Assembly: GCF_012272815.1 (NCBI RefSeq)
Contig: NZ_JAAWWL010000001.1
Span: forward strand, 770,154-834,153
Direction: 5' to 3'
DNA length: 64,000 bases
Source: Croceivirga thetidis
GTDB taxonomy: Bacteria > Bacteroidota > Bacteroidia > Flavobacteriales > Flavobacteriaceae
The notes under the pieces were generated by a model. That model made no database searches, had not been told where the DNA came from, and saw only the letters and a list, made by a program, of their open reading frames with translations. Positions 1 to 64,000 of the stretch are shown one piece after another. Made by a program: the position numbers and the translations under genes. Positions within the stretch are counted from its first letter, which is position 1, and each line of letters opens with the position of its first letter.

Positions 1-1020
1 CACCGTCTCGGGACCCTCCACAAGTGCATCGTCCAAAGGGTCGATGCTCACCGTGCCCGTGGTCGCTCCGTTGGCTATCGTGACCGAGCCTACCAATGTG
101 GTGTAGTCCGTGCCCTCCGTGGCCGTGCCACCTACCGTATAGTTCACAAAGATGTCGCCTCCACTGTTGTTCGCCTGGTCAAGGGTCACCGTAAAGGTAC
201 CGGGGTCAGCTGGGTTCTCAACCGCGTCAGCATCCGTCGCTGCTATGGTGGCCAAGGGCACTCCATTACATGGGGTATCTTGAAAAATAGTTTCATCAAA
301 AGCTCCAACGAACCAGTCACCATTCGCTACCCTAGTATCTGCATTAACCTTGTCAGAGACTTCTATACAAAATGGCCCAGGATTACTTCCTAGGGCTAGG
401 GCCCCAGTAAGCACTAATTGGGTGTCGAAAAGTGAAAAATCAAAATCTCCAGATAACTGATTATTGGAAAAATTTAATATTCGCAAAGCAGAATTATTTT
501 CAAGTAATAGACTATTAATAACGTTATTATTGAGTCCTACAACCTCCAGATTAGTCAACCCTCTTAAATCAACTGTTTGAATAGTTCCTATTCCATTTCC
601 AGTATTACCGTCAAAGCCTCTAAAATCAATTAATTCCAAATTTGCCCTTAAATCAATATTGATTATCGGGTTGTTTTGTGCATATAAAAAACGAAGATTA
701 GTAAATGCTTCCAAACCAACCAGTGAAGTGATGCCAATTCCTGTAGTATTAATTACCGGTTCATTGTCAGGATTTGCTCCCGAAAGACTTAGAAAGGCAA
801 CCAACTCAGCTTCTTCAGCACACACAGAACCTGTACCTAGTGGATCAAGATCAACAGGGTCGCCATTAATATCCCTGATGTTATTTGAATTGGTAGGGTC
901 TAATAAAAACGTTTCTAAGTTTCCATCTCCAAAAACAACTGCAGTACAATCTTGACCAAATAAAAAGTTTACTGTTCCAAAGACAGTAACTACAAAAATG
1001 ATTGCAATCTTTTTTCTCAT
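1..1020 (-). CDS. Secreted LRR/Calx-beta surface protein (partial, C-terminus beyond window)
   Basis: The frame stays open from an ATG at 1020 to the window edge (340 codons read), so this is the N-terminal part of a larger protein. It begins with a signal peptide (MRKKIAIIF... ending FGQ), followed by leucine-rich-repeat-like segments (about residues 70-200, with NLRFLYAQNNP, NLEVVGLNNN and ALRILNFSNNQLSG). From about residue 260 there is a Calx-beta domain (FTVTLDQANNSGG, NYTVGGTATEGTDY, VSIDPLDDALVEGPETV). Calx-beta modules occur in tandem in long bacterial surface proteins, so more copies are likely outside the window. The DNA for the Calx-beta part (about 1-245) is clearly richer in G+C than the rest of the gene. 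It is the last visible gene of the operon running from 9794, 17 bp after its neighbour. The role is probably adhesion or surface display; a type IX sorting tail would lie outside the window. Confidence 0.8.
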   Translation of the reverse strand, partial: MRKKIAIIFVVTVFGTVNFLFGQDCTAVVFGDGNLETFLLDPTNSNNIRDINGDPVDLDPLGTGSVCAEEAELVAFLSLSGANPDNEPVINTTGIGITSLVGLEAFTNLRFLYAQNNPIINIDLRANLELIDFRGFDGNTGNGIGTIQTVDLRGLTNLEVVGLNNNVINSLLLENNSALRILNFSNNQLSGDFDFSLFDTQLVLTGALALGSNPGPFCIEVSDKVNADTRVANGDWFVGAFDETIFQDTPCNGVPLATIAATDADAVENPADPGTFTVTLDQANNSGGDIFVNYTVGGTATEGTDYTTLVGSVTIANGATTGTVSIDPLDDALVEGPETV

Positions 1021-1037
1021 CACATTTCTGTTTTTAA

Positions 1038-2549
1038 TTACCTCCTTCTTTTATTACGTCTTCTATTACGATCGCTTCGCGAATTTTTATAATAGGCATC
1101 GTCCCAGTCTTCATACCATGGACGAAGTACTATTGCTCCTGCCTGACTCTTGACTTTTTTTAGGCCAGGAACTCCTGTTCCTCCCCTTGCAAACCTAAAC
1201 CTTCCCCCTACACCCACTCCCAAGGCCTTTCGGTCTTGATCGTAGGAAATGACGAAATACCCAGATATTTCTTGTCTTTCATATCTTGGTGAGAATTGTA
1301 TTAGGGTAGGCACCCTAGTAGTTTCCAAAGTTGTATTGCTTGTCAGGAAACTTCTTCTGTAGCTTGCATTGAAATAGACATTCTTTTCTAACTTGACATC
1401 CGCTTCAACAAACAAGGCAGTAGGTAATACCACCCAAAGTTGACCCCCATTTTGTTCAGCATCGTAGGTTACATTTGGGTTTGTGGCACTTATCTGTTCC
1501 AAACGTTGAATGAGGTTGGTCGAATTATTAAAATTGTTACTATCCGTTGTTACGCTTGGTACATCAATAATGGTTGGTCCCGATATTGTTATCGTATCTT
1601 TTCCAAATTTGTCTTCGTAATTCAGGCGCCCTAAATCCAGTATAGAGGCTGATATTTTTGCAACATACTTGTTGACCGCTTTTTCATTTTTAGCTCGTGC
1701 ACCACTATAAGAACTTCTTTCGGTACGAAACTCCATTGATACCCCAAAATCACCAGCAACACCAAGTTTACTCTTCTCATTTTTTAAGAAATCGCCAACT
1801 TTTGGGTTATTTTCGCTAAATGTCTGGAGGTAGGCGAAACTACCCGAATTTAGCGTGAGGTTGTTGTTCTGACCATTAAAACTTCCTGATAATTCGGTGA
1901 GATTATTACCAGTATTTTCCATTTGAACATAACCCAGTCCCCTTGTTAATTTAAGTGAACCTCCGACTTTAAATGAAAACAATTCCTCACTTCGAAAAGC
2001 AGCTGAAGCTGAAAGTGCATACTCTTGCCAATAATGCGCGACTGCATTAAAATTTGCGAGGGTAAATGCAAAGTCATTCGTGCCAAAACCTTTCGCCAAT
2101 CCACTCCATAATTCACGATCATAATTCACAAAATTCATACTGGCCCTTTGCTTCAATGCTAATCCGATTGCGAAATCATCCTTTATTGATTTAAAACCTG
2201 AAATCTGGGCTGAAAATTGAACATTAGCGCCTTGCTCTCTTGCAACGGTTTGCAGTGCATTATCTCCTAAATTTGAAGAGAACCCCATTACATTAAAAAT
2301 ATGATCGGGACTTAAGTTAAAACCACCTAAAGAAGGTGCCAGTTGGGTATCGGAAGAAAAATAGTTAAAAGAAACACCTAATTCGCCCTGGGAACGACTA
2401 TAACCCAGATGTGCCGGATTGTCAAGACTTGACAGCATTGGTGCAAAGTTATCATAACCCAATGCCGATTGGGCTGTGATAAAGGTACTTATCATCAAAA
2501 ACGTTCCTAATTGGAAGTATTTGAGTGAAAGACGAAAATAGTATTCCAT
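1038..2549 (-). CDS. Outer-membrane beta-barrel-like protein, resembles DUF5723
   Basis: This 503-residue protein has a signal peptide (hydrophobic LGTFLMISTFITAQ) and then alternating glycine/aromatic-rich strands typical of Bacteroidota outer-membrane barrels. The early segment with LDNPAHLGYSR and GELGVSFNYF resembles DUF5723-type proteins. I place this by overall pattern, not by a diagnostic motif. The frame is open up to an ATG at 2666, but the extra 39 residues are polar and would bury the signal peptide, so I prefer the ATG at 2549. The C-terminus is strikingly basic (RSDRNRRRNKRRR), unlike a normal barrel end with a terminal aromatic. It lies between the second CHASE2 gene and the Calx-beta gene. 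A PorP/SprF-like partner of a type IX secreted protein is an alternative. Confidence 0.6.
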   Translation of the reverse strand: MEYYFRLSLKYFQLGTFLMISTFITAQSALGYDNFAPMLSSLDNPAHLGYSRSQGELGVSFNYFSSDTQLAPSLGGFNLSPDHIFNVMGFSSNLGDNALQTVAREQGANVQFSAQISGFKSIKDDFAIGLALKQRASMNFVNYDRELWSGLAKGFGTNDFAFTLANFNAVAHYWQEYALSASAAFRSEELFSFKVGGSLKLTRGLGYVQMENTGNNLTELSGSFNGQNNNLTLNSGSFAYLQTFSENNPKVGDFLKNEKSKLGVAGDFGVSMEFRTERSSYSGARAKNEKAVNKYVAKISASILDLGRLNYEDKFGKDTITISGPTIIDVPSVTTDSNNFNNSTNLIQRLEQISATNPNVTYDAEQNGGQLWVVLPTALFVEADVKLEKNVYFNASYRRSFLTSNTTLETTRVPTLIQFSPRYERQEISGYFVISYDQDRKALGVGVGGRFRFARGGTGVPGLKKVKSQAGAIVLRPWYEDWDDAYYKNSRSDRNRRRNKRRR

Positions 2550-2748
2550 TCTACGAACTAGGTTGGATGACAGGTTGAAACTATCTACTTTTGGGGGGAA
2601 GCATAAATATCGGGCAAAAGATATTGCCAACTCACACTCTCGGCAAAATATTTCCTTCAGATACACGAATTATCTACAAACTGAACCATACAAACCTATT
2701 TCAAGCTTTTCTGCAATGCAATACCTTGTAATAGGTATTTTAATGGGA

Positions 2749-3948
2749 TTACTTGATATAACTTTTAAATTCGAACTTCGTCTTCAAATATCGAATCAGA
2801 TGTTTGTAGTATTTTACAAATCCAGCCGTGTAGATGGTCATTATTATGATAATTGTTGGTTCTAAGGCTACGTTGTTTTGAAATAGCCAAAGACATATTC
2901 CAACAAAACAAAACGCAAAAACGAACAGGACCAATTTTCGAACTGTTCTATAGCTGATTTTAAGCTTTCTATCCAACCGTAGAAAATAAATGCTGACCAT
3001 GTAACTAAATAGAAAAATCAATATCCCTTTTTCAAACATGCTCAATTCTAAAAAGAAATCATCGTTCAAGAGCATGTTTGCAATATTTGCATGTATGGTT
3101 ATACCGTACATATCTGGAATTCCCTTGCCAAGTGGATGTTGATTTAATGGAGTAAAATGCTTATCCTCAACGTCATATGGATTACCTGTTGGGAATCCCA
3201 TGTATCCAACAATAACCAATTTTCCTTTTAATTTATCTAGGTGCTTGCCTTGCAAGATAGTCCTTGCATTAAGATGGCTAAACGATTGAAAGTTACCATA
3301 GAATTTAATTCGCTTTCTTTCTTTGAGTTTACGTTCAAGCCCGTTTGTATTCCAAATTTGCCCACTATTCCATTTTCGAACTAACTGGGCCGCAAAAGCA
3401 TATTGCCTTGTACCTTTACTTTCCGTTATACCTACAAAAGATCTAATAATGCCCGTTGCTTCAGCAGTAGTCAAATTCACATAACCCGATGTGGTATTAT
3501 CATCTGAAACCACACTTTTTAGACTGTCTGACAAAATGGAAGCACGAATCACATTTTGTTTCGATAATTGTGATTTCAGTTTTTCTGTTGTTTCTGAATT
3601 ACCATCTTGCCTAAATACGATATCCACTCCTATTAAAGCAGGATTGGTTTTATTTATAATCTCAATAAGATTGGCAATTTCTTCTCTATTCAGATCTTCA
3701 ATGTTTACCAAAACCAAATTTTCATTTGTCTTATCGCCATTGGAATTAAAGACCTGATAGTAAGCATCCAAAAAACTAAAGTCCTTAAAAGAATGAAGTA
3801 GAGGGTTAAAATAGGATATTGAAAAGAGTATTGATGAAAATAGGGCGAATGTGAGTAAGGACAACAAAGTGCAAAAAAGCGCATCTTTGATTAATAAAAT
3901 GCGCCTACGTTTTCGCTTCTCTTTTTTGGTTGCTTTATTTTTTGTCAA
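2749..3948 (-). CDS. Membrane CHASE2-domain protein without output domain (second copy)
   Basis: This 399-residue protein has a very basic N-terminus (KKEKRKRRR), a first membrane segment at about 20-45, an extracytoplasmic CHASE2 domain at about 50-300, and three C-terminal membrane helices at about 308-385. CHASE2 hallmarks visible are FSFLDAYYQ, LVLVNIEDLNREEIANLIEI, PALIGVDIVF, LVIVGYMG, EDKHFTPLN and GITIHANIANMLL. CHASE2 is normally the sensor of adenylate cyclases, kinases or diguanylate cyclases. Here the chain ends soon after the last helix with a short basic tail, so no enzymatic output is encoded. It overlaps the FecR-like gene by 4 bp and is clearly paralogous to the CHASE2 protein at 4706-5914, sharing the DKHFTPLN region. 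The ligand and any cytoplasmic partner are unknown. Confidence 0.85.
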   Translation of the reverse strand: MTKNKATKKEKRKRRRILLIKDALFCTLLSLLTFALFSSILFSISYFNPLLHSFKDFSFLDAYYQVFNSNGDKTNENLVLVNIEDLNREEIANLIEIINKTNPALIGVDIVFRQDGNSETTEKLKSQLSKQNVIRASILSDSLKSVVSDDNTTSGYVNLTTAEATGIIRSFVGITESKGTRQYAFAAQLVRKWNSGQIWNTNGLERKLKERKRIKFYGNFQSFSHLNARTILQGKHLDKLKGKLVIVGYMGFPTGNPYDVEDKHFTPLNQHPLGKGIPDMYGITIHANIANMLLNDDFFLELSMFEKGILIFLFSYMVSIYFLRLDRKLKISYRTVRKLVLFVFAFCFVGICLWLFQNNVALEPTIIIIMTIYTAGFVKYYKHLIRYLKTKFEFKSYIK

Positions 3949-4733
3949 TCGAAACAGAAATTTAAATCACGACAAAGACTTTCCTTTATGATCTCTTCAG
4001 AAACACCTAAAGCTTCGAACTCGGCAATTAATGGTTTATATTCTTTCATACGAGTTTCAAAGTCCTCTTGATTCATTAAGTCAAAGGAGAGGAACTCAAG
4101 ATAAGCAGCTTCTTGGTTATCATCGGAAGAAATGGCCCATTGATATTCCTTACCATTTTCCAAAAGGTCACCCCCAATTGGCAATTCCAAATAAGTACCA
4201 TTAGTTGCTAATTTTAACATTTGTTCTGAACCTGCCTGCTGCAAATAGAAATAGTGCCTTCCGCCATCTTGGGTCGGTTTCCATGAAAAATTCAATTCTT
4301 TTCCGAAAACAGAAACACTGTCCAAAGGGTACAAGGGTATTGTTGAGTTCGATGCCCTGAATACAACCCCGACATTGTCATTGCTCCGCTTCTCCCAAAG
4401 TTTTTTCCAAACAAATTTTAGATACTTGACAACACCATTTTCTTGGACCTCTTTCTTCTTGTAATGTGCAATACGACCATAAGGCAAGGTTACCTTCTTC
4501 TTTATTTCATAAAGAGCCCCATTTTGATCAGATAATAGCAGTTCATCATTTTCGCCAAGTGTTAAAAAATTATCCTTTGCTACGAACATTCCTTTAGCCA
4601 ACACTAAAGAATCATTCAACATTGGTTCACCTGTTACGTGAAACACATAGTAACTGTCTTCTTGACCCTTAACAATCAAAGACAATAATAGACAGGTTAA
4701 AATCATTAATCTTGAAAAAAGTAGCTTTCCCAT
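3945..4733 (-). CDS. FecR-like secreted protein between two CHASE2 genes
   Basis: This 262-residue protein carries an N-terminal signal peptide (LLSLIVKGQ). Residues about 27-90 read like a FecR fold: a VTGEP start, then LAKGMFVAKDNFLTLG, LLLSDQNG and LYEI. FecR-type proteins next to CHASE2 sensors are a known neighbourhood in other bacteria, which supports this weak sequence match. The middle (about 150-215) resembles a beta-sandwich with SWKPTQDGGRHYFYL and YQWAISSDD. The C-terminus is helical and acidic. The start overlaps the upstream CHASE2 gene by 28 bp and the end overlaps the next CHASE2 gene by 4 bp, so the three are almost certainly co-translated. I infer that it is a periplasmic partner of the CHASE2 pair; no enzymatic motif is visible. 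Confidence 0.6.
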   Translation of the reverse strand: MGKLLFSRLMILTCLLLSLIVKGQEDSYYVFHVTGEPMLNDSLVLAKGMFVAKDNFLTLGENDELLLSDQNGALYEIKKKVTLPYGRIAHYKKKEVQENGVVKYLKFVWKKLWEKRSNDNVGVVFRASNSTIPLYPLDSVSVFGKELNFSWKPTQDGGRHYFYLQQAGSEQMLKLATNGTYLELPIGGDLLENGKEYQWAISSDDNQEAAYLEFLSFDLMNQEDFETRMKEYKPLIAEFEALGVSEEIIKESLCRDLNFCFD

Positions 4734-5914
4734 CCGAATTTATTTTTCATGTAATTAGATAAAATTTTGTAGGCCCATATGCATTCAATACTCAAAACTG
4801 TGTACCAAATAAGTTCTGTAATCTTAAAATAGATATTGTTCGATAGCAACCACAAAGCTAGTATCACAAAAAATATGGTAAAACATAATTGTGTCAGTTT
4901 TCTAACCAGCATATATCGTTCTATTCTTCTCTTATTCAATTTAATAAAATATGAAATTGCAACAAAAGTGAGCACAAAACCTACCAACAGCAATACCCAA
5001 ACTGGAACTTGTATTAATCGTTTTTGCTCAACCAACATTTCAATAATATTAGCGTGAATAACCAAGCCAAAGGTGTCTGGGGCAGATTTCCCTACAAATT
5101 CTTGGTTTAAAGGGGTAAAATGTTTGTCTTCGATATCATAAACATTACCTGTTGGGGTACCCAAGTAGCCTAATAAAACGATTTTATTTGCCAGAACGGG
5201 CAAGGATTTACTTTCCAAAATTTCATCAGCATCGAAGGTTAGAAAGTACTGCCTTCCGCCACTGTAATTTATTGGAATGCTTTTATCGCTAATATTTTTC
5301 CATTCTATTTTTCGTTGTCTTCCTAAGAAATGTTGCGCCACCCGATGGGGAAAAGAACTAAATTCAAACCCATCAAATATTTTTTTGGCTTGAAAAGTCC
5401 GTATTACAGCATTGTAACTGTCAAAATTAAAGTTGGCATATCCTAATTTATGTCTAAAAACTCCTAGTTTAGGGTCGTTTTTAACGAACTGTCTGTTCTG
5501 AATGGCGAAGGCAGAAATTACGTTTTCTGGTTGCAAAGCCTCCCATAGCTTTTCATCTGTAATGGGTTCTTTTTCATGATCGAAAATCACGTCAACACCA
5601 ATAACTTTTGGTTTTTGTTGTTGTACCAATTCAATAAGATTTGCCAATTGAGCTCGACTTTGGTGTTGCACATTTACCAAAACAATGCTTTGGCTAATCT
5701 TTTGCTCATCAGAATTAAGCTTTTCTGCATAGTAGGTATCCAAAAAACTAAACTCTTTAAAAGCCAGTCGATAAAGATCAAAGGCGCCAAAATTGACCAA
5801 CCTTGTAATACCGAACATCGTAAATAGAATTACCGCTGAGAACAGCATACAGCGTAAAGTGTCCTTAAATAAAAGTAAGTTTGATTTATTAAGTTTTAGA
5901 CCTTTAATTGGCAA
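4706..5914 (-). CDS. Membrane CHASE2-domain protein without output domain (first copy)
   Basis: This 402-residue CHASE2 protein has the same layout as its paralogue at 2749-3948. It has an N-terminal helix (about 20-40), a CHASE2 domain (about 45-300, with FSFLDTYYAEKL, SIVLVNVQHQSRAQLANLIEL, KVIGVDVIFD, IVLLGYLGTPTGN and EDKHFTPLN) and three C-terminal helices (about 308-390) ending in a short tail. No kinase, cyclase or GGDEF domain follows, so any signal would have to pass to a separate protein or to periplasmic partners. The gene starts 22 bp after the M48 peptidase gene and overlaps the FecR-like gene by 28 bp. The two paralogues share the core motifs but differ clearly elsewhere, which suggests an old duplication and possibly a heterodimer. 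Confidence 0.85.
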   Translation of the reverse strand: MPIKGLKLNKSNLLLFKDTLRCMLFSAVILFTMFGITRLVNFGAFDLYRLAFKEFSFLDTYYAEKLNSDEQKISQSIVLVNVQHQSRAQLANLIELVQQQKPKVIGVDVIFDHEKEPITDEKLWEALQPENVISAFAIQNRQFVKNDPKLGVFRHKLGYANFNFDSYNAVIRTFQAKKIFDGFEFSSFPHRVAQHFLGRQRKIEWKNISDKSIPINYSGGRQYFLTFDADEILESKSLPVLANKIVLLGYLGTPTGNVYDIEDKHFTPLNQEFVGKSAPDTFGLVIHANIIEMLVEQKRLIQVPVWVLLLVGFVLTFVAISYFIKLNKRRIERYMLVRKLTQLCFTIFFVILALWLLSNNIYFKITELIWYTVLSIECIWAYKILSNYMKNKFGWESYFFQD

Positions 5915-5936
5915 TGACTTAAGTTAATAGTATTTA

Positions 5937-7661
5937 TTAGGGTTGTGTTTGTGTTCTAGTTTCAAAACTTAGTCCTTCAACTTTTTTGGTAACAATACTT
6001 GCTTCCAGCACTTTCGAATCTCGCGTTGTTACAATCTCAATTTTATAGTTGTGGGGGAATTTCACACCATCAACATCTCGATACTCACCATTCTTGATTA
6101 TTGTTTTTGTAAGCTGGTTGTAGACAATTTTTCCCTTTTTGAATTTCTTAATTTCATTCTTCAGTTCCGTACCTTCCAATAAGCCATTATCCACACGGTA
6201 ATACCTACTTTGTTGAACACGAGATAAAAAACCAGTTCGGTTTTTGTCCAGAGTTTCTTTAACCTTTTTTTCCTTCACCTCAAGTTGATAACAACGGACC
6301 CCATTGAACTCTAAGGTATCTTTTATTGAGACTAGTCCAGGGCTTGCAAATAGATTAAAATCCTCTAAAAAGTCACCCGTACTGGAACCTATAAAATTTC
6401 TAAACTCAACCTCATTCATTTGTTCATTAGGATGCATTCCCGCCTTCCAACTACTTTTATTTGGATATTTATAGTACAACGTATCCCTTAAAATTTGATA
6501 GTGGAGCTTTGATTTTCTATCCGTGCTCTTATCTAAGATGATCAAATGAAAAGGCGACTTTTGCTCATAGGAATAACGATAGGTAAATCCTGGTTCACTT
6601 GACCTAGTGGTATTTTCTATGTAGGTCATTTGTTCTATACCATTAATTTTGGTTAAGCCACCCAAAGCGTTAAAATAGCGCTTTAGAATTCCTTCAACTG
6701 CGTCCTGTTCCTTTTTGCGTTTCTCTTCAAGGGCCAATCTAGCTTTTTCTTCAGCTTTTTCCTGCGCAATTTTTGCCTTGCGCATATCTTCTAAACGCTG
6801 TTGTTCCTTCTGTTGGGCAATCAATGCCTCTTTATCTGCTTTTTCTTGTGCAATCTTGGCCTTGAGTTCCTCTTCTTTACGCAATCGCTCACGTTCTGCT
6901 TCTTCTATTTTCTTTCTTTTTGCATCTATCAATTGTTGTTTTAAACCCTTGATTTCTAGGTGGAATTTATCTATTGCTGCTTGGTTTTTAGCAATTCTGG
7001 TTGGGTTATCGTCAACAACTTTAAACCAACCTTCAAAAGCTGCCTCCATTCGCGCGATACGCCCAGGATGGCTTGCCCAACTAGGAGTAACCAATTTTTC
7101 AATAGCCCTTACAGCAATTAAGGTTTCATCTAAACTTGCTCCATATCTTGCCAATGTCTTACCGGCATATTCATCGGCTTGTATTTCAATACCCTTGTTA
7201 CTTCCATCATACTCTTCTCTATGACCATTAACCAAATGCCCAATTTCATGTGCCAGAACAAAATAAGCCGCATATTTACTTTGGTTTTCTGAAGCCAAAT
7301 TTGTCAACCATTCTTGATTGTAAACAATATATTTTAATCGCCTACCATTTTTGTCAACATAAATATTTGCCAAGGCATTATTCCCTGCTTTTTCTGCACA
7401 TTCCCGAATATTAAATCTCGCCCCGATACTTAATTCATCAAGAAAATCATCGATTATTCTTCTTGCCTCCCCTTCTGTGATTTTATCAAAATTTGAATTG
7501 AATCCAGGTCCCGTATTTGACCTTGGGCACAATTCGTCTAATTGAAGAATATTTTCGAATTTAATGGTCTGATAGGTTGTTTCTTGATAATTCTGTTGAC
7601 TAAAAACAAAACCTATACTTCCAAATAGGGAAATCAAGACTGTCGCAAATTTCTTCTTCAT
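5937..7661 (-). CDS. M48-type metallopeptidase with coiled coil and LolA-like C-terminal domain
   Basis: This 574-residue exported protein begins with a signal peptide ending FVFSQ. The zinc peptidase core lies at about 60-220. HEIGH (His138, Glu139, His142) gives two zinc ligands and the catalytic Glu, and EIQADEY supplies the third ligand, Glu159, as in M48 proteins. A long charged coiled coil follows (about 225-325, with repeated KAKIAQEKA-type units). The C-terminal domain (about 328-565, starting ILKRYFNALGGLTKING) resembles the LolA/LppX-like fold of outer-membrane lipoprotein-sorting proteins. It overlaps the lipoprotein gene by 4 bp. M48 peptidases of the BepA/LoiP type act in envelope protein quality control; a periplasmic role is likely, but the substrate is unknown. 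The three-part architecture is unusual. Confidence 0.85.
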   Translation of the reverse strand: MKKKFATVLISLFGSIGFVFSQQNYQETTYQTIKFENILQLDELCPRSNTGPGFNSNFDKITEGEARRIIDDFLDELSIGARFNIRECAEKAGNNALANIYVDKNGRRLKYIVYNQEWLTNLASENQSKYAAYFVLAHEIGHLVNGHREEYDGSNKGIEIQADEYAGKTLARYGASLDETLIAVRAIEKLVTPSWASHPGRIARMEAAFEGWFKVVDDNPTRIAKNQAAIDKFHLEIKGLKQQLIDAKRKKIEEAERERLRKEEELKAKIAQEKADKEALIAQQKEQQRLEDMRKAKIAQEKAEEKARLALEEKRKKEQDAVEGILKRYFNALGGLTKINGIEQMTYIENTTRSSEPGFTYRYSYEQKSPFHLIILDKSTDRKSKLHYQILRDTLYYKYPNKSSWKAGMHPNEQMNEVEFRNFIGSSTGDFLEDFNLFASPGLVSIKDTLEFNGVRCYQLEVKEKKVKETLDKNRTGFLSRVQQSRYYRVDNGLLEGTELKNEIKKFKKGKIVYNQLTKTIIKNGEYRDVDGVKFPHNYKIEIVTTRDSKVLEASIVTKKVEGLSFETRTQTQP

Positions 7662-8314
7662 TTCTTCGCTTTAAAAGTTTCGATTAACTCGCTCAGCTTG
7701 TCTGTAATCTTATATTTCTTTCGATTATTCAGACTTGCAACTAACATGTTTTGGCTACTTGGGTCAATTAGCAATGTTAACTTTTCTTCTTCTCCTTCGA
7801 GAAGAATTTGGTATAAAGGCTCAAATACTTCTTTTGTACTTGAAAAATCATCATTTTCTTTTGCTGGAAAGCTTGAAGAGCTAAGTAGTGCCTTAATAAA
7901 GGCTTTTTTTGAATCTTCACTCAGTTCTGAATCAAGATCTAATTTTCTCGAACCTATATCCGTAGTTCGTACATGAAATAACAGTACTTTATCTACTGTT
8001 TCAAAAAATGATACCTGCTCAACCGACCAAATCAGGGTTGAATCTGACTGCTTTACCAATACCGAATCTTTAACTCTAATGATTGTCTTAGCAGTATCAA
8101 CCCTCTTTTCAACCTGTTGCTCCTTCGTCTTAAGAATTACACTATCCTTTAAATCTTTGGTTTCACTTTTTTTGTCCGATGGGATAATCGAGTCTTTAGA
8201 AGCCGCTAGTTCAGTCGATACCTTTAGTAGCTGCTGCTTTCTACTTTCAGGCTCTTGCCCTTTACAACAAAAAAACATCAAGAATAAAACCAATATGAAG
8301 TGGTGGCTATTCAT
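7658..8314 (-). CDS. Probable lipoprotein or secreted protein, unknown function
   Basis: I do not recognise the family of this 218-residue protein. The N-terminus (HHFILVLFLMFFCCKGQ) is a short hydrophobic signal with two cysteines before a KGQ, which could serve as a loose lipobox or as a type I cleavage site. Residues about 25-95 are polar and rich in Lys, Ser and Asp, which suggests a flexible stalk. The rest (about 95-218) is a small mixed alpha/beta region with SVEQVSFFETVDKVLLF and KLTLLIDPSSQNMLVASL. The gene overlaps both neighbours (8 bp with the C1A peptidase and 4 bp with the M48 peptidase), so it belongs to the same translationally coupled operon. A scaffold or inhibitor for the flanking peptidases is possible but unsupported. 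Confidence 0.6.
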   Translation of the reverse strand: MNSHHFILVLFLMFFCCKGQEPESRKQQLLKVSTELAASKDSIIPSDKKSETKDLKDSVILKTKEQQVEKRVDTAKTIIRVKDSVLVKQSDSTLIWSVEQVSFFETVDKVLLFHVRTTDIGSRKLDLDSELSEDSKKAFIKALLSSSSFPAKENDDFSSTKEVFEPLYQILLEGEEEKLTLLIDPSSQNMLVASLNNRKKYKITDKLSELIETFKAKK

Positions 8315-9794
8315 CTTCTATTTTATCTTCTTGAAAATCACTACGTCTAATATCCAATGATAAAATGGCTGCTGAACCCTCTTCAAATTCAGCATCAAAG
8401 CCAAGAATATCATTTTTTAAAACCATGTCTTCTTTGGCAATCAGTTTTTCTTGAAGAACAGTATAGAAACGGTCAACAATTGGACCATCCATTGCATCAA
8501 CTTTTTCTTTGACCGATTGTATATCAAGTTCTTCCAAGGAAACTATGGCAATGGTATAATCTGATTGCACATCATTGGTATTGAGCTCGAATCTACCCAT
8601 CTGATTCTTATCATTCATACCAGGTATCAAAACCGAAGCGTCGCCAGAACTTACATAAGAGCTTATAGAATCATTTACCGGGAACAATCTTGATACTGGA
8701 TGTTTAACATCAGCACCTAAGACGTACACATATGCAGGTTGATTGATATTGGCCCTTATAAAATATTGTGTTTTCATTTCATACTCATCTTTGGTAACGT
8801 AATCAACTACGCCGGCACCTTCATCATTGTAAACAGTTGATTGACGATAACCTAAGCCCCCAACAGTACTGGACCGCTGAGCAACTTCAATCGGAAAACC
8901 AAAACTTTCAAGTTCTAATGAAGCGGACAACTTATTTTTTACAATTTCATCTACTTGAGGTATTTCTTCAAATACCAATTCAAAACCATAATAGACTTCT
9001 TTACCATAGTCAGGATAGCGAATCCACATATATCCATCATTGCCCCAATCTTCACCCCAACTATTGATTATTTCGAATGCTCCTTCACCAGGTCCAAATT
9101 TATTATCATCATAACCAATAACAGTCATTGCGTGATTACCATAAGGTATAGTATCCGGTTCGTAAACCACTTTTGCTGAAAGAAACGAGTTTTTAACTTT
9201 CATTCCCATAACCACAGGTTTACCTTCTGCTAAAGCTTTTCGTGTTTGACGGACCCTACTCAAGAAGCTCTCTTTGTTATGAAAAAGTTTAGTGAACTCT
9301 TTTAACTTATATCCCTGAGTTTTGGAGTGTACACTATCAGGAATCCGGTTTGCACATAAATGAGGAAAATCTTTAAAATAAACCGAACCTGTTTCTTTAA
9401 GAGTTTGCAATGCGGTGGGTATTCCTATTCCCCTTTCACATGCCGTATCTTCTTGCAACTTTACACTTCTATATAAATAGAGTGGAGAAAAAGCCAAATC
9501 TGAAATGGTTGCATTATCAATAATCTCATTATCCCTTGCAAAACTTATGGTCTGAGCATAATAGGCTGTCGCCCAGCCAACACATGTTCCGGCACCTCCT
9601 TGGTTTTTAATTGCTGGAGCATATTGACGCAAGGAAACCTTGTCATTATCAAAACTGGTTCCTTGATATCCAACGTTACGTGCTTTCAAGGGTATGTTCG
9701 CATAACCCTCATCGTCAATTTCCAAGCCAGTTCCTAATTGGGCCAAACCCAAAATCGGAATAAAAAATAAGAGTATAGTTTTTTTCATTTTCAA
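8307..9794 (-). CDS. Papain-like (C1A) cysteine peptidase with DUF4384-like tail
   Basis: This 495-residue exported protein has a signal peptide ending LGLAQ. The catalytic domain (about 55-265) carries the papain set: Gln65 in IKNQGG, Cys71 in GTCVGWA, His221 in GNHAMTVIGYDD and Asn244 in INSWGEDWG. No long inhibitory prodomain is present between signal and catalytic domain. The C-terminal third (about 330-450, with FIRANINQPAYVYVLGAD and RLFPVND) resembles DUF4384, a beta module often attached to peptidase or other enzymatic domains. It is the first gene of the minus-strand operon, with a 368-bp intergenic region upstream. All catalytic residues are present, so an active secreted peptidase is expected. 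The cellular target is unknown; maturation of an operon product is one possibility. Confidence 0.88.
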   Translation of the reverse strand: MKMKKTILLFFIPILGLAQLGTGLEIDDEGYANIPLKARNVGYQGTSFDNDKVSLRQYAPAIKNQGGAGTCVGWATAYYAQTISFARDNEIIDNATISDLAFSPLYLYRSVKLQEDTACERGIGIPTALQTLKETGSVYFKDFPHLCANRIPDSVHSKTQGYKLKEFTKLFHNKESFLSRVRQTRKALAEGKPVVMGMKVKNSFLSAKVVYEPDTIPYGNHAMTVIGYDDNKFGPGEGAFEIINSWGEDWGNDGYMWIRYPDYGKEVYYGFELVFEEIPQVDEIVKNKLSASLELESFGFPIEVAQRSSTVGGLGYRQSTVYNDEGAGVVDYVTKDEYEMKTQYFIRANINQPAYVYVLGADVKHPVSRLFPVNDSISSYVSSGDASVLIPGMNDKNQMGRFELNTNDVQSDYTIAIVSLEELDIQSVKEKVDAMDGPIVDRFYTVLQEKLIAKEDMVLKNDILGFDAEFEEGSAAILSLDIRRSDFQEDKIEDE

Positions 9795-10162
9795 AAATGT
9801 TTGTCCGTGTTAATGACTTAAAATAACCCTAATGGGTATGCACAAAGTGATACCTTTTTTAAGGATTCTAATTTGGGGGGAGATATTGAATTACCACAAA
9901 AATGTCGCAGTTCAAATCGTAAATTAATCATTATAGCCATAAGCAACAAAATTTACTCCAATAAGAACATTTTTTACCGATTAAAGTACTCTGACCTAAG
10001 CGCCACAAAAATCCTTATTCATCCTAAATTAAGACGGTAACTATTTGATAGTTAAAATTCAAATTCAGGGAAGGCAAGGTAATTTTTAACGCCACAAATC
10101 CGCAATACCCTTAAATGGGTAATTGGCCGCAAAGGATGATTTAAAGTATTTTTGAGGTTCGC
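9795..10162. other. Divergent intergenic region with two similar short palindromes
   Basis: This 368-bp gap separates the envelope operon from dxs and contains no credible ORF. Two short inverted repeats of the same type lie near its ends: ACCCTAATGGGT at 9826-9837, 32 bp from the peptidase start, and TACCC/GGGTA around TTAAAT at 10106-10121, 42 bp from the dxs start. They could be operator half-sites for a shared regulator or chance. A TAnnTTTG match at 10147-10154 sits only 8 bp before the dxs ATG, which is very close for a promoter. The rest is AT-rich with nothing recognisable. Confidence 0.35.
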
Positions 10163-11926
10163 ATGCACGCGTTACTCCAAAATATCGACTCCCCAAAAGA
10201 CTTGAAGAAAATTCCGGTCTCTGAATTGCCCCATTTGGCTTTGGAACTCCGTGACTTTATTATCAACATTGTGGCTACCAAAGAAGGTCATTTAGGTGCA
10301 AGTCTTGGTGTAGTTGAATTGAGCATAGCACTTCATTACGTCTTTAATACTCCTAAAGACAAACTCATCTGGGATGTTGGACATCAAGCGTACGTTCATA
10401 AGATTTTGACCGGTAGAAAGGATATTTTTGAAACCAACAGGCAGCTTGGTGGAATCAGTGGTTTCCCAAAGCGAAGTGAGAGTGAATATGATGATTTTGG
10501 AACAGGACATAGCTCAACCTCTATTTCTGCGATTTTAGGAATGGCAATCGCTTCCAAACTCAAAAATCATCCGAATCTAAATCACATAGCTGTAATTGGA
10601 GATGCTTCAATTGCGAGTGGAATGGCATTTGAAGCATTGAATCATCTTGGGGAGACCGATGCCAATGTACTTATCATTCTTAACGATAATGCCATTGGTA
10701 TAGACCCAAGCGTTGGAGCATTAAAGAAGTATCTGACCAATGTCAAAAAAGGTACTGCTAAAGAAGAAAACATCTTTGAATGCCTTAACATCAACTATTC
10801 TGGTCCGATTGATGGTCATAACCTTGATACTTTAATTGCGGAATTAAAAAGGCAAAGACAACTAAAAGGCCCGCGATTACTTCATGTAATAACCACCAAG
10901 GGCAAGGGACTTAAGAATGCGGAAGAAGATCAAGTCTCGTATCATGCCCCTGGTAAATTCGATGTGGTCACAGGAGAAAAATATCCAAAAAATGCTGAAG
11001 GATTACCTCCAAAATTTCAGGATGTCTTTGGTCACACAATTGTTGAACTTGCCGAAAAGAATGAAAACATTGTTGGGATTACCCCAGCCATGCCAACAGG
11101 AAGTTCTTTGAAATTTATGATGGAAAAATTTCCCGATCGTGCATTTGATGTAGGAATTGCAGAACAACATGCAGTTACCTTAGCGGCTGGTATGGCAGCT
11201 GAAGGCCTTATTCCATTCTGTAACATCTACTCTACTTTTTTACAACGTGGTTATGACCAGGTTATTCATGACGTCGCCCTGCAAAATCTTCCTGTTGTTT
11301 TCTGTTTGGACCGGGCAGGTTTAGTCGGTCAAGACGGTCCTACACATCATGGTGTTTTCGATATTGCCTTTCTGAGATGCATTCCGAATTTGATAATTTT
11401 TTCACCTTTAAACGAGGTGGAACTTAGAAATATCATGTACTCGGCACAATTGGGTTTAAAACAACCTATCGCCATACGTTATCCTCGAGGACGAGGGGTA
11501 ACCATTGAATGGAAGCAACCATTCTCTAAAATTGAAATTGGAAAGGGAGAAATCCTTAACCAAGGAAGTAAGGTCGCATTTCTGACTTTTGGTCCAATTG
11601 GCAATATGGTAAGCGAAGTATTGATAGAAGTTAAGGACCCAAGCCTTTATGGGCATTATAATATGCGTTTTGTAAAACCTTTGGACTATACTTTGCTAGA
11701 TGGCATTTTTGATAACTATGAATATTTAATTACAGTTGAGGATGGTTCCGAAAAAGGAGGATTTGGAAGTGAAATCATGGAATACGCGAATCAAAAACAG
11801 TATCGTGGCATCTTAAAACGATTTGCTATCGTAGATAGGTTCATTGAACACGGAACAATTCAGGAATTACACGAAATTTGTGGACTTAACAAAAAAAGCA
11901 TTCTCGAATATCTTGAGACTATTTAA
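10163..11926 (+). CDS. dxs: 1-deoxy-D-xylulose-5-phosphate synthase
   Basis: This thiamine-diphosphate enzyme condenses pyruvate and glyceraldehyde 3-phosphate to 1-deoxyxylulose 5-phosphate, the first step of the MEP isoprenoid pathway and a source for thiamine and pyridoxal. The 587 residues are somewhat shorter than the roughly 620 of E. coli. Motifs in order are GHLGASLGVVELSIALHYVF, WDVGHQAYVHKILTGR, the GDASIASGMAFEALN cofactor-binding segment, LNDNAIGIDPSVGAL, the AEQHAVTLAAG catalytic Glu region, and DGPTHHGVFDIAF with the substrate-binding His pair. The C-terminal transketolase domain ends FIEHGTIQEL. The start at ATG 10163 leaves a normal N-terminus. The next gene begins inside its 3' end, so dxs and the DUF3078 gene are probably cotranscribed. 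Confidence 0.97.
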   Translation: MHALLQNIDSPKDLKKIPVSELPHLALELRDFIINIVATKEGHLGASLGVVELSIALHYVFNTPKDKLIWDVGHQAYVHKILTGRKDIFETNRQLGGISGFPKRSESEYDDFGTGHSSTSISAILGMAIASKLKNHPNLNHIAVIGDASIASGMAFEALNHLGETDANVLIILNDNAIGIDPSVGALKKYLTNVKKGTAKEENIFECLNINYSGPIDGHNLDTLIAELKRQRQLKGPRLLHVITTKGKGLKNAEEDQVSYHAPGKFDVVTGEKYPKNAEGLPPKFQDVFGHTIVELAEKNENIVGITPAMPTGSSLKFMMEKFPDRAFDVGIAEQHAVTLAAGMAAEGLIPFCNIYSTFLQRGYDQVIHDVALQNLPVVFCLDRAGLVGQDGPTHHGVFDIAFLRCIPNLIIFSPLNEVELRNIMYSAQLGLKQPIAIRYPRGRGVTIEWKQPFSKIEIGKGEILNQGSKVAFLTFGPIGNMVSEVLIEVKDPSLYGHYNMRFVKPLDYTLLDGIFDNYEYLITVEDGSEKGGFGSEIMEYANQKQYRGILKRFAIVDRFIEHGTIQELHEICGLNKKSILEYLETI

Positions 11927-12998
11927 AGCGCACATTCTAAAGTTATTTTTTCTTTCGGCCTTTTTGAACTTGTCACCAACCTCATTGTTCGCTCAAATTC
12001 AAGAAAGGGATAGTGTTTTTGATCAAACCAATGCCACCCAAACAGACACCATAGTTATTCGATGGCCTCAAAAGAAAGCCAAAATTGTAAGTAGGGGGCT
12101 TAAAGACCTTACCCCAGAAGTACTTTTGGTCAAACCAAAAACCCTTGTGAAAAAGTACAAAAAGATTACGCCTTTTTCTTTATGGGAAAGTCAAAACCAA
12201 TTTAGTCTCAACATAAACGAAGTAGCCTTTGTTAACTGGAATGCAGGTGGTGAAAACTCAATTTCAGGACTTGCGAATCTAAACTTAGCACGCAATTACA
12301 AGTTTGGCAACATAACTTGGGCAAATGAACTTCGATTGCGTTACGGAATCAATATACAAGAAGGGCAAGGGTTGCGAAAAACAGATGACTTCATCAAATT
12401 CTCTTCCGTTTTTGGATATCGAAAAGATTCAGTAACCCCTTGGTATGCCTCTGCTAAATTGAATTTTAATACACAGTTTTCTGATGGTTTTCGATTTCCT
12501 GAAGAAATCCCTATTTCTAGATTCATGGCGCCAGGATATCTCTTTCTTGGGGGAGGGGTCACCTTTGAACCCAAGGATAAAAAATTTATTCTATACGTAT
12601 CACCATTGACTCAAAAATCAACTTTTGTATTGGACGAAACCTTGTCAAACCAAGGAGCCTTTGGTGTACAACGTGGAGAAAAAACCTTTACCGAACTGGG
12701 TTTTTTGGTCACAAATAGCTGGGAAAAGGAAATTCTAAAAAACATTCTGATGAACCATCGGTTGACTTTGTATACCGATTACATAAGAAGTTTTGGCAAT
12801 GTAGATTTTGATTGGGAAATGAACTTTACCCTAAAAGTCAATCAATATGTAAATGCAAATATTGGCACTCATCTTATCTACGATGATGATATCAAGTTTG
12901 ATGAAGTGGTCGCTGAAGATGGTACGGTCACAACCCCTGGTACTCCCAGAATCCAATTTAAACAGCTACTGGGTGTAGGTTTTGTCTACAAATTCTAA
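11913..12998 (+). CDS. DUF3078 outer-membrane-type protein
   Basis: This exported protein of about 361 residues matches the DUF3078 pattern of flavobacteria: WESQNQFSLNINEVAFVNW, NAGGENSISGLANLNLARNY, then repeated amphipathic strands ending in GVGFVYKF, as in outer-membrane beta-barrels. The reading frame is open from an ATG at 11844 inside dxs, but that start adds polar residues before the signal peptide. A TTG at 11913 gives MRLFKAHILKLFFLSAFLNL, a clean signal peptide ending SLFAQ, and overlaps dxs by only 14 bp, so I prefer it. A GTG at 11880 is a second option. The function of the family is unknown; location in the outer membrane is inferred. It converges with dgt, with the two stop codons overlapping. 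Confidence 0.82.
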   Translation: MRLFKAHILKLFFLSAFLNLSPTSLFAQIQERDSVFDQTNATQTDTIVIRWPQKKAKIVSRGLKDLTPEVLLVKPKTLVKKYKKITPFSLWESQNQFSLNINEVAFVNWNAGGENSISGLANLNLARNYKFGNITWANELRLRYGINIQEGQGLRKTDDFIKFSSVFGYRKDSVTPWYASAKLNFNTQFSDGFRFPEEIPISRFMAPGYLFLGGGVTFEPKDKKFILYVSPLTQKSTFVLDETLSNQGAFGVQRGEKTFTELGFLVTNSWEKEILKNILMNHRLTLYTDYIRSFGNVDFDWEMNFTLKVNQYVNANIGTHLIYDDDIKFDEVVAEDGTVTTPGTPRIQFKQLLGVGFVYKF

Positions 12999-14347
12999 AT
13001 TCGATTACCACTAATCATACCATTAAGATGTACTGCTGCACTATCGGATAAACCCGCGACAAAAGTGGCTGCAGTTAGCAAAATATCATAGGTGCTACAA
13101 TCCTTGCCCAATGGTTCAAGACCCAAAGTCTGCAGCAGTAATTCATCGTATTGGTTGGTTTCTTCATTTGAGAAATTCATCAACGTATTGGTTGAAGCGT
13201 CCAACAAGTTTTTAAGGATACGATAACCTGCCAGTTCTTTCTCAACAACCTCATCTGAACGGTAAACCTTGTCAATGCATAATTTGATGATATCGTCTGT
13301 CTGGGCTTTGTATTTACTATGCTTTAAAAGCGAAACTTCAAAATCACCTTTTAAAATTTCTTCTTCATTCGATAGGAAAATGGAACAGGTATCATTTATC
13401 AAATTACCAATAGCCATGGCCCTTAAATATGCCAATCGTTCCTGACCTCCTTTAATTTGATTGAACTTTTTAATATTAATTGTATCCTTAACAAGATTAA
13501 TCAAGTACTCCAAGGCATAGTCCTCTGATATCAGACCCAAATTAATTCCATCCTCAAAATCAATTATGGTATAACAAATATCGTCCGCAGCTTCAACTAA
13601 AAAGGCAAGCGGATGTCTTCTATATCGAATACCTTCTCCAGACTTTCGTTCGAGTCCCAAATCTTCGGCTAATTCCAAAAAAAACTCTTGTTGTGATTGA
13701 AAAAATCCAAACTTTTTATCGGAAACATCAGAGGTAGGTTTTTTTGGGAAAGAAGCTTTTGGATACTTCAAAAAAGCCCCAAGGGTGGCGTAACTTAAAC
13801 GATTGCCACCCGGAATACCCGCTTTAGATTCAACCAAAAGTTTAAAACCATTTGCGTTCCCTTCGAATTCAGCCAAATCCTGATATTGCTTGGTACTCAA
13901 TTCAGATTTGAACCGGTTACCGTTACCATTTTTAAAATAGGAACCTATAGCTTTTTCGCCACTGTGACCAAAAGGTGGATTCCCTATATCGTGAGCTAAG
14001 GAAGCTGCAGCTGTTATGGCACCAAAATCATTGAAATGAAAACCCTGATTTGCCAATTCGGGATATTTATGCAGTATTTGAAGCCCAACCCGTCTACCTA
14101 AACTTCGAGCCACAACCGAAACTTCTAAACTATGGGTCAATCTTGAATGCACAAAGTTCTTTTTTGCGGCCATGTTCACAGGCAAGGGCATTACCTGGGT
14201 TTTGTCTTGTAAACTTCTGAAAGGAGATGAAAACAAAATGCGATCGTAATCAACATCAAAGCCCATGCGGGTTTCATCCTGTTTGTGGCGCTCCCTTTTC
14301 TCGGTATCCCCATATCGTTTTAAGGAAAGAAGTTGTCCCCAATTCAT
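12995..14347 (-). CDS. dgt: Deoxyguanosinetriphosphate triphosphohydrolase
   Basis: This HD-superfamily enzyme hydrolyses dGTP (often dNTPs in general) to the deoxynucleoside and tripolyphosphate, tuning nucleotide pools. The 450 residues carry the family signature YDRILFSSPFRSLQDKTQV near the N-terminus. The metal-binding residues are His67 in FVHSRLTHSLEV and the HD pair His119-Asp120 in SLAHDIGNPPFGHSGEKAI. Further conserved segments are RHPLAFLVEAADDICYTIID, with the last Asp ligand, and the helical C-terminus. The start MNWGQLLSLKRYGD is typical of bacterial Dgt. It is convergent with the DUF3078 gene. Regulation is not evident from the sequence. Confidence 0.95.
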   Translation of the reverse strand: MNWGQLLSLKRYGDTEKRERHKQDETRMGFDVDYDRILFSSPFRSLQDKTQVMPLPVNMAAKKNFVHSRLTHSLEVSVVARSLGRRVGLQILHKYPELANQGFHFNDFGAITAAASLAHDIGNPPFGHSGEKAIGSYFKNGNGNRFKSELSTKQYQDLAEFEGNANGFKLLVESKAGIPGGNRLSYATLGAFLKYPKASFPKKPTSDVSDKKFGFFQSQQEFFLELAEDLGLERKSGEGIRYRRHPLAFLVEAADDICYTIIDFEDGINLGLISEDYALEYLINLVKDTINIKKFNQIKGGQERLAYLRAMAIGNLINDTCSIFLSNEEEILKGDFEVSLLKHSKYKAQTDDIIKLCIDKVYRSDEVVEKELAGYRILKNLLDASTNTLMNFSNEETNQYDELLLQTLGLEPLGKDCSTYDILLTAATFVAGLSDSAAVHLNGMISGNRI

Positions 14348-14475
14348 ACAGTGAAAATTTGGCGTAAGATACGTCTTCTATGTCCGACTATTGAAATCAG
14401 CGGTAAGGTTAAGAAGTGTTTGGTAGTTCTATGTTAACCTAGGGATAACCGTTAGTTAACCTTTGAATCCTTTCT

Positions 14476-14901
14476 TTGCCCCGATTAAAAAATACAAGCT
14501 TGCAAAAGATTCTATTTTTTCTAGTACTCTTAATCGGAGTAACAGCAATGGGCCAGAAAAATGGTCATATCACTGGACAAGTGCTTGATAGCCAAATGAA
14601 CGGTGAACCCTTGCTTTTTGCAAACATCACTCTAAAGAACAGTTCATTTGAGACACAGTCTAATTTTCATGGTAATTTTGAGTTGGCCAATATAGAAAGT
14701 GGTGATTATACCCTTATTATTACTGCTTTGGGTTATGAGCGAATTGAAGTGCCTGTGAAAATAGAAGCTGGAAAGACTTTGAGAATTGCCCGTGAAATGA
14801 AGCCACTTTCCATTACAACAACTGGCATTGTTGTAACCGCATCTGCAGAAGAAAATTCAGCCGAATCTAAAGAAAGGATTTATTTTAATTCACGTCAGTG
14901 A
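14476..14901 (+). CDS. Standalone CarboxypepD_reg-like secreted protein
   Basis: This short exported protein has a signal peptide (KILFFLVLLIGVTAMGQ) and a single carboxypeptidase-regulatory-like beta-sandwich (about 30-115): GHITGQVLDS, PLLFANITLKN, FHGNFELANIESGDYTLII and GYERIEVPVKI. This is the module found at the N-terminus of Bacteroidota TonB-dependent receptors. Here the chain stops about 20 residues after it, with no plug or barrel. No ATG lies in frame: TTG at 14476 gives 141 residues, and TTG at 14500 gives a shorter version starting directly with the signal peptide. The stop codon lies inside a terminator hairpin. It could be a genuine small envelope protein or the surviving N-terminus of a lost receptor; the clean signal peptide and terminator favour a real gene. 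Confidence 0.65.
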   Translation: MPRLKNTSLQKILFFLVLLIGVTAMGQKNGHITGQVLDSQMNGEPLLFANITLKNSSFETQSNFHGNFELANIESGDYTLIITALGYERIEVPVKIEAGKTLRIAREMKPLSITTTGIVVTASAEENSAESKERIYFNSRQ

Positions 14902-14919
14902 TTCACTTGACGATTTTTT
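14893..14919 (+). terminator. Intrinsic terminator overlapping the stop codon of the CarboxypepD_reg gene
   Basis: CGTCA (14893-14897) pairs with TGACG (14908-14912), and GTG (14898-14900) pairs with CAC (14904-14906) across an ATT loop with a single-base bulge. A run of six T follows (14914-14919). The stop codon TGA (14899-14901) is inside the hairpin, which places termination right at the end of the coding region. Confidence 0.65.
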
Positions 14920-14927
14920 AGAAAACG

Positions 14928-15287
14928 CTAGTTTTTAATGGCCACGCCCGAGCTACCTTCTCGGTTTACAACACTTACAATTCCGGTTTTATCAAATTGC
15001 ACCTCTTTGATACCATCTTGAACTCGGAAAAACCAAGTCCCTACACGTTTACCATTGTTATAAAGCCCGCGAGAAACCTCTTCACCTTTTTCGTTAAAGC
15101 TTATCCACTCTCCGTGTAACTTCCCTTCTAAATCAAAGGTTCCTTGTTGACTTATCTCACCGTTGTCATGATAATAAACCGCATCAATTAGATTGGTTTC
15201 TTGGTTGTGCTTTATTTCCTCTTTCTTTTGGGAAAAACCAAGTGAACTGACTAGCAAACAGAGAAGTAAAGAGATAGTTGCTTTCAT
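14928..15287 (-). CDS. YwqK/MORN-repeat-like secreted protein
   Basis: This 119-residue exported protein has a signal peptide (ISLLLCLLVSSLGFSQ) and two to three MORN-variant repeats of the YwqK type: YYHDNGEISQQGTFDLEGKL, HGEWISFNEKGEEVSRGLY and NNGKRVGTWFFRVQDG. Proteins of this type are labelled YwqK-family antitoxins in databases, a name that comes from a Bacillus toxin-antitoxin pair. No toxin gene is adjacent here and the protein is exported, so an antitoxin role should not be assumed. It converges with the CarboxypepD_reg gene and is divergent from the phosphate transporter. Function unknown. Confidence 0.7.
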   Translation of the reverse strand: MKATISLLLCLLVSSLGFSQKKEEIKHNQETNLIDAVYYHDNGEISQQGTFDLEGKLHGEWISFNEKGEEVSRGLYNNGKRVGTWFFRVQDGIKEVQFDKTGIVSVVNREGSSGVAIKN

Positions 15288-15465
15288 AACGCGACAGATT
15301 AACTTAAATGTTACAATAAATATACGTTTAATTTACATTAAATTAACGAATGAAACGATAAAATATTTTCTACAACCTTATAAACTCATTACATCCAAGT
15401 TGTGCTCCATTTTTTACGCTTGGGAAATCCTTGTATTCCAGATGTTTCATAACCTTATTTTAACC

Positions 15466-15493
15466 TTTTGAAGGATTTATAGTCTCATTTTTG
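15466..15493 (+). promoter_or_regulatory. Possible Bacteroidota promoter upstream of the phosphate transporter
   Basis: TTTTG at 15466-15470 could be a -33 element and CATTTTTG at 15486-15493 a -7 element (one mismatch to TAnnTTTG). The spacer is 15 bp, slightly short. The transporter start is 20 bp downstream of the -7 element. This rests on pattern only. Confidence 0.3.
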
Positions 15494-15512
15494 CGTACTT
15501 TCAATCGTTAAC

Positions 15513-17798
15513 ATGGGAGAGAACATTTACCTATTCATGGTCATCGCTTTGGCCATTTTGGCGATAACAGACCTTGTCGTAGGCGTTAGTAATGATGCCG
15601 TTAACTTCTTGAATTCTGCCATAGGTTCAAAGGCTATTTCATTTCGAACAATTATGATTGTTGCAAGTTTGGGTATTGCATTAGGGGCAATGTCCTCAAG
15701 TGGAATGATGGAAGTAGCCCGAAAGGGAATATTCAATCCCTCAGAATTCGTCTTTGCCGAAATCATGATTATTTTCATGGCGGTGATGATCACCGATATT
15801 TTGCTTCTCGATTTTTTTAATACGTTGGGTATGCCGACTTCAACCACTGTGTCCATTGTGTTTGAATTACTGGGTGCCGCAGTGGCAATTTCATTGGTGA
15901 AGATTACAGCCATGGATGGGAGCCTATCAAATCTCTCAGACTACATAAACACTGAAAAAGCTACCCAAATCATTATTGGAATTTTACTTTCTGTAGTCAT
16001 AGCTTTTACAATTGGCGCTCTCGTTCAGTTTATTTCTAGGGTATTGATATCGTTTAAGTTTGAGGAAAAACCAAAATGGATTGAATCCGTTTTTGGAGGA
16101 TTGGCCATTACGGCAATCATCTATTTCATTTTAATTAAAGGACTAAAAAGCGCCAATCTTTTTGACGGTTTACTATTGGATTTCATCGCGCAATCAACTG
16201 CACTTTTTCTTCTGGGTAATGTGCTCCTTTGGACTTTGATTTCTTGGGCATTCTCCCTCTTTTTTAAATGGAATATTTATAGGGTTGTTATTGTTATAGG
16301 AACATTTGCACTTGCAATGGCCTTTGCCGGTAACGATTTGGTAAACTTTATAGGTGTGCCTATTGCCGCACTTCAGTCCTACCAAGATTGGCAGGGTTCA
16401 GGTATTGCCGCTGCCGATTTCAATATGCAGGGATTGGCAGGTGCCGTTCGCACTCCCACATTACTGCTATTACTTTCTGGAGCTATAATGGTCATCACAC
16501 TTTGGTTTTCATCAAAGGCAAAAAGTGTTGTAAAAACAAGTGTTGATCTATCTAGACAAGATGAAGGTGAGGAACGGTTTCAGCCCAATTTCCTTTCACG
16601 ACAAATCGTAAAATTCAGTGTAAAGGCGGCAGAGAATGTCGGGGGCATCGTGCCACCTTCACTATCCAAAAGAATAGATGCGCAATTTGAAATGCCATAC
16701 AAATACGTACCAAAAAGCAAAGCGCAAGATTTACCTGCATTTGATTTGGTCCGTGCAGCCGTCAATTTGATGGTAGCCAGTGTTTTGATTTCTATTGCCA
16801 CTTCAATGAAACTGCCACTATCGACCACTTACGTAACCTTTATGGTTGCCATGGGTACATCTTTGGCGGATCGAGCCTGGGGAGCAGAAAGCGCAGTATA
16901 CCGTGTCGCTGGTGTTTTAAATGTAATTGGGGGCTGGTTCTTTACTGCAATCTCCGCTTTTACTGCGGCCGCAGTAATTGCATATATCATTCATCTAGGT
17001 GGTGTTGTAGCCGTAGTGATTCTTTTAATTCTAGCGGCGGTGCTGTTACTGCGAAATTATATGACCCACAATCGCAAAACCAAGGAGATTAAGGCAGAGG
17101 ATAGTCTTCGCCGAGCTGAAAGTCAATCTATTCAAGGGGTTATCGAGGAGAGCGCTGATAACATTGGTAAAATGATCAAGCGTAGTAATAAAATCTACAC
17201 AGGCGCCATTAATGGTTTGGCACGACATGATTTAGAGGCCCTGAAAAAGAACAACAAAGGGGTTTCCAAAATGTCAAAGGAAATTGAAGGCCTTCAAAAT
17301 AACATTTTTTACTTCATTAAAAACCTGGACGAATCCAGTGTTGGAGGCGCAAGTAATTTTTACATCTCGATTCTTGGTTTGTTGGAAGACCTTTCACAAT
17401 CCCTTGAGTTGATTTCGAGAAATGGCTTCACCCACGTAAACAACAACCATAAAAAGTTGAAGTACACTCAAATAAAGGAACTCAAGGATTTGGATAACCA
17501 CCTTGAAAAACTGTTTGAGGATGCTGCTGAAATCTTTTCCAATCGAACCTTCGAAAATTTTGCGCCAGTTTTAGCGACTCGTGATTCTTTGATGAAATTA
17601 GTGGACAAAAAAATCGAGGAACAAGTCTCTCGAACCCGTACCGAGGAATCCAGTCCAAAGAATACACGTTTGTACTTCTCCCTCTTGACCGAAAGCAGGG
17701 ACTTGATCAAGGCTATTATGAAATTAATGGAGAAGTTCTATGTGGAACACGATAGTTCCATAGAACCTGCTCGTATAAAACCGAGGGATACCAAATGA
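15513..17798 (+). CDS. PiT-family inorganic phosphate transporter with C-terminal PhoU-like domain
   Basis: This 761-residue inner-membrane protein belongs to the PiT/PHO-4 family, which couples phosphate (or metal-phosphate) uptake to a cation gradient. The N-terminal repeat shows VGVSNDAVNFLNSAIGSKA, and the second repeat shows FAGNDLVNFIGVPIAAL. The GNDLVN/SNDAVN motifs are the duplicated family signatures. About twelve membrane helices occupy residues 1-520. The remaining 230 or so residues (from about 530) are soluble, helical and PhoU-like (ADNIGKMIKRSNKIYTGAIN, DDxE-type spacing, coiled segments). In many bacteria the PhoU-like partner is a separate Pit accessory protein, so the fusion suggests built-in regulation. 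The downstream DUF6503 gene overlaps by 4 bp. Confidence 0.92.
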   Translation: MGENIYLFMVIALAILAITDLVVGVSNDAVNFLNSAIGSKAISFRTIMIVASLGIALGAMSSSGMMEVARKGIFNPSEFVFAEIMIIFMAVMITDILLLDFFNTLGMPTSTTVSIVFELLGAAVAISLVKITAMDGSLSNLSDYINTEKATQIIIGILLSVVIAFTIGALVQFISRVLISFKFEEKPKWIESVFGGLAITAIIYFILIKGLKSANLFDGLLLDFIAQSTALFLLGNVLLWTLISWAFSLFFKWNIYRVVIVIGTFALAMAFAGNDLVNFIGVPIAALQSYQDWQGSGIAAADFNMQGLAGAVRTPTLLLLLSGAIMVITLWFSSKAKSVVKTSVDLSRQDEGEERFQPNFLSRQIVKFSVKAAENVGGIVPPSLSKRIDAQFEMPYKYVPKSKAQDLPAFDLVRAAVNLMVASVLISIATSMKLPLSTTYVTFMVAMGTSLADRAWGAESAVYRVAGVLNVIGGWFFTAISAFTAAAVIAYIIHLGGVVAVVILLILAAVLLLRNYMTHNRKTKEIKAEDSLRRAESQSIQGVIEESADNIGKMIKRSNKIYTGAINGLARHDLEALKKNNKGVSKMSKEIEGLQNNIFYFIKNLDESSVGGASNFYISILGLLEDLSQSLELISRNGFTHVNNNHKKLKYTQIKELKDLDNHLEKLFEDAAEIFSNRTFENFAPVLATRDSLMKLVDKKIEEQVSRTRTEESSPKNTRLYFSLLTESRDLIKAIMKLMEKFYVEHDSSIEPARIKPRDTK

Positions 17799-18499
17799 TT
17801 CGTACTTTTTTACTGCTACCAATTCTTCTAGTTACTTTCTCAGGTTTCTCACAAGACCCAACGGGTCCCCAACTTTTGGACAAAGCAATCGCCTTTCATG
17901 ACCCAAATGGAAATTGGATCAATTTTAAAGGCGATTTTACAGTCACCATGCAGACCCCAAAATCAAGTAATCGCACCAGTGAAATTGGGTTGGATTTTGC
18001 CAAGGAAGCCTTTTCACTACAAGTCACCAAAGACCAGGACAGATATACGTATTCCCTCCAAAAAGATAGCTGTCGTATTGAACTGAACGGAAGTACGACA
18101 ATAGCTGAATCAGACAAAGAGCGATTGCGGTTAAGTTGTGACCGCGCTGCCATGTACCGCGATTACTACACCTATCTCTACGGCTTGCCCATGAAGTTAA
18201 AGGACCCGGGCACCGTACTGGATGAAAAGGTAGAAAAACGAACTTTTAAAGGGAAAGAGTACTTGGTGCTAAAGGCCACTTACGAAGCTGAAGTCGGTGA
18301 GGACATTTGGTACTTCTATTTTGACCCGAAAACCTATGCCATGGAGGTCTATCAGTTCTATCATGATGAATCTAAAAATGATGGCGAATACATTCTTTTG
18401 GAAGACCTCGAAACCGTAAATGGTATTCAAATGCCAAAGACCCGAAAGTGGTATTATAATAAGGACGACAAGTTTTTGGGAGCGGATATTTTGAACTAA
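17795..18499 (+). CDS. DUF6503-family secreted protein
   Basis: This 234-residue protein starts with a signal peptide (LLLPILLVTFSGFSQ). It carries the DUF6503 pattern of Bacteroidota: LLDKAIAFHDPNGNW, FTVTMQTPKSSNRTSEIGLD, YYTYLYGLPMKLKDPG, and an FDPKTYAMEVYQFYHDE-like segment. The fold resembles LolA-type beta-barrel halves that bind lipids, but no ligand can be read from the sequence. The ATG overlaps the transporter stop by 4 bp, so translation is coupled to the phosphate transporter. Any role in phosphate metabolism is only suggested by this coupling. It converges with the propeller-protein gene at 18557. Confidence 0.8.
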   Translation: MIRTFLLLPILLVTFSGFSQDPTGPQLLDKAIAFHDPNGNWINFKGDFTVTMQTPKSSNRTSEIGLDFAKEAFSLQVTKDQDRYTYSLQKDSCRIELNGSTTIAESDKERLRLSCDRAAMYRDYYTYLYGLPMKLKDPGTVLDEKVEKRTFKGKEYLVLKATYEAEVGEDIWYFYFDPKTYAMEVYQFYHDESKNDGEYILLEDLETVNGIQMPKTRKWYYNKDDKFLGADILN

Positions 18500-18556
18500 T
18501 TTTCCAATAATTTAAAGTTTGAATTTTCAATAGAAAATCCAAAAGCGAACAATGGT

Positions 18557-21500
18557 CTAATTTATAGTTTCCCACTCATTTAAAAATTGATCTTTTGTTT
18601 CTAGCAATTTCTCAACAGCATCGACTGTAGCTTGAGTGGGTCTTGAATCACTGGCCTGTAAAACCACTAAGACATGTAATAGTTTTTCTTGTAGGCCGAC
18701 CAGGGTTTCATCCTTAAACGGTAACGCTGATATACTGCCATAGAGTTGATCACCATCATTTGGGTCGCGATTGCCTATAAATTTCTTGGCGATTGCTTCC
18801 CGCCTTTTCCTACTCTTTTCAGTGTTAAGAAGTTCTCTGGCGGCCATTCGCATGGCATATAACTCTTCATAGGCATTATATACCTGCATTGAAAGGTCGG
18901 TCTGTAATTGTATATCGGCAGCTGAACTTGTAACGCGGGGATCCAGACGTACCCTTAACTCCTGCTCCAAAACTTGACCGTCCACATTCAATTTTAGGGA
19001 ATACTTTCCTGGAGCTACAAAAGGCCCTTTTGGGCTTAAAGGCGTATCATACTGCACCGCTGCAATGGCATAGCCCTGTTTTGCTTCGGGTGGGTTGGGG
19101 TATCTTAAGTTCCATACAAAACGTTGATGCCCTTTTTTGGTCGATAGTTCATTCAAAGGGCGAATCCAATAAGTTGGATGTGGCAGACTCGTACTATCCG
19201 GCAACTTAAGTACCTCATTACTTTTGAATTCATTGACCAAATGGCCGTTGTTATCCAAAATTTTCAGCGATACTTCTTTGGCATCTATAGGAAGGTAATA
19301 ATTAATCATAGCGCCATCCGGTGGATTTTGACCCGTCGGCTCCTCGGGGGGCAAAGGTGTATCCCCAAACATATTATGTCGGACACGAGTAGCCAATGAC
19401 GGCTCAAAAAGATGGGGCGTATTGCCCAATTTTGCCAATTCCCGCAAAGGACTGAAATCATCCAAAATCCAAATGGAACGCCCATGGGTGCCAATGACCA
19501 AATCATTGTCTTTGATTACCAAATCACGAATGGAAGAAGCAGGCATATTCATTCGCAATGATTGCCAATTCTCACCATCATCAGATGAAAAATAGACTTC
19601 GCGTTCCGTACCCGCAAAAAGTAACCCTGGGGCGAGATGGTCCTCTCGAACCGTATTTACGGGACCGTTAGGGTTCATGCCGTTGTTTATCAATTGCCAG
19701 GTTTGCCCAAAATCATGGGTTTTGTAGACCAAGGGGGTCATATTGTCTTTTCGAATTGCGTTTACGGCAATAAAGGCAGTCCCTTCATTAAAATGACCAG
19801 CATCGATTTGTGAGATCTTGTCCCAGGAACTTAAGTCGGATGGCGTAACATTCTTCCAGGTATTTCCGCCATCACGAGTCACATGTACCAAGCCATCGTC
19901 GGTTCCTGCCCAGATAACATCCTTGTTTAGATGAGACGGGCCCAAAGCATAGACAATCGCCCGTTGCGGCATGGTTTTTAACTCTTCAGTTATAAAATCT
20001 CCAACACTTGACGGAACTTCAGGCTGTTTTCTGGTCAAATCTGGACTGATTTTCTCCCAATTTTGGCCACCATCCAAAGTCTTCCAAACCACGTTGGTAC
20101 CAAAGAGCAACATATCATCATCTTTGGGATGAAATAGGAGTGGCATAGTTCGTAAAAAGCGCGTTTCCCCAGAACGCAATACCTCAGGGCCGACAAATTG
20201 GGTTTGCCCTGTTCGCTTATCAAAACGGAGCACACGCCCACCATAAACAATATTGTGGTCTTTAGGGTCTACCGCAACATAGGCATACTCATCGGCCCCC
20301 ACACCCATAAATTCCCGAAATGTTATTTGACCACCGTTACCGCGGCTCGCCACACCAATGGCTCCACTTTCTTGCTGGCCACCATAGACCCAATAGGGCC
20401 ATTGGTTGTCCGTACTAACATGGTACAATTGGGCTGTAGGTTGGTTGTACCACGAACTCCATGTTTTACCCCCATTCACGGTTATGACAGCGCCTTGATC
20501 TGCTGCAAAAAGCATAATTTCAGGTTGTAAGGGATTGATCCAGATACGATGGTAATCATCACCGCCCGGTGCACCCTTTATGGATGTCCAGCTTTTGCCT
20601 GCATCATCAGAACGATAAGCAGCAATGTTGCCCACAAAGAGTTGGTTTTCGTTGTTGGGATGTACTTTGATTTCGGCAAAATCACTCCCTCGACCCCACA
20701 AGCGATAGTCGGTACTGACCAAAGTCCAACTTTCGCCAGCATCGTCACTTTTATAAACACCGCCATTATTTTTTGCATCTACAGTGGCATACATACGATT
20801 GGAATTACTTGGAGCAAAGGCTACACCAATTCTACCGAACCCATCTTCTGCCGTGGGCAACCCTTCGATAATTTTACGCCAGGTACTTCCCCCATCAACC
20901 GACTTGTAGAGATTGCTATTGGGCCCTGAGAATTTTGCATTCTCCCAAGGACCTTCTTGATGTTCCCACATATCAGCGAATAAAATATCCGGATTGTTCG
21001 GGTCAAACTCAACTTGAACGGCACCCGTATTGTGATTGACATAGAGCACTTTTTCCCAGTTTGACCCTCCATCAGTGGAACGAAATACACCCCGCATCTC
21101 ATTTGCACCATAGGGATGGCCCAATCCGGCCACGAAAACTATATCGGGATTGGTCGGATGCACAATCACCCGACTCACTTGCTGTACATCTTCGAGGCCA
21201 ATATGTTCCCAATTTTCACCACCATCCGTGGATTTAAAAATTCCGTCTCCTACGGCCAAGTCTGGTCTATGTAATCCTTCGCCCGTTCCTACATAAATTA
21301 TATTGGGATTGCTCGGTGAAACAGCCAAATCACCTACCGATCCCGTTGGAGCTTCATCAAAGATTGGATTCCATGTTCGGCCATAGTCATCAGTTTTCCA
21401 AACACCACCGTTGTTATGTCCTACAAAAAACACATTGGGCTGTGAAGGAACCCCCACAGCACCAACAGTTCGCCCTGCCCGAAACGGACCAATCATTCGG

Positions 21501-21589
21501 TAACTTAAATCTTGGTATTTTTCATAATCTATTTGGGCGTTGCTAAAAGAGATTGATAATAAGCAGACGAATGTGAAAAGAAGTCTCAT
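18557..21589 (-). CDS. Secreted Asp-box (VPS10/sortilin-like) beta-propeller protein
   Basis: This 1010-residue protein has a signal peptide ending SFSNAQ and then about 700 residues of BNR/Asp-box beta-propeller. I count eleven Asp-box motifs, including TDDYGRTW, STDGGENW, STDGGSNW, SVDGGSTW, SDDAGESW, SDDAGKSW, TLDGGQNW, TRDGGNTW, THDFGQTW and SSDDGENW. This places it with the VPS10/sortilin-like proteins often labelled glycosyl hydrolase in Bacteroidota. No sialidase arginine triad was identified, so enzymatic activity is not supported. After about residue 720 there is a beta-sandwich region (EVSLKILDNNGHLV, FVWNLRYP) and a helical C-terminus. It probably acts at the cell surface or periplasm in glycan or protein binding. 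Monocistronic by position. Confidence 0.85.
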   Translation of the reverse strand: MRLLFTFVCLLSISFSNAQIDYEKYQDLSYRMIGPFRAGRTVGAVGVPSQPNVFFVGHNNGGVWKTDDYGRTWNPIFDEAPTGSVGDLAVSPSNPNIIYVGTGEGLHRPDLAVGDGIFKSTDGGENWEHIGLEDVQQVSRVIVHPTNPDIVFVAGLGHPYGANEMRGVFRSTDGGSNWEKVLYVNHNTGAVQVEFDPNNPDILFADMWEHQEGPWENAKFSGPNSNLYKSVDGGSTWRKIIEGLPTAEDGFGRIGVAFAPSNSNRMYATVDAKNNGGVYKSDDAGESWTLVSTDYRLWGRGSDFAEIKVHPNNENQLFVGNIAAYRSDDAGKSWTSIKGAPGGDDYHRIWINPLQPEIMLFAADQGAVITVNGGKTWSSWYNQPTAQLYHVSTDNQWPYWVYGGQQESGAIGVASRGNGGQITFREFMGVGADEYAYVAVDPKDHNIVYGGRVLRFDKRTGQTQFVGPEVLRSGETRFLRTMPLLFHPKDDDMLLFGTNVVWKTLDGGQNWEKISPDLTRKQPEVPSSVGDFITEELKTMPQRAIVYALGPSHLNKDVIWAGTDDGLVHVTRDGGNTWKNVTPSDLSSWDKISQIDAGHFNEGTAFIAVNAIRKDNMTPLVYKTHDFGQTWQLINNGMNPNGPVNTVREDHLAPGLLFAGTEREVYFSSDDGENWQSLRMNMPASSIRDLVIKDNDLVIGTHGRSIWILDDFSPLRELAKLGNTPHLFEPSLATRVRHNMFGDTPLPPEEPTGQNPPDGAMINYYLPIDAKEVSLKILDNNGHLVNEFKSNEVLKLPDSTSLPHPTYWIRPLNELSTKKGHQRFVWNLRYPNPPEAKQGYAIAAVQYDTPLSPKGPFVAPGKYSLKLNVDGQVLEQELRVRLDPRVTSSAADIQLQTDLSMQVYNAYEELYAMRMAARELLNTEKSRKRREAIAKKFIGNRDPNDGDQLYGSISALPFKDETLVGLQEKLLHVLVVLQASDSRPTQATVDAVEKLLETKDQFLNEWETIN

Positions 21590-21653
21590 GGCTGAATGGT
21601 TTATTCCCCTTAAATGTACTAAAAGCTATAAGGTTAATTTTATGCGTTGCGGC

Positions 21654-23120
21654 TCAGTTCTTGAGCTTCACCAAATCTAAAGTCAAAGCATACAGGTCGC
21701 GTTGCTCAATTTTGGCCCTTAGCCAGGCAAAAAAGCTCATCACAAATAAATCTTCTTGTTCCCTCCCAACAAATTCAAAGGAATCTTCGACCTTCTTTTG
21801 AAATTCATCTGTTTTAAAAGCATCTGGGTTCTCATAGAATTCCTTTACTAATCCCATAAATTTTAGAACCCTATCTTCTTCAATTGCCCGAAGTTTTTTA
21901 CCAAACCTACGATTGAACTTTTCGAATCTATTTAGTACCAAATCCAACTTATCTAATTCAATGAGCAACAGTATTTCGATTATGTTCTTTTTCAAGACCC
22001 AGGTCCAACCCATTTTACGTTCATACCAATCGTCCGACTTACTGATTCCTTTGAAAAGCTCATAGGCCATTTGAAATTTTTTCTGTTGAAATAGGCACAT
22101 AAGTAATGCCAAATCTCGATTCAGTGAAGGTGGTTTTATTTTCAATAAGGTTTGCTCCGCCAATGCTATTGAACCGGTATATAAGTAGTTTAGTGCGGTC
22201 AAGACAGCTATCCGTTCATCAAACACCTCTGAATAGTTTTTCTTACTTTCATTTAGGGCCCCATTAAATTGTAGCAATAGGTTCTTTGAATTAGAGAACC
22301 TTTTATTTCTAAACTCTGTTATTGCCATCAGATACAACATACTCAAATAGTAATACTGGTATTTCTGCGGAACCGGCCCTTTACTTAGCATTGTTTCAAA
22401 CAAATCGACCATATAGGATGATACTGAGTGAAAGTCATTCTGCAACTTGGCAGAAGATGCCGTAAGTACCATTAGCTGGTACAACGATTTGTAGGTGAGG
22501 TCACTATTGATTTCAAGTGAATAATCACCAAAAACTCGAGCAATCATTTCGGTCAATGATTCACGTTTTAGGGTATTCATTTCATTTTTGATAATGGCAT
22601 AGGCCATATTCAAATGAATGTCACGTTGATGTAGTTTTTGATTGGCTTCAAACTCCTCAATAAGGGCAACTACATTCCAATTGGGATTCAGATAGGCATA
22701 CTGGATTTTAGTCTGGAAAATTTCATTCAAAATGGAATGCCCATCAATATAATCTGCTTTTTTCTCTGCTTTCTCCAAAGCCTTAATAGCAGGTTTGGCA
22801 GCGCCTTGCTCAAATAATGTTCTACTGGCAAGGAGCAACTTCAAAATCTCCATTTCATCAGAAGATTCGCTTGCAAATGCTTTATTCGCCACAAACTCTA
22901 TAAGGGTATCCTTTACCCGTTTTTGTAAAGCGTTAAAGGCGGGCTTCGAAGGGTTTCCATACAATTTCACATCCAAGTTCTTTCTGCCTTCGCCCTCCAA
23001 AAGCTGCAGTAATTCCAGATTTTTAATGCTGCCCCTTTTGTTTCTTTTCTTTAAAAAGGATTCAAAATCCCTTCGCTCCTTTAGGGTAAAAACATTCAAT
23101 ATATCTTGGATTTCATTCAT
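21654..23120 (-). CDS. Conserved helical-repeat protein, unknown function
   Basis: This 488-residue protein has no signal peptide and appears cytoplasmic. It is almost entirely helical. The N-terminus (EIQDILNVFTLKERRDFESFLKKRNKRG) looks like a small basic helical domain. The remainder reads as degenerate tetratricopeptide-like helical pairs (ALTALNYLYTGSIALAEQTLL, DLALLMCLFQQKKFQMAYELF). I do not recognise a named family. The segment upstream is very AT-rich and shared divergently with yiaA. A scaffolding role is the most that the fold suggests. Confidence 0.7.
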   Translation of the reverse strand: MNEIQDILNVFTLKERRDFESFLKKRNKRGSIKNLELLQLLEGEGRKNLDVKLYGNPSKPAFNALQKRVKDTLIEFVANKAFASESSDEMEILKLLLASRTLFEQGAAKPAIKALEKAEKKADYIDGHSILNEIFQTKIQYAYLNPNWNVVALIEEFEANQKLHQRDIHLNMAYAIIKNEMNTLKRESLTEMIARVFGDYSLEINSDLTYKSLYQLMVLTASSAKLQNDFHSVSSYMVDLFETMLSKGPVPQKYQYYYLSMLYLMAITEFRNKRFSNSKNLLLQFNGALNESKKNYSEVFDERIAVLTALNYLYTGSIALAEQTLLKIKPPSLNRDLALLMCLFQQKKFQMAYELFKGISKSDDWYERKMGWTWVLKKNIIEILLLIELDKLDLVLNRFEKFNRRFGKKLRAIEEDRVLKFMGLVKEFYENPDAFKTDEFQKKVEDSFEFVGREQEDLFVMSFFAWLRAKIEQRDLYALTLDLVKLKN

Positions 23121-23277
23121 AATATATCGTAATAATATAAGACAACAATAAATTGATTTACAATATATTAATTATTATAAAATCTATTTTATATCATCAT
23201 TATTAGAAATATTTTGTCTTTCCCACTTAAACTGCCCGCTTGATATTTGCCCCATATTAATTCGAAATTTTTCTAGT

Positions 23278-23739
23278 ATGGAAAATCAGTCTTTTAAAAA
23301 GAAAGAAGAATTGCAAGAAAAAAGCAAAGCGTTTGATTTAAAACCAACGCCTGCTTTTATTTCAGCGTCTTGGTCGGCACTGTTTGTTGGAATGACTTCG
23401 TATTGTATTGGTCTCTGGAATGCCAATATGTGGCTTAATGAAAAGGGCTATTACTTTACCCTTTTGCTCTTTGGACTTTTCTCTGTAGTCTCGGTACAAA
23501 AAAGTGTACGGGACAGACAAGAAGGCCTACCCGTAACGGATGCCTATTATGGTATCAGTTGGTTTACTACCATTGCTTCCATTCTCTTATTGATAATTGG
23601 TCTTTGGAATGCAGATATGGAGTTAAGTGAAAAAGGGTTTTATGGGATGTCTTTTGCCTTAAGTCTTTTTGCTGCAGTAGCGGTTCAAAAAAATACCAGG
23701 GATGTGAAGTTTATTGAAGAAAATCCAAATAGTAAGTAA
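23278..23739 (+). CDS. yiaA: YiaA/YiaB-type inner-membrane protein
   Basis: This 153-residue membrane protein has two YiaAB domains in tandem, each with two helices: SALFVGMTSYCIGLWNANMW plus GYYFTLLLFGLFSVVSVQKS, then TIASILLLIIGLWNADMELS plus GFYGMSFALSLFAAVAVQKN. The GLWNA repeats and the Q-K-[SN]-x-R-D turns are the family hallmarks. The function of the family is unknown. A strong bidirectional terminator follows immediately and also serves the convergent nadD gene. Confidence 0.88.
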   Translation: MENQSFKKKEELQEKSKAFDLKPTPAFISASWSALFVGMTSYCIGLWNANMWLNEKGYYFTLLLFGLFSVVSVQKSVRDRQEGLPVTDAYYGISWFTTIASILLLIIGLWNADMELSEKGFYGMSFALSLFAAVAVQKNTRDVKFIEENPNSK

Positions 23740-23747
23740 TCTAAAGG

Positions 23748-23778
23748 AAAAAGCCGGTCTTAATTGACCGGCTTTTTT
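23748..23778. terminator. Bidirectional intrinsic terminator between yiaA and nadD
   Basis: AAAAAGCCGGTC (23748-23759) pairs perfectly with GACCGGCTTTTT (23766-23777) around a TTAATT loop. A-runs and T-runs on both sides make it work in either direction. It overlaps the nadD stop codon. Confidence 0.9.
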
Positions 23779-24361
23779 ACCTATAAAAATTCATTTCATC
23801 CAGATACTTCCAAACCGTATCAGGAAGCATTGGTTTTATATTGTTTCCTTCTTTGTGGGATTTTCGAATGAATGTCGATGAGATTTCCATGATGGGTGCA
23901 TCCACCCATTTAATTTTTGGATGGTCAGCGAATCTATTCATCAGCTCTCCTTTTGAAATTCTGGGATAAACATAAATAGCATAGTTTTCCAGAATAGCTT
24001 CGTAGTTTTTCCATTTATGGAAACTCTTTAGATTGTCCTCCCCCATAATCAGCGAAAAAGTGAAAGCTGATTTATGCTTTTCTTCAAGATGAACCAGCGT
24101 ATCTATAGTGTAATTCGGTTGTGGAAGGTCAAATTCAATTTTACTTGCCTTTAATTTTGGATATTCTTTAATGGCCTCATAAACCATTTGGTAACGATGG
24201 TGATTATCAAGTAGGGTTTGTTTTGTCTTAAATGGGCTTTTAGGTGTTATCACAAACCAAACCTCATCTAAATCTGAAAATTCAGCCATGTGATTTGCAA
24301 TGACCAAATGACCAATGTGGATTGGATTAAATGTTCCGAAATACAAACCAACTTTTTTCAT
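23777..24361 (-). CDS. nadD: Nicotinate-nucleotide adenylyltransferase
   Basis: This enzyme transfers AMP from ATP to nicotinate mononucleotide, giving deamido-NAD in NAD synthesis. The 194-residue protein has the nucleotidyltransferase signature GTFNPIHIGHLVIAN at the N-terminus (the GxFDPxHxGH-type motif) and the C-terminal ISSTFIRKSHKEG motif that binds the ATP phosphates. PNYTIDTLVHLEEKH and SLIMGEDNLKSFHKWKNYE are NadD-specific. Its promoter-proximal neighbours on the same strand are gmk and yicC. A 612-bp repeat-bordered DUF559 cassette lies between gmk and nadD and ends 13 bp upstream of this start codon. Confidence 0.95.
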   Translation of the reverse strand: MKKVGLYFGTFNPIHIGHLVIANHMAEFSDLDEVWFVITPKSPFKTKQTLLDNHHRYQMVYEAIKEYPKLKASKIEFDLPQPNYTIDTLVHLEEKHKSAFTFSLIMGEDNLKSFHKWKNYEAILENYAIYVYPRISKGELMNRFADHPKIKWVDAPIMEISSTFIRKSHKEGNNIKPMLPDTVWKYLDEMNFYR

Positions 24362-24374
24362 TCTTTCTTTTATT

Positions 24375-24404
24375 CCCTCCTAAAATGGAAGGATTAGGGA
24401 GGTG
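24375..24404 (+). repeat. Palindromic G/C-rich repeat, copy A
   Basis: The copy reads CCCTCCTAAAATGGAAGG followed by ATTAGGGAGGTG. Its left arm CCCTCC can pair with either GGAAGG or GGGAGG. It lies 13 bp upstream of the nadD start codon. Confidence 0.7.
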
Positions 24405-24503
24405 AAATAAGGTTATCTTACAAATGGTTGAATTTTTTGCTTCGATAGCCAAAAATACAATATCACCAGACTACAAATCCCATTCATCACAATAGCAATG
24501 TCG

Positions 24504-24570
24504 TCCTCTTATTAGAGGGAGGTTTGAACTTTTTTATTTTCCCTCCTAAGAAGGAGGGATTAAGGGAGGT
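24504..24570 (+). repeat. Palindromic G/C-rich repeat, copies B1 (partial) and B2
   Basis: A degenerate copy (TCCTCT/AGAGGGA, 24504-24523) is followed at 24541-24570 by a full copy with CCCTCC, TAAGAA, GGAGGG, ATTAA and GGGAGG. Copy B2 overlaps the end of the DUF559 gene. Read on the minus strand it encodes the C-terminal residues IPPLIPPS and the stop codon. Confidence 0.7.
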
Positions 24571-24944
24571 ATATTGCCATTTTCCTCGAACTGAATAATA
24601 TAATCTTCTATGGTCAACAACACATTATCCATATCCTTAAAAACTTGGTGGTCAGAAAAACGCAGAACGCTCACACCAAGTTCATTAAATCTTTTTGTTT
24701 TTTTCACGTCTTTTTGCCAAACCTCATGTATTTCGTGAGAATACCCATCAAGCTCAATAGCAAGACAAAGCTTATTACAGAAAAAATCAACAATATATTC
24801 GTCAATTGGTTTTTGTCGATGAAAATCGTAACCATGCATCTGACCCCTCTTTAACTTTTGCCACAATTGAATCTCGGATTTTGTGGCGTTATTTCTTAGT
24901 TGCCGTGCATATTCTTTAAGTTTAGGATTGTATTTGATGAGCAT
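24546..24944 (-). CDS. DUF559 (Vsr-like) endonuclease-domain protein
   Basis: This 132-residue protein matches DUF559, a PD-(D/E)XK-type nuclease fold related to the very-short-patch repair endonuclease Vsr. Visible features are the N-terminal helix ARQLRNNATKSEIQLWQKLK, the core FHRQKPIDEYIVDFFCNKL (with the Asp of YIVDFF), LAIELDGYSHE (with Glu-x-Asp) and the C-terminal strand VLRFSDHQVF. No enzymatic function is established for the family. The last residues IPPLIPPS come from the adjacent palindromic repeat B2, so gene and repeat are physically fused. A further repeat (24951-24986) lies just upstream of the start. This repeat-nuclease pairing is reminiscent of REP-associated tyrosine transposases, with a different enzyme. 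Transfer or domestication is possible. Confidence 0.85.
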   Translation of the reverse strand: MLIKYNPKLKEYARQLRNNATKSEIQLWQKLKRGQMHGYDFHRQKPIDEYIVDFFCNKLCLAIELDGYSHEIHEVWQKDVKKTKRFNELGVSVLRFSDHQVFKDMDNVLLTIEDYIIQFEENGNIPPLIPPS

Positions 24945-24950
24945 TTTTTA

Positions 24951-24986
24951 CACTCCCCTCAATCCCCTCTTTTTAGAGGGGTGGTG
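24951..24986 (-). repeat. Palindromic G/C-rich repeat, copy C (inverted)
   Basis: On the minus strand this reads CCACCCCTCTAAAAAGAGG followed by GGATTGAGGGGAGTG, the same architecture as copies A and B with CCCCTC/GAGGGG arms. It directly abuts the stop codon of gmk and lies 6 bp upstream of the DUF559 start codon. It could also act as a terminator-like or processing hairpin in the transcript. Confidence 0.7.
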
Positions 24987-25598
24987 TTATCTATTATACT
25001 TTTTATTCTTTTCGTCAACTATGTTAACTCCAACATAATCAGCTACAAGTTGATGCGCCTCTTTAAGCGCGGTATCCAAATCGTAATTTTTTATAATTGT
25101 ATCAAATTGAGGTGCTGTGGCCATCTCAACCGAAGCTTTGGCCACACGCATATTTATTTTATCCTCACTCTCTGTGCTTCGTTTCTTTAAACGAATTTTT
25201 AATTCATCAACACTTGGTGGTTTTACAAATACTGCCAAGGTCTCCTTGGGGAATTTCTTTTTAATCCGCAATCCACCAACAACATCAATGTCAAAAATTA
25301 CATTTTTACCTTCGGACCATAAACGTTCTACCTCTGACTTTAAAGTCCCGTAAAAGCAATCCCTATACACCTCTTCCCACTCCAAAAAATCCTCGTCCTT
25401 TATATGCTTCTTAAACTCATCTGTAGTCATGAAGTAGTAATGCTGCCCATCTTTTTCTGCACCACGTGGTTCTCTTGAGGTTGCGGAAACTGAAAACGCC
25501 AAATTCAGCTCAGGTTGCTTCAACAAGTGTCTAACAATGGTGGTTTTTCCACTGCCCGAAGGTGCGGAAAATATAATCAACTTACCCCCTTCCATCAT
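24987..25598 (-). CDS. gmk: Guanylate kinase
   Basis: This 203-residue enzyme phosphorylates GMP to GDP with ATP. The P-loop is IFSAPSGSGKTTIVRHLL (about residues 8-25). The GMP-binding region shows FSVSATSREPRGAEKDGQHYYF, followed by DFLEWEEVYRDCFYGT, and VIFDIDVVGGLRIKK carries the conserved Asp. The protein is of standard length. The start overlaps the yicC stop by 4 bp, so the two are translationally coupled. A repeat-bordered DUF559 cassette directly follows the stop codon. Confidence 0.96.
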   Translation of the reverse strand: MMEGGKLIIFSAPSGSGKTTIVRHLLKQPELNLAFSVSATSREPRGAEKDGQHYYFMTTDEFKKHIKDEDFLEWEEVYRDCFYGTLKSEVERLWSEGKNVIFDIDVVGGLRIKKKFPKETLAVFVKPPSVDELKIRLKKRSTESEDKINMRVAKASVEMATAPQFDTIIKNYDLDTALKEAHQLVADYVGVNIVDEKNKKYNR

Positions 25599-26452
25599 AA
25601 TACGTTGAGCATTTGTTCCTTTATCTTCTCTAGCTCATCCTTCATCTGAACTACAAGCTGTTGCAAAGGAGCAAAGTTGGCTTTGGAACCAATAGTATTG
25701 ATTTCCCTACCGATTTCTTGACAGATAAAGCCTAATTTTTTACCATTCGAATCTGGAGAGTTTAAAGTGGTTGTAAAGTAATTTAGATGATTGGCCAAAC
25801 GTACTTTTTCTTCAGTTATATCGTATTTCTCCAAATAATAAATAAGTTCTTGTTCGAATCGGTTTTTATCAAGTTCAGCCTTTAAATCTGCAACTGCTTT
25901 CTCCAGTCGTTCGCGTACTGAGGCTATTCGAGTCTTGTCCAATTCCTCAACTTCAGTCAACAAATTGGTTAAGGTTTTTATGCGATTATTGAAATCCGTT
26001 TCTAGAACCTTCCCCTCAGCTTTTCTAAATTCTCCGATACGCTCCAAGGCTTGATTCAGTGTTTTATTTATTGCCTCTAATTCCTCTTTATCAACATCAT
26101 CCTTATCCGTACTCAAGGTATCAGGCATTCGTAAAGCGAGTTCCAATAGTTTTAAATCATCTCCGTCAGCAATTTGCTTCAATTCTTCCATATATTTTGA
26201 AACCACTTGACTATTAATTTCAGCAGAAGATTCCTTGCCTGTAAACTCTACGGAAAGGGTAAAATCAACCTTACCACGAACCAATGCGTCTGAAATCTGT
26301 TTTCGAAAACCAAGTTCGTGTTGTCTATAAATTTGTGGAAGCCGGGCATTCAAATCTAAATTTTTACTGTTCAATGATTTTAGCTCTACAGTAATCTTTT
26401 TAGATGGCAATTGAATGACATGCTTGCCAAATCCGGTCATGGAGTGAATCAT
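25595..26452 (-). CDS. yicC: YicC/YloC-family endoribonuclease-type protein
   Basis: The 285 residues begin MIHSMTGFGK, the invariant start of YicC proteins, and continue with ELKSLNSKNLDLNARLPQIY. The C-terminal DUF1732 region has EELDKTRIASVRERLEKAV, RFEQELIYYLEKYDITEE and GKKLGFICQEIGREINTIGSKA. E. coli YicC has been linked to RNase activity and small-RNA turnover. The coupling with gmk is widespread in bacteria and is seen here as a 4-bp overlap. Confidence 0.94.
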   Translation of the reverse strand: MIHSMTGFGKHVIQLPSKKITVELKSLNSKNLDLNARLPQIYRQHELGFRKQISDALVRGKVDFTLSVEFTGKESSAEINSQVVSKYMEELKQIADGDDLKLLELALRMPDTLSTDKDDVDKEELEAINKTLNQALERIGEFRKAEGKVLETDFNNRIKTLTNLLTEVEELDKTRIASVRERLEKAVADLKAELDKNRFEQELIYYLEKYDITEEKVRLANHLNYFTTTLNSPDSNGKKLGFICQEIGREINTIGSKANFAPLQQLVVQMKDELEKIKEQMLNVL

Positions 26453-26507
26453 GTGCTATTGGGATTTTGGCAAAGGTATAGAATTGAAAATTTGCTGCTT
26501 TTTGTCT

Positions 26508-27323
26508 TTACAGTTCCCGCACCCAAATATTTCGATAGCTTACCCTACTATTATCCTGATGGTCTTGTAAGCGGAGTGGACCCTTACCATGTGCTGGATT
26601 CTTCGGCCATCCGATGTAGGGGGTGGTACCTTTGATTTCAACATGATCTTGGACAAGAACACCATTGTGAATTACGGTTAAAGTACCTGATTTAATCTTA
26701 TCACCCGTACTATTGAAATAGGGCGCATGATAAATGATATCATAAGAATTCCAATCTCCTGAAGGAACCGATGCCATTGCCAAAGGAATATGTTGCTTGT
26801 AAATAGATGCAACTTGACCGTTTACATAAGTAGGGTTGTCGTTGTTATCCAACACCTGAACTTCGTAAAGGTTGTTCAAAAACACACCGCTGTTGCCCCT
26901 ATTTTGGCCTTCTCGCTGGACTTCGGCAGGCGATCTCCATTCAATATGTAACTGAACGCTCCCAAAGTTTTGTTTCGTTTGAATATCACCTGTTCTATCT
27001 GCAACGGTCATACTACCATCATCATTAAGTTTCCATTTGGCTGCAGTACTGTCCCTGGTACTTATCCAGTTATCAAGGTTAGTGCCGTCAAAAAGCACTA
27101 TAGCATCACTGGGAATACCTTTTTCATTCAAGGAAACCTTTGGAGGTACGGGTCGGTACAATTCGGTTTCCTCAGGTTTTGTAGGTTCCTTACCTTGATA
27201 CTCTTCATGAACAATTACGGCTGGCTCGGCTACTGAGGCCTTCTCGTCAACTTGATTTTCTGATTGACCCTTACAGGAGGTTACCAATGTAATCCCTACC
27301 AGAGCGACTAAATATTTTCTCAT
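26508..27323 (-). CDS. DUF1080 (3-keto-disaccharide hydrolase-like) lipoprotein
   Basis: This 271-residue protein has a lipoprotein-type signal (VGITLVTSCKGQ, probable lipidated Cys17) and a polar linker. A DUF1080/LamG-like beta-jelly-roll domain follows from about residue 70: IVLFDGTNLDNWIST, WKLNDDGSMTVADRTGDIQT, IEWRSPAE, GNSGVFLNNLYEVQVLDN, PSGDWNSYDIIYHAP and RLQDHQDNSRVSYRNIWVREL. The DUF1080 family (PF06439) includes enzymes that cleave 3-keto-glycosides. Its start touches the stop of the preceding DUF1080 gene, and both follow the TIM-barrel gene, so the three form one operon. An extracytoplasmic hydrolase in sugar degradation is inferred. Confidence 0.88.
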   Translation of the reverse strand: MRKYLVALVGITLVTSCKGQSENQVDEKASVAEPAVIVHEEYQGKEPTKPEETELYRPVPPKVSLNEKGIPSDAIVLFDGTNLDNWISTRDSTAAKWKLNDDGSMTVADRTGDIQTKQNFGSVQLHIEWRSPAEVQREGQNRGNSGVFLNNLYEVQVLDNNDNPTYVNGQVASIYKQHIPLAMASVPSGDWNSYDIIYHAPYFNSTGDKIKSGTLTVIHNGVLVQDHVEIKGTTPYIGWPKNPAHGKGPLRLQDHQDNSRVSYRNIWVREL

Positions 27324-28063
27324 TATAGCTCTTTGATTTTTATATTTCTATAGGCGACGATATCTCCATGATCCTGTAACCCAATTTTTCCTGATTGAAA
27401 CTTTCCAAAACCTTCCCAATCGGCAAATTTTGAATCTGCAACCATCTCATCCCATAGTTCTCCATGTACCGGAAACTTGCAAATTTCGGTACCATTGAGC
27501 ACTACATTTCCCTCATTAGTGATATGGTTTACAGTTAATACGCAAGTATTCCATTCGCCCGCCGGCTTCACTACTTTTTCTGAAGGTGAAATCATGTCAT
27601 ATAAGGCACCTGCCTGATGGGTAGTTCCATTCTTTGCGTCAGGATGTCCCTCATCATCCAACACTTGAATTTCAGGTCCCGATTCATAAGGTTGGCCAAA
27701 CTTTTCATCTTCATGGACCCCCCAAAAAATACCGCTATTTCCGTTTTCAGAGATTTTCCATTCCACCGACAAAACAAAATTTTCATAGGTATTGTCAGTG
27801 ACAATATTGTAGCTTTCACCATTAGGCCTGTTCTCTGGTGGATAGAATACCATTGTACCATCTTCAAGCTTCCAGGGTTCGCTTATTTCACCTCCACGAT
27901 AGTAACTCCAACCATCAAAAGAGGTTCCATCAAAAAGTACTTGCCATTGCGGTTCAACTTGCACCATTTCTTCTTCTGCCTGAGTAGCGTTTTCAGGCTC
28001 CGCTTTCTTTTGCTTGCATGCCAACAAGCTGAATCCTACTAAAATCAAAAGTATACTTCTCAT
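27323..28063 (-). CDS. DUF1080 (3-keto-disaccharide hydrolase-like) lipoprotein, second copy
   Basis: The 246-residue protein has a clear lipobox (LVGFSLLACKQ, Cys16). The single DUF1080 domain shows WQVLFDGTSFDGWSYYRGG, PWKLEDGTMVFYPPE, YENFVLSVEWKISENGNSG, GPEIQVLDDEGHPDA, PAGEWNTCVLTVN and GKIGLQDHGDIVAYRNIKIKEL. It is a paralogue of the next gene and overlaps the TIM-barrel gene by 4 bp. Tandem DUF1080 genes are common in flavobacterial sugar clusters. Cleavage of 3-keto-glycosides outside the inner membrane is the best guess; the two copies may differ in substrate. Confidence 0.88.
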   Translation of the reverse strand: MRSILLILVGFSLLACKQKKAEPENATQAEEEMVQVEPQWQVLFDGTSFDGWSYYRGGEISEPWKLEDGTMVFYPPENRPNGESYNIVTDNTYENFVLSVEWKISENGNSGIFWGVHEDEKFGQPYESGPEIQVLDDEGHPDAKNGTTHQAGALYDMISPSEKVVKPAGEWNTCVLTVNHITNEGNVVLNGTEICKFPVHGELWDEMVADSKFADWEGFGKFQSGKIGLQDHGDIVAYRNIKIKEL

Positions 28064-29112
28064 AATCCTAATATTTTTTTCAGTTTATCTTCATCCGTTT
28101 CTGAACCGGCAAAATCATCAAAGGTTTTCTCAGTGGCTTCAATTATGTGGTCTTGAATGAATTTGGCGCCTTCCCTTGCTCCTTGTTCAGGGCTTTTTAT
28201 ACAACATTCCCATTCCATTACTGCCCATACATCACATCCGTATTGGGTCAATTTTGAAAATATGGTTTTGAAATCCACTTGACCATCTCCAGGTGAACGA
28301 TACCTACCTGCCCTATCTCCCCAATCGTTATAACCGCCAAAGGCTCCTTTTTTACCTGTGGGATTAAATTCAGAATCCTTAACGTGAAAGGCTTTTATAA
28401 ATTCATGATAATGGTCTATGTATTCAATGTAGTCCAATTGTTGCAAGACAAAATGGCTTGGATCGTACAAAATATTACAACGTTTGTGATTGCCCGTAGC
28501 CTCTAAAAATCGTTCAAAAGTATCACCATCATGAATATCTTCACCTGGATGCACCTCATAGCAACAATCAACTCCTTCTTCTTCAAAATGGTTTAGTATT
28601 GGAATCCATCTGTCGGCCAATTCCTTGAAACCCATTTCAACCAAACCAGCTGGTCGTTGAGGCCAAGGGTGTGCTGTATGCCACAGAAGCGATCCCGAAA
28701 ATGTTGCATGTGATGATATTCCCAATCTTCGACTTGCGGTGGCCGCCTTTTTCACTGTTTCAATTGCCCACTTCGTTCGTTCTTTTGGTTTGCCATGCAA
28801 TTCAGTAGGTGCAAAATTGTCAAACATTATATCATAGGCAGGATGCACAGCTACCAATTGTCCTTGTAGGTGCGTAGAAAGTTCCGTAATCTCCAACCCA
28901 TAAGAATTGATTTTACCCTTTAGCTCATCGCAGTAATCCTGACTTGCTGCAGCTTTATCCAAATCAATCAAGAAACTTTCCCAAGTTGGTATTTGAATTC
29001 CCTTGTAGCCCAACTCTGAAGCCCATTTACACATGCCATCCAACGAATTGAAGGGTGGTTTATCATCAACAAATTGGGCAAGAAAAACAGCAGGGCCTTT
29101 TATTGTTTTCAT
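28060..29112 (-). CDS. Sugar phosphate isomerase/epimerase-type TIM-barrel protein
   Basis: This 350-residue protein belongs to the xylose-isomerase-like TIM-barrel family (AP_endonuc_2 fold). The N-terminus shows FNSLDGMCKWASELGYKGIQ. Putative divalent-metal ligands occur in CCYEVHPGEDIHD (Glu), ILYDPSHFVLQ (Asp, His), FHVKDSEF (His) and VMEWECC (Glu). No signal peptide is present, so it is cytoplasmic. Proteins of this fold in DUF1080/Gfo-Idh clusters act as isomerases, epimerases or 3-keto-glycoside lyases. It heads the operon with the two DUF1080 genes. The exact reaction cannot be told from sequence alone. Confidence 0.88.
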   Translation of the reverse strand: MKTIKGPAVFLAQFVDDKPPFNSLDGMCKWASELGYKGIQIPTWESFLIDLDKAAASQDYCDELKGKINSYGLEITELSTHLQGQLVAVHPAYDIMFDNFAPTELHGKPKERTKWAIETVKKAATASRRLGISSHATFSGSLLWHTAHPWPQRPAGLVEMGFKELADRWIPILNHFEEEGVDCCYEVHPGEDIHDGDTFERFLEATGNHKRCNILYDPSHFVLQQLDYIEYIDHYHEFIKAFHVKDSEFNPTGKKGAFGGYNDWGDRAGRYRSPGDGQVDFKTIFSKLTQYGCDVWAVMEWECCIKSPEQGAREGAKFIQDHIIEATEKTFDDFAGSETDEDKLKKILGL

Positions 29113-29229
29113 AGGTGGTTGTATGTTATTTTTGGATTTTTAACGTTATTGTTAGGAATTAGGACATTGAATGCCCGAACTTGAAAATTACTAAATACCC
29201 CCGAACCCAACAATTCAATAAAGGATAAA

Positions 29230-29694
29230 TTGATGAAAAACAATTCGGTGGAAAAAATCTGGGAGCGATTTGTAGAAACCGCTAACGAATACTCCAACCA
29301 ATTAAGACCAAAATCAGGATATTTTGGTGATAACGAAAAAGATGCCAACATTCTGGCTGAACTTGTTCAAAAGGGCCTGAAAAAAGCCACGTCCCACTCG
29401 CTATTGGGACTACAGTACCGCGAGGAGACCTTACCTAAGCTTGATGATTTATTTATTGTTACAGATTGGGCAGGTAAAGCGAAATGTATCGTTAAAACCA
29501 CTTCTGTGAAATTGGTTCCCTTTTTTGCCATTCACGCCGAACACGCTCGAATGGAAGGAGAAGGTGATAAAAGCTTGGAGTATTGGAAAAAAGTTCATTG
29601 GGATTATTATACCCGTGAGCTGGAACCTTTTAATCGGTTACCGAGGGAAAGTATGATCGTTGTTTTCGAGCGATTTGAAAAAATATTTGAATAA
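29230..29694 (+). CDS. ASCH-domain protein
   Basis: The 154-residue cytoplasmic protein matches the ASCH family (a PUA-like beta-barrel): KKATSHSLLGLQYREETLPK, DLFIVTDWAGKAKCIVKTTS and VKLVPFFAIHAEHARMEGEG, followed by the helix LEYWKKVHWDYYTRELEPF. Some ASCH proteins bind RNA and some small ones hydrolyse modified cytidines; neither can be assigned here. It is on the opposite strand from the sugar cluster and splits it, with its own strong terminator. Confidence 0.88.
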   Translation: MMKNNSVEKIWERFVETANEYSNQLRPKSGYFGDNEKDANILAELVQKGLKKATSHSLLGLQYREETLPKLDDLFIVTDWAGKAKCIVKTTSVKLVPFFAIHAEHARMEGEGDKSLEYWKKVHWDYYTRELEPFNRLPRESMIVVFERFEKIFE

Positions 29695-29722
29695 AAAAGG
29701 CGGTCAATTGACCGCCTTTTTT
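29693..29722. terminator. Bidirectional intrinsic terminator after the ASCH gene
   Basis: AAAAAAGGCGGTC pairs perfectly with GACCGCCTTTTTT around an AATT loop. Flanking A- and T-runs let it serve both the ASCH gene and the convergent Gfo/Idh/MocA gene. Confidence 0.92.
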
Positions 29723-29741
29723 ATTTCTATAGTTTAGTTTA

Positions 29742-30878
29742 TTAATCCAGTTCAACCCATACATTACCGCTTTTATGGCTTTCAACCGTCGCTTCGATAA
29801 AGTTCATTCCCCGAACACCATCGCGCATAGTTGGGAAAGCCCCATCGTTTTGAGCTTCTCCACGAATAGCTCTTGCTGCACCCAAATAAATATTGGCCAT
29901 ACTATCGAATATACCTTCAGGATGCCCTGGTGGCAACTTTGTGCCTTCCAGTGAAAATTCTGAATTGTACTGGTGACCAGGTTTATAGACCTGTAAAGGC
30001 TTTCCTTCCTCGAAATAATAGAGGAAATTTGGTTTTTCTTGTTCCCAAACAAAACCTCCTTTTTGACCATAAATTCGGATAGCTAATCCGTTTTCTTCTT
30101 CTGTGGCAACTTGGCTTGCACGAATGACGCCTTTAACATGTTCTCCCATACGAATCAAAACCGTGCCGTCAACATCCATTTGATTGTCTTCATAGAGGTA
30201 ATTGAAATCGCAAAGTATTGATTTGACGTCAAGGCCTGTAGTGTATTCAACCAAGTTGAAGGCATGTACACCGATATCACCCATACAGGAACTAATACCC
30301 GCTTTTGTTGGATCTAAACGCCATACTGAAGAACGTTGCTCCTTGTCATGAATTATAGGATTAATCCAGCCTTGATAATATCTTGCATCAACCTTATGGA
30401 TTTTACCCAGTGCACCTGCCTTAATCATTTCACGCATTTGGCGCACCATAGGATAACCCGTGTACGTATGGGTCAAAGCAAAAACCTTTCCTGATTTGGT
30501 ATGGGACTCCTGCAGGGATTTGGCTTCTTCATAGGTCATGGTCATTGGTTTTTCACAAATCACATGAAAACCATTATCCAATAATTTTTTGGCCATAGGA
30601 TAATGTAAAAAGTTTGGCGTCTGAACCGAGCAAACCTGAATACGTTCTTCTTCCGGCAGTTTTAATTCTTCTTCAATTAAGGTGTCGAAGTCTTTATAAA
30701 TTCGATTGGTAGGAACATCGATTTGCTTTGCAAATTCAATGCTTGCATTATGGTCAGGATTAAATACCGCCCCAACAATCTCATAGTTATCATTTATCTG
30801 TGAAGCAACTCGGTGTAAAATCCCTATAAGGGAATCTCCTCCTCCACCTAATATTCCAAGTCTAATTTTTTTTGGCAT
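29742..30878 (-). CDS. Gfo/Idh/MocA-family sugar oxidoreductase
   Basis: This 378-residue NAD(P)-dependent dehydrogenase has an N-terminal Rossmann fold (RLGILGGGGDSLIGILHRVA), the EKP motif in HVICEKPMTMTYEEAK, and the C-terminal Gfo/Idh/MocA alpha/beta domain (YQGWINPI, CMGDIGVHAFNLVEYTTG with the catalytic-type Asp and His). There is no export signal, so it is cytoplasmic. It follows the two MFS genes on the same strand with short gaps (37 and 27 bp), so it belongs to their operon. A role in reducing or oxidising an imported keto-sugar or sugar alcohol fits the cluster; substrate unknown. Confidence 0.93.
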   Translation of the reverse strand: MPKKIRLGILGGGGDSLIGILHRVASQINDNYEIVGAVFNPDHNASIEFAKQIDVPTNRIYKDFDTLIEEELKLPEEERIQVCSVQTPNFLHYPMAKKLLDNGFHVICEKPMTMTYEEAKSLQESHTKSGKVFALTHTYTGYPMVRQMREMIKAGALGKIHKVDARYYQGWINPIIHDKEQRSSVWRLDPTKAGISSCMGDIGVHAFNLVEYTTGLDVKSILCDFNYLYEDNQMDVDGTVLIRMGEHVKGVIRASQVATEEENGLAIRIYGQKGGFVWEQEKPNFLYYFEEGKPLQVYKPGHQYNSEFSLEGTKLPPGHPEGIFDSMANIYLGAARAIRGEAQNDGAFPTMRDGVRGMNFIEATVESHKSGNVWVELD

Positions 30879-30915
30879 TGTTGTATCGTCTATGAATTAA
30901 ATTTCTATTTGATAG

Positions 30916-32136
30916 TTAATGTGCTTGCACAATTCTGCGCTCTTCTATCTTTTTCCGCATTACAAATAAAATACCGAACAGAACTACCAAGGTCAAAGGA
31001 AAATAGACCATAAAGCCCAAAACAGCTTTACCAGCAGCTACATCGGCAACCGCCCCCTGGAGACCAGACGCCACGGCATTGGCTTTTTCGGTATCCAATC
31101 TTGAACCAATGATTGGATTCCAAATTGAGGTTGCGAACATTCCTGCTCCTCCCATCAATGACATTCCCAATGCTCCTGTTTTTGAGGTATATTCTGAAGC
31201 AAATCCAATCATTGTTGGCCAGAAATAGCAAACTCCAAGAGCGAACAATGCTGCTGCCACATAAATCATCCCACCTTCTGCAACACTCATAAAATAAATG
31301 GCAGAGGCCGTAATTATTGCAGACATGAAAAGAACTCCAATCGGATTTAGTCGATGAACTATAGGTCCTGCAAAGAATCTTCCCAAGGCCATAATTCCTG
31401 TAACCAAAGCCAACACCAACATTGGACTTGCACCTGAGCTACCCAATATGGTTTCGACCCATTGCTGAGGAATAAACTCTGAGGTTGCTGTTAACGTCAT
31501 ACAAACCATCATAAACCAAAATAACGGATTGGCCAATGCCTTGATGTTTTTAGAAGTATCGGACTCAATATTCTCGCTCTCTGGGAATTTCTGGGTGAAG
31601 GCCAAGAACCCATAAATAAGCGTTGGAATAAACATTGTTGCAATTTGCATTTGCCATCCCATACCTGCATCGGTCATAAACTTTGACACCAATGAACCAA
31701 TTACGAGACCACCCGGGAACCAAACATGAAATTTATTCAACATTGCGGTTCTATTATCAGAATACATATCAGCAATCATTGGATTACATGCAGCCTCAAC
31801 TGAACCGTTGGCAAATCCAATAAAAAACGTCGAAATAATTAATGTCCAAAATCCGCCCGCTGCAATTGTCAGAATCAAACCTAGCATATGGCAAACAAAA
31901 GCGATTATTAAAATTTTCTTGGCTCCCAAAGTATTATACAATAAGCCCCCAATTATCATCGCTACCGGAAACCCTAAAAAGGCCATACTATTAATATAGC
32001 CCAATTGTTCATTGTTAATTCCGAAATCAACTCCGAGTTGAGTCAAAATACCTGCCCTTATCGCAAAAGTCATTGAAGTAACTACAAGCGAAATACATGC
32101 CGCCCAGAAGAGTTTGTTCTTATTAATATTATCCAT
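30916..32136 (-). CDS. MFS sugar-type transporter
   Basis: The 406-residue protein has twelve predicted helices in MFS layout. The N-half includes QLGYINSMAFLGFPVAMIIG and LIISTFFIGFANGSVEAACN, and the central loop follows FTQKFPESEN. The C-half carries ALVTGIMALGRFFAGPIVHR and ALGVCYFWPTMIGFASEYTS. The A-like MFS signature is weak, but the pattern resembles FucP-like sugar:proton symporters of flavobacteria. It lies between a nucleoside-symporter-like MFS gene and the Gfo/Idh/MocA gene, so a sugar substrate tied to this cluster is likely. Confidence 0.88.
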   Translation of the reverse strand: MDNINKNKLFWAACISLVVTSMTFAIRAGILTQLGVDFGINNEQLGYINSMAFLGFPVAMIIGGLLYNTLGAKKILIIAFVCHMLGLILTIAAGGFWTLIISTFFIGFANGSVEAACNPMIADMYSDNRTAMLNKFHVWFPGGLVIGSLVSKFMTDAGMGWQMQIATMFIPTLIYGFLAFTQKFPESENIESDTSKNIKALANPLFWFMMVCMTLTATSEFIPQQWVETILGSSGASPMLVLALVTGIMALGRFFAGPIVHRLNPIGVLFMSAIITASAIYFMSVAEGGMIYVAAALFALGVCYFWPTMIGFASEYTSKTGALGMSLMGGAGMFATSIWNPIIGSRLDTEKANAVASGLQGAVADVAAGKAVLGFMVYFPLTLVVLFGILFVMRKKIEERRIVQAH

Positions 32137-32163
32137 GATTATTATTTATTTCAAGTTAGTTGG

Positions 32164-33375
32164 TTAATTATCGATTACAATTTTCTCGTTTTTAAAAGCA
32201 AGCAGGAAAAATATCAAAACCAGTCCTGCGATTCCCGAAGGAACTATCCAAATATCCTTCCAAGTATGGAGCCCATCTGCCAAGGTATAATTGTCAACAA
32301 TGACTCCTGCTATTTTGAATCCTATGAGCATTCCCACACCATAGGTTGCCAAGGTTATTAACCCTTGGGCGGCACTCCTAATTTTTTCTCCTGCCTTGTA
32401 ATCTGTAAAAATCTGGCCAGAAACAAAAAAGAAGTCATAGCATATACCGTGCAGTATAATTCCTAGAAACAACATCCAGATATTAGACCCAGCATCTCCA
32501 AAGGCAAAAAGTGAGTAACGAACGACCCATGCTAGCATTCCTATTAAAATAGTAGTTTTTAAGCCGAATCGTTTTAAAAATATAGGTAATAATAAAAGAA
32601 AAACAGCTTCCGAAATCTGACCGAAACTCATATTTCCTGCAGCGTTTTCCATACCGACTTCATTCAAAAAAGGATTCGCAAAACTGTAATAAAATGCCAG
32701 CGGAATACAAATCAATACTGATGAGATAAAAAAGACCAAATAGTTTCTATCCTTCAAAATACCTAAGGCATCAGCACCTACAATCTCCCTGAAATTAGCT
32801 TTCTGTCCTTTTGCAGGTGGTGGCGTATTGGGCAGGGTAAAACTATACAATCCCAAAAAAGCCGAAGCAACAGCGGCAAGGGTAAAGGTCATCTTTAGCA
32901 TGTCTTTCGATTCCCAAAGCAATACGTAACCTATCAATACACCCTGTAAAATCCATCCAACTGTGCCCCAGAATCGAATGGAAGCAAATTGTTTGGAAGG
33001 GTCTTTCATTTGATTAAACGCAACAGAATTTACCAAAGCCAAAGTTGGCATGTAAATCAACATGTAGGCCAAAACGTAGGGGTAAAAAGTTGTAAAATCC
33101 GCAGCATTTCCCAAAAGATATAATAAGCCAGCACCTAAAAGATGTAGTACTCCCAATAGCTTTTGAGCTGCAAAATACCTGTCGGCTATTAAGCCAATAA
33201 CAAAGGGCGCTACTATTGCACCCCATGCCTGGGTCATATATGCTGTTCCAACTTCACCACCTGTAGAATTGAGGTTTGTCCCCAAATGTGTACCCATGGT
33301 AACAAACCATGCACCCCAAATGAAAAATTCGAGGAACATCATCAAGGATAGTTGGACCCTGGTCTTTACTTGCAT
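32164..33375 (-). CDS. MFS transporter of the nucleoside:H+ symporter type
   Basis: This 403-residue membrane protein resembles the NupG/XapB-type family (PF03825). The N-terminus MFLEFFIWGAWFVTMGTHLG is typical, followed by AWGAIVAPFVIGLIADRYFA, FASIRFWGTVGWILQGVLIG and LHGICYDFFFVSGQIFTDY, and KIRSAAQGLITLATYGVGML in the C-half. In Bacteroidota, members of this family lie in carbohydrate and Gfo/Idh/MocA clusters, and a glycoside or keto-sugar substrate is as likely as a nucleoside. It starts 14 bp after the stop codon of the TIM-barrel lipoprotein gene. Confidence 0.88.
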   Translation of the reverse strand: MQVKTRVQLSLMMFLEFFIWGAWFVTMGTHLGTNLNSTGGEVGTAYMTQAWGAIVAPFVIGLIADRYFAAQKLLGVLHLLGAGLLYLLGNAADFTTFYPYVLAYMLIYMPTLALVNSVAFNQMKDPSKQFASIRFWGTVGWILQGVLIGYVLLWESKDMLKMTFTLAAVASAFLGLYSFTLPNTPPPAKGQKANFREIVGADALGILKDRNYLVFFISSVLICIPLAFYYSFANPFLNEVGMENAAGNMSFGQISEAVFLLLLPIFLKRFGLKTTILIGMLAWVVRYSLFAFGDAGSNIWMLFLGIILHGICYDFFFVSGQIFTDYKAGEKIRSAAQGLITLATYGVGMLIGFKIAGVIVDNYTLADGLHTWKDIWIVPSGIAGLVLIFFLLAFKNEKIVIDN

Positions 33376-33389
33376 TTAGTTCGAAGTGA

Positions 33390-34373
33390 CTATAGGGTTT
33401 TTGCCGTATTTACAAGCAAATCACGCGTTGCGATTATTCCTTCTTCTTCGGATAATTCACTTCCTTCGAATTCAACACCGATATAGCCACTATAACCGGC
33501 ATCTTTTACAATCTGCAGCATTTTTGTGTAATCTGAATGCTTTTCTTCGCCATTTTCATCAAAATCATGGGATTTTGCGCTAACCGCCTTGGCAAATGGC
33601 ATAAGTTCAGACATCCCTTTATATCTATCATACCATTCATTGCATTCAGGCCATTCTCCCCATTCGATACAAAAATTACCGAAATCAGGTAAAGTGCCGC
33701 AATTGTCCATATTTACTTTAGTCATTACGGCAGCCAGCAACTCTCCTTTAGAGGATAAGCCCCCATGGTTCTCAACGATTATATTTACGTTTTTATCCTT
33801 AGCGTAGGTAGAAAGTTGAGTTAAGCCGTCTACCGAAGCCTCAACCCAAGCTTCTGGTTCTTGAGTACCACTAAGGTTCACACGAATTGAATGACAGCCC
33901 ATTGCAGCAGCGGCATCAACCCATTTGTAATGATTTTCAACAGCTTCTTTTCGGGCAGCAGCATCAGCTGTTGCCAAATCACCTTGTCCATCAATCATGA
34001 TAATTAGGTTTTGCATTCCATGTTTTGCAGCTTCAGCATTACACTTGTCAACAAATTTTTTCATTGCTTCTTCAGAATAGTCGGCTGCTTCCAGTTCATC
34101 TCGATACAACTGACTTACATATTCCAATCCTTCAAAGCCCCAGGCTTTTGCTTTTGCAGCAAATTCATAAGGGTCTTGGCCATCTTCTCTAATCATTCGA
34201 TGCATTGACCATTGGGCCAAGGATAATTTAAAAAAAGGATCCGCGACTTCTTCAGTCATTTCGGTAGTTTCCATTTCCTCCTCAGAAGTTTCTTTTTTGG
34301 CTTGTTTGCAACTAAAAACAGACATAAAAAAAACAACCGATAGGGTTGTACTTAACAATTGGCTTGTTTTCAT
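33390..34373 (-). CDS. Exported TIM-barrel isomerase/lyase-like lipoprotein
   Basis: This 327-residue protein has a lipoprotein signal (SVVFFMSVFSCKQ) and an acidic linker, then a sugar-isomerase-type TIM barrel. Likely metal ligands lie in NVNIIVENHGGLS (Glu, His), LPDFGNFCIEWGE (Asp), SAKSHDFD (His) and YIGVEFEGSELS (Glu). An extracytoplasmic location is unusual for an isomerase and suggests action on a substrate before import, such as beta-elimination of 3-keto-glycosides. It is the first gene of the minus operon and is divergent from the GMC dehydrogenase pair, which could make that substrate. Confidence 0.87.
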   Translation of the reverse strand: MKTSQLLSTTLSVVFFMSVFSCKQAKKETSEEEMETTEMTEEVADPFFKLSLAQWSMHRMIREDGQDPYEFAAKAKAWGFEGLEYVSQLYRDELEAADYSEEAMKKFVDKCNAEAAKHGMQNLIIMIDGQGDLATADAAARKEAVENHYKWVDAAAAMGCHSIRVNLSGTQEPEAWVEASVDGLTQLSTYAKDKNVNIIVENHGGLSSKGELLAAVMTKVNMDNCGTLPDFGNFCIEWGEWPECNEWYDRYKGMSELMPFAKAVSAKSHDFDENGEEKHSDYTKMLQIVKDAGYSGYIGVEFEGSELSEEEGIIATRDLLVNTAKTL

Positions 34374-34510
34374 TGAGATTGTATTAGGTGTATAAAAATA
34401 TTTCTTATTTCGAAATCGTTAGAGTAGCAAATCCTCAATAATCATAAGGGATAAATGTAGAAAATTAATTTAATTATTGATACTTTTAAAGACTAAACAA
34501 TTACGAATTA

Positions 34511-36229
34511 ATGGGTAAATTCTATTACAACGAAGAGCAGGAATCCTACGATGCCATCGTAGTTGGTACTGGTATCAGCGGAGGTTGGGCTGCAAAGGAA
34601 CTTTGTGAAAAAGGTTTAAAGACCTTGGTGCTGGAAAGAGGGCGAATGGTGAAACATCGCGACGACTATATCACAGCTAATATGGATACTTGGGATTTTC
34701 CGAATGCACGGCAACCCACACAAGAAGACATAAAGAAACAAGAAAAGCAAAATAGAACCGGTTATACTACTAGAGGAGACTCAAAACATTGGTTCGTTAA
34801 TGATTTAGACCATCCATACAATGAAACCAAGCGCTTTGATTGGATGCGTGGTTATCACGTTGGGGGCCGTTCCATTATGTGGGGGCGTCATAGTTATCGA
34901 TGGAGTGACCTTGACTTCGAAGCAAATAAAAAAGACGGTCACGGTGTAGATTGGCCAGTACGTTATAAAGACATTGCTCCTTGGTACGAGCACGTAGAGC
35001 GCTATGTCGGAATCTCAGGTGAGGCACTTGGACTTCCTCAATTACCAGATAGCATTTTCGAACCCATGATGGAACTTAATTGCATGGAACAGCATGTGCG
35101 CGAGCAAGTTGCAGAACACTTTGACGGACGCGTGATGACTGCAGGCCGAATTGCCCATATAAATAGTGACAAGCGTTACGAGGGAGATGGAAGGGTTCGT
35201 TGCCAATTCAGAAACAGATGTATTCGTGGGTGTCCTTTCGGCGCCTATTTCAGTAGTCTTTCTTCAACTTTACCCGCTGCAGAAGCTACAGGAAATATGA
35301 CCTTGCGACCTGATTCCATTGTTCACGAAATCATATACGATCCCAACACCAAAAAGGCGACAGGAGTAAAAGTGATAGATCGTGAAACAAAAGAAGAATT
35401 TGAATTCAAAGCTAAAGTCATTTTCCTATGTGCATCTGCAATTGCATCTACAGCAATTTTGATGCAATCAAAGTCAGATCGTTTTGAAAATGGACTTGGA
35501 AATGATTCAGATCAACTGGGTAGAAATATCATGGATCACCACTTAGGTGTTGGTGCCAGTGGGAAATACGACGGATTTGAAGACAAATATTACAAAGGAA
35601 GAAAACCGGGAGGTATCTATTTACCTAGGTTCCGGAATATCGGAGGTGACTCAAATACCGACAAATTCTTACGAGGCTACGGTTATCAAGGCGGCGCAAG
35701 CAGAGGTAACTGGGAAGAGGTGATTTCAGAAGTCTCCCATGGCGCGGCATTGAAGGACGCCATTTTAAAACCCGGTGGTTGGACATTCGGAATGGGTGGA
35801 TTTGGCGAAGTTCTTCCGAACGAGGACAATCGAATGACCTTGGATTATGACAAACTAGATCAGTGGGGATTACCAACTGTTACATTTGATGCCGAATTTG
35901 GAGAAAACGAATGGGCCATGCGAAAGGATATGAAAGAGCAAGCTGCCGAAATGCTTACCAAGGCTGGTTTAAGAGATGTTGAGGAATATGACAGGCCGGG
36001 TGCATTGGGCCTTGGTATTCACGAAATGGGAACAGCCAGAATGGGTCGTAACCCGAAAACCTCTGTATTAAATGGATACAATCAGGTACATGCCTGTAAA
36101 AATGTTTACGTGACGGACGGTGCCTTTATGACTTCTGCCGCTTGTGTAAACCCGTCATTGACTTATATGGCCTTTACGGCAAGGGCAGCCAACCATGCTG
36201 CAAGTGAACTTAAAAAAGGAAATATCTAA
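34511..36229 (+). CDS. GMC-family FAD oxidoreductase (glycoside 3-dehydrogenase-like large subunit)
   Basis: This 572-residue flavoprotein has the FAD Rossmann motif VVGTGISGGWAAKELCEKG and ends with the GMC active-site region YVTDGAFMTSAACVNPSLT, preceded by LGIHEMGTARMG. A cysteine cluster, CQFRNRCIRGCPFGA (about residues 236-250), matches the position where some FAD dehydrogenases that pair with a small subunit carry an iron-sulfur cluster. No signal peptide is seen in this subunit. The stop overlaps the start of the subunit-3-like gene (36229), so the pair is coupled. In related enzymes the pair oxidises C3 of sugars or glycosides. The direct substrate is inferred from the neighbours. Confidence 0.92.
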   Translation: MGKFYYNEEQESYDAIVVGTGISGGWAAKELCEKGLKTLVLERGRMVKHRDDYITANMDTWDFPNARQPTQEDIKKQEKQNRTGYTTRGDSKHWFVNDLDHPYNETKRFDWMRGYHVGGRSIMWGRHSYRWSDLDFEANKKDGHGVDWPVRYKDIAPWYEHVERYVGISGEALGLPQLPDSIFEPMMELNCMEQHVREQVAEHFDGRVMTAGRIAHINSDKRYEGDGRVRCQFRNRCIRGCPFGAYFSSLSSTLPAAEATGNMTLRPDSIVHEIIYDPNTKKATGVKVIDRETKEEFEFKAKVIFLCASAIASTAILMQSKSDRFENGLGNDSDQLGRNIMDHHLGVGASGKYDGFEDKYYKGRKPGGIYLPRFRNIGGDSNTDKFLRGYGYQGGASRGNWEEVISEVSHGAALKDAILKPGGWTFGMGGFGEVLPNEDNRMTLDYDKLDQWGLPTVTFDAEFGENEWAMRKDMKEQAAEMLTKAGLRDVEEYDRPGALGLGIHEMGTARMGRNPKTSVLNGYNQVHACKNVYVTDGAFMTSAACVNPSLTYMAFTARAANHAASELKKGNI

Positions 36230-36882
36230 TGAAAAGAAGATCAGCACTTAAAAATATGGGAATGGTATTCGGTTATGCCGCGGCCACTCCAACCTTATTG
36301 AGCGTTTTACAATCGTGTAAAGAAAAACCATTCTATGCGGAATGGGCGCCATCTTTTTTTGAAAAGGATAAAGGATATGCCCTTGCCCAGATGGTTGATG
36401 TTATTCTTCCGAAAACGGATACCCCTTCTGCTACTGAAGTGAACGTACACGTCTTCATTGATAAATTTGTCAACGAAGTACTTCCAGAAGAGCAGAAAGG
36501 TTTCACTAAGCTGCTTATGGAAAAATTTATGGGCAAAGTAATGACCGAAAGCGGAAAGGAAGATTTAATGGACATTGATGCTGCAGATTTGGACCCAATG
36601 CTCTCAAAATATTTAACCAAGAGAACAGAGGAAGAAGAGAAGGCACAAGAAGAAGCCCTAGGTCAATATATGGAGGCTATGATGTCAGGAGGAGAAGCAG
36701 AACTAGATGATGAAATTGCCTGCTATACTTTTGCTGGGAATGTAAGGGAAATGTCGATTTGGGCTTATAAAAGTTCTGAATATGTAGGTGAAGAAGTTCT
36801 TGCCTATCTACCCATACCAGGCGAATATGTAGCTTGTGGTGATGTTAAAGAGCTGACCGGTGGAAAAGCTTGGTCACTTTAA
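36229..36882 (+). CDS. Gluconate 2-dehydrogenase subunit 3-like protein
   Basis: The 217-residue protein has an N-terminal MKRRSALKNMGMVFGYAAA, a twin-arginine-like export signal (K-R-R-S-A-L-K), followed by LLSVLQSCKEKP, which could allow lipidation. The body resembles the small gamma-type subunit of membrane FAD dehydrogenases: ALAQMVDVILPKTDTPSA and HVFIDKFVNEVLPEEQKGF. Such small subunits escort the cofactor-loaded GMC subunit through the Tat system, which fits the lack of a signal in the large subunit. It overlaps the GMC gene by one base and is followed by a strong terminator. Confidence 0.9.
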   Translation: MKRRSALKNMGMVFGYAAATPTLLSVLQSCKEKPFYAEWAPSFFEKDKGYALAQMVDVILPKTDTPSATEVNVHVFIDKFVNEVLPEEQKGFTKLLMEKFMGKVMTESGKEDLMDIDAADLDPMLSKYLTKRTEEEEKAQEEALGQYMEAMMSGGEAELDDEIACYTFAGNVREMSIWAYKSSEYVGEEVLAYLPIPGEYVACGDVKELTGGKAWSL

Positions 36883-36918
36883 CCATAACCAATAACTAAA
36901 CAAATTTAGGTTTAAGTT

Positions 36919-36948
36919 AAAATCCACCTCGTAGAGGTGGATTTTTTT
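36919..36948 (+). terminator. Intrinsic terminator after the GMC dehydrogenase operon
   Basis: AATCCACCTC (36921-36930) pairs with GAGGTGGATT (36934-36943) around a three-base GTA loop, followed by a run of T to 36948. It is a perfect 10-bp stem. Confidence 0.92.
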
Positions 36949-37092
36949 ATTCCTTCAAACTATTTAGCCCAATTGAGCGTTTGGATAATAACCTGCTTAT
37001 TTGATTAATATGCTTTGGATATTAGCCGCCCGTTTTATTTACCTTACGTTTATACGACCCAATCGTACAAACGATTCCATTTCATTCCCTTT

Positions 37093-37127
37093 GAAAAAAT
37101 AAACACCCCGACAGCAATGCCAGGGTG
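37093..37127 (-). terminator. Probable terminator after nrdA
   Basis: On the minus strand CACCC (37127-37123) pairs with GGGTG (37108-37104) with a loop of about 14 bases. A T-rich stretch follows (A-rich 37093-37103 on the plus strand). The stem is short, so confidence is moderate. Confidence 0.5.
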
Positions 37128-37159
37128 AATAATTTGATCAACACTATTACACTTAAATT

Positions 37160-39637
37160 TTAAGAACCACACATAAGGCAGTCATCATCAGCTTGACCTT
37201 CCTTTGCGCGGGCTATCAATTCTTTCATTTCAGCCTCAGTCATCGGCTGTATATCAACTTCTTGTTGTTCAACAGGAGTTGCCTGAACTTGAATATTCTC
37301 AGCAGCCTTAGGCGCTGCAGCAGTAACTTCAGCCTCTGCAGCAACACTAACAGGTACTTCTTTCTTTTTGGTATTATCCAAGGTAAACTTAATGGCGTCA
37401 ACGGCTGCTTTGGTACGTAAGTAATACATACCTGTTTTTAGGCCGCTTTTCCATGCATAAAAATGCATTGAAGTCAACTTGGCATAATTTGCGTTTTCCA
37501 TAAAGAGATTGAGCGACTGGCTCTGGTCAATGAAGTATCCTCTATGACGACTCATATCTATGATATCCTTCATGCTCAATTCCCAAACGGTTTTGTACAG
37601 TTCTTTTATCTCTTCAGGAATACCCTCAATATGTTGAATAGAACCATTGGCACGCATCAGTTCCTGCTTTAAACCTTCATTCCACAATCCTAAACGAACT
37701 AGGTCTTCAAGTAGATGTTTGTTTACGACTATAAATTCTCCTGAAAGTACCCTTCGGGTATAAATATTTGAGGTATATGGTTCGAAACATTCGTTATTAC
37801 CTAAAATCTGAGAGGTTGAGGCAGTTGGCATAGGTGCAACTAATAAAGAGTTACGAACCCCGTATTTTTGAACATCTTTACGGAGCTTTCCCCAGTCCCA
37901 TCTACCAGATAACTCTTCATCTTTTATACCCCAGAGATTAAACTGGAAATCACCTTCAGATATAGGTGAACCTTCATAAGAAGAATAAGCACCATCTGTT
38001 TTAGCTTCCTCCATCGAGGCAGAAACGGCAGCAAAATATAAAGTTTCAAAAATCTCTTGGTTAAGCTTTTTCGCTTCATCAGAGGTAAAAGGCAAACGTA
38101 ACATTATAAAGGCATCAGCAAGACCTTGCACTCCTAGCCCAACTGGGCGATGGCGCATGTTCGAATTTTCAGCCTCTTTGACAGGATAATAGTTGCGGTC
38201 AATAACCTTATTTAGATTTTTGGTTACCCGTTTTGTTACCTTAAATAATTCTTTATGGTTGAATTCACCATTTTTCACGAACATTGGCAATGCAATGGAA
38301 GCGAGGTTGCAAACCGCAACTTCATCTGGTGAGGTATATTCCAAAATTTCAGTACACAAATTCGAAGAACGAATCGTTCCTAGATTCTTCTGATTGCTCT
38401 TCCTATTTGCTGCATCCTTATACAACATATAAGGGGTACCAGTTTCTATTTGCGATTCTAAGATTTTCTCCCATAAATCGCGAGCCTTAACTGTTTTTCT
38501 ACCTTTACCTTCAGATTCGTACTTGGTATACAGCGCTTCAAATTCCTCGCTATGGGAGTCAAATAAGCCAGGACACTCATTTGGACACATCAGCGTCCAT
38601 TCCGCATCAGCCTCTACACGCTTCATGAATAAATCAGGCACCCACATCGCATAGAACAAATCACGTGCGCGCATTTCTTCTTTACCGTGATTCTTTTTTA
38701 AATCAAGAAAATCGTAAATATCGGCATGCCAAGGTTCTACATAAATAGCAAAACTACCCTTTCGTTTACCTCCACCTTGGTCAACATATCTTGCAGTGTC
38801 ATTGAATACACGTAGCATAGGAACGATACCATTTGATGTTCCATTGGTTCCTGCAATATAGCTTCCTGTTGCCCTTATATTGTGTATTGACAATCCAATT
38901 CCTCCAGCAGATTGCGAAATCTTTGCAGTCTGTTTCAAGGTATCATAAATACCATCGATACTATCATCTTTCATTGTCAACAGAAAGCATGAGCTCATCT
39001 GTGGTTTTGGCGTTCCTGAATTGAATAATGTCGGGGTAGCATGCGTAAAGTACTTTTTAGACATTAACTCATAAGTCTCAATAGCCGATTCCAAATCATT
39101 CAAATGAATCCCAATTGAAACACGCATTAGCATATGCTGAGGGCGCTCTGCTATCTTTCCGTTTATTTTTAAGAGATAAGACCTCTCCAATGTTTTAAAA
39201 CCAAAGAAATCGTAGCCAAAATCACGATTGTATATGATTGTTGAATCAAGCTTGTCTGCATTCTTTTCGATGACCTCCATTACTTCATCAGCAATCAAAG
39301 GGGCTTTCTTACCAGTTCGCGGATTTACATATTCATGTAAATCTTTCATGGTTTCTGAAAACGACTTTTTAGTATTCTTATGCAGGTTTGAGACAGAAAT
39401 TCGTGCTGCAAGTTTGGCATAGTCTGGATGCGTTGTTGTCATTGTCGCAGCTATCTCAGCAGCAAGATTATCCAATTCAGAGGTGGTCACTCCATCATAC
39501 AACCCTTCAATAACCCGCATTGCTACTTTGACGGGGTCAACCAGATTGTTCAATCCGTAACAAAGTTTACGAACCCTTGCCGTGATTTTGTCGAACATGA
39601 TGGGCTCTTTGCGGCCATCTCTTTTTACTACAAACAT
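37160..39637 (-). CDS. nrdA: Ribonucleoside-diphosphate reductase, alpha subunit (class Ia)
   Basis: This 825-residue large subunit reduces ribonucleotides to deoxyribonucleotides. The N-terminus is an ATP-cone allosteric domain ([20 protein letters not shown]). Active-site features are SSCFLL (one redox Cys), [20 protein letters not shown] with the Asn-x-Cys-x-Glu triad and the second redox Cys, and the specificity-loop region around [36 protein letters not shown] is a further signature. The C-terminal DDCLMCGS supplies the mobile Cys pair (CxxC) that is reduced by thioredoxin. It is transcribed after nrdB on the same strand; a terminator hairpin lies between them. Confidence 0.97.
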
Positions 39638-39715
39638 GCTTTACTATTTAATGATTTTTGGCTTTTGCTTACAGCACAACACTGTTAATTTTTTAACACT
39701 TTCGGTTAAGGTGGT

Positions 39716-39739
39716 AAAAAACCCCGTGGGGCTACGGGG
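39716..39739 (-). terminator. Intrinsic terminator between nrdB and nrdA
   Basis: On the minus strand CCCCGT (39739-39734) pairs with ACGGGG (39727-39722) around an AGCCCC loop. Six T follow (39721-39716). It would partly or fully stop transcription from nrdB before nrdA and could set the ratio of the two subunits. Confidence 0.75.
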
Positions 39740-39759
39740 GTATAATTCTACCGACTTAT

Positions 39760-40743
39760 TTAGAAGTCCGCATCAAAGCTGATTTTTTGCGAATCGCTAT
39801 CTTTTTCTTTGTTCAATACACCAGCCTTCTGATATTCCGAAACTCTTTTTTCGAAGAAGTTCGTTTTGCCTTGAAGCGATATCATATCCATAAAATCAAA
39901 TGGATTTGTTGCATTGTACACTTTTTCACATTCAAGTTCTACCAGTAATCTGTCAGTTACAAACTCTAAATATTGTGTCATCAATTTTGCATTCATACCA
40001 ATCAAACTAACTGGTAATGACTCTGTGATAAATTCACGTTCAATATTAAGGGCATCAACAATAATATCGGTGATTCGTTCTTTGGGCACTTTATTTATTA
40101 AATGTTTGTTATGCAAATGAACCGCATAGTCACAATGCATGCCTTCATCTCTTGAAATCAGCTCATTGGAAAATGTCAATCCAGGCATCAATCCTCTTTT
40201 CTTCAACCAGAAAATTGAACAGAAAGCACCTGAGAAAAAGATTCCCTCAACGGCTGCAAAAGCAATTAAACGTTCCGCAAAACTTGGTGACTCAATCCAC
40301 TTCAATGCCCAATCCGCCTTTTTCTTTATTGCCGGAAAGTTTTCAATAGCCTTGAACAACACACCTTTTTCTTTCTCATCCTTAACATAGGTGTCAATCA
40401 AAAGGGAATAGGTTTCAGAATGAATATTCTCCATCATAATCTGAAAACCGTAGAAAAATTTTGCTTCTGAATATTGAACCTCATTTACAAAATTCTCAGC
40501 TAGATTTTCATTTACAATTCCATCGGAAGCTGCAAAGAATGCAAGAATATGTTTAACGAAATAACGCTCATCGTCACTAAGCTTGTTATTCCAATCCGTA
40601 AGGTCTTGGTGTAAGTCTATTTCTTCTGCTGTCCAAAAACAGGCCTCACATTTCTTGTACCATTCCCAAAGGTCATGATGTTGAATGGGAAAAATTACAA
40701 ATCGGTCTTCATTTTCTTGTAAGATAGGCTCGACGGCAGACAT
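39760..40743 (-). CDS. nrdB: Ribonucleoside-diphosphate reductase, beta subunit (class Ia)
   Basis: The 327-residue radical subunit carries the di-iron ligands Asp74, Glu105 and His108, then the radical Tyr112 in [13 protein letters not shown], and later Glu in [13 protein letters not shown] and Glu/His in [10 protein letters not shown]. Spacing matches class Ia enzymes with tyrosyl radical. The IHSE-x-YSLLID segment and the C-terminal SFDADF resemble the eukaryotic R2 tail (FTLDADF type) rather than the E. coli one, as is known for Bacteroidota. The C-terminal tail docks into NrdA. It precedes nrdA with a terminator between, and has 215 bp of leader downstream of another terminator on the same strand. 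Confidence 0.97.
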
Positions 40744-40958
40744 AGTATTCTTGATTAAAAAAATTATTAAATATGGATTGAAAATTACCTTACGGCAGGG
40801 ACTAACAAAGATTCAAATTTGTAACCAAATTGTAAAGTTTGTTTTAGCTAAACAATTCCAAAGTTTTTAACACGGATCGTTGAAATGTAGGTTCATAAGT
40901 GAATAACAGTAGGCTCATGGAAAAAAGAAAAAAACGAACCTTAAAAATACCCTTCAAC

Positions 40959-40990
40959 AAAAAAAGACCCTCGCATAACGACGGTCTTTT
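40959..40990 (-). terminator. Intrinsic terminator on the minus strand between the peptide/RNA locus and nrdB
   Basis: On the minus strand AAAAGACC (40990-40983) pairs with GGTCTTTT (40969-40962), with a loop of about 13 bases, and seven T follow (to 40959). The polarity marks the end of a minus-strand transcript coming from 41263. Confidence 0.8.
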
Positions 40991-41000
40991 GAAATAACAA

Positions 41001-41142
41001 GTGCGGCCTTGTCACCTTAATTATTCAGCTTAGTTAGTTGGGTAGTTCCCCCGAAACCCGACTCAACTTATTGGCCATCACAAAAATTGGTGACTTAAAC
41101 TATTTTGCATATACATACTTTTAGCATGTTGGCCGGCCGCAC
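41001..41142 (-). ncRNA. Candidate structured RNA (3' region of the small-peptide transcript or independent RNA)
   Basis: The segment folds into nested helices. A closing stem GTGCGGCC (41001-41008) pairs with GGCCGCAC (41135-41142), 8 bp perfect. Inside it GTCACC (41011-41016) pairs with GGTGAC (41089-41094). Within this a long hairpin has AGTTGGGT (41036-41043) with ACCCGACT (41056-41063), extended by TTC/GAA around a CCCC loop. A small hairpin CATAC/GCATG lies at 41114-41128. GGTGAC can alternatively pair with local TCAC at 41079-41082, so a switch is conceivable. The minus orientation is chosen because a T7 terminator follows at 40959-40990. No Rfam family could be tested; a 6S-Flavo-type RNA, Flavo-1 or an nrd leader element are alternatives. 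Confidence 0.55.
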
Positions 41143-41155
41143 ATTTACTTTTCAG

Positions 41156-41263
41156 CTATTTTATTGCTACTGTTTCTGTCTCAATGTTACTATTGTTTTC
41201 AACTGAAGCTGCAACAATTACAACTACAAGTGTGAGCAAAAACATGATAATACATTTTTTCAT
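41156..41263 (-). CDS. Small exported peptide (35 aa), candidate signalling peptide
   Basis: An ATG at 41263 opens a 35-codon frame ending TAG at 41156. The product has a basic start (MKK), a hydrophobic core from about residue 4 to 20 (CIIMFLLTLVVVIVAAS) and a short acidic polar tail (VENNSNIETETVAIK). An A-x-A-like site would release a mature peptide of about 16 residues; alternatively it stays as a single-pass membrane peptide. It is the only sensible frame on the strand dictated by the downstream terminator. A direct-repeat operator and a TAnnTTTG-like element lie upstream, and a structured RNA follows 13 bp after the stop. It is divergent from the LytTR/TPR-kinase pair, suggesting the peptide is a ligand or output of that system. 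This is inference. Confidence 0.55.
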   Translation of the reverse strand: MKKCIIMFLLTLVVVIVAASVENNSNIETETVAIK

Positions 41264-41287
41264 GGGGTGCTTGTTTGGTTACGGATT

Positions 41288-41295
41288 CGAAATTA
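41288..41295 (-). promoter_or_regulatory. Possible -7 element of the small-peptide gene
   Basis: On the minus strand this reads TAATTTCG, one mismatch from the Bacteroidota consensus TAnnTTTG. It lies 24 bp before the peptide start codon and 28 bp from the direct repeats, a spacing that suits an activator bound upstream. Confidence 0.35.
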
Positions 41296-41323
41296 ATTTA
41301 AAACCAACCCTCATGAATCCACA

Positions 41324-41358
41324 TTGTATAAATGGAAGAAAATCTTGTATAAATGGAA
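41324..41358. promoter_or_regulatory. Two perfect 14-bp direct repeats with 21-bp period: candidate LytTR operator
   Basis: TTGTATAAATGGAA occurs at 41324-41337 and again at 41345-41358, identical, with a 7-bp spacer. Start-to-start distance is 21 bp, two helical turns. LytTR regulators bind paired direct repeats on one DNA face with this period. The site lies between the divergent LytTR gene and the small-peptide gene, about 29 bp upstream of the peptide's putative -7 element. Confidence 0.6.
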
Positions 41359-41492
41359 ATGACCACTTTTTTGTTCAATTTGCACTATTTACAGCTTTAG
41401 CAACCATTTGTACCGCGTTTGCAGCAATCGGCACAAAAAACAGCACCCAAAAGAAGAAATAAACCTACTTTTAAAGTTCAACAAATTTGACT

Positions 41493-42227
41493 ATGCTTGA
41501 AGCTGTATTAGTGGATGACGAAGCAAAAGCCTTAGAAAGTTTAAGTTGGGAATTGACAAATCTTAGCGACGAAGTAAAGGTTGTAGCTTCTTTTACCGAT
41601 GCCAATAAGGCACTGGATTATCTTAATATCAATACTCCAGATTGTTTGTTTCTTGATATTGAAATGCCCATAATGGATGGTTTTCAATTCATTCGGAGTT
41701 TAAAAAACAAGAATTTTCCTGTTGTTATAACCACAGCCTATAATCAGTACGCACTCAAAGCACTTAAAAATGAAGCGGTAGATTATTTGTTGAAACCAAT
41801 CGATACCGACGATTTACATGACACCATAGCCAAAATCAAAAAATTCAACTCTAAAAATCTAACGGCTGAAAGATTAGAGAGCATTCTTCTAAATTTTAAT
41901 GCCCGTTCCATAAATAAAAAAATCACCATAAATACAGATGGGAAACTATTGTTTTTAGAGAGTGATGAAATTCTGTATGCAGAATCTGACGGCAACTACA
42001 GCACTATTTATTTAGAAGACGGTCAAAAACTCGTACTAACTAAAAAACTGAAAGAAGTAAACGTCATGCTCCCATCGGATAACTTTTTTAGAATTCACAA
42101 TTCTTTTGTTGTCAACTTGGGTAAAATCAAAGAATTTTTAAAAACAGATGGCTATGTAATTCTTAAAAGCGGCCACAAAATTCCAGTATCGAGACAAAAG
42201 AAATCTGATTTCTTAGATTTGCTTTAA
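41493..42227 (+). CDS. LytTR-family response regulator
   Basis: This 244-residue regulator has an N-terminal receiver domain with the acidic pair in LVDDEAK, phospho-acceptor Asp55 in CLFLDIEMP, Thr in VITTAYNQYALKAL and Lys in YLLKPID. A C-terminal LytTR DNA-binding domain follows (about residues 140-244: ILYAESDGNYSTIYLEDG, LPSDNFFRIHNSFVVNLGKI and HKIPVSRQKK). A TTG six bases upstream of the ATG is also open, but the ATG at 41493 gives the normal receiver start. It is followed 12 bp later by its sensor kinase gene. The direct repeats 135 bp upstream have the geometry expected for its own binding site. Confidence 0.95.
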   Translation: MLEAVLVDDEAKALESLSWELTNLSDEVKVVASFTDANKALDYLNINTPDCLFLDIEMPIMDGFQFIRSLKNKNFPVVITTAYNQYALKALKNEAVDYLLKPIDTDDLHDTIAKIKKFNSKNLTAERLESILLNFNARSINKKITINTDGKLLFLESDEILYAESDGNYSTIYLEDGQKLVLTKKLKEVNVMLPSDNFFRIHNSFVVNLGKIKEFLKTDGYVILKSGHKIPVSRQKKSDFLDLL

Positions 42228-42239
42228 GCCTTAGCATGA

Positions 42240-44210
42240 ATGTTCCCAAAGACCACACTAACTAACTTTTCTAGAAACATTTTAAAATATATCACCCAAC
42301 TTGGGTTGGTTTCTAGTCTACTATTTACAACAAAAGGACTGGCTCAAGAAGCCCCACCTGAGTTCACTTCTTCTGTTCAGCGCTTAATTGAACTTAAACC
42401 TACATCATATCAGGCATTTTATGATGAGCTCAAACCGTTTCGGTACGATACTGTTTTAATGAACGCATTTGTAAAAAGAAGTATCGAGACTGATTATCCT
42501 GAAGGACAATCATTCGCGCTAAATCAGCTAGGAACAAAATTCAGAAATCTTTCACAGTATAATCGTGCAATTGAACTACATAGAAGAGCCTTACGTTTAG
42601 CAGAACAGGTAGACAATGTTGAACTGAAAGTTCTAAGCCATAATTTAATGGGCGTTGCCTACAGACGTATGGACGCCATTAAGTCTGCATTAGATAATAA
42701 TCAAGAAGCCCTACGTTTAGCAGAGTCTGAAAAAGAGCCTACCCGTCACCTAAAAAGACATATCAATATTGCCTACAATAGCATTGGAAATCTCTACCAG
42801 ACTCTTGAACAATATGATTTAGCGATTGAACAATTTAAAAAGGCCTTACAGCTTGAAACCGATTTAAACAACAAGCTGGGAATGGCCATAAACAATCAAA
42901 ACATTGGAGATTGTCTGGAGCAAAAAGGTGATTTAAAACAGGCTCTGGATTATTATAGAAAGTCGTTGGCTTATAATGAAGAAATCAATTCTGACTATGG
43001 CCTACTAATTTGTAAAACTAGTATCGCGCAGATATACTTAAAGCAAGATTCTCCGAGGCCAGCTCTTGAAATTTTGGAGTCCCTATCTGATTTAATGGCC
43101 AAAAATGGAGATGATTTCATAAATACTTGGGTTTTGAGCAACTTTGGTTGGGCCCACACCCAAACAGGGGATTTCGATATTGCAAAAAAATACCTTGACA
43201 GCAGTTTAACCGTAACGAGAAAAAGTCAGCTGCCGAATATGGAGACCTTGACTCTAAGACGTTTGTCAGAACTCGAAGCGCGAAAAGGTAATTTCAAGGA
43301 TTCCAGAGACTTTTTGCAAGCATCTTACGAAGTCAAAGAACAAATAACCAATGTTCAAAATCGAAGTTATATCCATGATGTAATTGAAAAATATGAATCG
43401 GAAAAAAAAGATACCGAAATAGCCAGTCTTGCAAACGAAACCGAGCTTATAAAGTTGCGCCTTAGAAGAAATCAAACAAGAATACTGATAGGCATTTTAA
43501 TGATTGCACTGGTAAGTACCATTTTATTTGTTATGTACCGGCAGTATAAATCCAATAATGAGAAAAAAGTACTCTCTTTGGAACAGAATATGCTGCGCAG
43601 TCAAATGAATCCGCATTTTCTTTTTAACTCTTTAAATTCCATCAAACTTTACATTATAAATAATGATCAAAAGAAGGCGGTTCATTATTTGAATAAATTC
43701 TCAAAATTGGTTCGGAAAATTCTTGAAGGATCTTCAATGAAAGAAATATCATTGGAAGAGGAATTGGAGACGGTTGATCTTTATTTGAACATAGAAAATA
43801 TTCGATTTTCAGAGGAAATTAATTTTCAAATAAAGGTTGATAATAATATTGATGTAGAACGTATAAAAATTCCTTCATTGGTTCTTCAACCATTTTTAGA
43901 GAATGCCATCTGGCACGGTCTTTCATCAAAAGAAGGAGATAAAAATCTACTTGTTCAAGTTTCAAAGGATGATGATTACCATTTAAAAATCAGCATCAAA
44001 GACAATGGGGTTGGCAGGGCAGCATCGGAAATTGCAAAAGAAAAAAGGGTTTTAAAAAGAAAATCGGTTGGTATTGACATAACTAAGGAACGTCTGGCCA
44101 ATTTCTCAAAAGACTTTCAAAATGATTTCGACGTATCCATCATTGACCTTTATGATCATGGCAACAAGCCTGCAGGTACGGAGGTGATTTTAAGAATACC
44201 TACGATTTAG
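42240..44210 (+). CDS. TPR sensor histidine kinase (LytS/His_kinase type)
   Basis: The 656-residue protein has an N-terminal signal or anchor (about 15-35, ending GLAQ), a large TPR region (about 75-385, e.g. YNRAIELHRRALRLAEQ and YDLAIEQFKKALQLETD), and one membrane helix at about 412-432 (ILIGILMIALVSTILFVMY). A cytoplasmic His_kinase domain follows, with His459 in SQMNPHFLFNSLNS, the N-box LQPFLENAIWHGLS and the G-box SIKDNGVGRA. With the export signal the TPR array would face the periplasm, where it could bind peptides. It forms a two-gene operon with the LytTR regulator, which it presumably phosphorylates. The exported small peptide encoded divergently is an attractive candidate ligand. 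Confidence 0.93.
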   Translation: MFPKTTLTNFSRNILKYITQLGLVSSLLFTTKGLAQEAPPEFTSSVQRLIELKPTSYQAFYDELKPFRYDTVLMNAFVKRSIETDYPEGQSFALNQLGTKFRNLSQYNRAIELHRRALRLAEQVDNVELKVLSHNLMGVAYRRMDAIKSALDNNQEALRLAESEKEPTRHLKRHINIAYNSIGNLYQTLEQYDLAIEQFKKALQLETDLNNKLGMAINNQNIGDCLEQKGDLKQALDYYRKSLAYNEEINSDYGLLICKTSIAQIYLKQDSPRPALEILESLSDLMAKNGDDFINTWVLSNFGWAHTQTGDFDIAKKYLDSSLTVTRKSQLPNMETLTLRRLSELEARKGNFKDSRDFLQASYEVKEQITNVQNRSYIHDVIEKYESEKKDTEIASLANETELIKLRLRRNQTRILIGILMIALVSTILFVMYRQYKSNNEKKVLSLEQNMLRSQMNPHFLFNSLNSIKLYIINNDQKKAVHYLNKFSKLVRKILEGSSMKEISLEEELETVDLYLNIENIRFSEEINFQIKVDNNIDVERIKIPSLVLQPFLENAIWHGLSSKEGDKNLLVQVSKDDDYHLKISIKDNGVGRAASEIAKEKRVLKRKSVGIDITKERLANFSKDFQNDFDVSIIDLYDHGNKPAGTEVILRIPTI

Positions 44211-44769
44211 CATATTCACTGGCTACATCTTCCAATTCTTTATACCAATCGGCACCAAATTTTCGAATCAAAGCTTCCTTTACGAATTTATAGATAGGAA
44301 CTTGTAGTTCTTCGCCCAGCTGACATGCGGTGTCACAAATAGTCCATTTATGATAATTTACCGCTGAGAATTCGGAGTATTCTTTTACCCTAACGGGATA
44401 AAGGTGACACGAAATGGGTTTTTTCCATTCTGTGGCTCCGGCATTATAAGCTTGTTCCAATCCACATTTGGCGATACCCTTATCGAACACGACATAAGCA
44501 CATTCATTGTTGTTTACAAGAGTGGTTTCCCATTCTCCATCAGACCCTTTTACAAATGCACCGTTTTTTTCAATAGCTTCAATACCTTCCTTTCGAAGAA
44601 ACGGTTTGGCATCTTCATAAACCTCGCTTATTATCTTGGTTTCTTTTTCCGTCAATGGTGCTCCCGATTCCCCATCAACACAACAAGCGCCTTTACATGC
44701 ATTCAAATTGCAAACAAAATCGTTCTCTAAAATTTCTTCGGAAATAAGGGTCTGTCCTATTTGAAACAT
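44200..44769 (-). CDS. DUF3109-family cysteine-rich protein
   Basis: This 189-residue cytoplasmic protein matches DUF3109 of Bacteroidota, related to YkgJ-type putative metal-binding proteins. Cysteine motifs include VCNLNACKGACCVDGESG near the N-terminus, NECAYVVFDKGIAKCGLEQA, WKKPISCHLYPVRV and WTICDTACQLG, giving nine or more Cys that could bind zinc or an iron-sulfur cluster. No enzymatic role is established. It converges with the TPR kinase gene, the coding ends overlapping by about 10 bp. Confidence 0.9.
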   Translation of the reverse strand: MFQIGQTLISEEILENDFVCNLNACKGACCVDGESGAPLTEKETKIISEVYEDAKPFLRKEGIEAIEKNGAFVKGSDGEWETTLVNNNECAYVVFDKGIAKCGLEQAYNAGATEWKKPISCHLYPVRVKEYSEFSAVNYHKWTICDTACQLGEELQVPIYKFVKEALIRKFGADWYKELEDVASEYAKS

Positions 44770-44816
44770 TACATTATATCAAAGTGTAAAATTACTTTGA
44801 TTTGTGCAGAAATATG

Positions 44817-45176
44817 TTAAGAGTCTGTTGTCTCTTCTACGAATTGATTTATCCCCTCTTCATTCTTGACAATAAAATCTATTAAGAAACTGGATTTAGA
44901 CTGCTTGTCCAAAGCTTTTCGAAGTTTGTTCTTTTGATTTTCCTTTAATCCGGAATTATCAATATACCAAAGTATCGCCTGTCTTCTTGCTTTGCTTTTT
45001 CGAATTTTCTCCTTAATCTCCAGTTTCGGTTGTACCACCGTTTTTTCAAAACGCTCAACCAAATGCTTAGACCTTGATTTGCTAATTGAGCTATCTCTCT
45101 TCTCTTTCGCTGTTTGAGCAGAAATACAAAAGCATGTAAAAACCAACACTATGAATAATCTTATCTTAATCTCCAT
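44817..45176 (-). CDS. Small secreted basic protein, unknown function
   Basis: The 119 residues start with a signal peptide (LFIVLVFTCFCISAQ) and continue with a very charged, helical, Lys/Arg-rich body (KEKRDSSISKSRSKHLVERF, EIKEKIRKSKARRQAILWYI). The C-terminal third (ENQKNKLRKALDKQSKSSFL) is also helical. No family recognised. It lies upstream of the DUF3109 gene on the same strand with a 47-bp gap. Confidence 0.6.
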   Translation of the reverse strand: MEIKIRLFIVLVFTCFCISAQTAKEKRDSSISKSRSKHLVERFEKTVVQPKLEIKEKIRKSKARRQAILWYIDNSGLKENQKNKLRKALDKQSKSSFLIDFIVKNEEGINQFVEETTDS

Positions 45177-45395
45177 TTGAACACTCTTTGGTAAGGTAAA
45201 AGTATTCTCAACCCATTCAAGTGCCTTAAAACAAGGTCAAATACAAGATTGTCTCTTCAAAATGCACTCTTCAACTAATTTGAAGTAGACTATTGGTAAA
45301 GTTCCTGCGATGAAATTCAAATATCCATCGATGAATGGGTTTTAAATTTTAAAATTTATTCTTGCCAACACCCCTAATCTATCTTTAAAACCAAA

Positions 45396-45403
45396 TACAT
45401 TTG
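45396..45403 (+). promoter_or_regulatory. -7 element (TACATTTG) upstream of the marC-like gene
   Basis: A perfect TAnnTTTG match lies 19 bp before the ATG at 45423. No convincing -33 TTG at the expected distance was seen. Confidence 0.35.
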
Positions 45404-45422
45404 CCGAAAATTTGGAAGTGAT

Positions 45423-46001
45423 ATGAATTTCAACCTAAAAGAAATTGCCACGGCAAGTATGATTCTATTTGCGGTTATAGATATTTTGGGTAGTATCCCA
45501 ATCATCATTTCGTTGCGAAGTAAAGTAGGTCACATACAATCAGAAAAGGCATCAATTGTAGCAGCTTGTATAATGGTAGCTTTCCTTTTTGTGGGCGAAA
45601 GTATCTTAAAGTTAATAGGAATTGATGTGAATTCGTTTGCCGTTGCAGGTGCACTCATCATTTTCTTTCTAGCAATTGAAATGATTCTTGGCATTTCCCT
45701 TTACAGAGATGATGAACCTGAAACAGCGTCAATTGTTCCCATTGCCTTTCCACTAATTGCAGGGGCTGGAACACTAACTTCGATTTTATCATTACGGGCG
45801 GAATACCATGTTGAAAATATAATTGTAGCGATTATAGTGAACACCATTTTCGTTTATGTTGTGTTAAAGTCATCCAGTAGAATTGAAAAAGTATTGGGAA
45901 AAAGTGGACTTGGTGTAATTCGAAAGGTTTTCGGCGTAATTTTAATGGCGATTGCAGTTAAATTATTCGCCGAGAATATCAACGCTTTGTTTAATAGTTA
46001 A
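45423..46001 (+). CDS. MarC-family integral membrane protein
   Basis: The 192-residue protein has six predicted helices and the MarC pattern: IDILGSIPIIISL near the N-terminus, FAVAGALIIFFLAIEMILGI in the middle, and VPIAFPLIAGAGTLTSILSL. The name comes from a locus once linked to multiple antibiotic resistance, but the family's substrate is unknown and no resistance role should be assumed. A 67-residue membrane protein gene follows 10 bp downstream. Confidence 0.92.
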   Translation: MNFNLKEIATASMILFAVIDILGSIPIIISLRSKVGHIQSEKASIVAACIMVAFLFVGESILKLIGIDVNSFAVAGALIIFFLAIEMILGISLYRDDEPETASIVPIAFPLIAGAGTLTSILSLRAEYHVENIIVAIIVNTIFVYVVLKSSSRIEKVLGKSGLGVIRKVFGVILMAIAVKLFAENINALFNS

Positions 46002-46011
46002 ATTCTAAAAA

Positions 46012-46215
46012 ATGAGCAAGACTTTTTATATCGTTTTATTAGTAATCGCCTTCGCTTTGGGAGCTTACAATGCCACTAGACTTAACTTTGACAATATTCT
46101 TGAAGGCAACAGCCTGATAGCTTGCATCGGAATTTTGGCATCTCTTTGTGCCTTGGTGTTAATTATGATTTTTTGGACCTCAAAACGTATTCAAGAAAAG
46201 GTAAAAAAGGGCTAG
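46012..46215 (+). CDS. Small two-helix membrane protein
   Basis: This 67-residue protein has two hydrophobic segments, FYIVLLVIAFALGAYNATRL and LIACIGILASLCALVLIMIF, and a basic tail (KRIQEKVKKG). No family recognised. It probably forms an operon with the MarC gene (10-bp gap) and ends overlapping the S41 peptidase stop by 4 bp on the opposite strand. Confidence 0.75.
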   Translation: MSKTFYIVLLVIAFALGAYNATRLNFDNILEGNSLIACIGILASLCALVLIMIFWTSKRIQEKVKKG

Positions 46216-47825
46216 ATAGCATCAATATTATCTTCTTCAAGGGTTTTTAAACTATCCAACTCTTTAACTCGTTCCAGCATTGCATCATGGGCACTTTTAA
46301 TTTTAGCTCCAAGATTGGGGTCGTATAATTGTGTGGCTATATTGGCTTTAAGATAACTCTTCACTTTTTTCTCTTGACCGTAGAAGTCCATCCGTATGTT
46401 GCGATCTGCGCAATAGTCGATAAAACGTTCAAATATGATATCGTCTACCCTGTAATTGGTGATAAACTCTTTCATAGGATATTTATAAAATCTTGAACGG
46501 TCCTTTTCTAGAAATCTGAAAACAAAATCAGGGAAGTAACCCGAGGAATCCATGCTTTCAACTCGTTCTTCGTCAAGTGTACCGATTGGCACAAATTCAT
46601 CTGGAATTATTCCACCTCCACCATAAACGATTTTGCCTTTAGGAGTTCTAAATTTCAAGGAATCCACTACCTTGATGCTGTCCATCGAAATCAGTTCCCC
46701 GCTTTTATAGCGCTGCATGAACTTTTGATAATAGTCTTCATGGCCATTTTCATAGGATTTTTGTATCGAACGGCCAGTGGGGGTATAATACCTTGAAACA
46801 GTTAGACGTACTGCTGACCCATCACCAAGTTCCATTTCGCGCTGAACCAGACCTTTGCCAAACGAACGTCTTCCGACAATTGTACCGAGGTCATTGTCCT
46901 GCAATGCACCGGCTATTATTTCACTTGCCGAAGCAGAGCGCTCATTTATAAGTACATAAATCGGTTTGTTTTCGAATGACCCTTTTTTGGTTGCAAAGGC
47001 TTTTTTAATCCTTCCCTTTTTGTTTTTGGTAAACAAAATCAATTTCCCATCTTCTAAAAATTCGTCTGCAAGCTTTTCGGCTATTCCAAGATAACCACCA
47101 GGATTATCCCTTAAATCCAAAACCAATTTTCGAGCACCCTTATTTTGAAGATTCCAAAGCGCATTTTTAAATTCTTTAAACGTCGATTCAGCGAATCGAT
47201 TAATTTTTATATAAGCTATATCCTCAGTAAGCATGAAATTGGCAACAACACTTCGGATTGGTACTACATCTCGTGTTAGACTTACATCGAAGGTTCGGTT
47301 CTCAGTTTGCCTTAGAACTTTAAGTTTGACTTTGGTACCTATCTTCCCCTTAAGCTTATCAACCAATTCTTGACTTGAGAGCCGCTTACCGAATAAGGTG
47401 TCACCATTGGCCATCAATATTCTGTCTCCTGCCTTTATTCCTTTTTTATCGCTAGGTCCGTTTTTTATCGCCCTAAGTACAGTTATGGTATCACCAACTC
47501 TTCGAAATTGAATTCCGATTCCCACAAAATCCCCTTTCATACTTTCAGCAACATCTTGCATTTCACTCTTTGGAATATAAACTGAGTGCGGATCTAGCTT
47601 ATCCAAGATGTTGTTAACGGTTACATCAACGATGCTATCTGTATCCACCTCATCAACATATTCATAATCAATGTAGTCAATGAGCCTATTGAGTTTATCT
47701 TTTTTTGAATTGGTAGAAAACAATTTTTCCGGTGTATCACTAAAGTGGAGTTTACCGCCAATGAAAATGCCAATGGCTATAGCCAGTGCCAATATGGTAG
47801 GAAAGAGATATCCATACTTTTTCAT
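46212..47825 (-). CDS. S41-family C-terminal processing peptidase
   Basis: The 537-residue protein is anchored by an N-terminal helix (LFPTILALAIAIGIFIGG). It has a PDZ domain at about 88-185 (VGIGIQFRRVGDTITVLRAI, GIKAGDRILMANGDTLFGK) and the S41 catalytic domain at about 190-370. The catalytic region contains LVLDLRDNPGGYL, the Ser-containing SASASEI (297-303) and Lys324 in SFGKG. The C-terminal part (about 400-537) is an extra helical domain usual in Bacteroidota CtpA homologues. It cleaves exposed C-termini of periplasmic proteins. The dCMP deaminase gene is 15 bp upstream, so the two are probably cotranscribed. Confidence 0.94.
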   Translation of the reverse strand: MKKYGYLFPTILALAIAIGIFIGGKLHFSDTPEKLFSTNSKKDKLNRLIDYIDYEYVDEVDTDSIVDVTVNNILDKLDPHSVYIPKSEMQDVAESMKGDFVGIGIQFRRVGDTITVLRAIKNGPSDKKGIKAGDRILMANGDTLFGKRLSSQELVDKLKGKIGTKVKLKVLRQTENRTFDVSLTRDVVPIRSVVANFMLTEDIAYIKINRFAESTFKEFKNALWNLQNKGARKLVLDLRDNPGGYLGIAEKLADEFLEDGKLILFTKNKKGRIKKAFATKKGSFENKPIYVLINERSASASEIIAGALQDNDLGTIVGRRSFGKGLVQREMELGDGSAVRLTVSRYYTPTGRSIQKSYENGHEDYYQKFMQRYKSGELISMDSIKVVDSLKFRTPKGKIVYGGGGIIPDEFVPIGTLDEERVESMDSSGYFPDFVFRFLEKDRSRFYKYPMKEFITNYRVDDIIFERFIDYCADRNIRMDFYGQEKKVKSYLKANIATQLYDPNLGAKIKSAHDAMLERVKELDSLKTLEEDNIDAI

Positions 47826-47840
47826 AGTGTAAAATTTGGG

Positions 47841-48278
47841 TCAAGCCAATTCTTCAGTAATTGGAATATGTTCTATTTGTACTCCAGCACGTTCTAAAAA
47901 ATCCAAGCCGGAAGTGTCTTTATATGCCGTTTTGTAAACGAGTCTTTTAATACCGGCTTGGTGAATAAGTTTGCTACATTCCCTACAGGGAGAGAGCGTT
48001 ATATATAAAGTCGCTCCTTGACATGATTGCGTTGATCCTGCAACCTTTAAGATAGCATTTGCTTCTGCATGGAGGACATACCATTTGGTGTACCCTTCGT
48101 CATCTTCACAAAAATTTTCAAACCCAGTCGGAGTGCCATTGTAACCATCTGAAATAATCATTCGCTCTTTTACAATTATTGCACCCACCTGCTTTCGTTT
48201 GCAATAGGATAACTTTGCCCACTCAGTGGCCATCCTCAAATATGCTTTATCGTACTTTTCTTGTTTGCTTTCGCCCAT
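47841..48278 (-). CDS. Deoxycytidylate (dCMP) deaminase family protein
   Basis: This 145-residue zinc enzyme shows the deaminase motifs WYVLHAEANAILKV (His and catalytic Glu) and ITLSPCRECSKLIHQAGI (two Cys ligands), with RKQVGAIIVKERMIISDGYNG at the N-terminus typical of dCMP/ComEB-type enzymes. It would convert dCMP to dUMP to feed dTMP synthesis. A related cytidine deaminase specificity cannot be excluded. Confidence 0.92.
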   Translation of the reverse strand: MGESKQEKYDKAYLRMATEWAKLSYCKRKQVGAIIVKERMIISDGYNGTPTGFENFCEDDEGYTKWYVLHAEANAILKVAGSTQSCQGATLYITLSPCRECSKLIHQAGIKRLVYKTAYKDTSGLDFLERAGVQIEHIPITEELA

Positions 48279-48353
48279 AAACAGCGTTGAATCTTAAAGA
48301 TACCTGCAATAGCAGACACCTACAACCATATTTCAGAAAAATTAACGAAGGTG

Positions 48354-48938
48354 TTATAGAGGGAACGTTTCAATAAGCATTGGTATTGTAATAAGCACAA
48401 TCAACATAGACGCCGCGGCAATGAAAACTTTCTGTTTTACTTTTAATACATCCAAAAACAAAAAGGCAATACACAACACCAACAGCACTATTACTACCTG
48501 TGAAAACTCAATACCGGTCGCGAAACCTAAAAGTGGGCCAAGTTTATTCTCTTCCTCAGCCATGAGCATATTAAAGTAATTGGAGAAGCCGAAACCGTGA
48601 ACTAATCCGAAAAAGGCGGTTGCAATACCATGGAATCCAAGACTTGAGGTTGTCTTGTTCCCTTTTAATTGATATAAATTGAAGATTGCGGTAAGCGCAA
48701 TCGTTACCGGTATGAGAAATTCTATCCAAGAAACATCTACATTGACCAAACCAAATGCAGATAATGCCAAAGAAGTACAATGCGCAATGGTAAAAATAGT
48801 GGCGAGTACAAGTACACTTTTCCAGCTTTTAAAAGTAAATGGAACAGCCAATGCTGCGAGAAATAAGATATGGTCGTAAGCCCCCAAATCGAGAACATGC
48901 TCAAATCCTAATTTGATATAAAACCAGAAATCATTCAT
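48354..48938 (-). CDS. HupE/UreJ-like membrane protein
   Basis: The 194-residue protein has about six helices and the HupE/UreJ_2 pattern: FEHVLDLGAYDHILFLAALA, FTIAHCTSLALSAFG with the His-bearing helix, and GLVHGFGFSN. HupE is a nickel/metal permease in other bacteria. No hydrogenase or urease gene is nearby, so the metal and pathway are unknown. Expression unit with the TerB/DnaJ gene is likely, since it follows it by 12 bp. Confidence 0.88.
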   Translation of the reverse strand: MNDFWFYIKLGFEHVLDLGAYDHILFLAALAVPFTFKSWKSVLVLATIFTIAHCTSLALSAFGLVNVDVSWIEFLIPVTIALTAIFNLYQLKGNKTTSSLGFHGIATAFFGLVHGFGFSNYFNMLMAEEENKLGPLLGFATGIEFSQVVIVLLVLCIAFLFLDVLKVKQKVFIAAASMLIVLITIPMLIETFPL

Positions 48939-48950
48939 TTGTTATTCCTT

Positions 48951-49700
48951 TTAGTTAATTCCCCTTTCCTTTTGAATTGTCTCATAGGCCTTTTGCACCT
49001 CTTTGAATTTTTCTTCGGCACCTTTTTTAATTGCTTCGTTCTCAGTAACAACCCTATCCGGATGGTATTTTTTTGCCATTTGCCGATAGGCTTTTTTCAC
49101 TTCGTCGTTTGATGCCGATTTTTGTATTTCAAGGATTTTGTAAGCCTGGTCGGCATCTTTAAAAAACATGGCCTTTATACTGCTGAAATCTCGGCTTCCA
49201 ATCCTAAAAAATCCTGCCAGCTCATTTAACTTATTTATTTCAGCCTGACTAACCTGCCCATCAGCCTGGGCAATACCAAATAAGAAATGTAAAAGTTGAA
49301 GACGTACTTCATATCGTGTACGTTGATTCAAATATTGACATATTCGTTGCGCAGATATCTCTCTTTTTTTGATAACCTCGTTAAAGGTTCGAAATATTGA
49401 ATTGGCCCGTTCCTTACCATAAGTAGCTACAAAATATTGCCTTACATAATCGAGCTCCCTTTGACTTACTTGCCCATCGGCTTTAATAACAATTGAACAG
49501 AGTGATAGTAAATTCAGTTCAAAATCTGCAGGGGTCACCTGCTGACGGGTCAAATCTTGAAAAATTGTTTGGGCGCCGCCACGATTTCCTTGAAACAGAT
49601 TGTCAAGGGCACTGCCAACAAAAAAGCCTAAAACTGCCCCAAAAAAGCCCCGGATTGAAAACCCAATGATTGCCGCCAACCATTTTATCATTTCTTTCAA
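48951..49700 (-). CDS. TerB-DnaJ protein (DjlA-like)
   Basis: The 249-residue protein starts with a membrane helix ([23 protein letters not shown]), followed by a TerB-like helical domain (about 60-170: [20 protein letters not shown] and [20 protein letters not shown], each with the DGQVS repeat). It ends in a C-terminal J domain (about 180-245: [27 protein letters not shown] with the HPD motif). The order matches DjlA, a membrane-anchored DnaK co-chaperone. It precedes the HupE-like gene. Confidence 0.93.
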
Positions 49701-49775
49701 ATATTAAAGGCTAAAGATACGTTCTCCTTTTGAACCGCTATCTTAAGTTCACTTCAAAAAATACGACAAAACCCA

Positions 49776-49783
49776 TATCTTTG
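49776..49783 (+). promoter_or_regulatory. -7 element (TATCTTTG) upstream of the bacilliredoxin gene
   Basis: A perfect TAnnTTTG match lies 19 bp before the ATG at 49803. A clear -33 element was not seen. Confidence 0.4.
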
Positions 49784-49802
49784 AATTCTAAAAATTTTGA
49801 CT

Positions 49803-50213
49803 ATGTATCCTGAAGAATTAGTTGCGCCAATGCGACAAGATTTAGCAGTTGCTGGATTTCAAGAATTATATACAAGCGAGGAAGTAAGCAATGCCTTAAA
49901 AAAAGAAGGTACAACCTTGGTAGTTGTGAATTCGGTTTGCGGATGTGCAGCAGCCAATGCGAGGCCTGCAGCAAAGTTAAGCCTGCAAAACGGTAGTACA
50001 CCAGATAATTTGGTTACTGTATTTGCCGGAGTCGATATTGAGGCTGTAAATACGGCTAGGGAAGCAATGATTCCATTTCCGCCTTCATCTCCAAGCATGG
50101 CACTATTTAAAGACGGTGAGCTTGTTCACATGATAGAAAGACACCATATTGAAGGCCGACCAGCCGAAATGATTGCTGAAAATTTAATGGAAGCCTACAA
50201 CGAACATTGCTAA
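49803..50213 (+). CDS. BrxA/BrxB-family bacilliredoxin
   Basis: This 136-residue protein is of the YphP/YqiW type. The signature is VVVNSVCGCAAANARPA, with the Cys-Gly-Cys redox motif of bacilliredoxins. SPSMALFKDGELVHMIERHHIEGRPAEMIAENL is the usual C-terminus, here given in shorter words: KDGELVHMIERHHIEGR. In Bacillus the family removes bacillithiol from protein cysteines; in Bacteroidota the low-molecular-weight thiol partner is less clear. The frame is open from a TTG at 49797 but the ATG at 49803 is the natural start (MYPEELVAPM). A terminator follows the stop. Confidence 0.94.
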   Translation: MYPEELVAPMRQDLAVAGFQELYTSEEVSNALKKEGTTLVVVNSVCGCAAANARPAAKLSLQNGSTPDNLVTVFAGVDIEAVNTAREAMIPFPPSSPSMALFKDGELVHMIERHHIEGRPAEMIAENLMEAYNEHC

Positions 50214-50242
50214 GTTATATAGGGCTTTCGATATACGCTAAG

Positions 50243-50268
50243 ACCACTTCAGATTGAAGTGGTTTTTT
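50243..50268 (+). terminator. Intrinsic terminator after the bacilliredoxin gene
   Basis: ACCACTTC (50243-50250) pairs with GAAGTGGT (50256-50263), followed by a T-run to 50268. The next gene starts at 50280, so the hairpin also sits in its leader. Confidence 0.85.
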
Positions 50269-50279
50269 ATTTTTGCCTA

Positions 50280-51008
50280 GTGAAATTAATCTCCTACCCA
50301 ATAACGGCTATTTATTTTTTCTGCTTTGGTCTGACCTTGGTGGTCTTTCATCCTATACAATGGACTTGTCTAAAGGTATTTGGTTACGACGCCCACAAGA
50401 GAAGCGTTTCTATTTTAAATTGGTTTTTGATGCGTTGCCTTAATATACTCGGTACTCGTTTCACCTTTCGAAATAAACATAACATTCCTATTGATAAGCC
50501 CTTGATTATTATTAGCAATCATCAAAGCATGTATGACATTCCCCCTTTGATTTGGAATTTGCGGAAACACCACCCAAAATTTGTAAGCAAGAAGGAATTG
50601 GGAAAGGGGATTCCAAGCATATCATTCAATTTAAAATACGGCGGTTCAGTTTTAATAAACAGAAAAGACGCAAAACAGTCGCTTCGCGAAATTGCCAAAT
50701 TGGGAAAGTACATTGAAGAAAATACCCGAAGTGCCGTTATTTTTCCTGAAGGAACGCGAAGTAGAAACGGTCTTCCAAAACCTTTCAAGACCAAAGGATT
50801 GGAAACCATTATTGAAAATGCCCCTTCAGCATTACTACTGCCGATTAGCATTAACAATTCTTGGAAACTTTTAAGGTATGGTAAATTTCCAATGGGATTG
50901 GGAAATCATTTGACCTTTGATGTACATGAACCAATAGTTAATTCTGGCAATACAGAAGAATTAATACCACGAATCGAGCAGATTATCACATCAGGAATCA
51001 AGGTATAA
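50280..51008 (+). CDS. plsC: 1-acyl-sn-glycerol-3-phosphate acyltransferase
   Basis: This roughly 242-residue membrane-associated enzyme acylates lysophosphatidic acid to phosphatidic acid. It contains the catalytic His-x4-Asp block in ISNHQSMYDIPPL and the phosphate-binding FPEGTRSRNGLPKPFK block, plus GGSVLINRKDAKQSL. The N-terminus has one or two membrane segments (SYPITAIYFFCFGLTLVVFH). An upstream GTG at 50259 falls inside the preceding terminator, so the GTG at 50280 (MKLISYPI) is chosen. The HD hydrolase gene follows with a 3-bp gap. Confidence 0.92.
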   Translation: MKLISYPITAIYFFCFGLTLVVFHPIQWTCLKVFGYDAHKRSVSILNWFLMRCLNILGTRFTFRNKHNIPIDKPLIIISNHQSMYDIPPLIWNLRKHHPKFVSKKELGKGIPSISFNLKYGGSVLINRKDAKQSLREIAKLGKYIEENTRSAVIFPEGTRSRNGLPKPFKTKGLETIIENAPSALLLPISINNSWKLLRYGKFPMGLGNHLTFDVHEPIVNSGNTEELIPRIEQIITSGIKV

Positions 51009-51011
51009 ATT

Positions 51012-51674
51012 ATGACAAATACCGAAATAGTTGAAGAAACCATAGCGTTTGTCAAAGAAACTTTACAAGGTGCCGAAGGAGGGCACGATTGGTTTCACAT
51101 ACAACGAGTATTTAATAACACCCTTCTAATTGCTAAAGATGAGCAGGTAGATGTCTTAACTGTTAGTCTAGGTGCTTTACTACATGATATCGCAGATGCC
51201 AAATTTCATAATGGAGATGAATCCATTGGGCCACGTTTAGCAGTCGAATTCCTGAATTCAATCGACATCGATAAAAAAATAATCGATCACGTTGAAAAAA
51301 TAATTGAGAACATCTCTTTTAAAAATACGCTGAACAAGTCAAGCAAAAAGAAGTTCAATTCGAAAGAACTACAAGTAGTGCAAGATGCTGACCGTCTAGA
51401 TGCTCTCGGCGCTATTGGTATCGCTCGAGCATTCAATTATGGCGGGTTTAAGAATAGGGAATTATATAACCCTGAAATTGCTCCAAATTTGAATCTTACC
51501 AAAGAAGAATATAAAAAATTAGAAGCCCCAACTATCAATCATTTTTACGAAAAGTTGTTATTACTTAAAGACAAAATGAATACCAAAAGCGGTAAAGTCT
51601 TGGCCGAAAAAAGACATCAGTTTTTGTTGGACTATTTGGAGCAATTCTATGCAGAGTGGAACGGTAAGGCATAG
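51012..51674 (+). CDS. HD-domain phosphohydrolase
   Basis: This 220-residue cytoplasmic protein has the HD metal motif: His in GGHDWFHIQRVFNNTL, the HD pair in LGALLHDIADAKFHNGD, and the later Asp in VVQDADRLDALGAIGIAR. The pattern matches the YedJ/HDIG-like family of uncharacterised bacterial HD proteins. The substrate is probably a nucleotide or other phosphoester. It is coupled to plsC (3-bp gap). Confidence 0.9.
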   Translation: MTNTEIVEETIAFVKETLQGAEGGHDWFHIQRVFNNTLLIAKDEQVDVLTVSLGALLHDIADAKFHNGDESIGPRLAVEFLNSIDIDKKIIDHVEKIIENISFKNTLNKSSKKKFNSKELQVVQDADRLDALGAIGIARAFNYGGFKNRELYNPEIAPNLNLTKEEYKKLEAPTINHFYEKLLLLKDKMNTKSGKVLAEKRHQFLLDYLEQFYAEWNGKA

Positions 51675-51747
51675 TATAATTCTATTTTATTACTATTCGT
51701 TTCGCTAACTGTTTTTTGTATCTTCAAGAGCTACAAAACCAATCAAA

Positions 51748-53172
51748 ATGCAAAGACGAAAATTCCTTAAAAATTCTGCAGCTACTGCGGCAGCCTTTTC
51801 TATAGTACCAAGCCATGTTTTGGGCAAAAATCATGTTCCTCCGAGTGATACTTTATATGTCGCCGCATTTGGGGTTGGTGGTCGTGGCAACGGTGTTATG
51901 AATGGCATGAACCAAACTGGAAAAGTAAAGTTTGTTGCCCTATGCGATGTAGATGAAAGAAGAGCGGCCCAATCTTTTAAAAAATATAAAAAAGCAAAGC
52001 AGTACAAAGATTTTAGAAAGGTTTTCGACAACCATTTAGATGAAATCGACGCGGTGATGGTCGCTACTCCAGACCATACCCATGCCTCAATTGCCCTGCC
52101 TTTTATGCGTGAGAAAAAGCACGCTTACGTAGAAAAACCTTTGACCCATAATATTAAGGAAGCACGGTTGATGACCAAAGTTGCCGCCGAAAATGGTATT
52201 GTTACCCAAATGGGAAACCAAGGAGCCTCAAGCGACGATAGCCGAATTGCCAGAGAATGGGTCGAAAGTGGAGTTATCGGTAAAATTCACACTATTGATT
52301 GCTGGACAAACCGACCTGTCTGGCCTCAAGGTGTTCCGATACCTACTGAAAGTCAGGCAGTTCCTAAAGAATTGGATTGGGATTTATGGCTTGGCCCAGC
52401 AGCAATGCGTGATTATAATGCGGCCTATTTACCCTTTAAATGGAGAGGATGGTGGGATTTTGGAACCGGTGCATTAGGTGATATGGGCTGTCATATTATG
52501 GAAACACCTTTTAGTGTATTGGATTTAGGTTATCCCACAGAAGCTGAGGCAAGCTGCACCACTGTTTGGATTGGTGATTTTGTAGAAGCGGATTATAGTC
52601 CTTCTTGTCCTCCTTCCTCAAAAATTCATTTAAAATTTGAGCATGAACACCATGGTGATATACAATTAAATTGGTTCGATGGTGGCTTAAAACCTGATTT
52701 ACCAGATGAATTAAAAGATAACGAGACCATTGGTGATGGTGGTGGTGGAACGGTTATGTACGGTGATCGTGGCACACTTGTTTTTGACACTTATTCACGT
52801 AATGCCAGATTTTTACCATCAGAACTTAAGGAAATATATAAAGCACCAAAAGAAAAGTACACCAGGGTACCTGACGGTATGAACGGCCATATTGCCAATT
52901 TCGTGAATGGTTGCTTGAAAGGAGATGCTACTTCTTCCGATTTTGCCAAAGCCGGTCCTTTGACCGAAACCGTATTGATGGGTAACCTTGCGGTTAAAGC
53001 TTATCAATATAAAAAACTACGGCCTGGCAAAAAGGTCGGGGATTGGGCACCTTATGAATATCCAGGAAGAAGAAAGCTGCTTTGGGATGGAGAAAACATG
53101 AAGATTACCAACTATGATAAAGCAAATGAATGGGTAACTCGAGAATACAGAAAGGGTTGGGAACTTTCATAA
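51748..53172 (+). CDS. Tat-exported Gfo/Idh/MocA-family oxidoreductase
   Basis: The 474-residue protein starts with a twin-arginine signal (MQRRKFLKNSAATAAAFSIV). The Rossmann part (YVAAFGVGGRGNGVMNGMNQ, with CDVDERRAAQSF) and the EKP motif in HAYVEKPLTHNIKEA follow. The C-terminal half shows FKWRGWWDFGTGALGDMGCH, with the catalytic-type Asp and His. Tat export suits a protein folded with its NAD(P) in the cytoplasm. Related periplasmic members act as glycosidases or cyclitol/glycoside dehydrogenases. The next gene encodes an exported (alpha/alpha)6-barrel protein, so the pair may act on the same glycan outside the inner membrane. Confidence 0.92.
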   Translation: MQRRKFLKNSAATAAAFSIVPSHVLGKNHVPPSDTLYVAAFGVGGRGNGVMNGMNQTGKVKFVALCDVDERRAAQSFKKYKKAKQYKDFRKVFDNHLDEIDAVMVATPDHTHASIALPFMREKKHAYVEKPLTHNIKEARLMTKVAAENGIVTQMGNQGASSDDSRIAREWVESGVIGKIHTIDCWTNRPVWPQGVPIPTESQAVPKELDWDLWLGPAAMRDYNAAYLPFKWRGWWDFGTGALGDMGCHIMETPFSVLDLGYPTEAEASCTTVWIGDFVEADYSPSCPPSSKIHLKFEHEHHGDIQLNWFDGGLKPDLPDELKDNETIGDGGGGTVMYGDRGTLVFDTYSRNARFLPSELKEIYKAPKEKYTRVPDGMNGHIANFVNGCLKGDATSSDFAKAGPLTETVLMGNLAVKAYQYKKLRPGKKVGDWAPYEYPGRRKLLWDGENMKITNYDKANEWVTREYRKGWELS

Positions 53173-53185
53173 GCGCCATTTAAAA

Positions 53186-55219
53186 ATGAACAAAAGACTT
53201 GTCATGGGCTGCTTACTAGCAGCCTTTTTTACAACAGGATTTTCACAAGATTCAATTGATAGAAATTTCTGGAAAATTTCGGATGACAAAACCATAACAT
53301 GGGAACTAAAAAACGAGAATCGACTTCCCCACTCAGACCACATTGAATTTTCAGGTGAAAAAGTATCGGCGATACTTTATTACGAAGTGGATTCATTGCG
53401 AAACCTTAGTGTTTCTCGGGATGTAATCTTTCCACAACTAAGAACATTTAATAAAACCAACGAACCTGATTGGAAAAAGTACCGTGCCTATTTCAGAAAA
53501 ACGACTGATGATGGGATTTCTCCATCTATAATTCTAGGTGATAAGATTATTGTTCCTTCCAAAGTTGACTCGATACAGCTATCAGGCAAAGCTGCTTTCT
53601 TCTGTAGTCCAGTCAACGGGATACGAGTAACCAAAACCTTCTACCCATCTATGGAAAATCGTTATCTGGTCGAAGAATGGGAGATCCGAAATATTTCAAA
53701 TGAAAGTCGAAAGATTAAATTTTCGAACATAGAATTTTCACAATCACAATTGGGGTATAAAGGAAAGTACAGTCATCATATTTTCAGCGCGGCATTGGAC
53801 TCCATTACCTTAGCTCCGAATTCCACCTATAGTTTTCCCGTCTATTTTGGAGCCACCTTAAACGACGAACAAAAAAGTGAATTTAATTTTGAAACCGCCA
53901 GTAAAGAGCGTACCTCCTTTTTAAATGAAGTTTATGAAAAACTTCAACTTAAAACGCCCGATAGTATCATTAATACCTTGTTCTATTTTTCAAAAATACG
54001 GGCAGCGGAAAGTATTTTCGATTCTTCGATGGGCTTGGTGCATTCACCAGGTGGCGGTAATTACTATACCGGTATTTGGGCCAATGATCAGGTGGAATAC
54101 AGTGGGCCTTTTTTCCCTTATTTAGGATATTTTAAGGGCAATGTAGCCGCGTTTAATACCTACAAAAAATTTCTAGAAAACATTCCGAAGGATGATACCC
54201 ACATACCTTACGCTTTTGAGGTCGATGGTATTTTTTCTATGGACCATTTGGATCGTGGTGATGCAGCAATGATTGCGTACGGAACTTCACTATATCTTTT
54301 GGCCACCGGTAGTGAAAAAGAGGCTACTTTTCTTTGGCCCCTAATAGAATGGAGCATAGAATACTGCCATAAAATGCGTAATAAAGCCGGAGCAGTTCGT
54401 TCTGAATCAGATGAAATGGAGGGTCGCATCGCTACAGGAAACGCCAATCTTTCCACATCTACGCTATACTATGGTGGACTAAAATATGCATCAAGATTGG
54501 CCAAAGAATTGGGAAAAAGGGGTAAACAAAAACAATATGAACGGCGTGCCGTGCTTATGGAACAAACCATTGAAGATTATTTTGGCGCTACCATTGAAGA
54601 ACTGGAAACCTATAAATATTTTGAAGAGAATTCAAGGTTACGACACTGGATATGCTTGCCTTTGACCATGGGTATTGAAACTCGTAAGGAAGGTACTTTA
54701 CAAGCACTTTTTGAAAAACTTTGGACATCGAATGGCGTTTTAGTTGAACTGAACCCAGAAGTTCCCGTTGAAGAAGCTATTTTCTGGGATCGGGCCACTT
54801 TATATGCGCTTCGGGGTGCAATGCGGGTAGGTGCTGCCAATCTAGCTTATGACAAATTAAAAAGCTATTCCAACAAGAGATTGCTCGGTGACCATGTTCC
54901 TTATCCTATTGAAGCATATCCCGAAAATGACATGCAACATCTATCTGCTGAAAGTGCATTGTATTGTCGAATTTTCACGGAAGGACTATTAGGTATCGAA
55001 CCCATAAATTTTCAGACCACTAGAATCACCCCCAAACTACCTGAAGATTGGGGTTTTGTGGAACTCAAAGACGTATTCATTTCTGGCAAGCCCATAACGA
55101 TAAGCCTAAAAAGAAAGGGAGAAGGTGATTTTATTGAAGCGAAAATCATTGCAAGGGGAACAACTGTAATGAACAAAATCATCAGCAACGGTGAAGATTT
55201 TTTTGTAAAATTTTATTGA
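53186..55219 (+). CDS. Secreted (alpha/alpha)6-barrel glycosidase-like protein
   Basis: This 677-residue exported protein has a signal peptide ending TTGFSQ. The first part (about 25-230) is a beta-sandwich. The catalytic-like region (about 265-640) is helical and reads as a six-hairpin glycosidase fold: SPGGGNYYTGIWANDQVEYS, HLDRGDAAMIAYGTSLYLLA, VRSESDEMEG and the late EAIFWDRATLYALRGAMRVG. Acidic residues in NDQVEYSGPFF and SDEMEG could be catalytic, but the family was not fixed; GH63/GH78-like folds are candidates. It follows the Tat Gfo/Idh/MocA gene by 13 bp, so operon membership is likely. The ends of this gene and the sigma factor gene meet at 55219/55220. Confidence 0.8.
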   Translation: MNKRLVMGCLLAAFFTTGFSQDSIDRNFWKISDDKTITWELKNENRLPHSDHIEFSGEKVSAILYYEVDSLRNLSVSRDVIFPQLRTFNKTNEPDWKKYRAYFRKTTDDGISPSIILGDKIIVPSKVDSIQLSGKAAFFCSPVNGIRVTKTFYPSMENRYLVEEWEIRNISNESRKIKFSNIEFSQSQLGYKGKYSHHIFSAALDSITLAPNSTYSFPVYFGATLNDEQKSEFNFETASKERTSFLNEVYEKLQLKTPDSIINTLFYFSKIRAAESIFDSSMGLVHSPGGGNYYTGIWANDQVEYSGPFFPYLGYFKGNVAAFNTYKKFLENIPKDDTHIPYAFEVDGIFSMDHLDRGDAAMIAYGTSLYLLATGSEKEATFLWPLIEWSIEYCHKMRNKAGAVRSESDEMEGRIATGNANLSTSTLYYGGLKYASRLAKELGKRGKQKQYERRAVLMEQTIEDYFGATIEELETYKYFEENSRLRHWICLPLTMGIETRKEGTLQALFEKLWTSNGVLVELNPEVPVEEAIFWDRATLYALRGAMRVGAANLAYDKLKSYSNKRLLGDHVPYPIEAYPENDMQHLSAESALYCRIFTEGLLGIEPINFQTTRITPKLPEDWGFVELKDVFISGKPITISLKRKGEGDFIEAKIIARGTTVMNKIISNGEDFFVKFY

Positions 55220-56464
55220 TTAACTTTTTGTAGCCAGCTTCTTTTCTAAAAATTCCTTTGTGAGTTGATTTTGAGTCAATTCGATGGCGGTTCTTAAAAC
55301 AGAGGCATAGTTGGAATCCGATAGTTCCTTTAACAACTCAGCCCTGATTGCGTAAAACAATCCCACTTTTTCATAGTCGTATAATTGCGCCAAATCATCC
55401 AGTTCGTTCAAGGCCTTTTTAGGGCCATCTACTTTTTGAAGCGCTACAATTCTGTTTAAAGCAGCCATGGGTGAAGGCTTATTTTTCATTTGCAAATCAT
55501 ATAATTTCAAGATTGCAGCCCAATTTGTTTCTTGAAATGTTCTAGCCGCACAATGTTCGTACGAGACTGCCGCTTCAAATAGGTAATTACTCGAATTTGA
55601 TGTTAAAGATTGTGCATTTTGTAGATGCTGCAGTCCAATTACAATCAAATCTTCATCATAAAGGGAACGGTCATGCTTATCTAGGCTTACAAGTGCTCCT
55701 TGAGCATCAAGTCTAGCATTAAATCTTGAAATATGAAAACACATTAATGCTATTAGGGCTTCTAAATTTGGATGTCTGCAATATTTATTTTCCCGTAATA
55801 AAAGTGCTAGTCTTAATGCTTCGTAGCAGATATCCTGCTTTAAAATTTGAGAACCCGTAGTAGTTGAATAGCCTTCAGAAAACAATAAGTAAATCACTCG
55901 CAAAACCACAAAAAGCCGAGATTGGAGACCCATTTCAGCTGGAACTTTTACGAATTGTACCTCTTCTCGAAATTTTTTCTTAGCTCGGGTAAAAGCCTTT
56001 GCAATGGTTTCCTCTTTTTTTAAAAGTGCTTCCGAGAGTTCTTTATTGCTAAAACCACCTATCAATTTTAAACTCAGTACAAGTTGGTATTCTTGCGATA
56101 ATTTAGGGTCACAACAAGCGAAAATCATCTTCAATTGACTGTCCGATACCTCATGGGCAAACATTGCGGTTTCATTTGGTGTTGTTTCCTCTGTCGAGGC
56201 AACTTCGGTATCCCGGGCCCATTTGTTTTCTTTTCGAAGAACGTCAATCAAACCATTCCTGGCTACTTTGAGCAGCCAGGCGGTTGGATTTTGGGGTACT
56301 ACTTTATAACCCCAAACGCGCATTGCTTTTATAAAGGTTTCTTGTACAACATCTTCTATGTCTTCAAGATGCGAAGTGCCATATTTACTGGTTAGAATAG
56401 CAATGACCTTGGCATATTCATTTCTAAATAGATGCTCAAGCTTTAAGTGGTTAGCGCTATTCAT
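55220..56464 (-). CDS. ECF42-like RNA polymerase sigma factor with C-terminal TPR-type extension
   Basis: The 414-residue protein starts with sigma region 2 (about 10-80: VVQETFIKAMRVWGYKVVP, the -10-recognising block) and region 4 (about 120-175: QLVLSLKLIGGFSNKELSEA). A long helical extension follows (about 180-414, with LNRIVALQKVDGPKKALNEL and other TPR-like pairs). Long ECF factors of this type (DUF6596, group ECF42) are paired with YCII/DGPF-domain proteins instead of anti-sigma factors, and such a gene lies 26 bp upstream on the same strand. Target genes are unknown. It converges with the glycosidase-like gene. Confidence 0.9.
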   Translation of the reverse strand: MNSANHLKLEHLFRNEYAKVIAILTSKYGTSHLEDIEDVVQETFIKAMRVWGYKVVPQNPTAWLLKVARNGLIDVLRKENKWARDTEVASTEETTPNETAMFAHEVSDSQLKMIFACCDPKLSQEYQLVLSLKLIGGFSNKELSEALLKKEETIAKAFTRAKKKFREEVQFVKVPAEMGLQSRLFVVLRVIYLLFSEGYSTTTGSQILKQDICYEALRLALLLRENKYCRHPNLEALIALMCFHISRFNARLDAQGALVSLDKHDRSLYDEDLIVIGLQHLQNAQSLTSNSSNYLFEAAVSYEHCAARTFQETNWAAILKLYDLQMKNKPSPMAALNRIVALQKVDGPKKALNELDDLAQLYDYEKVGLFYAIRAELLKELSDSNYASVLRTAIELTQNQLTKEFLEKKLATKS

Positions 56465-56490
56465 CTTTTTGGTTTTGGATACGATTTGGC

Positions 56491-56844
56491 CTAATGTCCT
56501 TCCATATCTACAATTTCACGTATCTCAATGACACTGCCCTCATAGTCAAAAATGGGACATCCTTTTGAGATTTCTGTTGCTTCGTCTAGGTCATTTGCTG
56601 AAACAATAAGGTAACCACCGACCAATTCAGCTCCTTCAGCATAAGGACCGTTCGTTACTACCTCACCCCTATTCTCAACAACTCGACCATCCGCAGCCAA
56701 GGGGAGTCCGTCCAACAACTTTCCTTTTTCTTGGAGCTCCCCCATCCACTTTCCCCACACTTGCATATGGGCTTGTTTCTCTTCTTGTGAAAGTTTGTTG
56801 AAGTTTTCATCTCCGCCTCTAAATAAATACAAAAAATTACTCAT
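56491..56844 (-). CDS. YciI/YCII-domain (DGPF-type) protein paired with the sigma factor
   Basis: The 117-residue protein is a YCII-fold member: FLYLFRGGDENFNKLSQEEK, WGKWMGELQEKGKLLDGLPL and the DGPF-like NRGEVVTNGPYAEGAELVGG, then YLIVSANDLDEATEISKGCP. DGPF-type YCII proteins are genetically linked with ECF42-type sigma factors. It lies 26 bp upstream of that sigma gene on the same strand, so both are probably transcribed together. The biochemical role of the fold here is unclear. Confidence 0.9.
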   Translation of the reverse strand: MSNFLYLFRGGDENFNKLSQEEKQAHMQVWGKWMGELQEKGKLLDGLPLAADGRVVENRGEVVTNGPYAEGAELVGGYLIVSANDLDEATEISKGCPIFDYEGSVIEIREIVDMEGH

Positions 56845-57132
56845 GTCTTTTAAAATTTATGTCCGATAGAACGGACCGATTAATATTGCATTCTCCTAAA
56901 GGACGAACCCAATAAACTTTATTGGACAACTATTTTAAAATTATTTAAAAAGTTCAGGTTTTAAGGGTTTATGATGGAATACCTGTTTTGAAAAAGTGCA
57001 TTTATTGGACTACCAAGAATAACGTAAGCTGTGAAAAACAACATTTACAAAGAAAAAATCACCAACTATACGTTTTTGATACAAACAATAGTATACCACC
57101 GTATATTTATTAGAATCAATAAACCAATTCAA

Positions 57133-57654
57133 ATGAAAAATCTCTTTTTATTTCTTTCCCTAATTTTTCTTCTCAAAGGTCAAGCACAAGAATATTCTTT
57201 TGTTGAAAGTTCACTGCGAGCAATTTCATTAGAAGAATTGATGAGAAAAGGACCACCTAATGCCCTTGAAAATGTTTTTTACGAAGACGGTACTAAAACC
57301 ACGCTAAGCGAGGTATTACCATTAATTCAAAAAGGGGAACTGAGTCCAAAAATGTATGTTGATGGCAATGGTACCTATCACACAATGGTTGTTTTCAAAC
57401 CAAAACCGATTTCTTTTGAAGAACTTGAGGCAAATACACAGTATTCGTTCATTCCAATTAGTTTAAGATTATTACCCCAAGCAGAATTGTTCAAAAAACC
57501 ACCTCCACAAAGTTTGGATATGGTCTATTACGAAGATGGTACTGCAACAACAATGAGTCAAGTACTACCCTTGATGCAAAGAGGAGAACTGTCTCCTAAA
57601 ATGTATGTTGATAAAGATTTGAAATATACCGCTCTAATTGTGGTAAAAAAGTAA
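57133..57654 (+). CDS. Secreted protein with two tandem ~58-residue repeats, unknown function
   Basis: This 173-residue protein begins with a signal peptide (MKNLFLFLSLIFLLKGQAQ). It then has two copies of one motif. Copy one has LEELMRKGPPNALENVFYED, TTLSEVLPLIQKGELSPKMY and a VDGNGTYHTMVVFKPK end. Copy two has AELFKKPPPQSLDMVYYED, TTMSQVLPLMQRGELSPKMY and VDKDLKYTALIVVKK. The shared core is xYEDGTxTTxSxVLPLxQxGELSPKMYVD. No family recognised. The frame is open from 57031, but the ATG at 57133 gives the clean signal peptide. A strong terminator follows. Confidence 0.78.
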   Translation: MKNLFLFLSLIFLLKGQAQEYSFVESSLRAISLEELMRKGPPNALENVFYEDGTKTTLSEVLPLIQKGELSPKMYVDGNGTYHTMVVFKPKPISFEELEANTQYSFIPISLRLLPQAELFKKPPPQSLDMVYYEDGTATTMSQVLPLMQRGELSPKMYVDKDLKYTALIVVKK

Positions 57655-57662
57655 ATATGAAC

Positions 57663-57692
57663 AAAAGGGAACGATAAATATCGTTCCCTTTT
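57663..57692. terminator. Bidirectional intrinsic terminator after the two-repeat protein gene
   Basis: AAAAGGGAACGATA pairs with TATCGTTCCCTTTT around an AA turn, a perfect 14-bp inverted repeat. It serves the two-repeat gene and the convergent alpha/beta hydrolase gene. Confidence 0.92.
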
Positions 57693-57693
57693 A

Positions 57694-58566
57694 TCACAAA
57701 TCTTTTTCAAAATTCATGTAATGGTGCAAGGCTTCATTTGGTGCCTCAATTAATGGAAAATGACCAATCTTAGGTAAGTCCACTACATCAGCTTCTTTAA
57801 CCTTCGATCTATAAAAGTCTGCAACGTGCTTACCGGAAATAGGGTCCATATTTCCATTTATAAAACGAAGGGGTATACGGGCCTGAATAAGGGCATCTTC
57901 CCAACGCACCTTATTAACCATTCGTTCTTTCATATAGCGAATAAGCAAATGGAATACTTTCTTGCCTTCATTGTATGTCATTAACTCCCAAAAGGAGTCC
58001 AACTCATTTTCAGTTGGCTGTGTCTCGGGGCCGAATATTTTTCTAAAATTCTTGGCCAATTTTTTGCGAGTAAAGGCTTGTGCGATTAAAGAACCGAACG
58101 GCCCCATTAGTAATTTTTGTATGAGCAGCGGGCGATGCTCACCGGGGAAAATACCACCGTTCAAAAGACAAATGGATTTTAGGATAAGACCCTCCTCACT
58201 TTTTTGCTGCCTTTCCTGAAATCGTGCCAATAATTCTTGCGCTACGGAATCACCATAATCATGCGAGAAAATATGAAGTTGCTGTACTTTTTTTAAAGTC
58301 AATAACGCCTCTATCAAATTGGCTTGGTCAACAATGGAATAGGCATATTTCTTCGGTTTATCTGAAAATCCGAATCCGAGCATGTCAAAAGTGAGCACAT
58401 GGAATTGTTTGGTCAATTCTGGCCATAATTTATGCCAATCCCATGAAGCAGTAGGGAAACCATGAATTAACAAAAGGGTCTCCCCTTTTCCTTCTTCAAC
58501 TGTAAAAATATTATGTCCGTTATAATTAAAGTAAGTCCCCTTTTGTTTCCAAGCCGATAAATCCAT
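57694..58566 (-). CDS. Alpha/beta hydrolase with Asp nucleophile (epoxide hydrolase/haloalkane dehalogenase-like)
   Basis: This 290-residue protein has the oxyanion HGFP motif in LLLIHGFPTASWDWHKLW and the nucleophile elbow FSHDYGDSVAQEL, with Asp103 instead of Ser. This is the pattern of epoxide hydrolases and haloalkane dehalogenases. FITNGNMDP-type Asp (RFINGNMDPISGKHV) and His in LPKIGHFPLIEAPN complete the triad. No export signal is seen. The substrate is unknown, and a cap-domain reading between about 135 and 220 (ILKSICLLNGGIFPG, AFTRKKLAKNFRKI) did not settle it. Confidence 0.88.
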   Translation of the reverse strand: MDLSAWKQKGTYFNYNGHNIFTVEEGKGETLLLIHGFPTASWDWHKLWPELTKQFHVLTFDMLGFGFSDKPKKYAYSIVDQANLIEALLTLKKVQQLHIFSHDYGDSVAQELLARFQERQQKSEEGLILKSICLLNGGIFPGEHRPLLIQKLLMGPFGSLIAQAFTRKKLAKNFRKIFGPETQPTENELDSFWELMTYNEGKKVFHLLIRYMKERMVNKVRWEDALIQARIPLRFINGNMDPISGKHVADFYRSKVKEADVVDLPKIGHFPLIEAPNEALHHYMNFEKDL

Positions 58567-58653
58567 CTACTGCGTTTTCTTTAAAACTACAATTTCAAAA
58601 TAAATTTAATTGACTTCATTTTTAATACACGCCTAGTTCTTTCGTTCTTCTAC

Positions 58654-58684
58654 TTGGGCAAGAATTGATTACAAAATACATTTG
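58654..58684 (+). promoter_or_regulatory. Bacteroidota-type promoter upstream of the 77-residue protein gene
   Basis: TTG at 58654-58656 and TACATTTG at 58677-58684 (perfect TAnnTTTG) are 20 bp apart, within the usual range for -33 and -7 elements. The ATG at 58702 is 18 bp from the -7 element. Confidence 0.5.
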
Positions 58685-58701
58685 CATTATAAATCTTAGC
58701 G

Positions 58702-58935
58702 ATGCCAGAACATATTAAACTCATTTGGGATATTCGAAGTGGAGATGCCAAACCTATGGCAGAACATCATTTGACCCATCTCAGAGAATATATGACCATG
58801 GAAAACTTGGAAATGGTTGATTCTGGGGTTCAAGAAATTAACGATGTTCACTGTACCGCCTATTTAGTGGTCAATAAAGAAAATATGATTCAGGTTAGGG
58901 ACGCTCTAAAACCGCACCGCGGCGAAATAGCCTAA
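58702..58935 (+). CDS. Conserved small protein, unknown function
   Basis: The 77-residue cytoplasmic protein reads MPEHIKLIWDIRSGDAK at the start, then HHLTHLREYMTMENLEMVD and DVHCTAYLVVNKENMIQVRD. It looks like a compact alpha/beta fold. No named family was recognised. A good promoter lies upstream. It converges with the radical SAM gene 5 bp away. Confidence 0.7.
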   Translation: MPEHIKLIWDIRSGDAKPMAEHHLTHLREYMTMENLEMVDSGVQEINDVHCTAYLVVNKENMIQVRDALKPHRGEIA

Positions 58936-58940
58936 GTCAT

Positions 58941-60014
58941 TTAAAATAAGTTCATCTGCCCACTTTTGTATTGCTCATACAAATCGGTTCGCAGTTTAGG
59001 AAATTTTTTATCCGCAAAGTATTTGCGTTTGGCCAATCTGGCCATTTCATGAATTTGTTCAGCGACCTTACCTTCTCCACGAGTGCGCACTCCAAAACGG
59101 CTGTCATTTAAAGTTCCTCCATGGCAATCTTGAATCAAATGCAGTACTTTTTCAGCTTTATCGGGCATCGTCTTATGAATCCAGTCTGCAAACAATTCTC
59201 CAATTGCACCATTCAAGCGAACCACGGTAAAACCAAAGGATAGTGCCCCGTGTTCTGAAACTGTTTTCGCTAGTTTTAATAGTTCATGGCTGTTGATTCC
59301 TGGAATCATTGGTGCAAGCATTGCATTTACCGGTATGTTATTTTCTGATAAGATCTTAATCGCTCGAAGACGTCTTTTGATGGATGCCGTTCTAGGTTCC
59401 AGTAGTCTTCGTGTTTTTTCAGAAAGTGAAGTGATTGAAATATTGACGCCTATCAACTGTTCTTTATTGAGTTCTTTAAGGATATCTAAGTCTTGAAGTA
59501 TCCATGCATTCTTGGTGATGATACCCACTGGATGTCGGTACTTGTAAAATACCTCTAAGCATTTTCTGGTAATCCGAAACTTTTGTTCCGCAGGCTGATA
59601 GCAATCCGTATTCCCGGATAAAACAATTGTTGCTGCCTGCCATGACTTCTTTTTTAAATGGGTTTCAAGAAGTTGGGGGGCCGTCTTTTTAATTAGAATC
59701 TTTCGTTCAAAATCAAGTCCGGCACTATATCCCCAGAACTCATGAGCATTTCTTGCATAGCAGTAAATACAACCATGCTCGCACCCTTGATAGGGATTCA
59801 TGCTGTACTGCATGCCCACATCAGGGCTAATGACCTTATTAACAATAGTTTTTGGAAATATGGGTAGGTATTCAGTCTTTATGCGTTCCGCATCTTCACC
59901 TTCAATACGGCAATATTCCAGGAAATCTTCGCGCTTCTCGTAGACATCTTTTAAGAAACGGTTATGGACGTTCTTTTGGGCTCCTCTTCCCTTTAAAAAA
60001 TCTTGTTTTGACAC
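58941..60014 (-). CDS. PA0069-type radical SAM protein (SplB-like)
   Basis: The 357-residue enzyme has the radical SAM cluster Cys78-x3-Cys82-x2-Cys85 in YQGCEHGCIYCYARNAHEFW. The start (RGAQKNVHNRFL), the KILIKKTAPQLLETHL region, SGNTDCYQPAEQKFRITRKC and RLRAIKILSENNIPVNAMLA match the PA0069/Rv2578c subgroup related to spore photoproduct lyase. The true substrate is unknown. It lies next to a 515-residue secreted protein on the same strand. Confidence 0.92.
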   Translation of the reverse strand: MSKQDFLKGRGAQKNVHNRFLKDVYEKREDFLEYCRIEGEDAERIKTEYLPIFPKTIVNKVISPDVGMQYSMNPYQGCEHGCIYCYARNAHEFWGYSAGLDFERKILIKKTAPQLLETHLKKKSWQAATIVLSGNTDCYQPAEQKFRITRKCLEVFYKYRHPVGIITKNAWILQDLDILKELNKEQLIGVNISITSLSEKTRRLLEPRTASIKRRLRAIKILSENNIPVNAMLAPMIPGINSHELLKLAKTVSEHGALSFGFTVVRLNGAIGELFADWIHKTMPDKAEKVLHLIQDCHGGTLNDSRFGVRTRGEGKVAEQIHEMARLAKRKYFADKKFPKLRTDLYEQYKSGQMNLF

Positions 60015-60056
60015 TTATTAGGATTTAATCCAAATTTATGGATTTATTCCTAATAT

Positions 60057-61604
60057 TTAATCTTCAAATTCAACTTCAACCAACTGTTTTTTATTTCCTT
60101 GTTTGGCATAAAAAAGGAGTTGGCCTTCATTCTTGTTCACGAATGGTTTTGAAACCATTAATGGAAGTCTTGCGTCTTTGGCATCGATTATTTTTTCGTA
60201 ATCCAATTTTCCATTTTCATCCAATGAAATGGTAAAAACATTTCGATTTCTACCTAAACCTTGTTTAAAGACAATGCGCTCGTTGCCTAAAAGTTGTGGG
60301 TTTTCAGATGCAGTACAAATAAAGAAATAGGTTTTACCATTATTGAAAAAAGAACTGTATGAGGCATAAGCCCCATCTCCCTGCGTAACTTCCAACTTGT
60401 TAATGTTACGAACCCATTCCATATCACCAGCGGCATTCAATTTTGCACTAACGATATCATTATGGTGAAAACGTTCGACTTTAATACGTTGACCCGCACC
60501 GGTGCGTTGCATACTTTCGGTAACAAAGTATTCTTCGGCATTGAATATAATCTCTCCATTACTTGTGAGTTCAACGCCTTTAAAAACCAAGTTTTTAATT
60601 TCCTTGTCATCCTCACGACCAAATTTATCACTCATAAATTCAGGTGTAAACGGATGATATTTTTCTTGTTCAACTGAAAGGCTTGCAGGATTCAATTCAT
60701 AGTACGTCAAACCGTTATATCGATTGTCCTTTCGATTGGCATAAAAACCAACGCAGACCAATTTTTCATTCTTAAAAAGCGGATACAACGCTTCAGGATA
60801 CTTGCCCGGTTCTAAAAATTGTTGGGTTTTTGCTTCGTTCTGGGAAACTTTGATTACCTCATATTGAAACTTGCGCTCCGTTGCCTCAAAACGTTTTTTC
60901 TTGAAATAGGCTTTACCAACGATGTAGGCGTAGTCCAAATTTTCAGATAAAGCCAATTGTTCAAAGGCATAGTTTTTATCTTCAACCTCATTGCTGAAGT
61001 CATGCTCCCAACGTTTGTTCAAATTTGTATCAAAAAGATGTAGTGTGTGCTTATTGAGTTTACCCCTTTTATGATGTGTGCTGATTAAGAAGCCGTTCTT
61101 TTCCTTATCAAACAACAATATGGTTGAAAAGCCTTTTTTGAAATTTCTATTGTAGTAGTTCTTACCAAAAGCACCTTGAACTACCTGTGATTTAATGGCC
61201 ATTAAACGTTTGGGCTTAAAATCATAATTCAGCACCGAGCTCTGGTGTACCCAATATTCGTATTGCTCCATTTCAAAATCGTAATTGAAAAACAAAAGGT
61301 TCAAAATGCCATTATGAAAAAACCCATCAACGAATTGCATTCCGTTGAACTTATAATTGTATTCCGATACAAGGTTTAAATCCGCATCATATCGCTCGAT
61401 GATATACCCTCTGGGTTTAAGAATCAATCCTTGAAAATAGGAACGAACCAAAAGGTAACCACCATCACCATCTTCAGAAATGGTCACGAGATTGGAATAC
61501 TTATGACGGTCATTGAATTTCTCTCCAAAATCGTAGGAAACAGGCATTTTTTGACCAAATGCGGTCGAAAAAACCATAAAAATGGCAAAAAGTAGGTTTT
61601 TCAT
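60057..61604 (-). CDS. Secreted beta-rich protein, unknown function
   Basis: The 515-residue protein has a signal peptide (LLFAIFMVFSTAFGQ) and then many short beta strands, which could form a propeller (e.g. YLLVRSYFQGLILKPRGYII, LNLLFFNYDFEMEQYEYWVH, AYIVGKAYFKKKRFEA, YFFICTASENPQLLGNERIV). No Asp-box or known family motif was found. It precedes the radical SAM gene by 42 bp and follows the enoyl-CoA hydratase gene by 15 bp on the same strand. A surface or periplasmic location is likely. Confidence 0.65.
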   Translation of the reverse strand: MKNLLFAIFMVFSTAFGQKMPVSYDFGEKFNDRHKYSNLVTISEDGDGGYLLVRSYFQGLILKPRGYIIERYDADLNLVSEYNYKFNGMQFVDGFFHNGILNLLFFNYDFEMEQYEYWVHQSSVLNYDFKPKRLMAIKSQVVQGAFGKNYYNRNFKKGFSTILLFDKEKNGFLISTHHKRGKLNKHTLHLFDTNLNKRWEHDFSNEVEDKNYAFEQLALSENLDYAYIVGKAYFKKKRFEATERKFQYEVIKVSQNEAKTQQFLEPGKYPEALYPLFKNEKLVCVGFYANRKDNRYNGLTYYELNPASLSVEQEKYHPFTPEFMSDKFGREDDKEIKNLVFKGVELTSNGEIIFNAEEYFVTESMQRTGAGQRIKVERFHHNDIVSAKLNAAGDMEWVRNINKLEVTQGDGAYASYSSFFNNGKTYFFICTASENPQLLGNERIVFKQGLGRNRNVFTISLDENGKLDYEKIIDAKDARLPLMVSKPFVNKNEGQLLFYAKQGNKKQLVEVEFED

Positions 61605-61619
61605 TGTTTGGGGTTTCGA

Positions 61620-62402
61620 CTATGACCCCGGGAAATTTGCCTTTCGTTTTTCTAAGAAAGCAGAAGTACCTTCTATAAAATCATCGGTACCAAAGCAGTT
61701 ACCAAAAGCAGCAATCTCAACGGCATAGCCATTCAAATCATTGTTATAACCCGCATTGACCGCTTTTATTGCCTGTCCTATGGCCACGGAAGAGTTGTTA
61801 GCTATTTTTCCAGCTAATTTTCGACAAAGCGCTAATAATTCTTCTTGGGCAACCACATAATTAACCAAGCCATAGCTTTGCGCTTGTTCAGCCGAAACCA
61901 TAGCAGCTGTAGTAATCATTTCCATTGCCCTTCCTTTACCTACCAATTGTGGTAAACGTTGGGTGCCCCCATAACCGGGAATCAAGCCCAAGGTAACTTC
62001 AGGGAGTCCCATTTTCGCATTATCACTGGCAACTCTAAAATGACAAGACATTGCCAATTCCAAACCACCGCCTAACGCAAAACCGTTTACTGCAGCAATG
62101 ACCGGAGTGGATAGATTTTCAACAAAATCAAAAAGTAATTCTTGGCCTTTTGCTGCCAATTGACCTCCTTGTTCCACATCAAAATCAGAAAATTCAGATA
62201 TATCGGCCCCTGCAACAAAAGCCTTTTCACCGCTACCCGTTAAAATAATGACCTTCGTTTCTTTGTCTTCGTCAAGTTCTTTAAAAGCTTCATGCAGTTC
62301 GGCTATGGTCTGCTTGTTCAGTGCATTGAGTTTTTTAGGCCTATCAATGGTGATGGTGGCAATGGCATTTTCTTCTTCAATATAGATATTCTCGTAGGTC
62401 AT
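61620..62402 (-). CDS. Enoyl-CoA hydratase/isomerase family protein
   Basis: The 260-residue crotonase-fold protein has the oxyanion-hole segment KAFVAGADISEFS and the catalytic Glu115 in GFALGGGLELAMSC and Glu135 in MGLPEVTLGLIPGYGGTQRL, at the positions of the two catalytic Glu of true hydratases. It would add water to 2-enoyl-CoA in beta-oxidation or a related pathway. A short-chain (crotonase-like) preference is likely but unproven. No other beta-oxidation gene is adjacent. Confidence 0.92.
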   Translation of the reverse strand: MTYENIYIEEENAIATITIDRPKKLNALNKQTIAELHEAFKELDEDKETKVIILTGSGEKAFVAGADISEFSDFDVEQGGQLAAKGQELLFDFVENLSTPVIAAVNGFALGGGLELAMSCHFRVASDNAKMGLPEVTLGLIPGYGGTQRLPQLVGKGRAMEMITTAAMVSAEQAQSYGLVNYVVAQEELLALCRKLAGKIANNSSVAIGQAIKAVNAGYNNDLNGYAVEIAAFGNCFGTDDFIEGTSAFLEKRKANFPGS

Positions 62403-62490
62403 TGATGAAAGGTGTTAGTTGCGCGATGCGCGATGAATCATAAAATTAAACATTCAATCTTCAGCCTCCAACATCTAGCATCTGGCGAAA

Positions 62491-63936
62491 CTATTCCCTT
62501 GGAAATTTAACTGTGAAGACGGTACCTTTTCCTTGTTGGGAAGTAAAGTCGATTGAACCGTTGTAGTTTTCTACGATATTTTTCACCATTCCCAGTCCAA
62601 GTCCCATGCCGCTCGATTTAGTGGTAAACTTAGGTTCAAAAATTTTGTGTTTGAGCTCATCTTCAATTCCAATACCATTGTCAGCTACTGAAATCTTTGC
62701 AAAATTTTCCTTTGAAGCCACAGTAACCAAAATTCTCGGGTTTTCAACTTCTGGAACGGCCTGAATAGCATTTTTGACCAAATTCGTAACGACCCTTATA
62801 AGCTGTGTTCGGTCCAATTTGGCGATTATCTCTTCTTCGTCCGCCAGAAAATGTATGTAGGGCTCATGAAAAATGTCCAGCGCCAACTTGGTTACCTGAA
62901 CAACATTTAATGTTTCATTTTGCTGTGCAGGCATATCGGCAAAGTTTGAAAACGCCGATGCAATATTGGTCATGGTATCAATTTGTTGCACCAGGGTTTT
63001 TGAAAACTCTTTCACCTTTTTTTCTGCCTTTGGATCTTCAGGATTGAATTTCCGTTCGAAGCTTTGAACTGTTAGGCGCATAGGCGTTAAGGGATTTTTA
63101 ATCTCATGTGCAACTTGTTTTGCCATTTCACGCCAGGCTTGTTCACGTTCACTACGTGCCAATTTCGCCGCACTCTCTTCCAACTCATCAATCATATCAT
63201 TGTAAGAGTTGACCAACTTACCAATCTCATCCGTTGGGTTTTCCAATATGATTTTCTCATTACGCCTAGTCAGGTTTGTGAGGTGTAGTTTATTTGCAAC
63301 AGTCTCCAATGAACGCGTAATGTATTTTGAAATGAAATAGGATAAAATAATTGCCGAAATCAGCATGACCAGATATACACCTGCCAATCGAACAAGAAAC
63401 TCCCGAAGTTCCATATCGTTGAAGGTGTTATCTTCAAAATAGGGAAGGTTAACAATGCCTATTGGTTTGAAATTAGGACTATTTATATAAGAGTAGGAAG
63501 CCTGAAAATTTGCGCCTGCAGCTTTCTTTTCTTCAACGAATCGCTTGGTCCCACTTATTTCAAGATTGTTCAAAATTTCGGCATCGAGGCAGTTGGCAAC
63601 CGAATCTGCTTCAAAAGCAGGTTTGGAACTTTTTACAAGGCCTCCATCTAAATCATAGATATTGAAATTCAGATTTTGAACGTCTGCAATCTTGTAGATT
63701 TCATCCCTAAAAATATACTTTAAGTTTTCGGTCGTTGGCTCATAAGTTGTCTCACGAAGCACATAATCAATGCTTTGCAAGACCTGCTCTTCTTTGCGCT
63801 CTAAACGTTCTTGGTGATAATCCCTTGATTGTTCACGGTATTGGTATATGGTCACCCCAGCTATCAAAACCGAAGCAATGACCACCAAAAGAATCATGGT
63901 TACAAAAATTCTAGAACGAAGGGAGAGTTTTTTCAA
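62491..63936 (-). CDS. NtrY-like sensor histidine kinase
   Basis: The 481-residue membrane kinase has a first helix at about 10-30, a periplasmic sensor region to about 180, a second helix at 181-205, a HAMP linker to about 255, and a kinase core. The phospho-acceptor His277 lies in VAHEIKNPLTPMRL, the N-box in LVKNAIQAVP, and the G-boxes in ISVADNGIGIED and GMGLGLGMVKNIV. The NPLTPMRL-type H-box is typical of NtrY-like kinases. The start codon is TTG at 63936, sharing bases with the stop codon of the preceding gene, which supports it as the real start. The cognate regulator is not in the window. Confidence 0.92.
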   Translation of the reverse strand: MKKLSLRSRIFVTMILLVVIASVLIAGVTIYQYREQSRDYHQERLERKEEQVLQSIDYVLRETTYEPTTENLKYIFRDEIYKIADVQNLNFNIYDLDGGLVKSSKPAFEADSVANCLDAEILNNLEISGTKRFVEEKKAAGANFQASYSYINSPNFKPIGIVNLPYFEDNTFNDMELREFLVRLAGVYLVMLISAIILSYFISKYITRSLETVANKLHLTNLTRRNEKIILENPTDEIGKLVNSYNDMIDELEESAAKLARSEREQAWREMAKQVAHEIKNPLTPMRLTVQSFERKFNPEDPKAEKKVKEFSKTLVQQIDTMTNIASAFSNFADMPAQQNETLNVVQVTKLALDIFHEPYIHFLADEEEIIAKLDRTQLIRVVTNLVKNAIQAVPEVENPRILVTVASKENFAKISVADNGIGIEDELKHKIFEPKFTTKSSGMGLGLGMVKNIVENYNGSIDFTSQQGKGTVFTVKFPRE

Positions 63937-64000
63937 GTGAAATTTTTGAAAACTAAAGGTAACAAGAATCGCACCAAAAAGAATTCGAATCCAAGGTTCA
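63933..64000 (-). CDS. C-terminal end of an unidentified gene (partial)
   Basis: A frame entering at the window edge reads NLGFEFFLVRFLLPLVFKNF and ends with TGA at 63935-63933, which overlaps the TTG start of the kinase. The overlap suggests translational coupling. The fragment is too short to name; the hydrophobic run could be a membrane helix. Confidence 0.35.
   Translation of the reverse strand, partial: NLGFEFFLVRFLLPLVFKNFT

Follow-up and report, generated by a model that had tools for sequence, protein, structure and literature searches.

Layout of the locus

The window analyzed here, a 64,000-nt stretch of the Croceivirga thetidis genome, holds a locus at which a predicted sensor and its DNA-binding partner lie back to back with the ORF of a tiny putative membrane peptide and, attached to it, a folded RNA not cataloged before, an arrangement shared with other marine relatives of Flavobacterium. 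On the plus strand, a response regulator (41493-42227) is followed by a sensor kinase (42240-44210). On the minus strand, an ORF for a 35-aa membrane peptide, MKKCIIMFLLTLVVVIVAASVENNSNIETETVAIK (41156-41263), identified by its reading frame, conservation and codon selection, is followed by a structured RNA (RNA1; 40985-41155) and a hairpin resembling an intrinsic terminator (~40959-40990); a LytTR-type direct repeat separates the divergent genes. A preliminary description of this DNA had proposed all of these elements, including the 35-codon gene divergent from the regulator and kinase, and each was located where it had been placed. Every part is conserved among relatives, and the layout is therefore not due to chance. 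The earlier view of the locus as one regulatory unit is supported; the accompanying idea, that an exported peptide signal closes a loop through the TPR sensor, fared worse, as the evidence on the peptide makes clear.

The regulator consists of a receiver (PF00072, 83.7 bits) and a LytTR DNA-binding domain (PF04397, 75.3 bits), both above the Pfam cut-offs, and Pfam likewise finds TPRs and a His_kinase domain in the kinase, as the preliminary description had it. That description also placed the TPR array in the periplasm. The one segment above the hydropathy threshold, a strong transmembrane candidate at residues ~411-437, does lie between the TPRs and the kinase domain; the N-terminal signal-like stretch falls below the threshold used, so the periplasmic location is only probable. 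The best NCBIfam match of the kinase is FimS (NF053520), at 101.8 bits far under the cut-off of 600 that would assign it to that family. Its TPR and His_kinase architecture, with a single strong transmembrane segment, also sets it apart from the polytopic AgrC-type kinases, and no AgrB- or AgrD-like protein was noticed among seven proteins around the locus run through Pfam.

A predicted operator linked to the peptide and the RNA

The putative operator (41325-41356, minus strand) is made of two CCATTTATACA repeats 21 bp apart; identity extends to 14 of 14 positions (41324-41337 and 41345-41358), so the perfect 21-bp-period repeats reported earlier are real. In the whole 3.7-Mb genome, CCATTTATACA-N10-CCATTTATACA occurs as one exact copy and one site with three mismatches, and a reversed-pattern control returned 0 matches. 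Among 102 compared loci, which are mutually related and include at least seven genomes counted twice, the operator lies upstream of the peptide in every case and scores 16-22 of 22 matches, versus 10-17 in 4080 mononucleotide shuffles. At all 102 of these putative sites the best spacing is 21 bp, close to two turns of the DNA helix, as expected for the paired direct repeats of LytTR operators.

Which of the divergent genes do the repeats serve? A predicted -7 box, TAATTTCG (41288-41295, minus strand), lies 29 nt past the proximal repeat and has five of the six consensus bases of TAnnTTTG, the -7 element of Bacteroidota primary-sigma promoters as quoted in PMC7366714. The best offset is 29-30 nt at 75/102 loci, and a box with at least 5/6 matches is found 27-33 nt after the repeat at 97/102, versus 8/102 and 6/102 in two control windows. 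Minus-strand transcription is expected to begin near 41280, the same position that had been guessed before. On the regulator side, no -7 box at a fixed position was found among 65 loci, and the autoregulation at the operator suggested by the preliminary description is not supported. Two genomes provide a natural experiment: they keep peptide, RNA and repeats and have no kinase pair within 6 kb (L130, L131), and the 700 nt preceding their relocated kinase pairs (L176, L177) are free of the repeats. Judged by these predicted sites, the repeats stay with the peptide and the RNA where the kinase pair has moved. The LytTR pair most likely acts on the divergent peptide/RNA transcript; the repeats could also serve repression.

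A conserved structured RNA

RNA1 was delimited with a covariance model (R1) that had the window sequence among its inputs. At its heart is an 18-nt hairpin, GGTTTCGGGGGAACTACC (41041-41058, minus strand), that 40 of the 299 Flavobacteriaceae genomes carry once each, without a single change; a reversed control of the pattern matched in 7/299. All 40 genomes carry the regulator at no less than 73% identity, and at 38 of the 40 loci RNA1 adjoins the same two-component system. The model has 47 pairs with 90.8% of cells paired, and 26 pairs have changed on both sides, compared with 11.5 in shuffles and 7-16 in slid controls. Folding gives z = -3.1 for the presumed transcript (40955-41280) and z = -2.35 when only the RNA part (40990-41150) is taken; these scores and the covariation bear out the structured RNA noticed earlier. 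No Rfam family reaches its gathering score in the window, and E-value searches with the window stretch, six relatives and two further loci (L128, L181) gave weak matches far under gathering scores, or none, which speaks against a known family; for RNAIII in particular, there was neither a curated covariance-model match nor a credible weak one. Codon-level selection acts on the ORF (below) and covariation is seen in the non-coding part; the two would make a dual-function RNA if they lie on one transcript.

The minus-strand terminator of the preliminary description is present as a hairpin with a T-run, with one G.G mismatch and a core of -14.1 kcal/mol; a simple consensus scanner, which allows no mismatch, counts 0 terminators at 40959-40990. 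Across the RNA1 loci, a strict script finds terminators at 7/40 and a looser one at 26/40 (at -10 kcal/mol or below), versus 5/40 in shuffles. From promoter and terminator only, we infer that the ORF and RNA1 share one transcript. This terminator also bears on the notion that RNA1 is a leader or riboswitch of the ribonucleotide reductase genes nrdBA: in the window nrdB follows RNA1 on the same strand, and 26/40 loci have it within 6 kb, but in the window the hairpin and ~215 bp intervene, and at 14/40 loci RNA, peptide and operator remain together with no nrdB within ~6 kb. This linkage without nrdB leads us to reject the riboswitch, which has next to no probability. Long peptide-to-hairpin distances at some loci suggested a non-coding RNA of ~1 kb, an idea dropped because an additional exported protein, 177-199 aa long, is encoded at 22 of the 37 such loci; two of these 22 proteins were run through Pfam and gave no match.

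The membrane peptide

The peptides follow a common plan: M-basic-basic-Cys, ~17 hydrophobic residues, and a variable tail. Cys4 is present in 101/104 (some genomes counted twice). With pN/pS at 0.25 in frame and at 0.79 and 1.73 in the other frames, the ORF is under purifying selection; the C-terminal tail is less constrained (0.46, versus 0.25 for the membrane part). The peptide is present at 39/40 RNA loci; the exception is in Croceitalea (L048/L143), where kinase, regulator and RNA are kept and a recognizable peptide is absent. The initial peptide pattern missed two loci in which the second residue is not basic (L135 and L140, recovered by their reading frames), and the same pattern may overlook peptides of other form at further loci.

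Is the peptide a ligand of the kinase? The preliminary description envisaged that it is exported, processed and bound by the periplasmic TPR array, thereby activating its own transcription. The gene neighborhood fits, and periplasmic TPR sensors are suspected peptide binders in the case of FimS, according to PMC11053733. However, only the tail could serve as the mature, exported form, and it is missing in four of 65 peptides (L025, L028, L030, L032) whose kinases are as close to that of the window (56-58%) as those of their neighbors; these tail-less forms weaken the case for an exported signal. Since, in addition, one RNA locus (Croceitalea) and distant lineages keep the kinase without a recognizable peptide, a role as kinase ligand is disfavored by these comparisons, and we regard such a loop as improbable.

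The distant lineages comprise 46 loci with regulators 54-67% identical. They keep the kinase and, mostly, the repeats (at least 17/22 matches in 39/46), together with another small RNA or other genes; the peptide pattern appears in 2/46, both unlike the peptide, and at 15/46 a different structured RNA, with no recognizable peptide, stands behind the same kind of operator. Loss of both ORF and repeats from relatives that retain the kinase pair had been named beforehand as evidence against the loop; the ORF is indeed missing from these distant relatives, and the repeats are not.

These observations also bear on a peptide effector, a small membrane protein that would target the envelope, a transporter or the kinase itself, while the RNA would be the 3' end of its mRNA, there for stability or processing. 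The selection seen in the membrane part, the near-invariant Cys4 and the presence of the peptide at almost all RNA loci speak for this; yet the RNA hairpin, with its 18 invariant nt, is far better conserved than the peptide, it persists without the peptide in Croceitalea and, in a 6-G version, in another genome (G183, locus L180), and 15 of the distant loci just described pair the same kind of operator with another RNA and no recognizable peptide. We consider a peptide effector unlikely. What seems indispensable in the output is RNA1, not the peptide tail.

A proposed RNAIII-like output

The reading we prefer, with a probability slightly above one half (about 0.55), is that the TPR kinase and LytTR regulator act through the repeats to activate an RNAIII-like transcript, which would join a small membrane peptide to a regulatory RNA. 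It builds on what can be read from the sequence itself: the parts and their conservation, the predicted RNA structure, purifying selection on the peptide, the promoter geometry and the fact that the operator stays with the peptide/RNA operon. An envelope or periplasmic cue sensed by the TPR kinase would lead to phosphorylation of the regulator, which would bind the 21-bp-period repeats and activate the divergent minus-strand promoter, whose -7 box follows the proximal repeat at 29-30 nt. A single transcript would then encode the small inner-membrane peptide, followed by the structured RNA and ending at the terminator. RNA1 would be the main regulatory output, acting in trans by base pairing through its invariant UUUCGGGGGAACUA loop, and the peptide may provide a second, lineage-specific one. 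Two genomes with a close regulator and no RNA1 count against this explanation: in G168 the operator (19/22) precedes another gene, and G302 has no operator (13/22).

The layout recalls agr P3/RNAIII of Staphylococcus, in which a LytTR regulator and a sensor kinase are likewise found with direct repeats upstream of a divergent promoter, and the transcript, as we suppose for the one described here, combines the coding sequence of a very small, membrane-active peptide with a regulatory RNA. RNAIII encodes delta-haemolysin and its loops are C-rich, whereas the RNA1 loop is G-rich and RNA1 has no homology to RNAIII in Rfam searches. Compared with the arrangement of AgrA, P2/P3 and RNAIII outlined in PMC4227749, the kinase here is a TPR/His_kinase protein rather than AgrC, the phylum is another, and the operator, as far as can be judged, serves the RNA side only. 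A second likeness, to FimS-FimR of Porphyromonas gingivalis, lies in the periplasmic TPR sensor, which is probable here. We know of no peptide or RNA linked to FimS-FimR. Its target is a fimbrial gene cluster, and the cue of FimS, the best-studied periplasmic-TPR kinase in Bacteroidota, is unknown according to PMC11053733. At the present locus, one kinase goes with an operator that is almost unique in the genome and with a conserved output of its own; a single-gene deletion, followed through its effect on a single RNA, can therefore reveal the cue of such a kinase.

Rfp18 and other Flavobacterium sRNAs (PMC9723704) are, like RNA1, structured sRNAs of Flavobacteriaceae; the comparison is by description only, Rfp18 comes from a different genus, and the word LytTR is absent from that text. 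Searches of open-access papers, among them on LytTR with small or structured RNAs and TPR kinases in Bacteroidetes or flavobacteria, found no equivalent system. In Bacteroidota, to our knowledge, the signal pathway upstream of a regulatory RNA is known in few cases. If the proposed reading is true, LytTR pairs came to be arranged with a peptide-bearing regulatory RNA outside Firmicutes as well.

A second RNA and loop pairing

The second operator-like site in the genome, with three mismatches, precedes another conserved RNA (RNA2) with the same geometry and is proposed to drive it; Rfam matches to the RNA2 region are weak and far under gathering scores, or absent. RNA1 and RNA2 would thus add two families, both without an Rfam match here. 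Their loops could form a 9-bp kissing interaction, a length that 16 and 21 of 5000 shuffles also attain. The pairing is broken at L293 and L301, though their genomes (G318 and G249, respectively) carry RNA1, and for that reason the interaction is not claimed.

The 3' loop of RNA1 has another potential partner: a 5' leader motif complementary to it, GUUYCCCC, occurs at 19/52 loci of one group (16 distinct genomes), whereas 41 control loops average 0.6 such loci and never exceed 4. Such 5'-3' pairing is reminiscent of type I toxin-antitoxin modules, in which a hydrophobic peptide is induced by stress and its mRNA is kept inactive, by 5'-3' pairing in the case of hok and by antisense RNA in the case of tisB. 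The peptide is small and hydrophobic enough for such a role, but it is encoded in a single copy beside the same two-component system at 38/40 loci, selection acts at the protein level, and the 50 Muricauda/Croceivirga-type loci, to which the window belongs, show no enrichment of the leader complement; we give a toxin-antitoxin-like module little credence. Because the leader complement is confined to one group and the RNA1-RNA2 pairing is broken in two genomes, no target of the loop is established. A broader version of the preferred reading is offered as tentative and rather doubtful: in Flavobacteriaceae, one TPR-kinase/LytTR pair might run an RNAIII-like circuit of RNA1 (with its G-rich loop and membrane peptide) and RNA2 (with a CUCCCGACAAAGUUCCGGCAUUGA loop), neither of them in Rfam, whose loops could pair with each other within a genome; in one group of genera, the RNA1 loop could also pair with the 5' leader of RNA1. 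The RNAs would form the conserved core of this circuit, while peptides and secreted proteins come and go.

Locus layout and the LytTR operator

The window, drawn from a Croceivirga-like member of Flavobacteriaceae, contains every element named in the preliminary description, each where it was placed. In plus-strand order these are nrdB (-), a terminator-like hairpin (-), a structured RNA (RNA1; 40985..41155, -), a 35-aa ORF (41156..41263, -), LytTR-type direct repeats (41325..41356), a LytTR regulator gene (41493..42227, +), a TPR kinase gene (42240..44210, +) and a DUF3109 gene (-). Used as query against genome contigs, the kinase yielded 63 loci; the search also took in 11 genomes of the genus. 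Regulator, kinase, and DUF3109 lie side by side in nearly all loci; none of the four query genes is matched in L082 or L083, and only some of them in L076-L080.

Which of the two divergent transcripts does the operator serve? It was compared across 102 loci (65 with a pattern-matching peptide from the regulator regions plus 37 more; at least seven genomes count twice, and loci without a pattern-matching peptide were left out). The operator pair CCATTTATACA/CCATTTATACA scores 16-22 of 22 matches in these loci vs. 10-17 in 4080 shuffles, and the best repeat spacing, among 12-33 compared, is 21 bp in 102/102. On the peptide side, the promoter consensus TAnnTTTG (the -7 box) has its best offset from the proximal repeat at 29 or 30 in 75/102 loci; at least 5/6 of the box is present within offset 27-33 in 97/102, vs. 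8/102 and 6/102 in two control windows. The regulator-facing side has no fixed TAnnTTTG-type box in 65 loci. The operator centre would stand roughly 50-55 nt ahead of the expected start, compared with near -60 of P2 and P3 for the Staphylococcus aureus AgrA repeats (PMC4227749). Two genomes (G321 and G113) carry the kinase and regulator at a different site: the repeats remain with the peptide and RNA1 (L130, L131; 18 and 21 of 22), and they are not seen beside the relocated regulator (L176, L177; best 14 of 22). The window's own genome holds the exact operator pair once, plus one site with three mismatches. Because the repeats stay with peptide and RNA when the pair moves, the fixed box lies on that side only, and the exact pair is single in the window's own genome, the peptide/RNA transcript is most likely the one that the operator serves.

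These parts and their wiring match, by analogy, the working of agr P3/RNAIII: a LytTR pair, a divergent LytTR-controlled promoter, and a transcript with a tiny membrane peptide and a structured RNA. The locus is nevertheless not classed as an agr member, because its kinase is of another type and RNA1 has no RNAIII match. The kinase resembles Porphyromonas gingivalis FimS, yet falls far below the family cut-off; FimS has a periplasmic TPR sensor with an unknown cue (PMC11053733).

A structured RNA and a small membrane peptide

RNA1 lies downstream of the peptide ORF. Its hairpin GGTTTCGGGGGAACTACC is identical in 40/299 family genomes (34/236 genera), in single copy each; the search tolerated one mismatch and no mismatched copy turned up. 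The reversed pattern, run as a control, hit 7/299. Six helices with 47 pairs are supported when 23 long-form RNAs are aligned; 90.8% of cells are paired (70.9% in the weakest helix). Double-sided changes occur in 26 of the 47 pairs, vs. a shuffle mean of 11.5 and 7-16 for slid structures, over which an advantage is built in since the structure was hand-drawn on one member (L128); a six-pair long-range helix has double changes at every pair. A covariance model trained on 39 RNAs, the window's own included, finds one copy in its own genome and matches in 10/296 genomes of the order, every one in the same family; an Rfam search gave no match. L175 (strong match), L172 (weak, truncated where the contig ends) and L180 (weak) widen the RNA1 family. 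In L180 (G183) and L175 (G235), the invariant hairpin has six G, not five; that of L180 is without a peptide and sits within a short terminator-like helix.

A divergent ORF of the form M[KR][KRNS][CS]..LF precedes the regulator in 65/70 regions. Five were missed: L031 has too little sequence, L069 carries the peptide after all with a GTG start, L077 and L078 are distant Tenacibaculum loci, and in L048 the pattern search saw no peptide ORF upstream of the regulator. The peptide is present in 39/40 loci collected by RNA1 alone; the exception, L143, shares a Croceitalea contig with L048. Residue 4 is Cys in 101/104 peptides (some genomes counted twice). For 26 equally long peptide sequences, pN/pS comes to 0.25 in the membrane part vs. 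0.46 in the tail; read in the other two frames, the membrane part gives 0.79 and 1.73. Because pN/pS is lowest in frame and in the membrane part, translation of the ORF is very likely, and its membrane part very likely matters most. At L025, L028, L030, and L032, tail-less peptides stop after 22-23 residues. The earlier proposal that the exported peptide binds the kinase, closing an autoregulated signalling loop, may hold where the peptide has a tail, but it cannot be what the pair does in general.

Variable cargo and recurrent RNA

What, then, recurs behind the operator? Every one of the 40 RNA1 genomes carries the regulator, with at least 73% identity. Four further genomes carry it at about 70% or above: RNA1 is present in G235, G070 shows the 5' part of RNA1 at a contig end, and in G168 and G302 no RNA1 was found. 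Among 46 more distant loci (regulator 54-67%), repeats at ≥17/22 are present in 39 and the peptide pattern in two, neither resembling the peptide; 15/46 match another short RNA, its loop containing GGGA, and have no recognisable peptide (L178, L179, L181, L184, L186, L191, L195-L200, L203, L205, L209); the operator ahead of this RNA and the -7 geometry are of the same kind. Of the 43 distant loci with ≥16 operator matches, 23 have ATATTT or ATATTA beginning at offset 30 or 31. In 22/37 peptide-bearing loci (within L115-L150), the gene of an exported protein (177-199 aa; motif resembling GVFGFAD.....E.PFF), absent from the window, lies between peptide and RNA1; two of the 22, searched in Pfam, gave no match. 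The peptide and the secreted protein are thus cargo that varies, and what recurs behind the operator, though not in every case, is an RNA.

The distant short RNA has a GTGGGGA-type loop and the motif GCTATTA. In L181, L186, L187, L190, L191, and others, a conserved AGTTTTAGTTAGTTTAGTTAATTATT upstream of nrdB is followed by a terminator-like hairpin.

Other genomes have an operator of this type ahead of other exported proteins or of a related regulator itself (L183, L224, L268, L273). The related LytTR-type gene stands directly after the operator in L268 (G152) and L273 (G138), a placement that suggests autoregulation in other lineages. Several further three-mismatch operator sites, with neither RNA nor fixed box seen, may be due to chance.

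A second RNA and candidate pairing partners

The three-mismatch site of the window's own genome, outside the window (G000:C1:1231048-1231250; L193 1501-1712, L267), precedes a second conserved, structured RNA (RNA2). A -7-like box follows this site at the offset seen for the main operator. The RNA2 motif CTCCCGACAAAGTTCCGGCATTGA occurs in 28/299 family genomes (control 0), and its hairpin covaries, with double changes at 10/12 pairs. An operator at ≥17/22 lies ahead of RNA2 in 18/28 vs. 1/840 shuffles. RNA2 genomes have the regulator in 26/28 and RNA1 in 19/28; the Fisher tests on these co-occurrences ignore phylogeny. RNA2 also contains AGTTAGTTAAGTTGG, similar to the AGTTTTAGTTAGTTTAGTTAATTATT upstream of nrdB.

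In the window's own genome, RNA2 closes with a terminator-like hairpin that has the RNA1 10-mer TTCGGGGGAA repeated in its loop; such a loop was not seen in most of the other 27 RNA2 genomes. RNA1 and RNA2 loops have nine complementary bases in common, a complementarity broken in L293 and L301. In a 52-locus group (the 37 peptide-bearing loci above plus 15 Maribacter-type ones from the regulator regions, including some short forms and L153, the window's own copy), a GUUYCCCC-like 5'-leader stretch complementary to the RNA1 loop (score ≥19) is found in 19 loci from 16 distinct genomes, whereas 41 control loops gave 0.6 loci on average and four at most; no excess shows in the other 50 loci, which are of Muricauda/Croceivirga type and include the window. 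Both complementarities are leads to candidate pairing partners of the RNA1 loop. Examples of the leader motif are seen in L128, L152, L065, L115, and L121.
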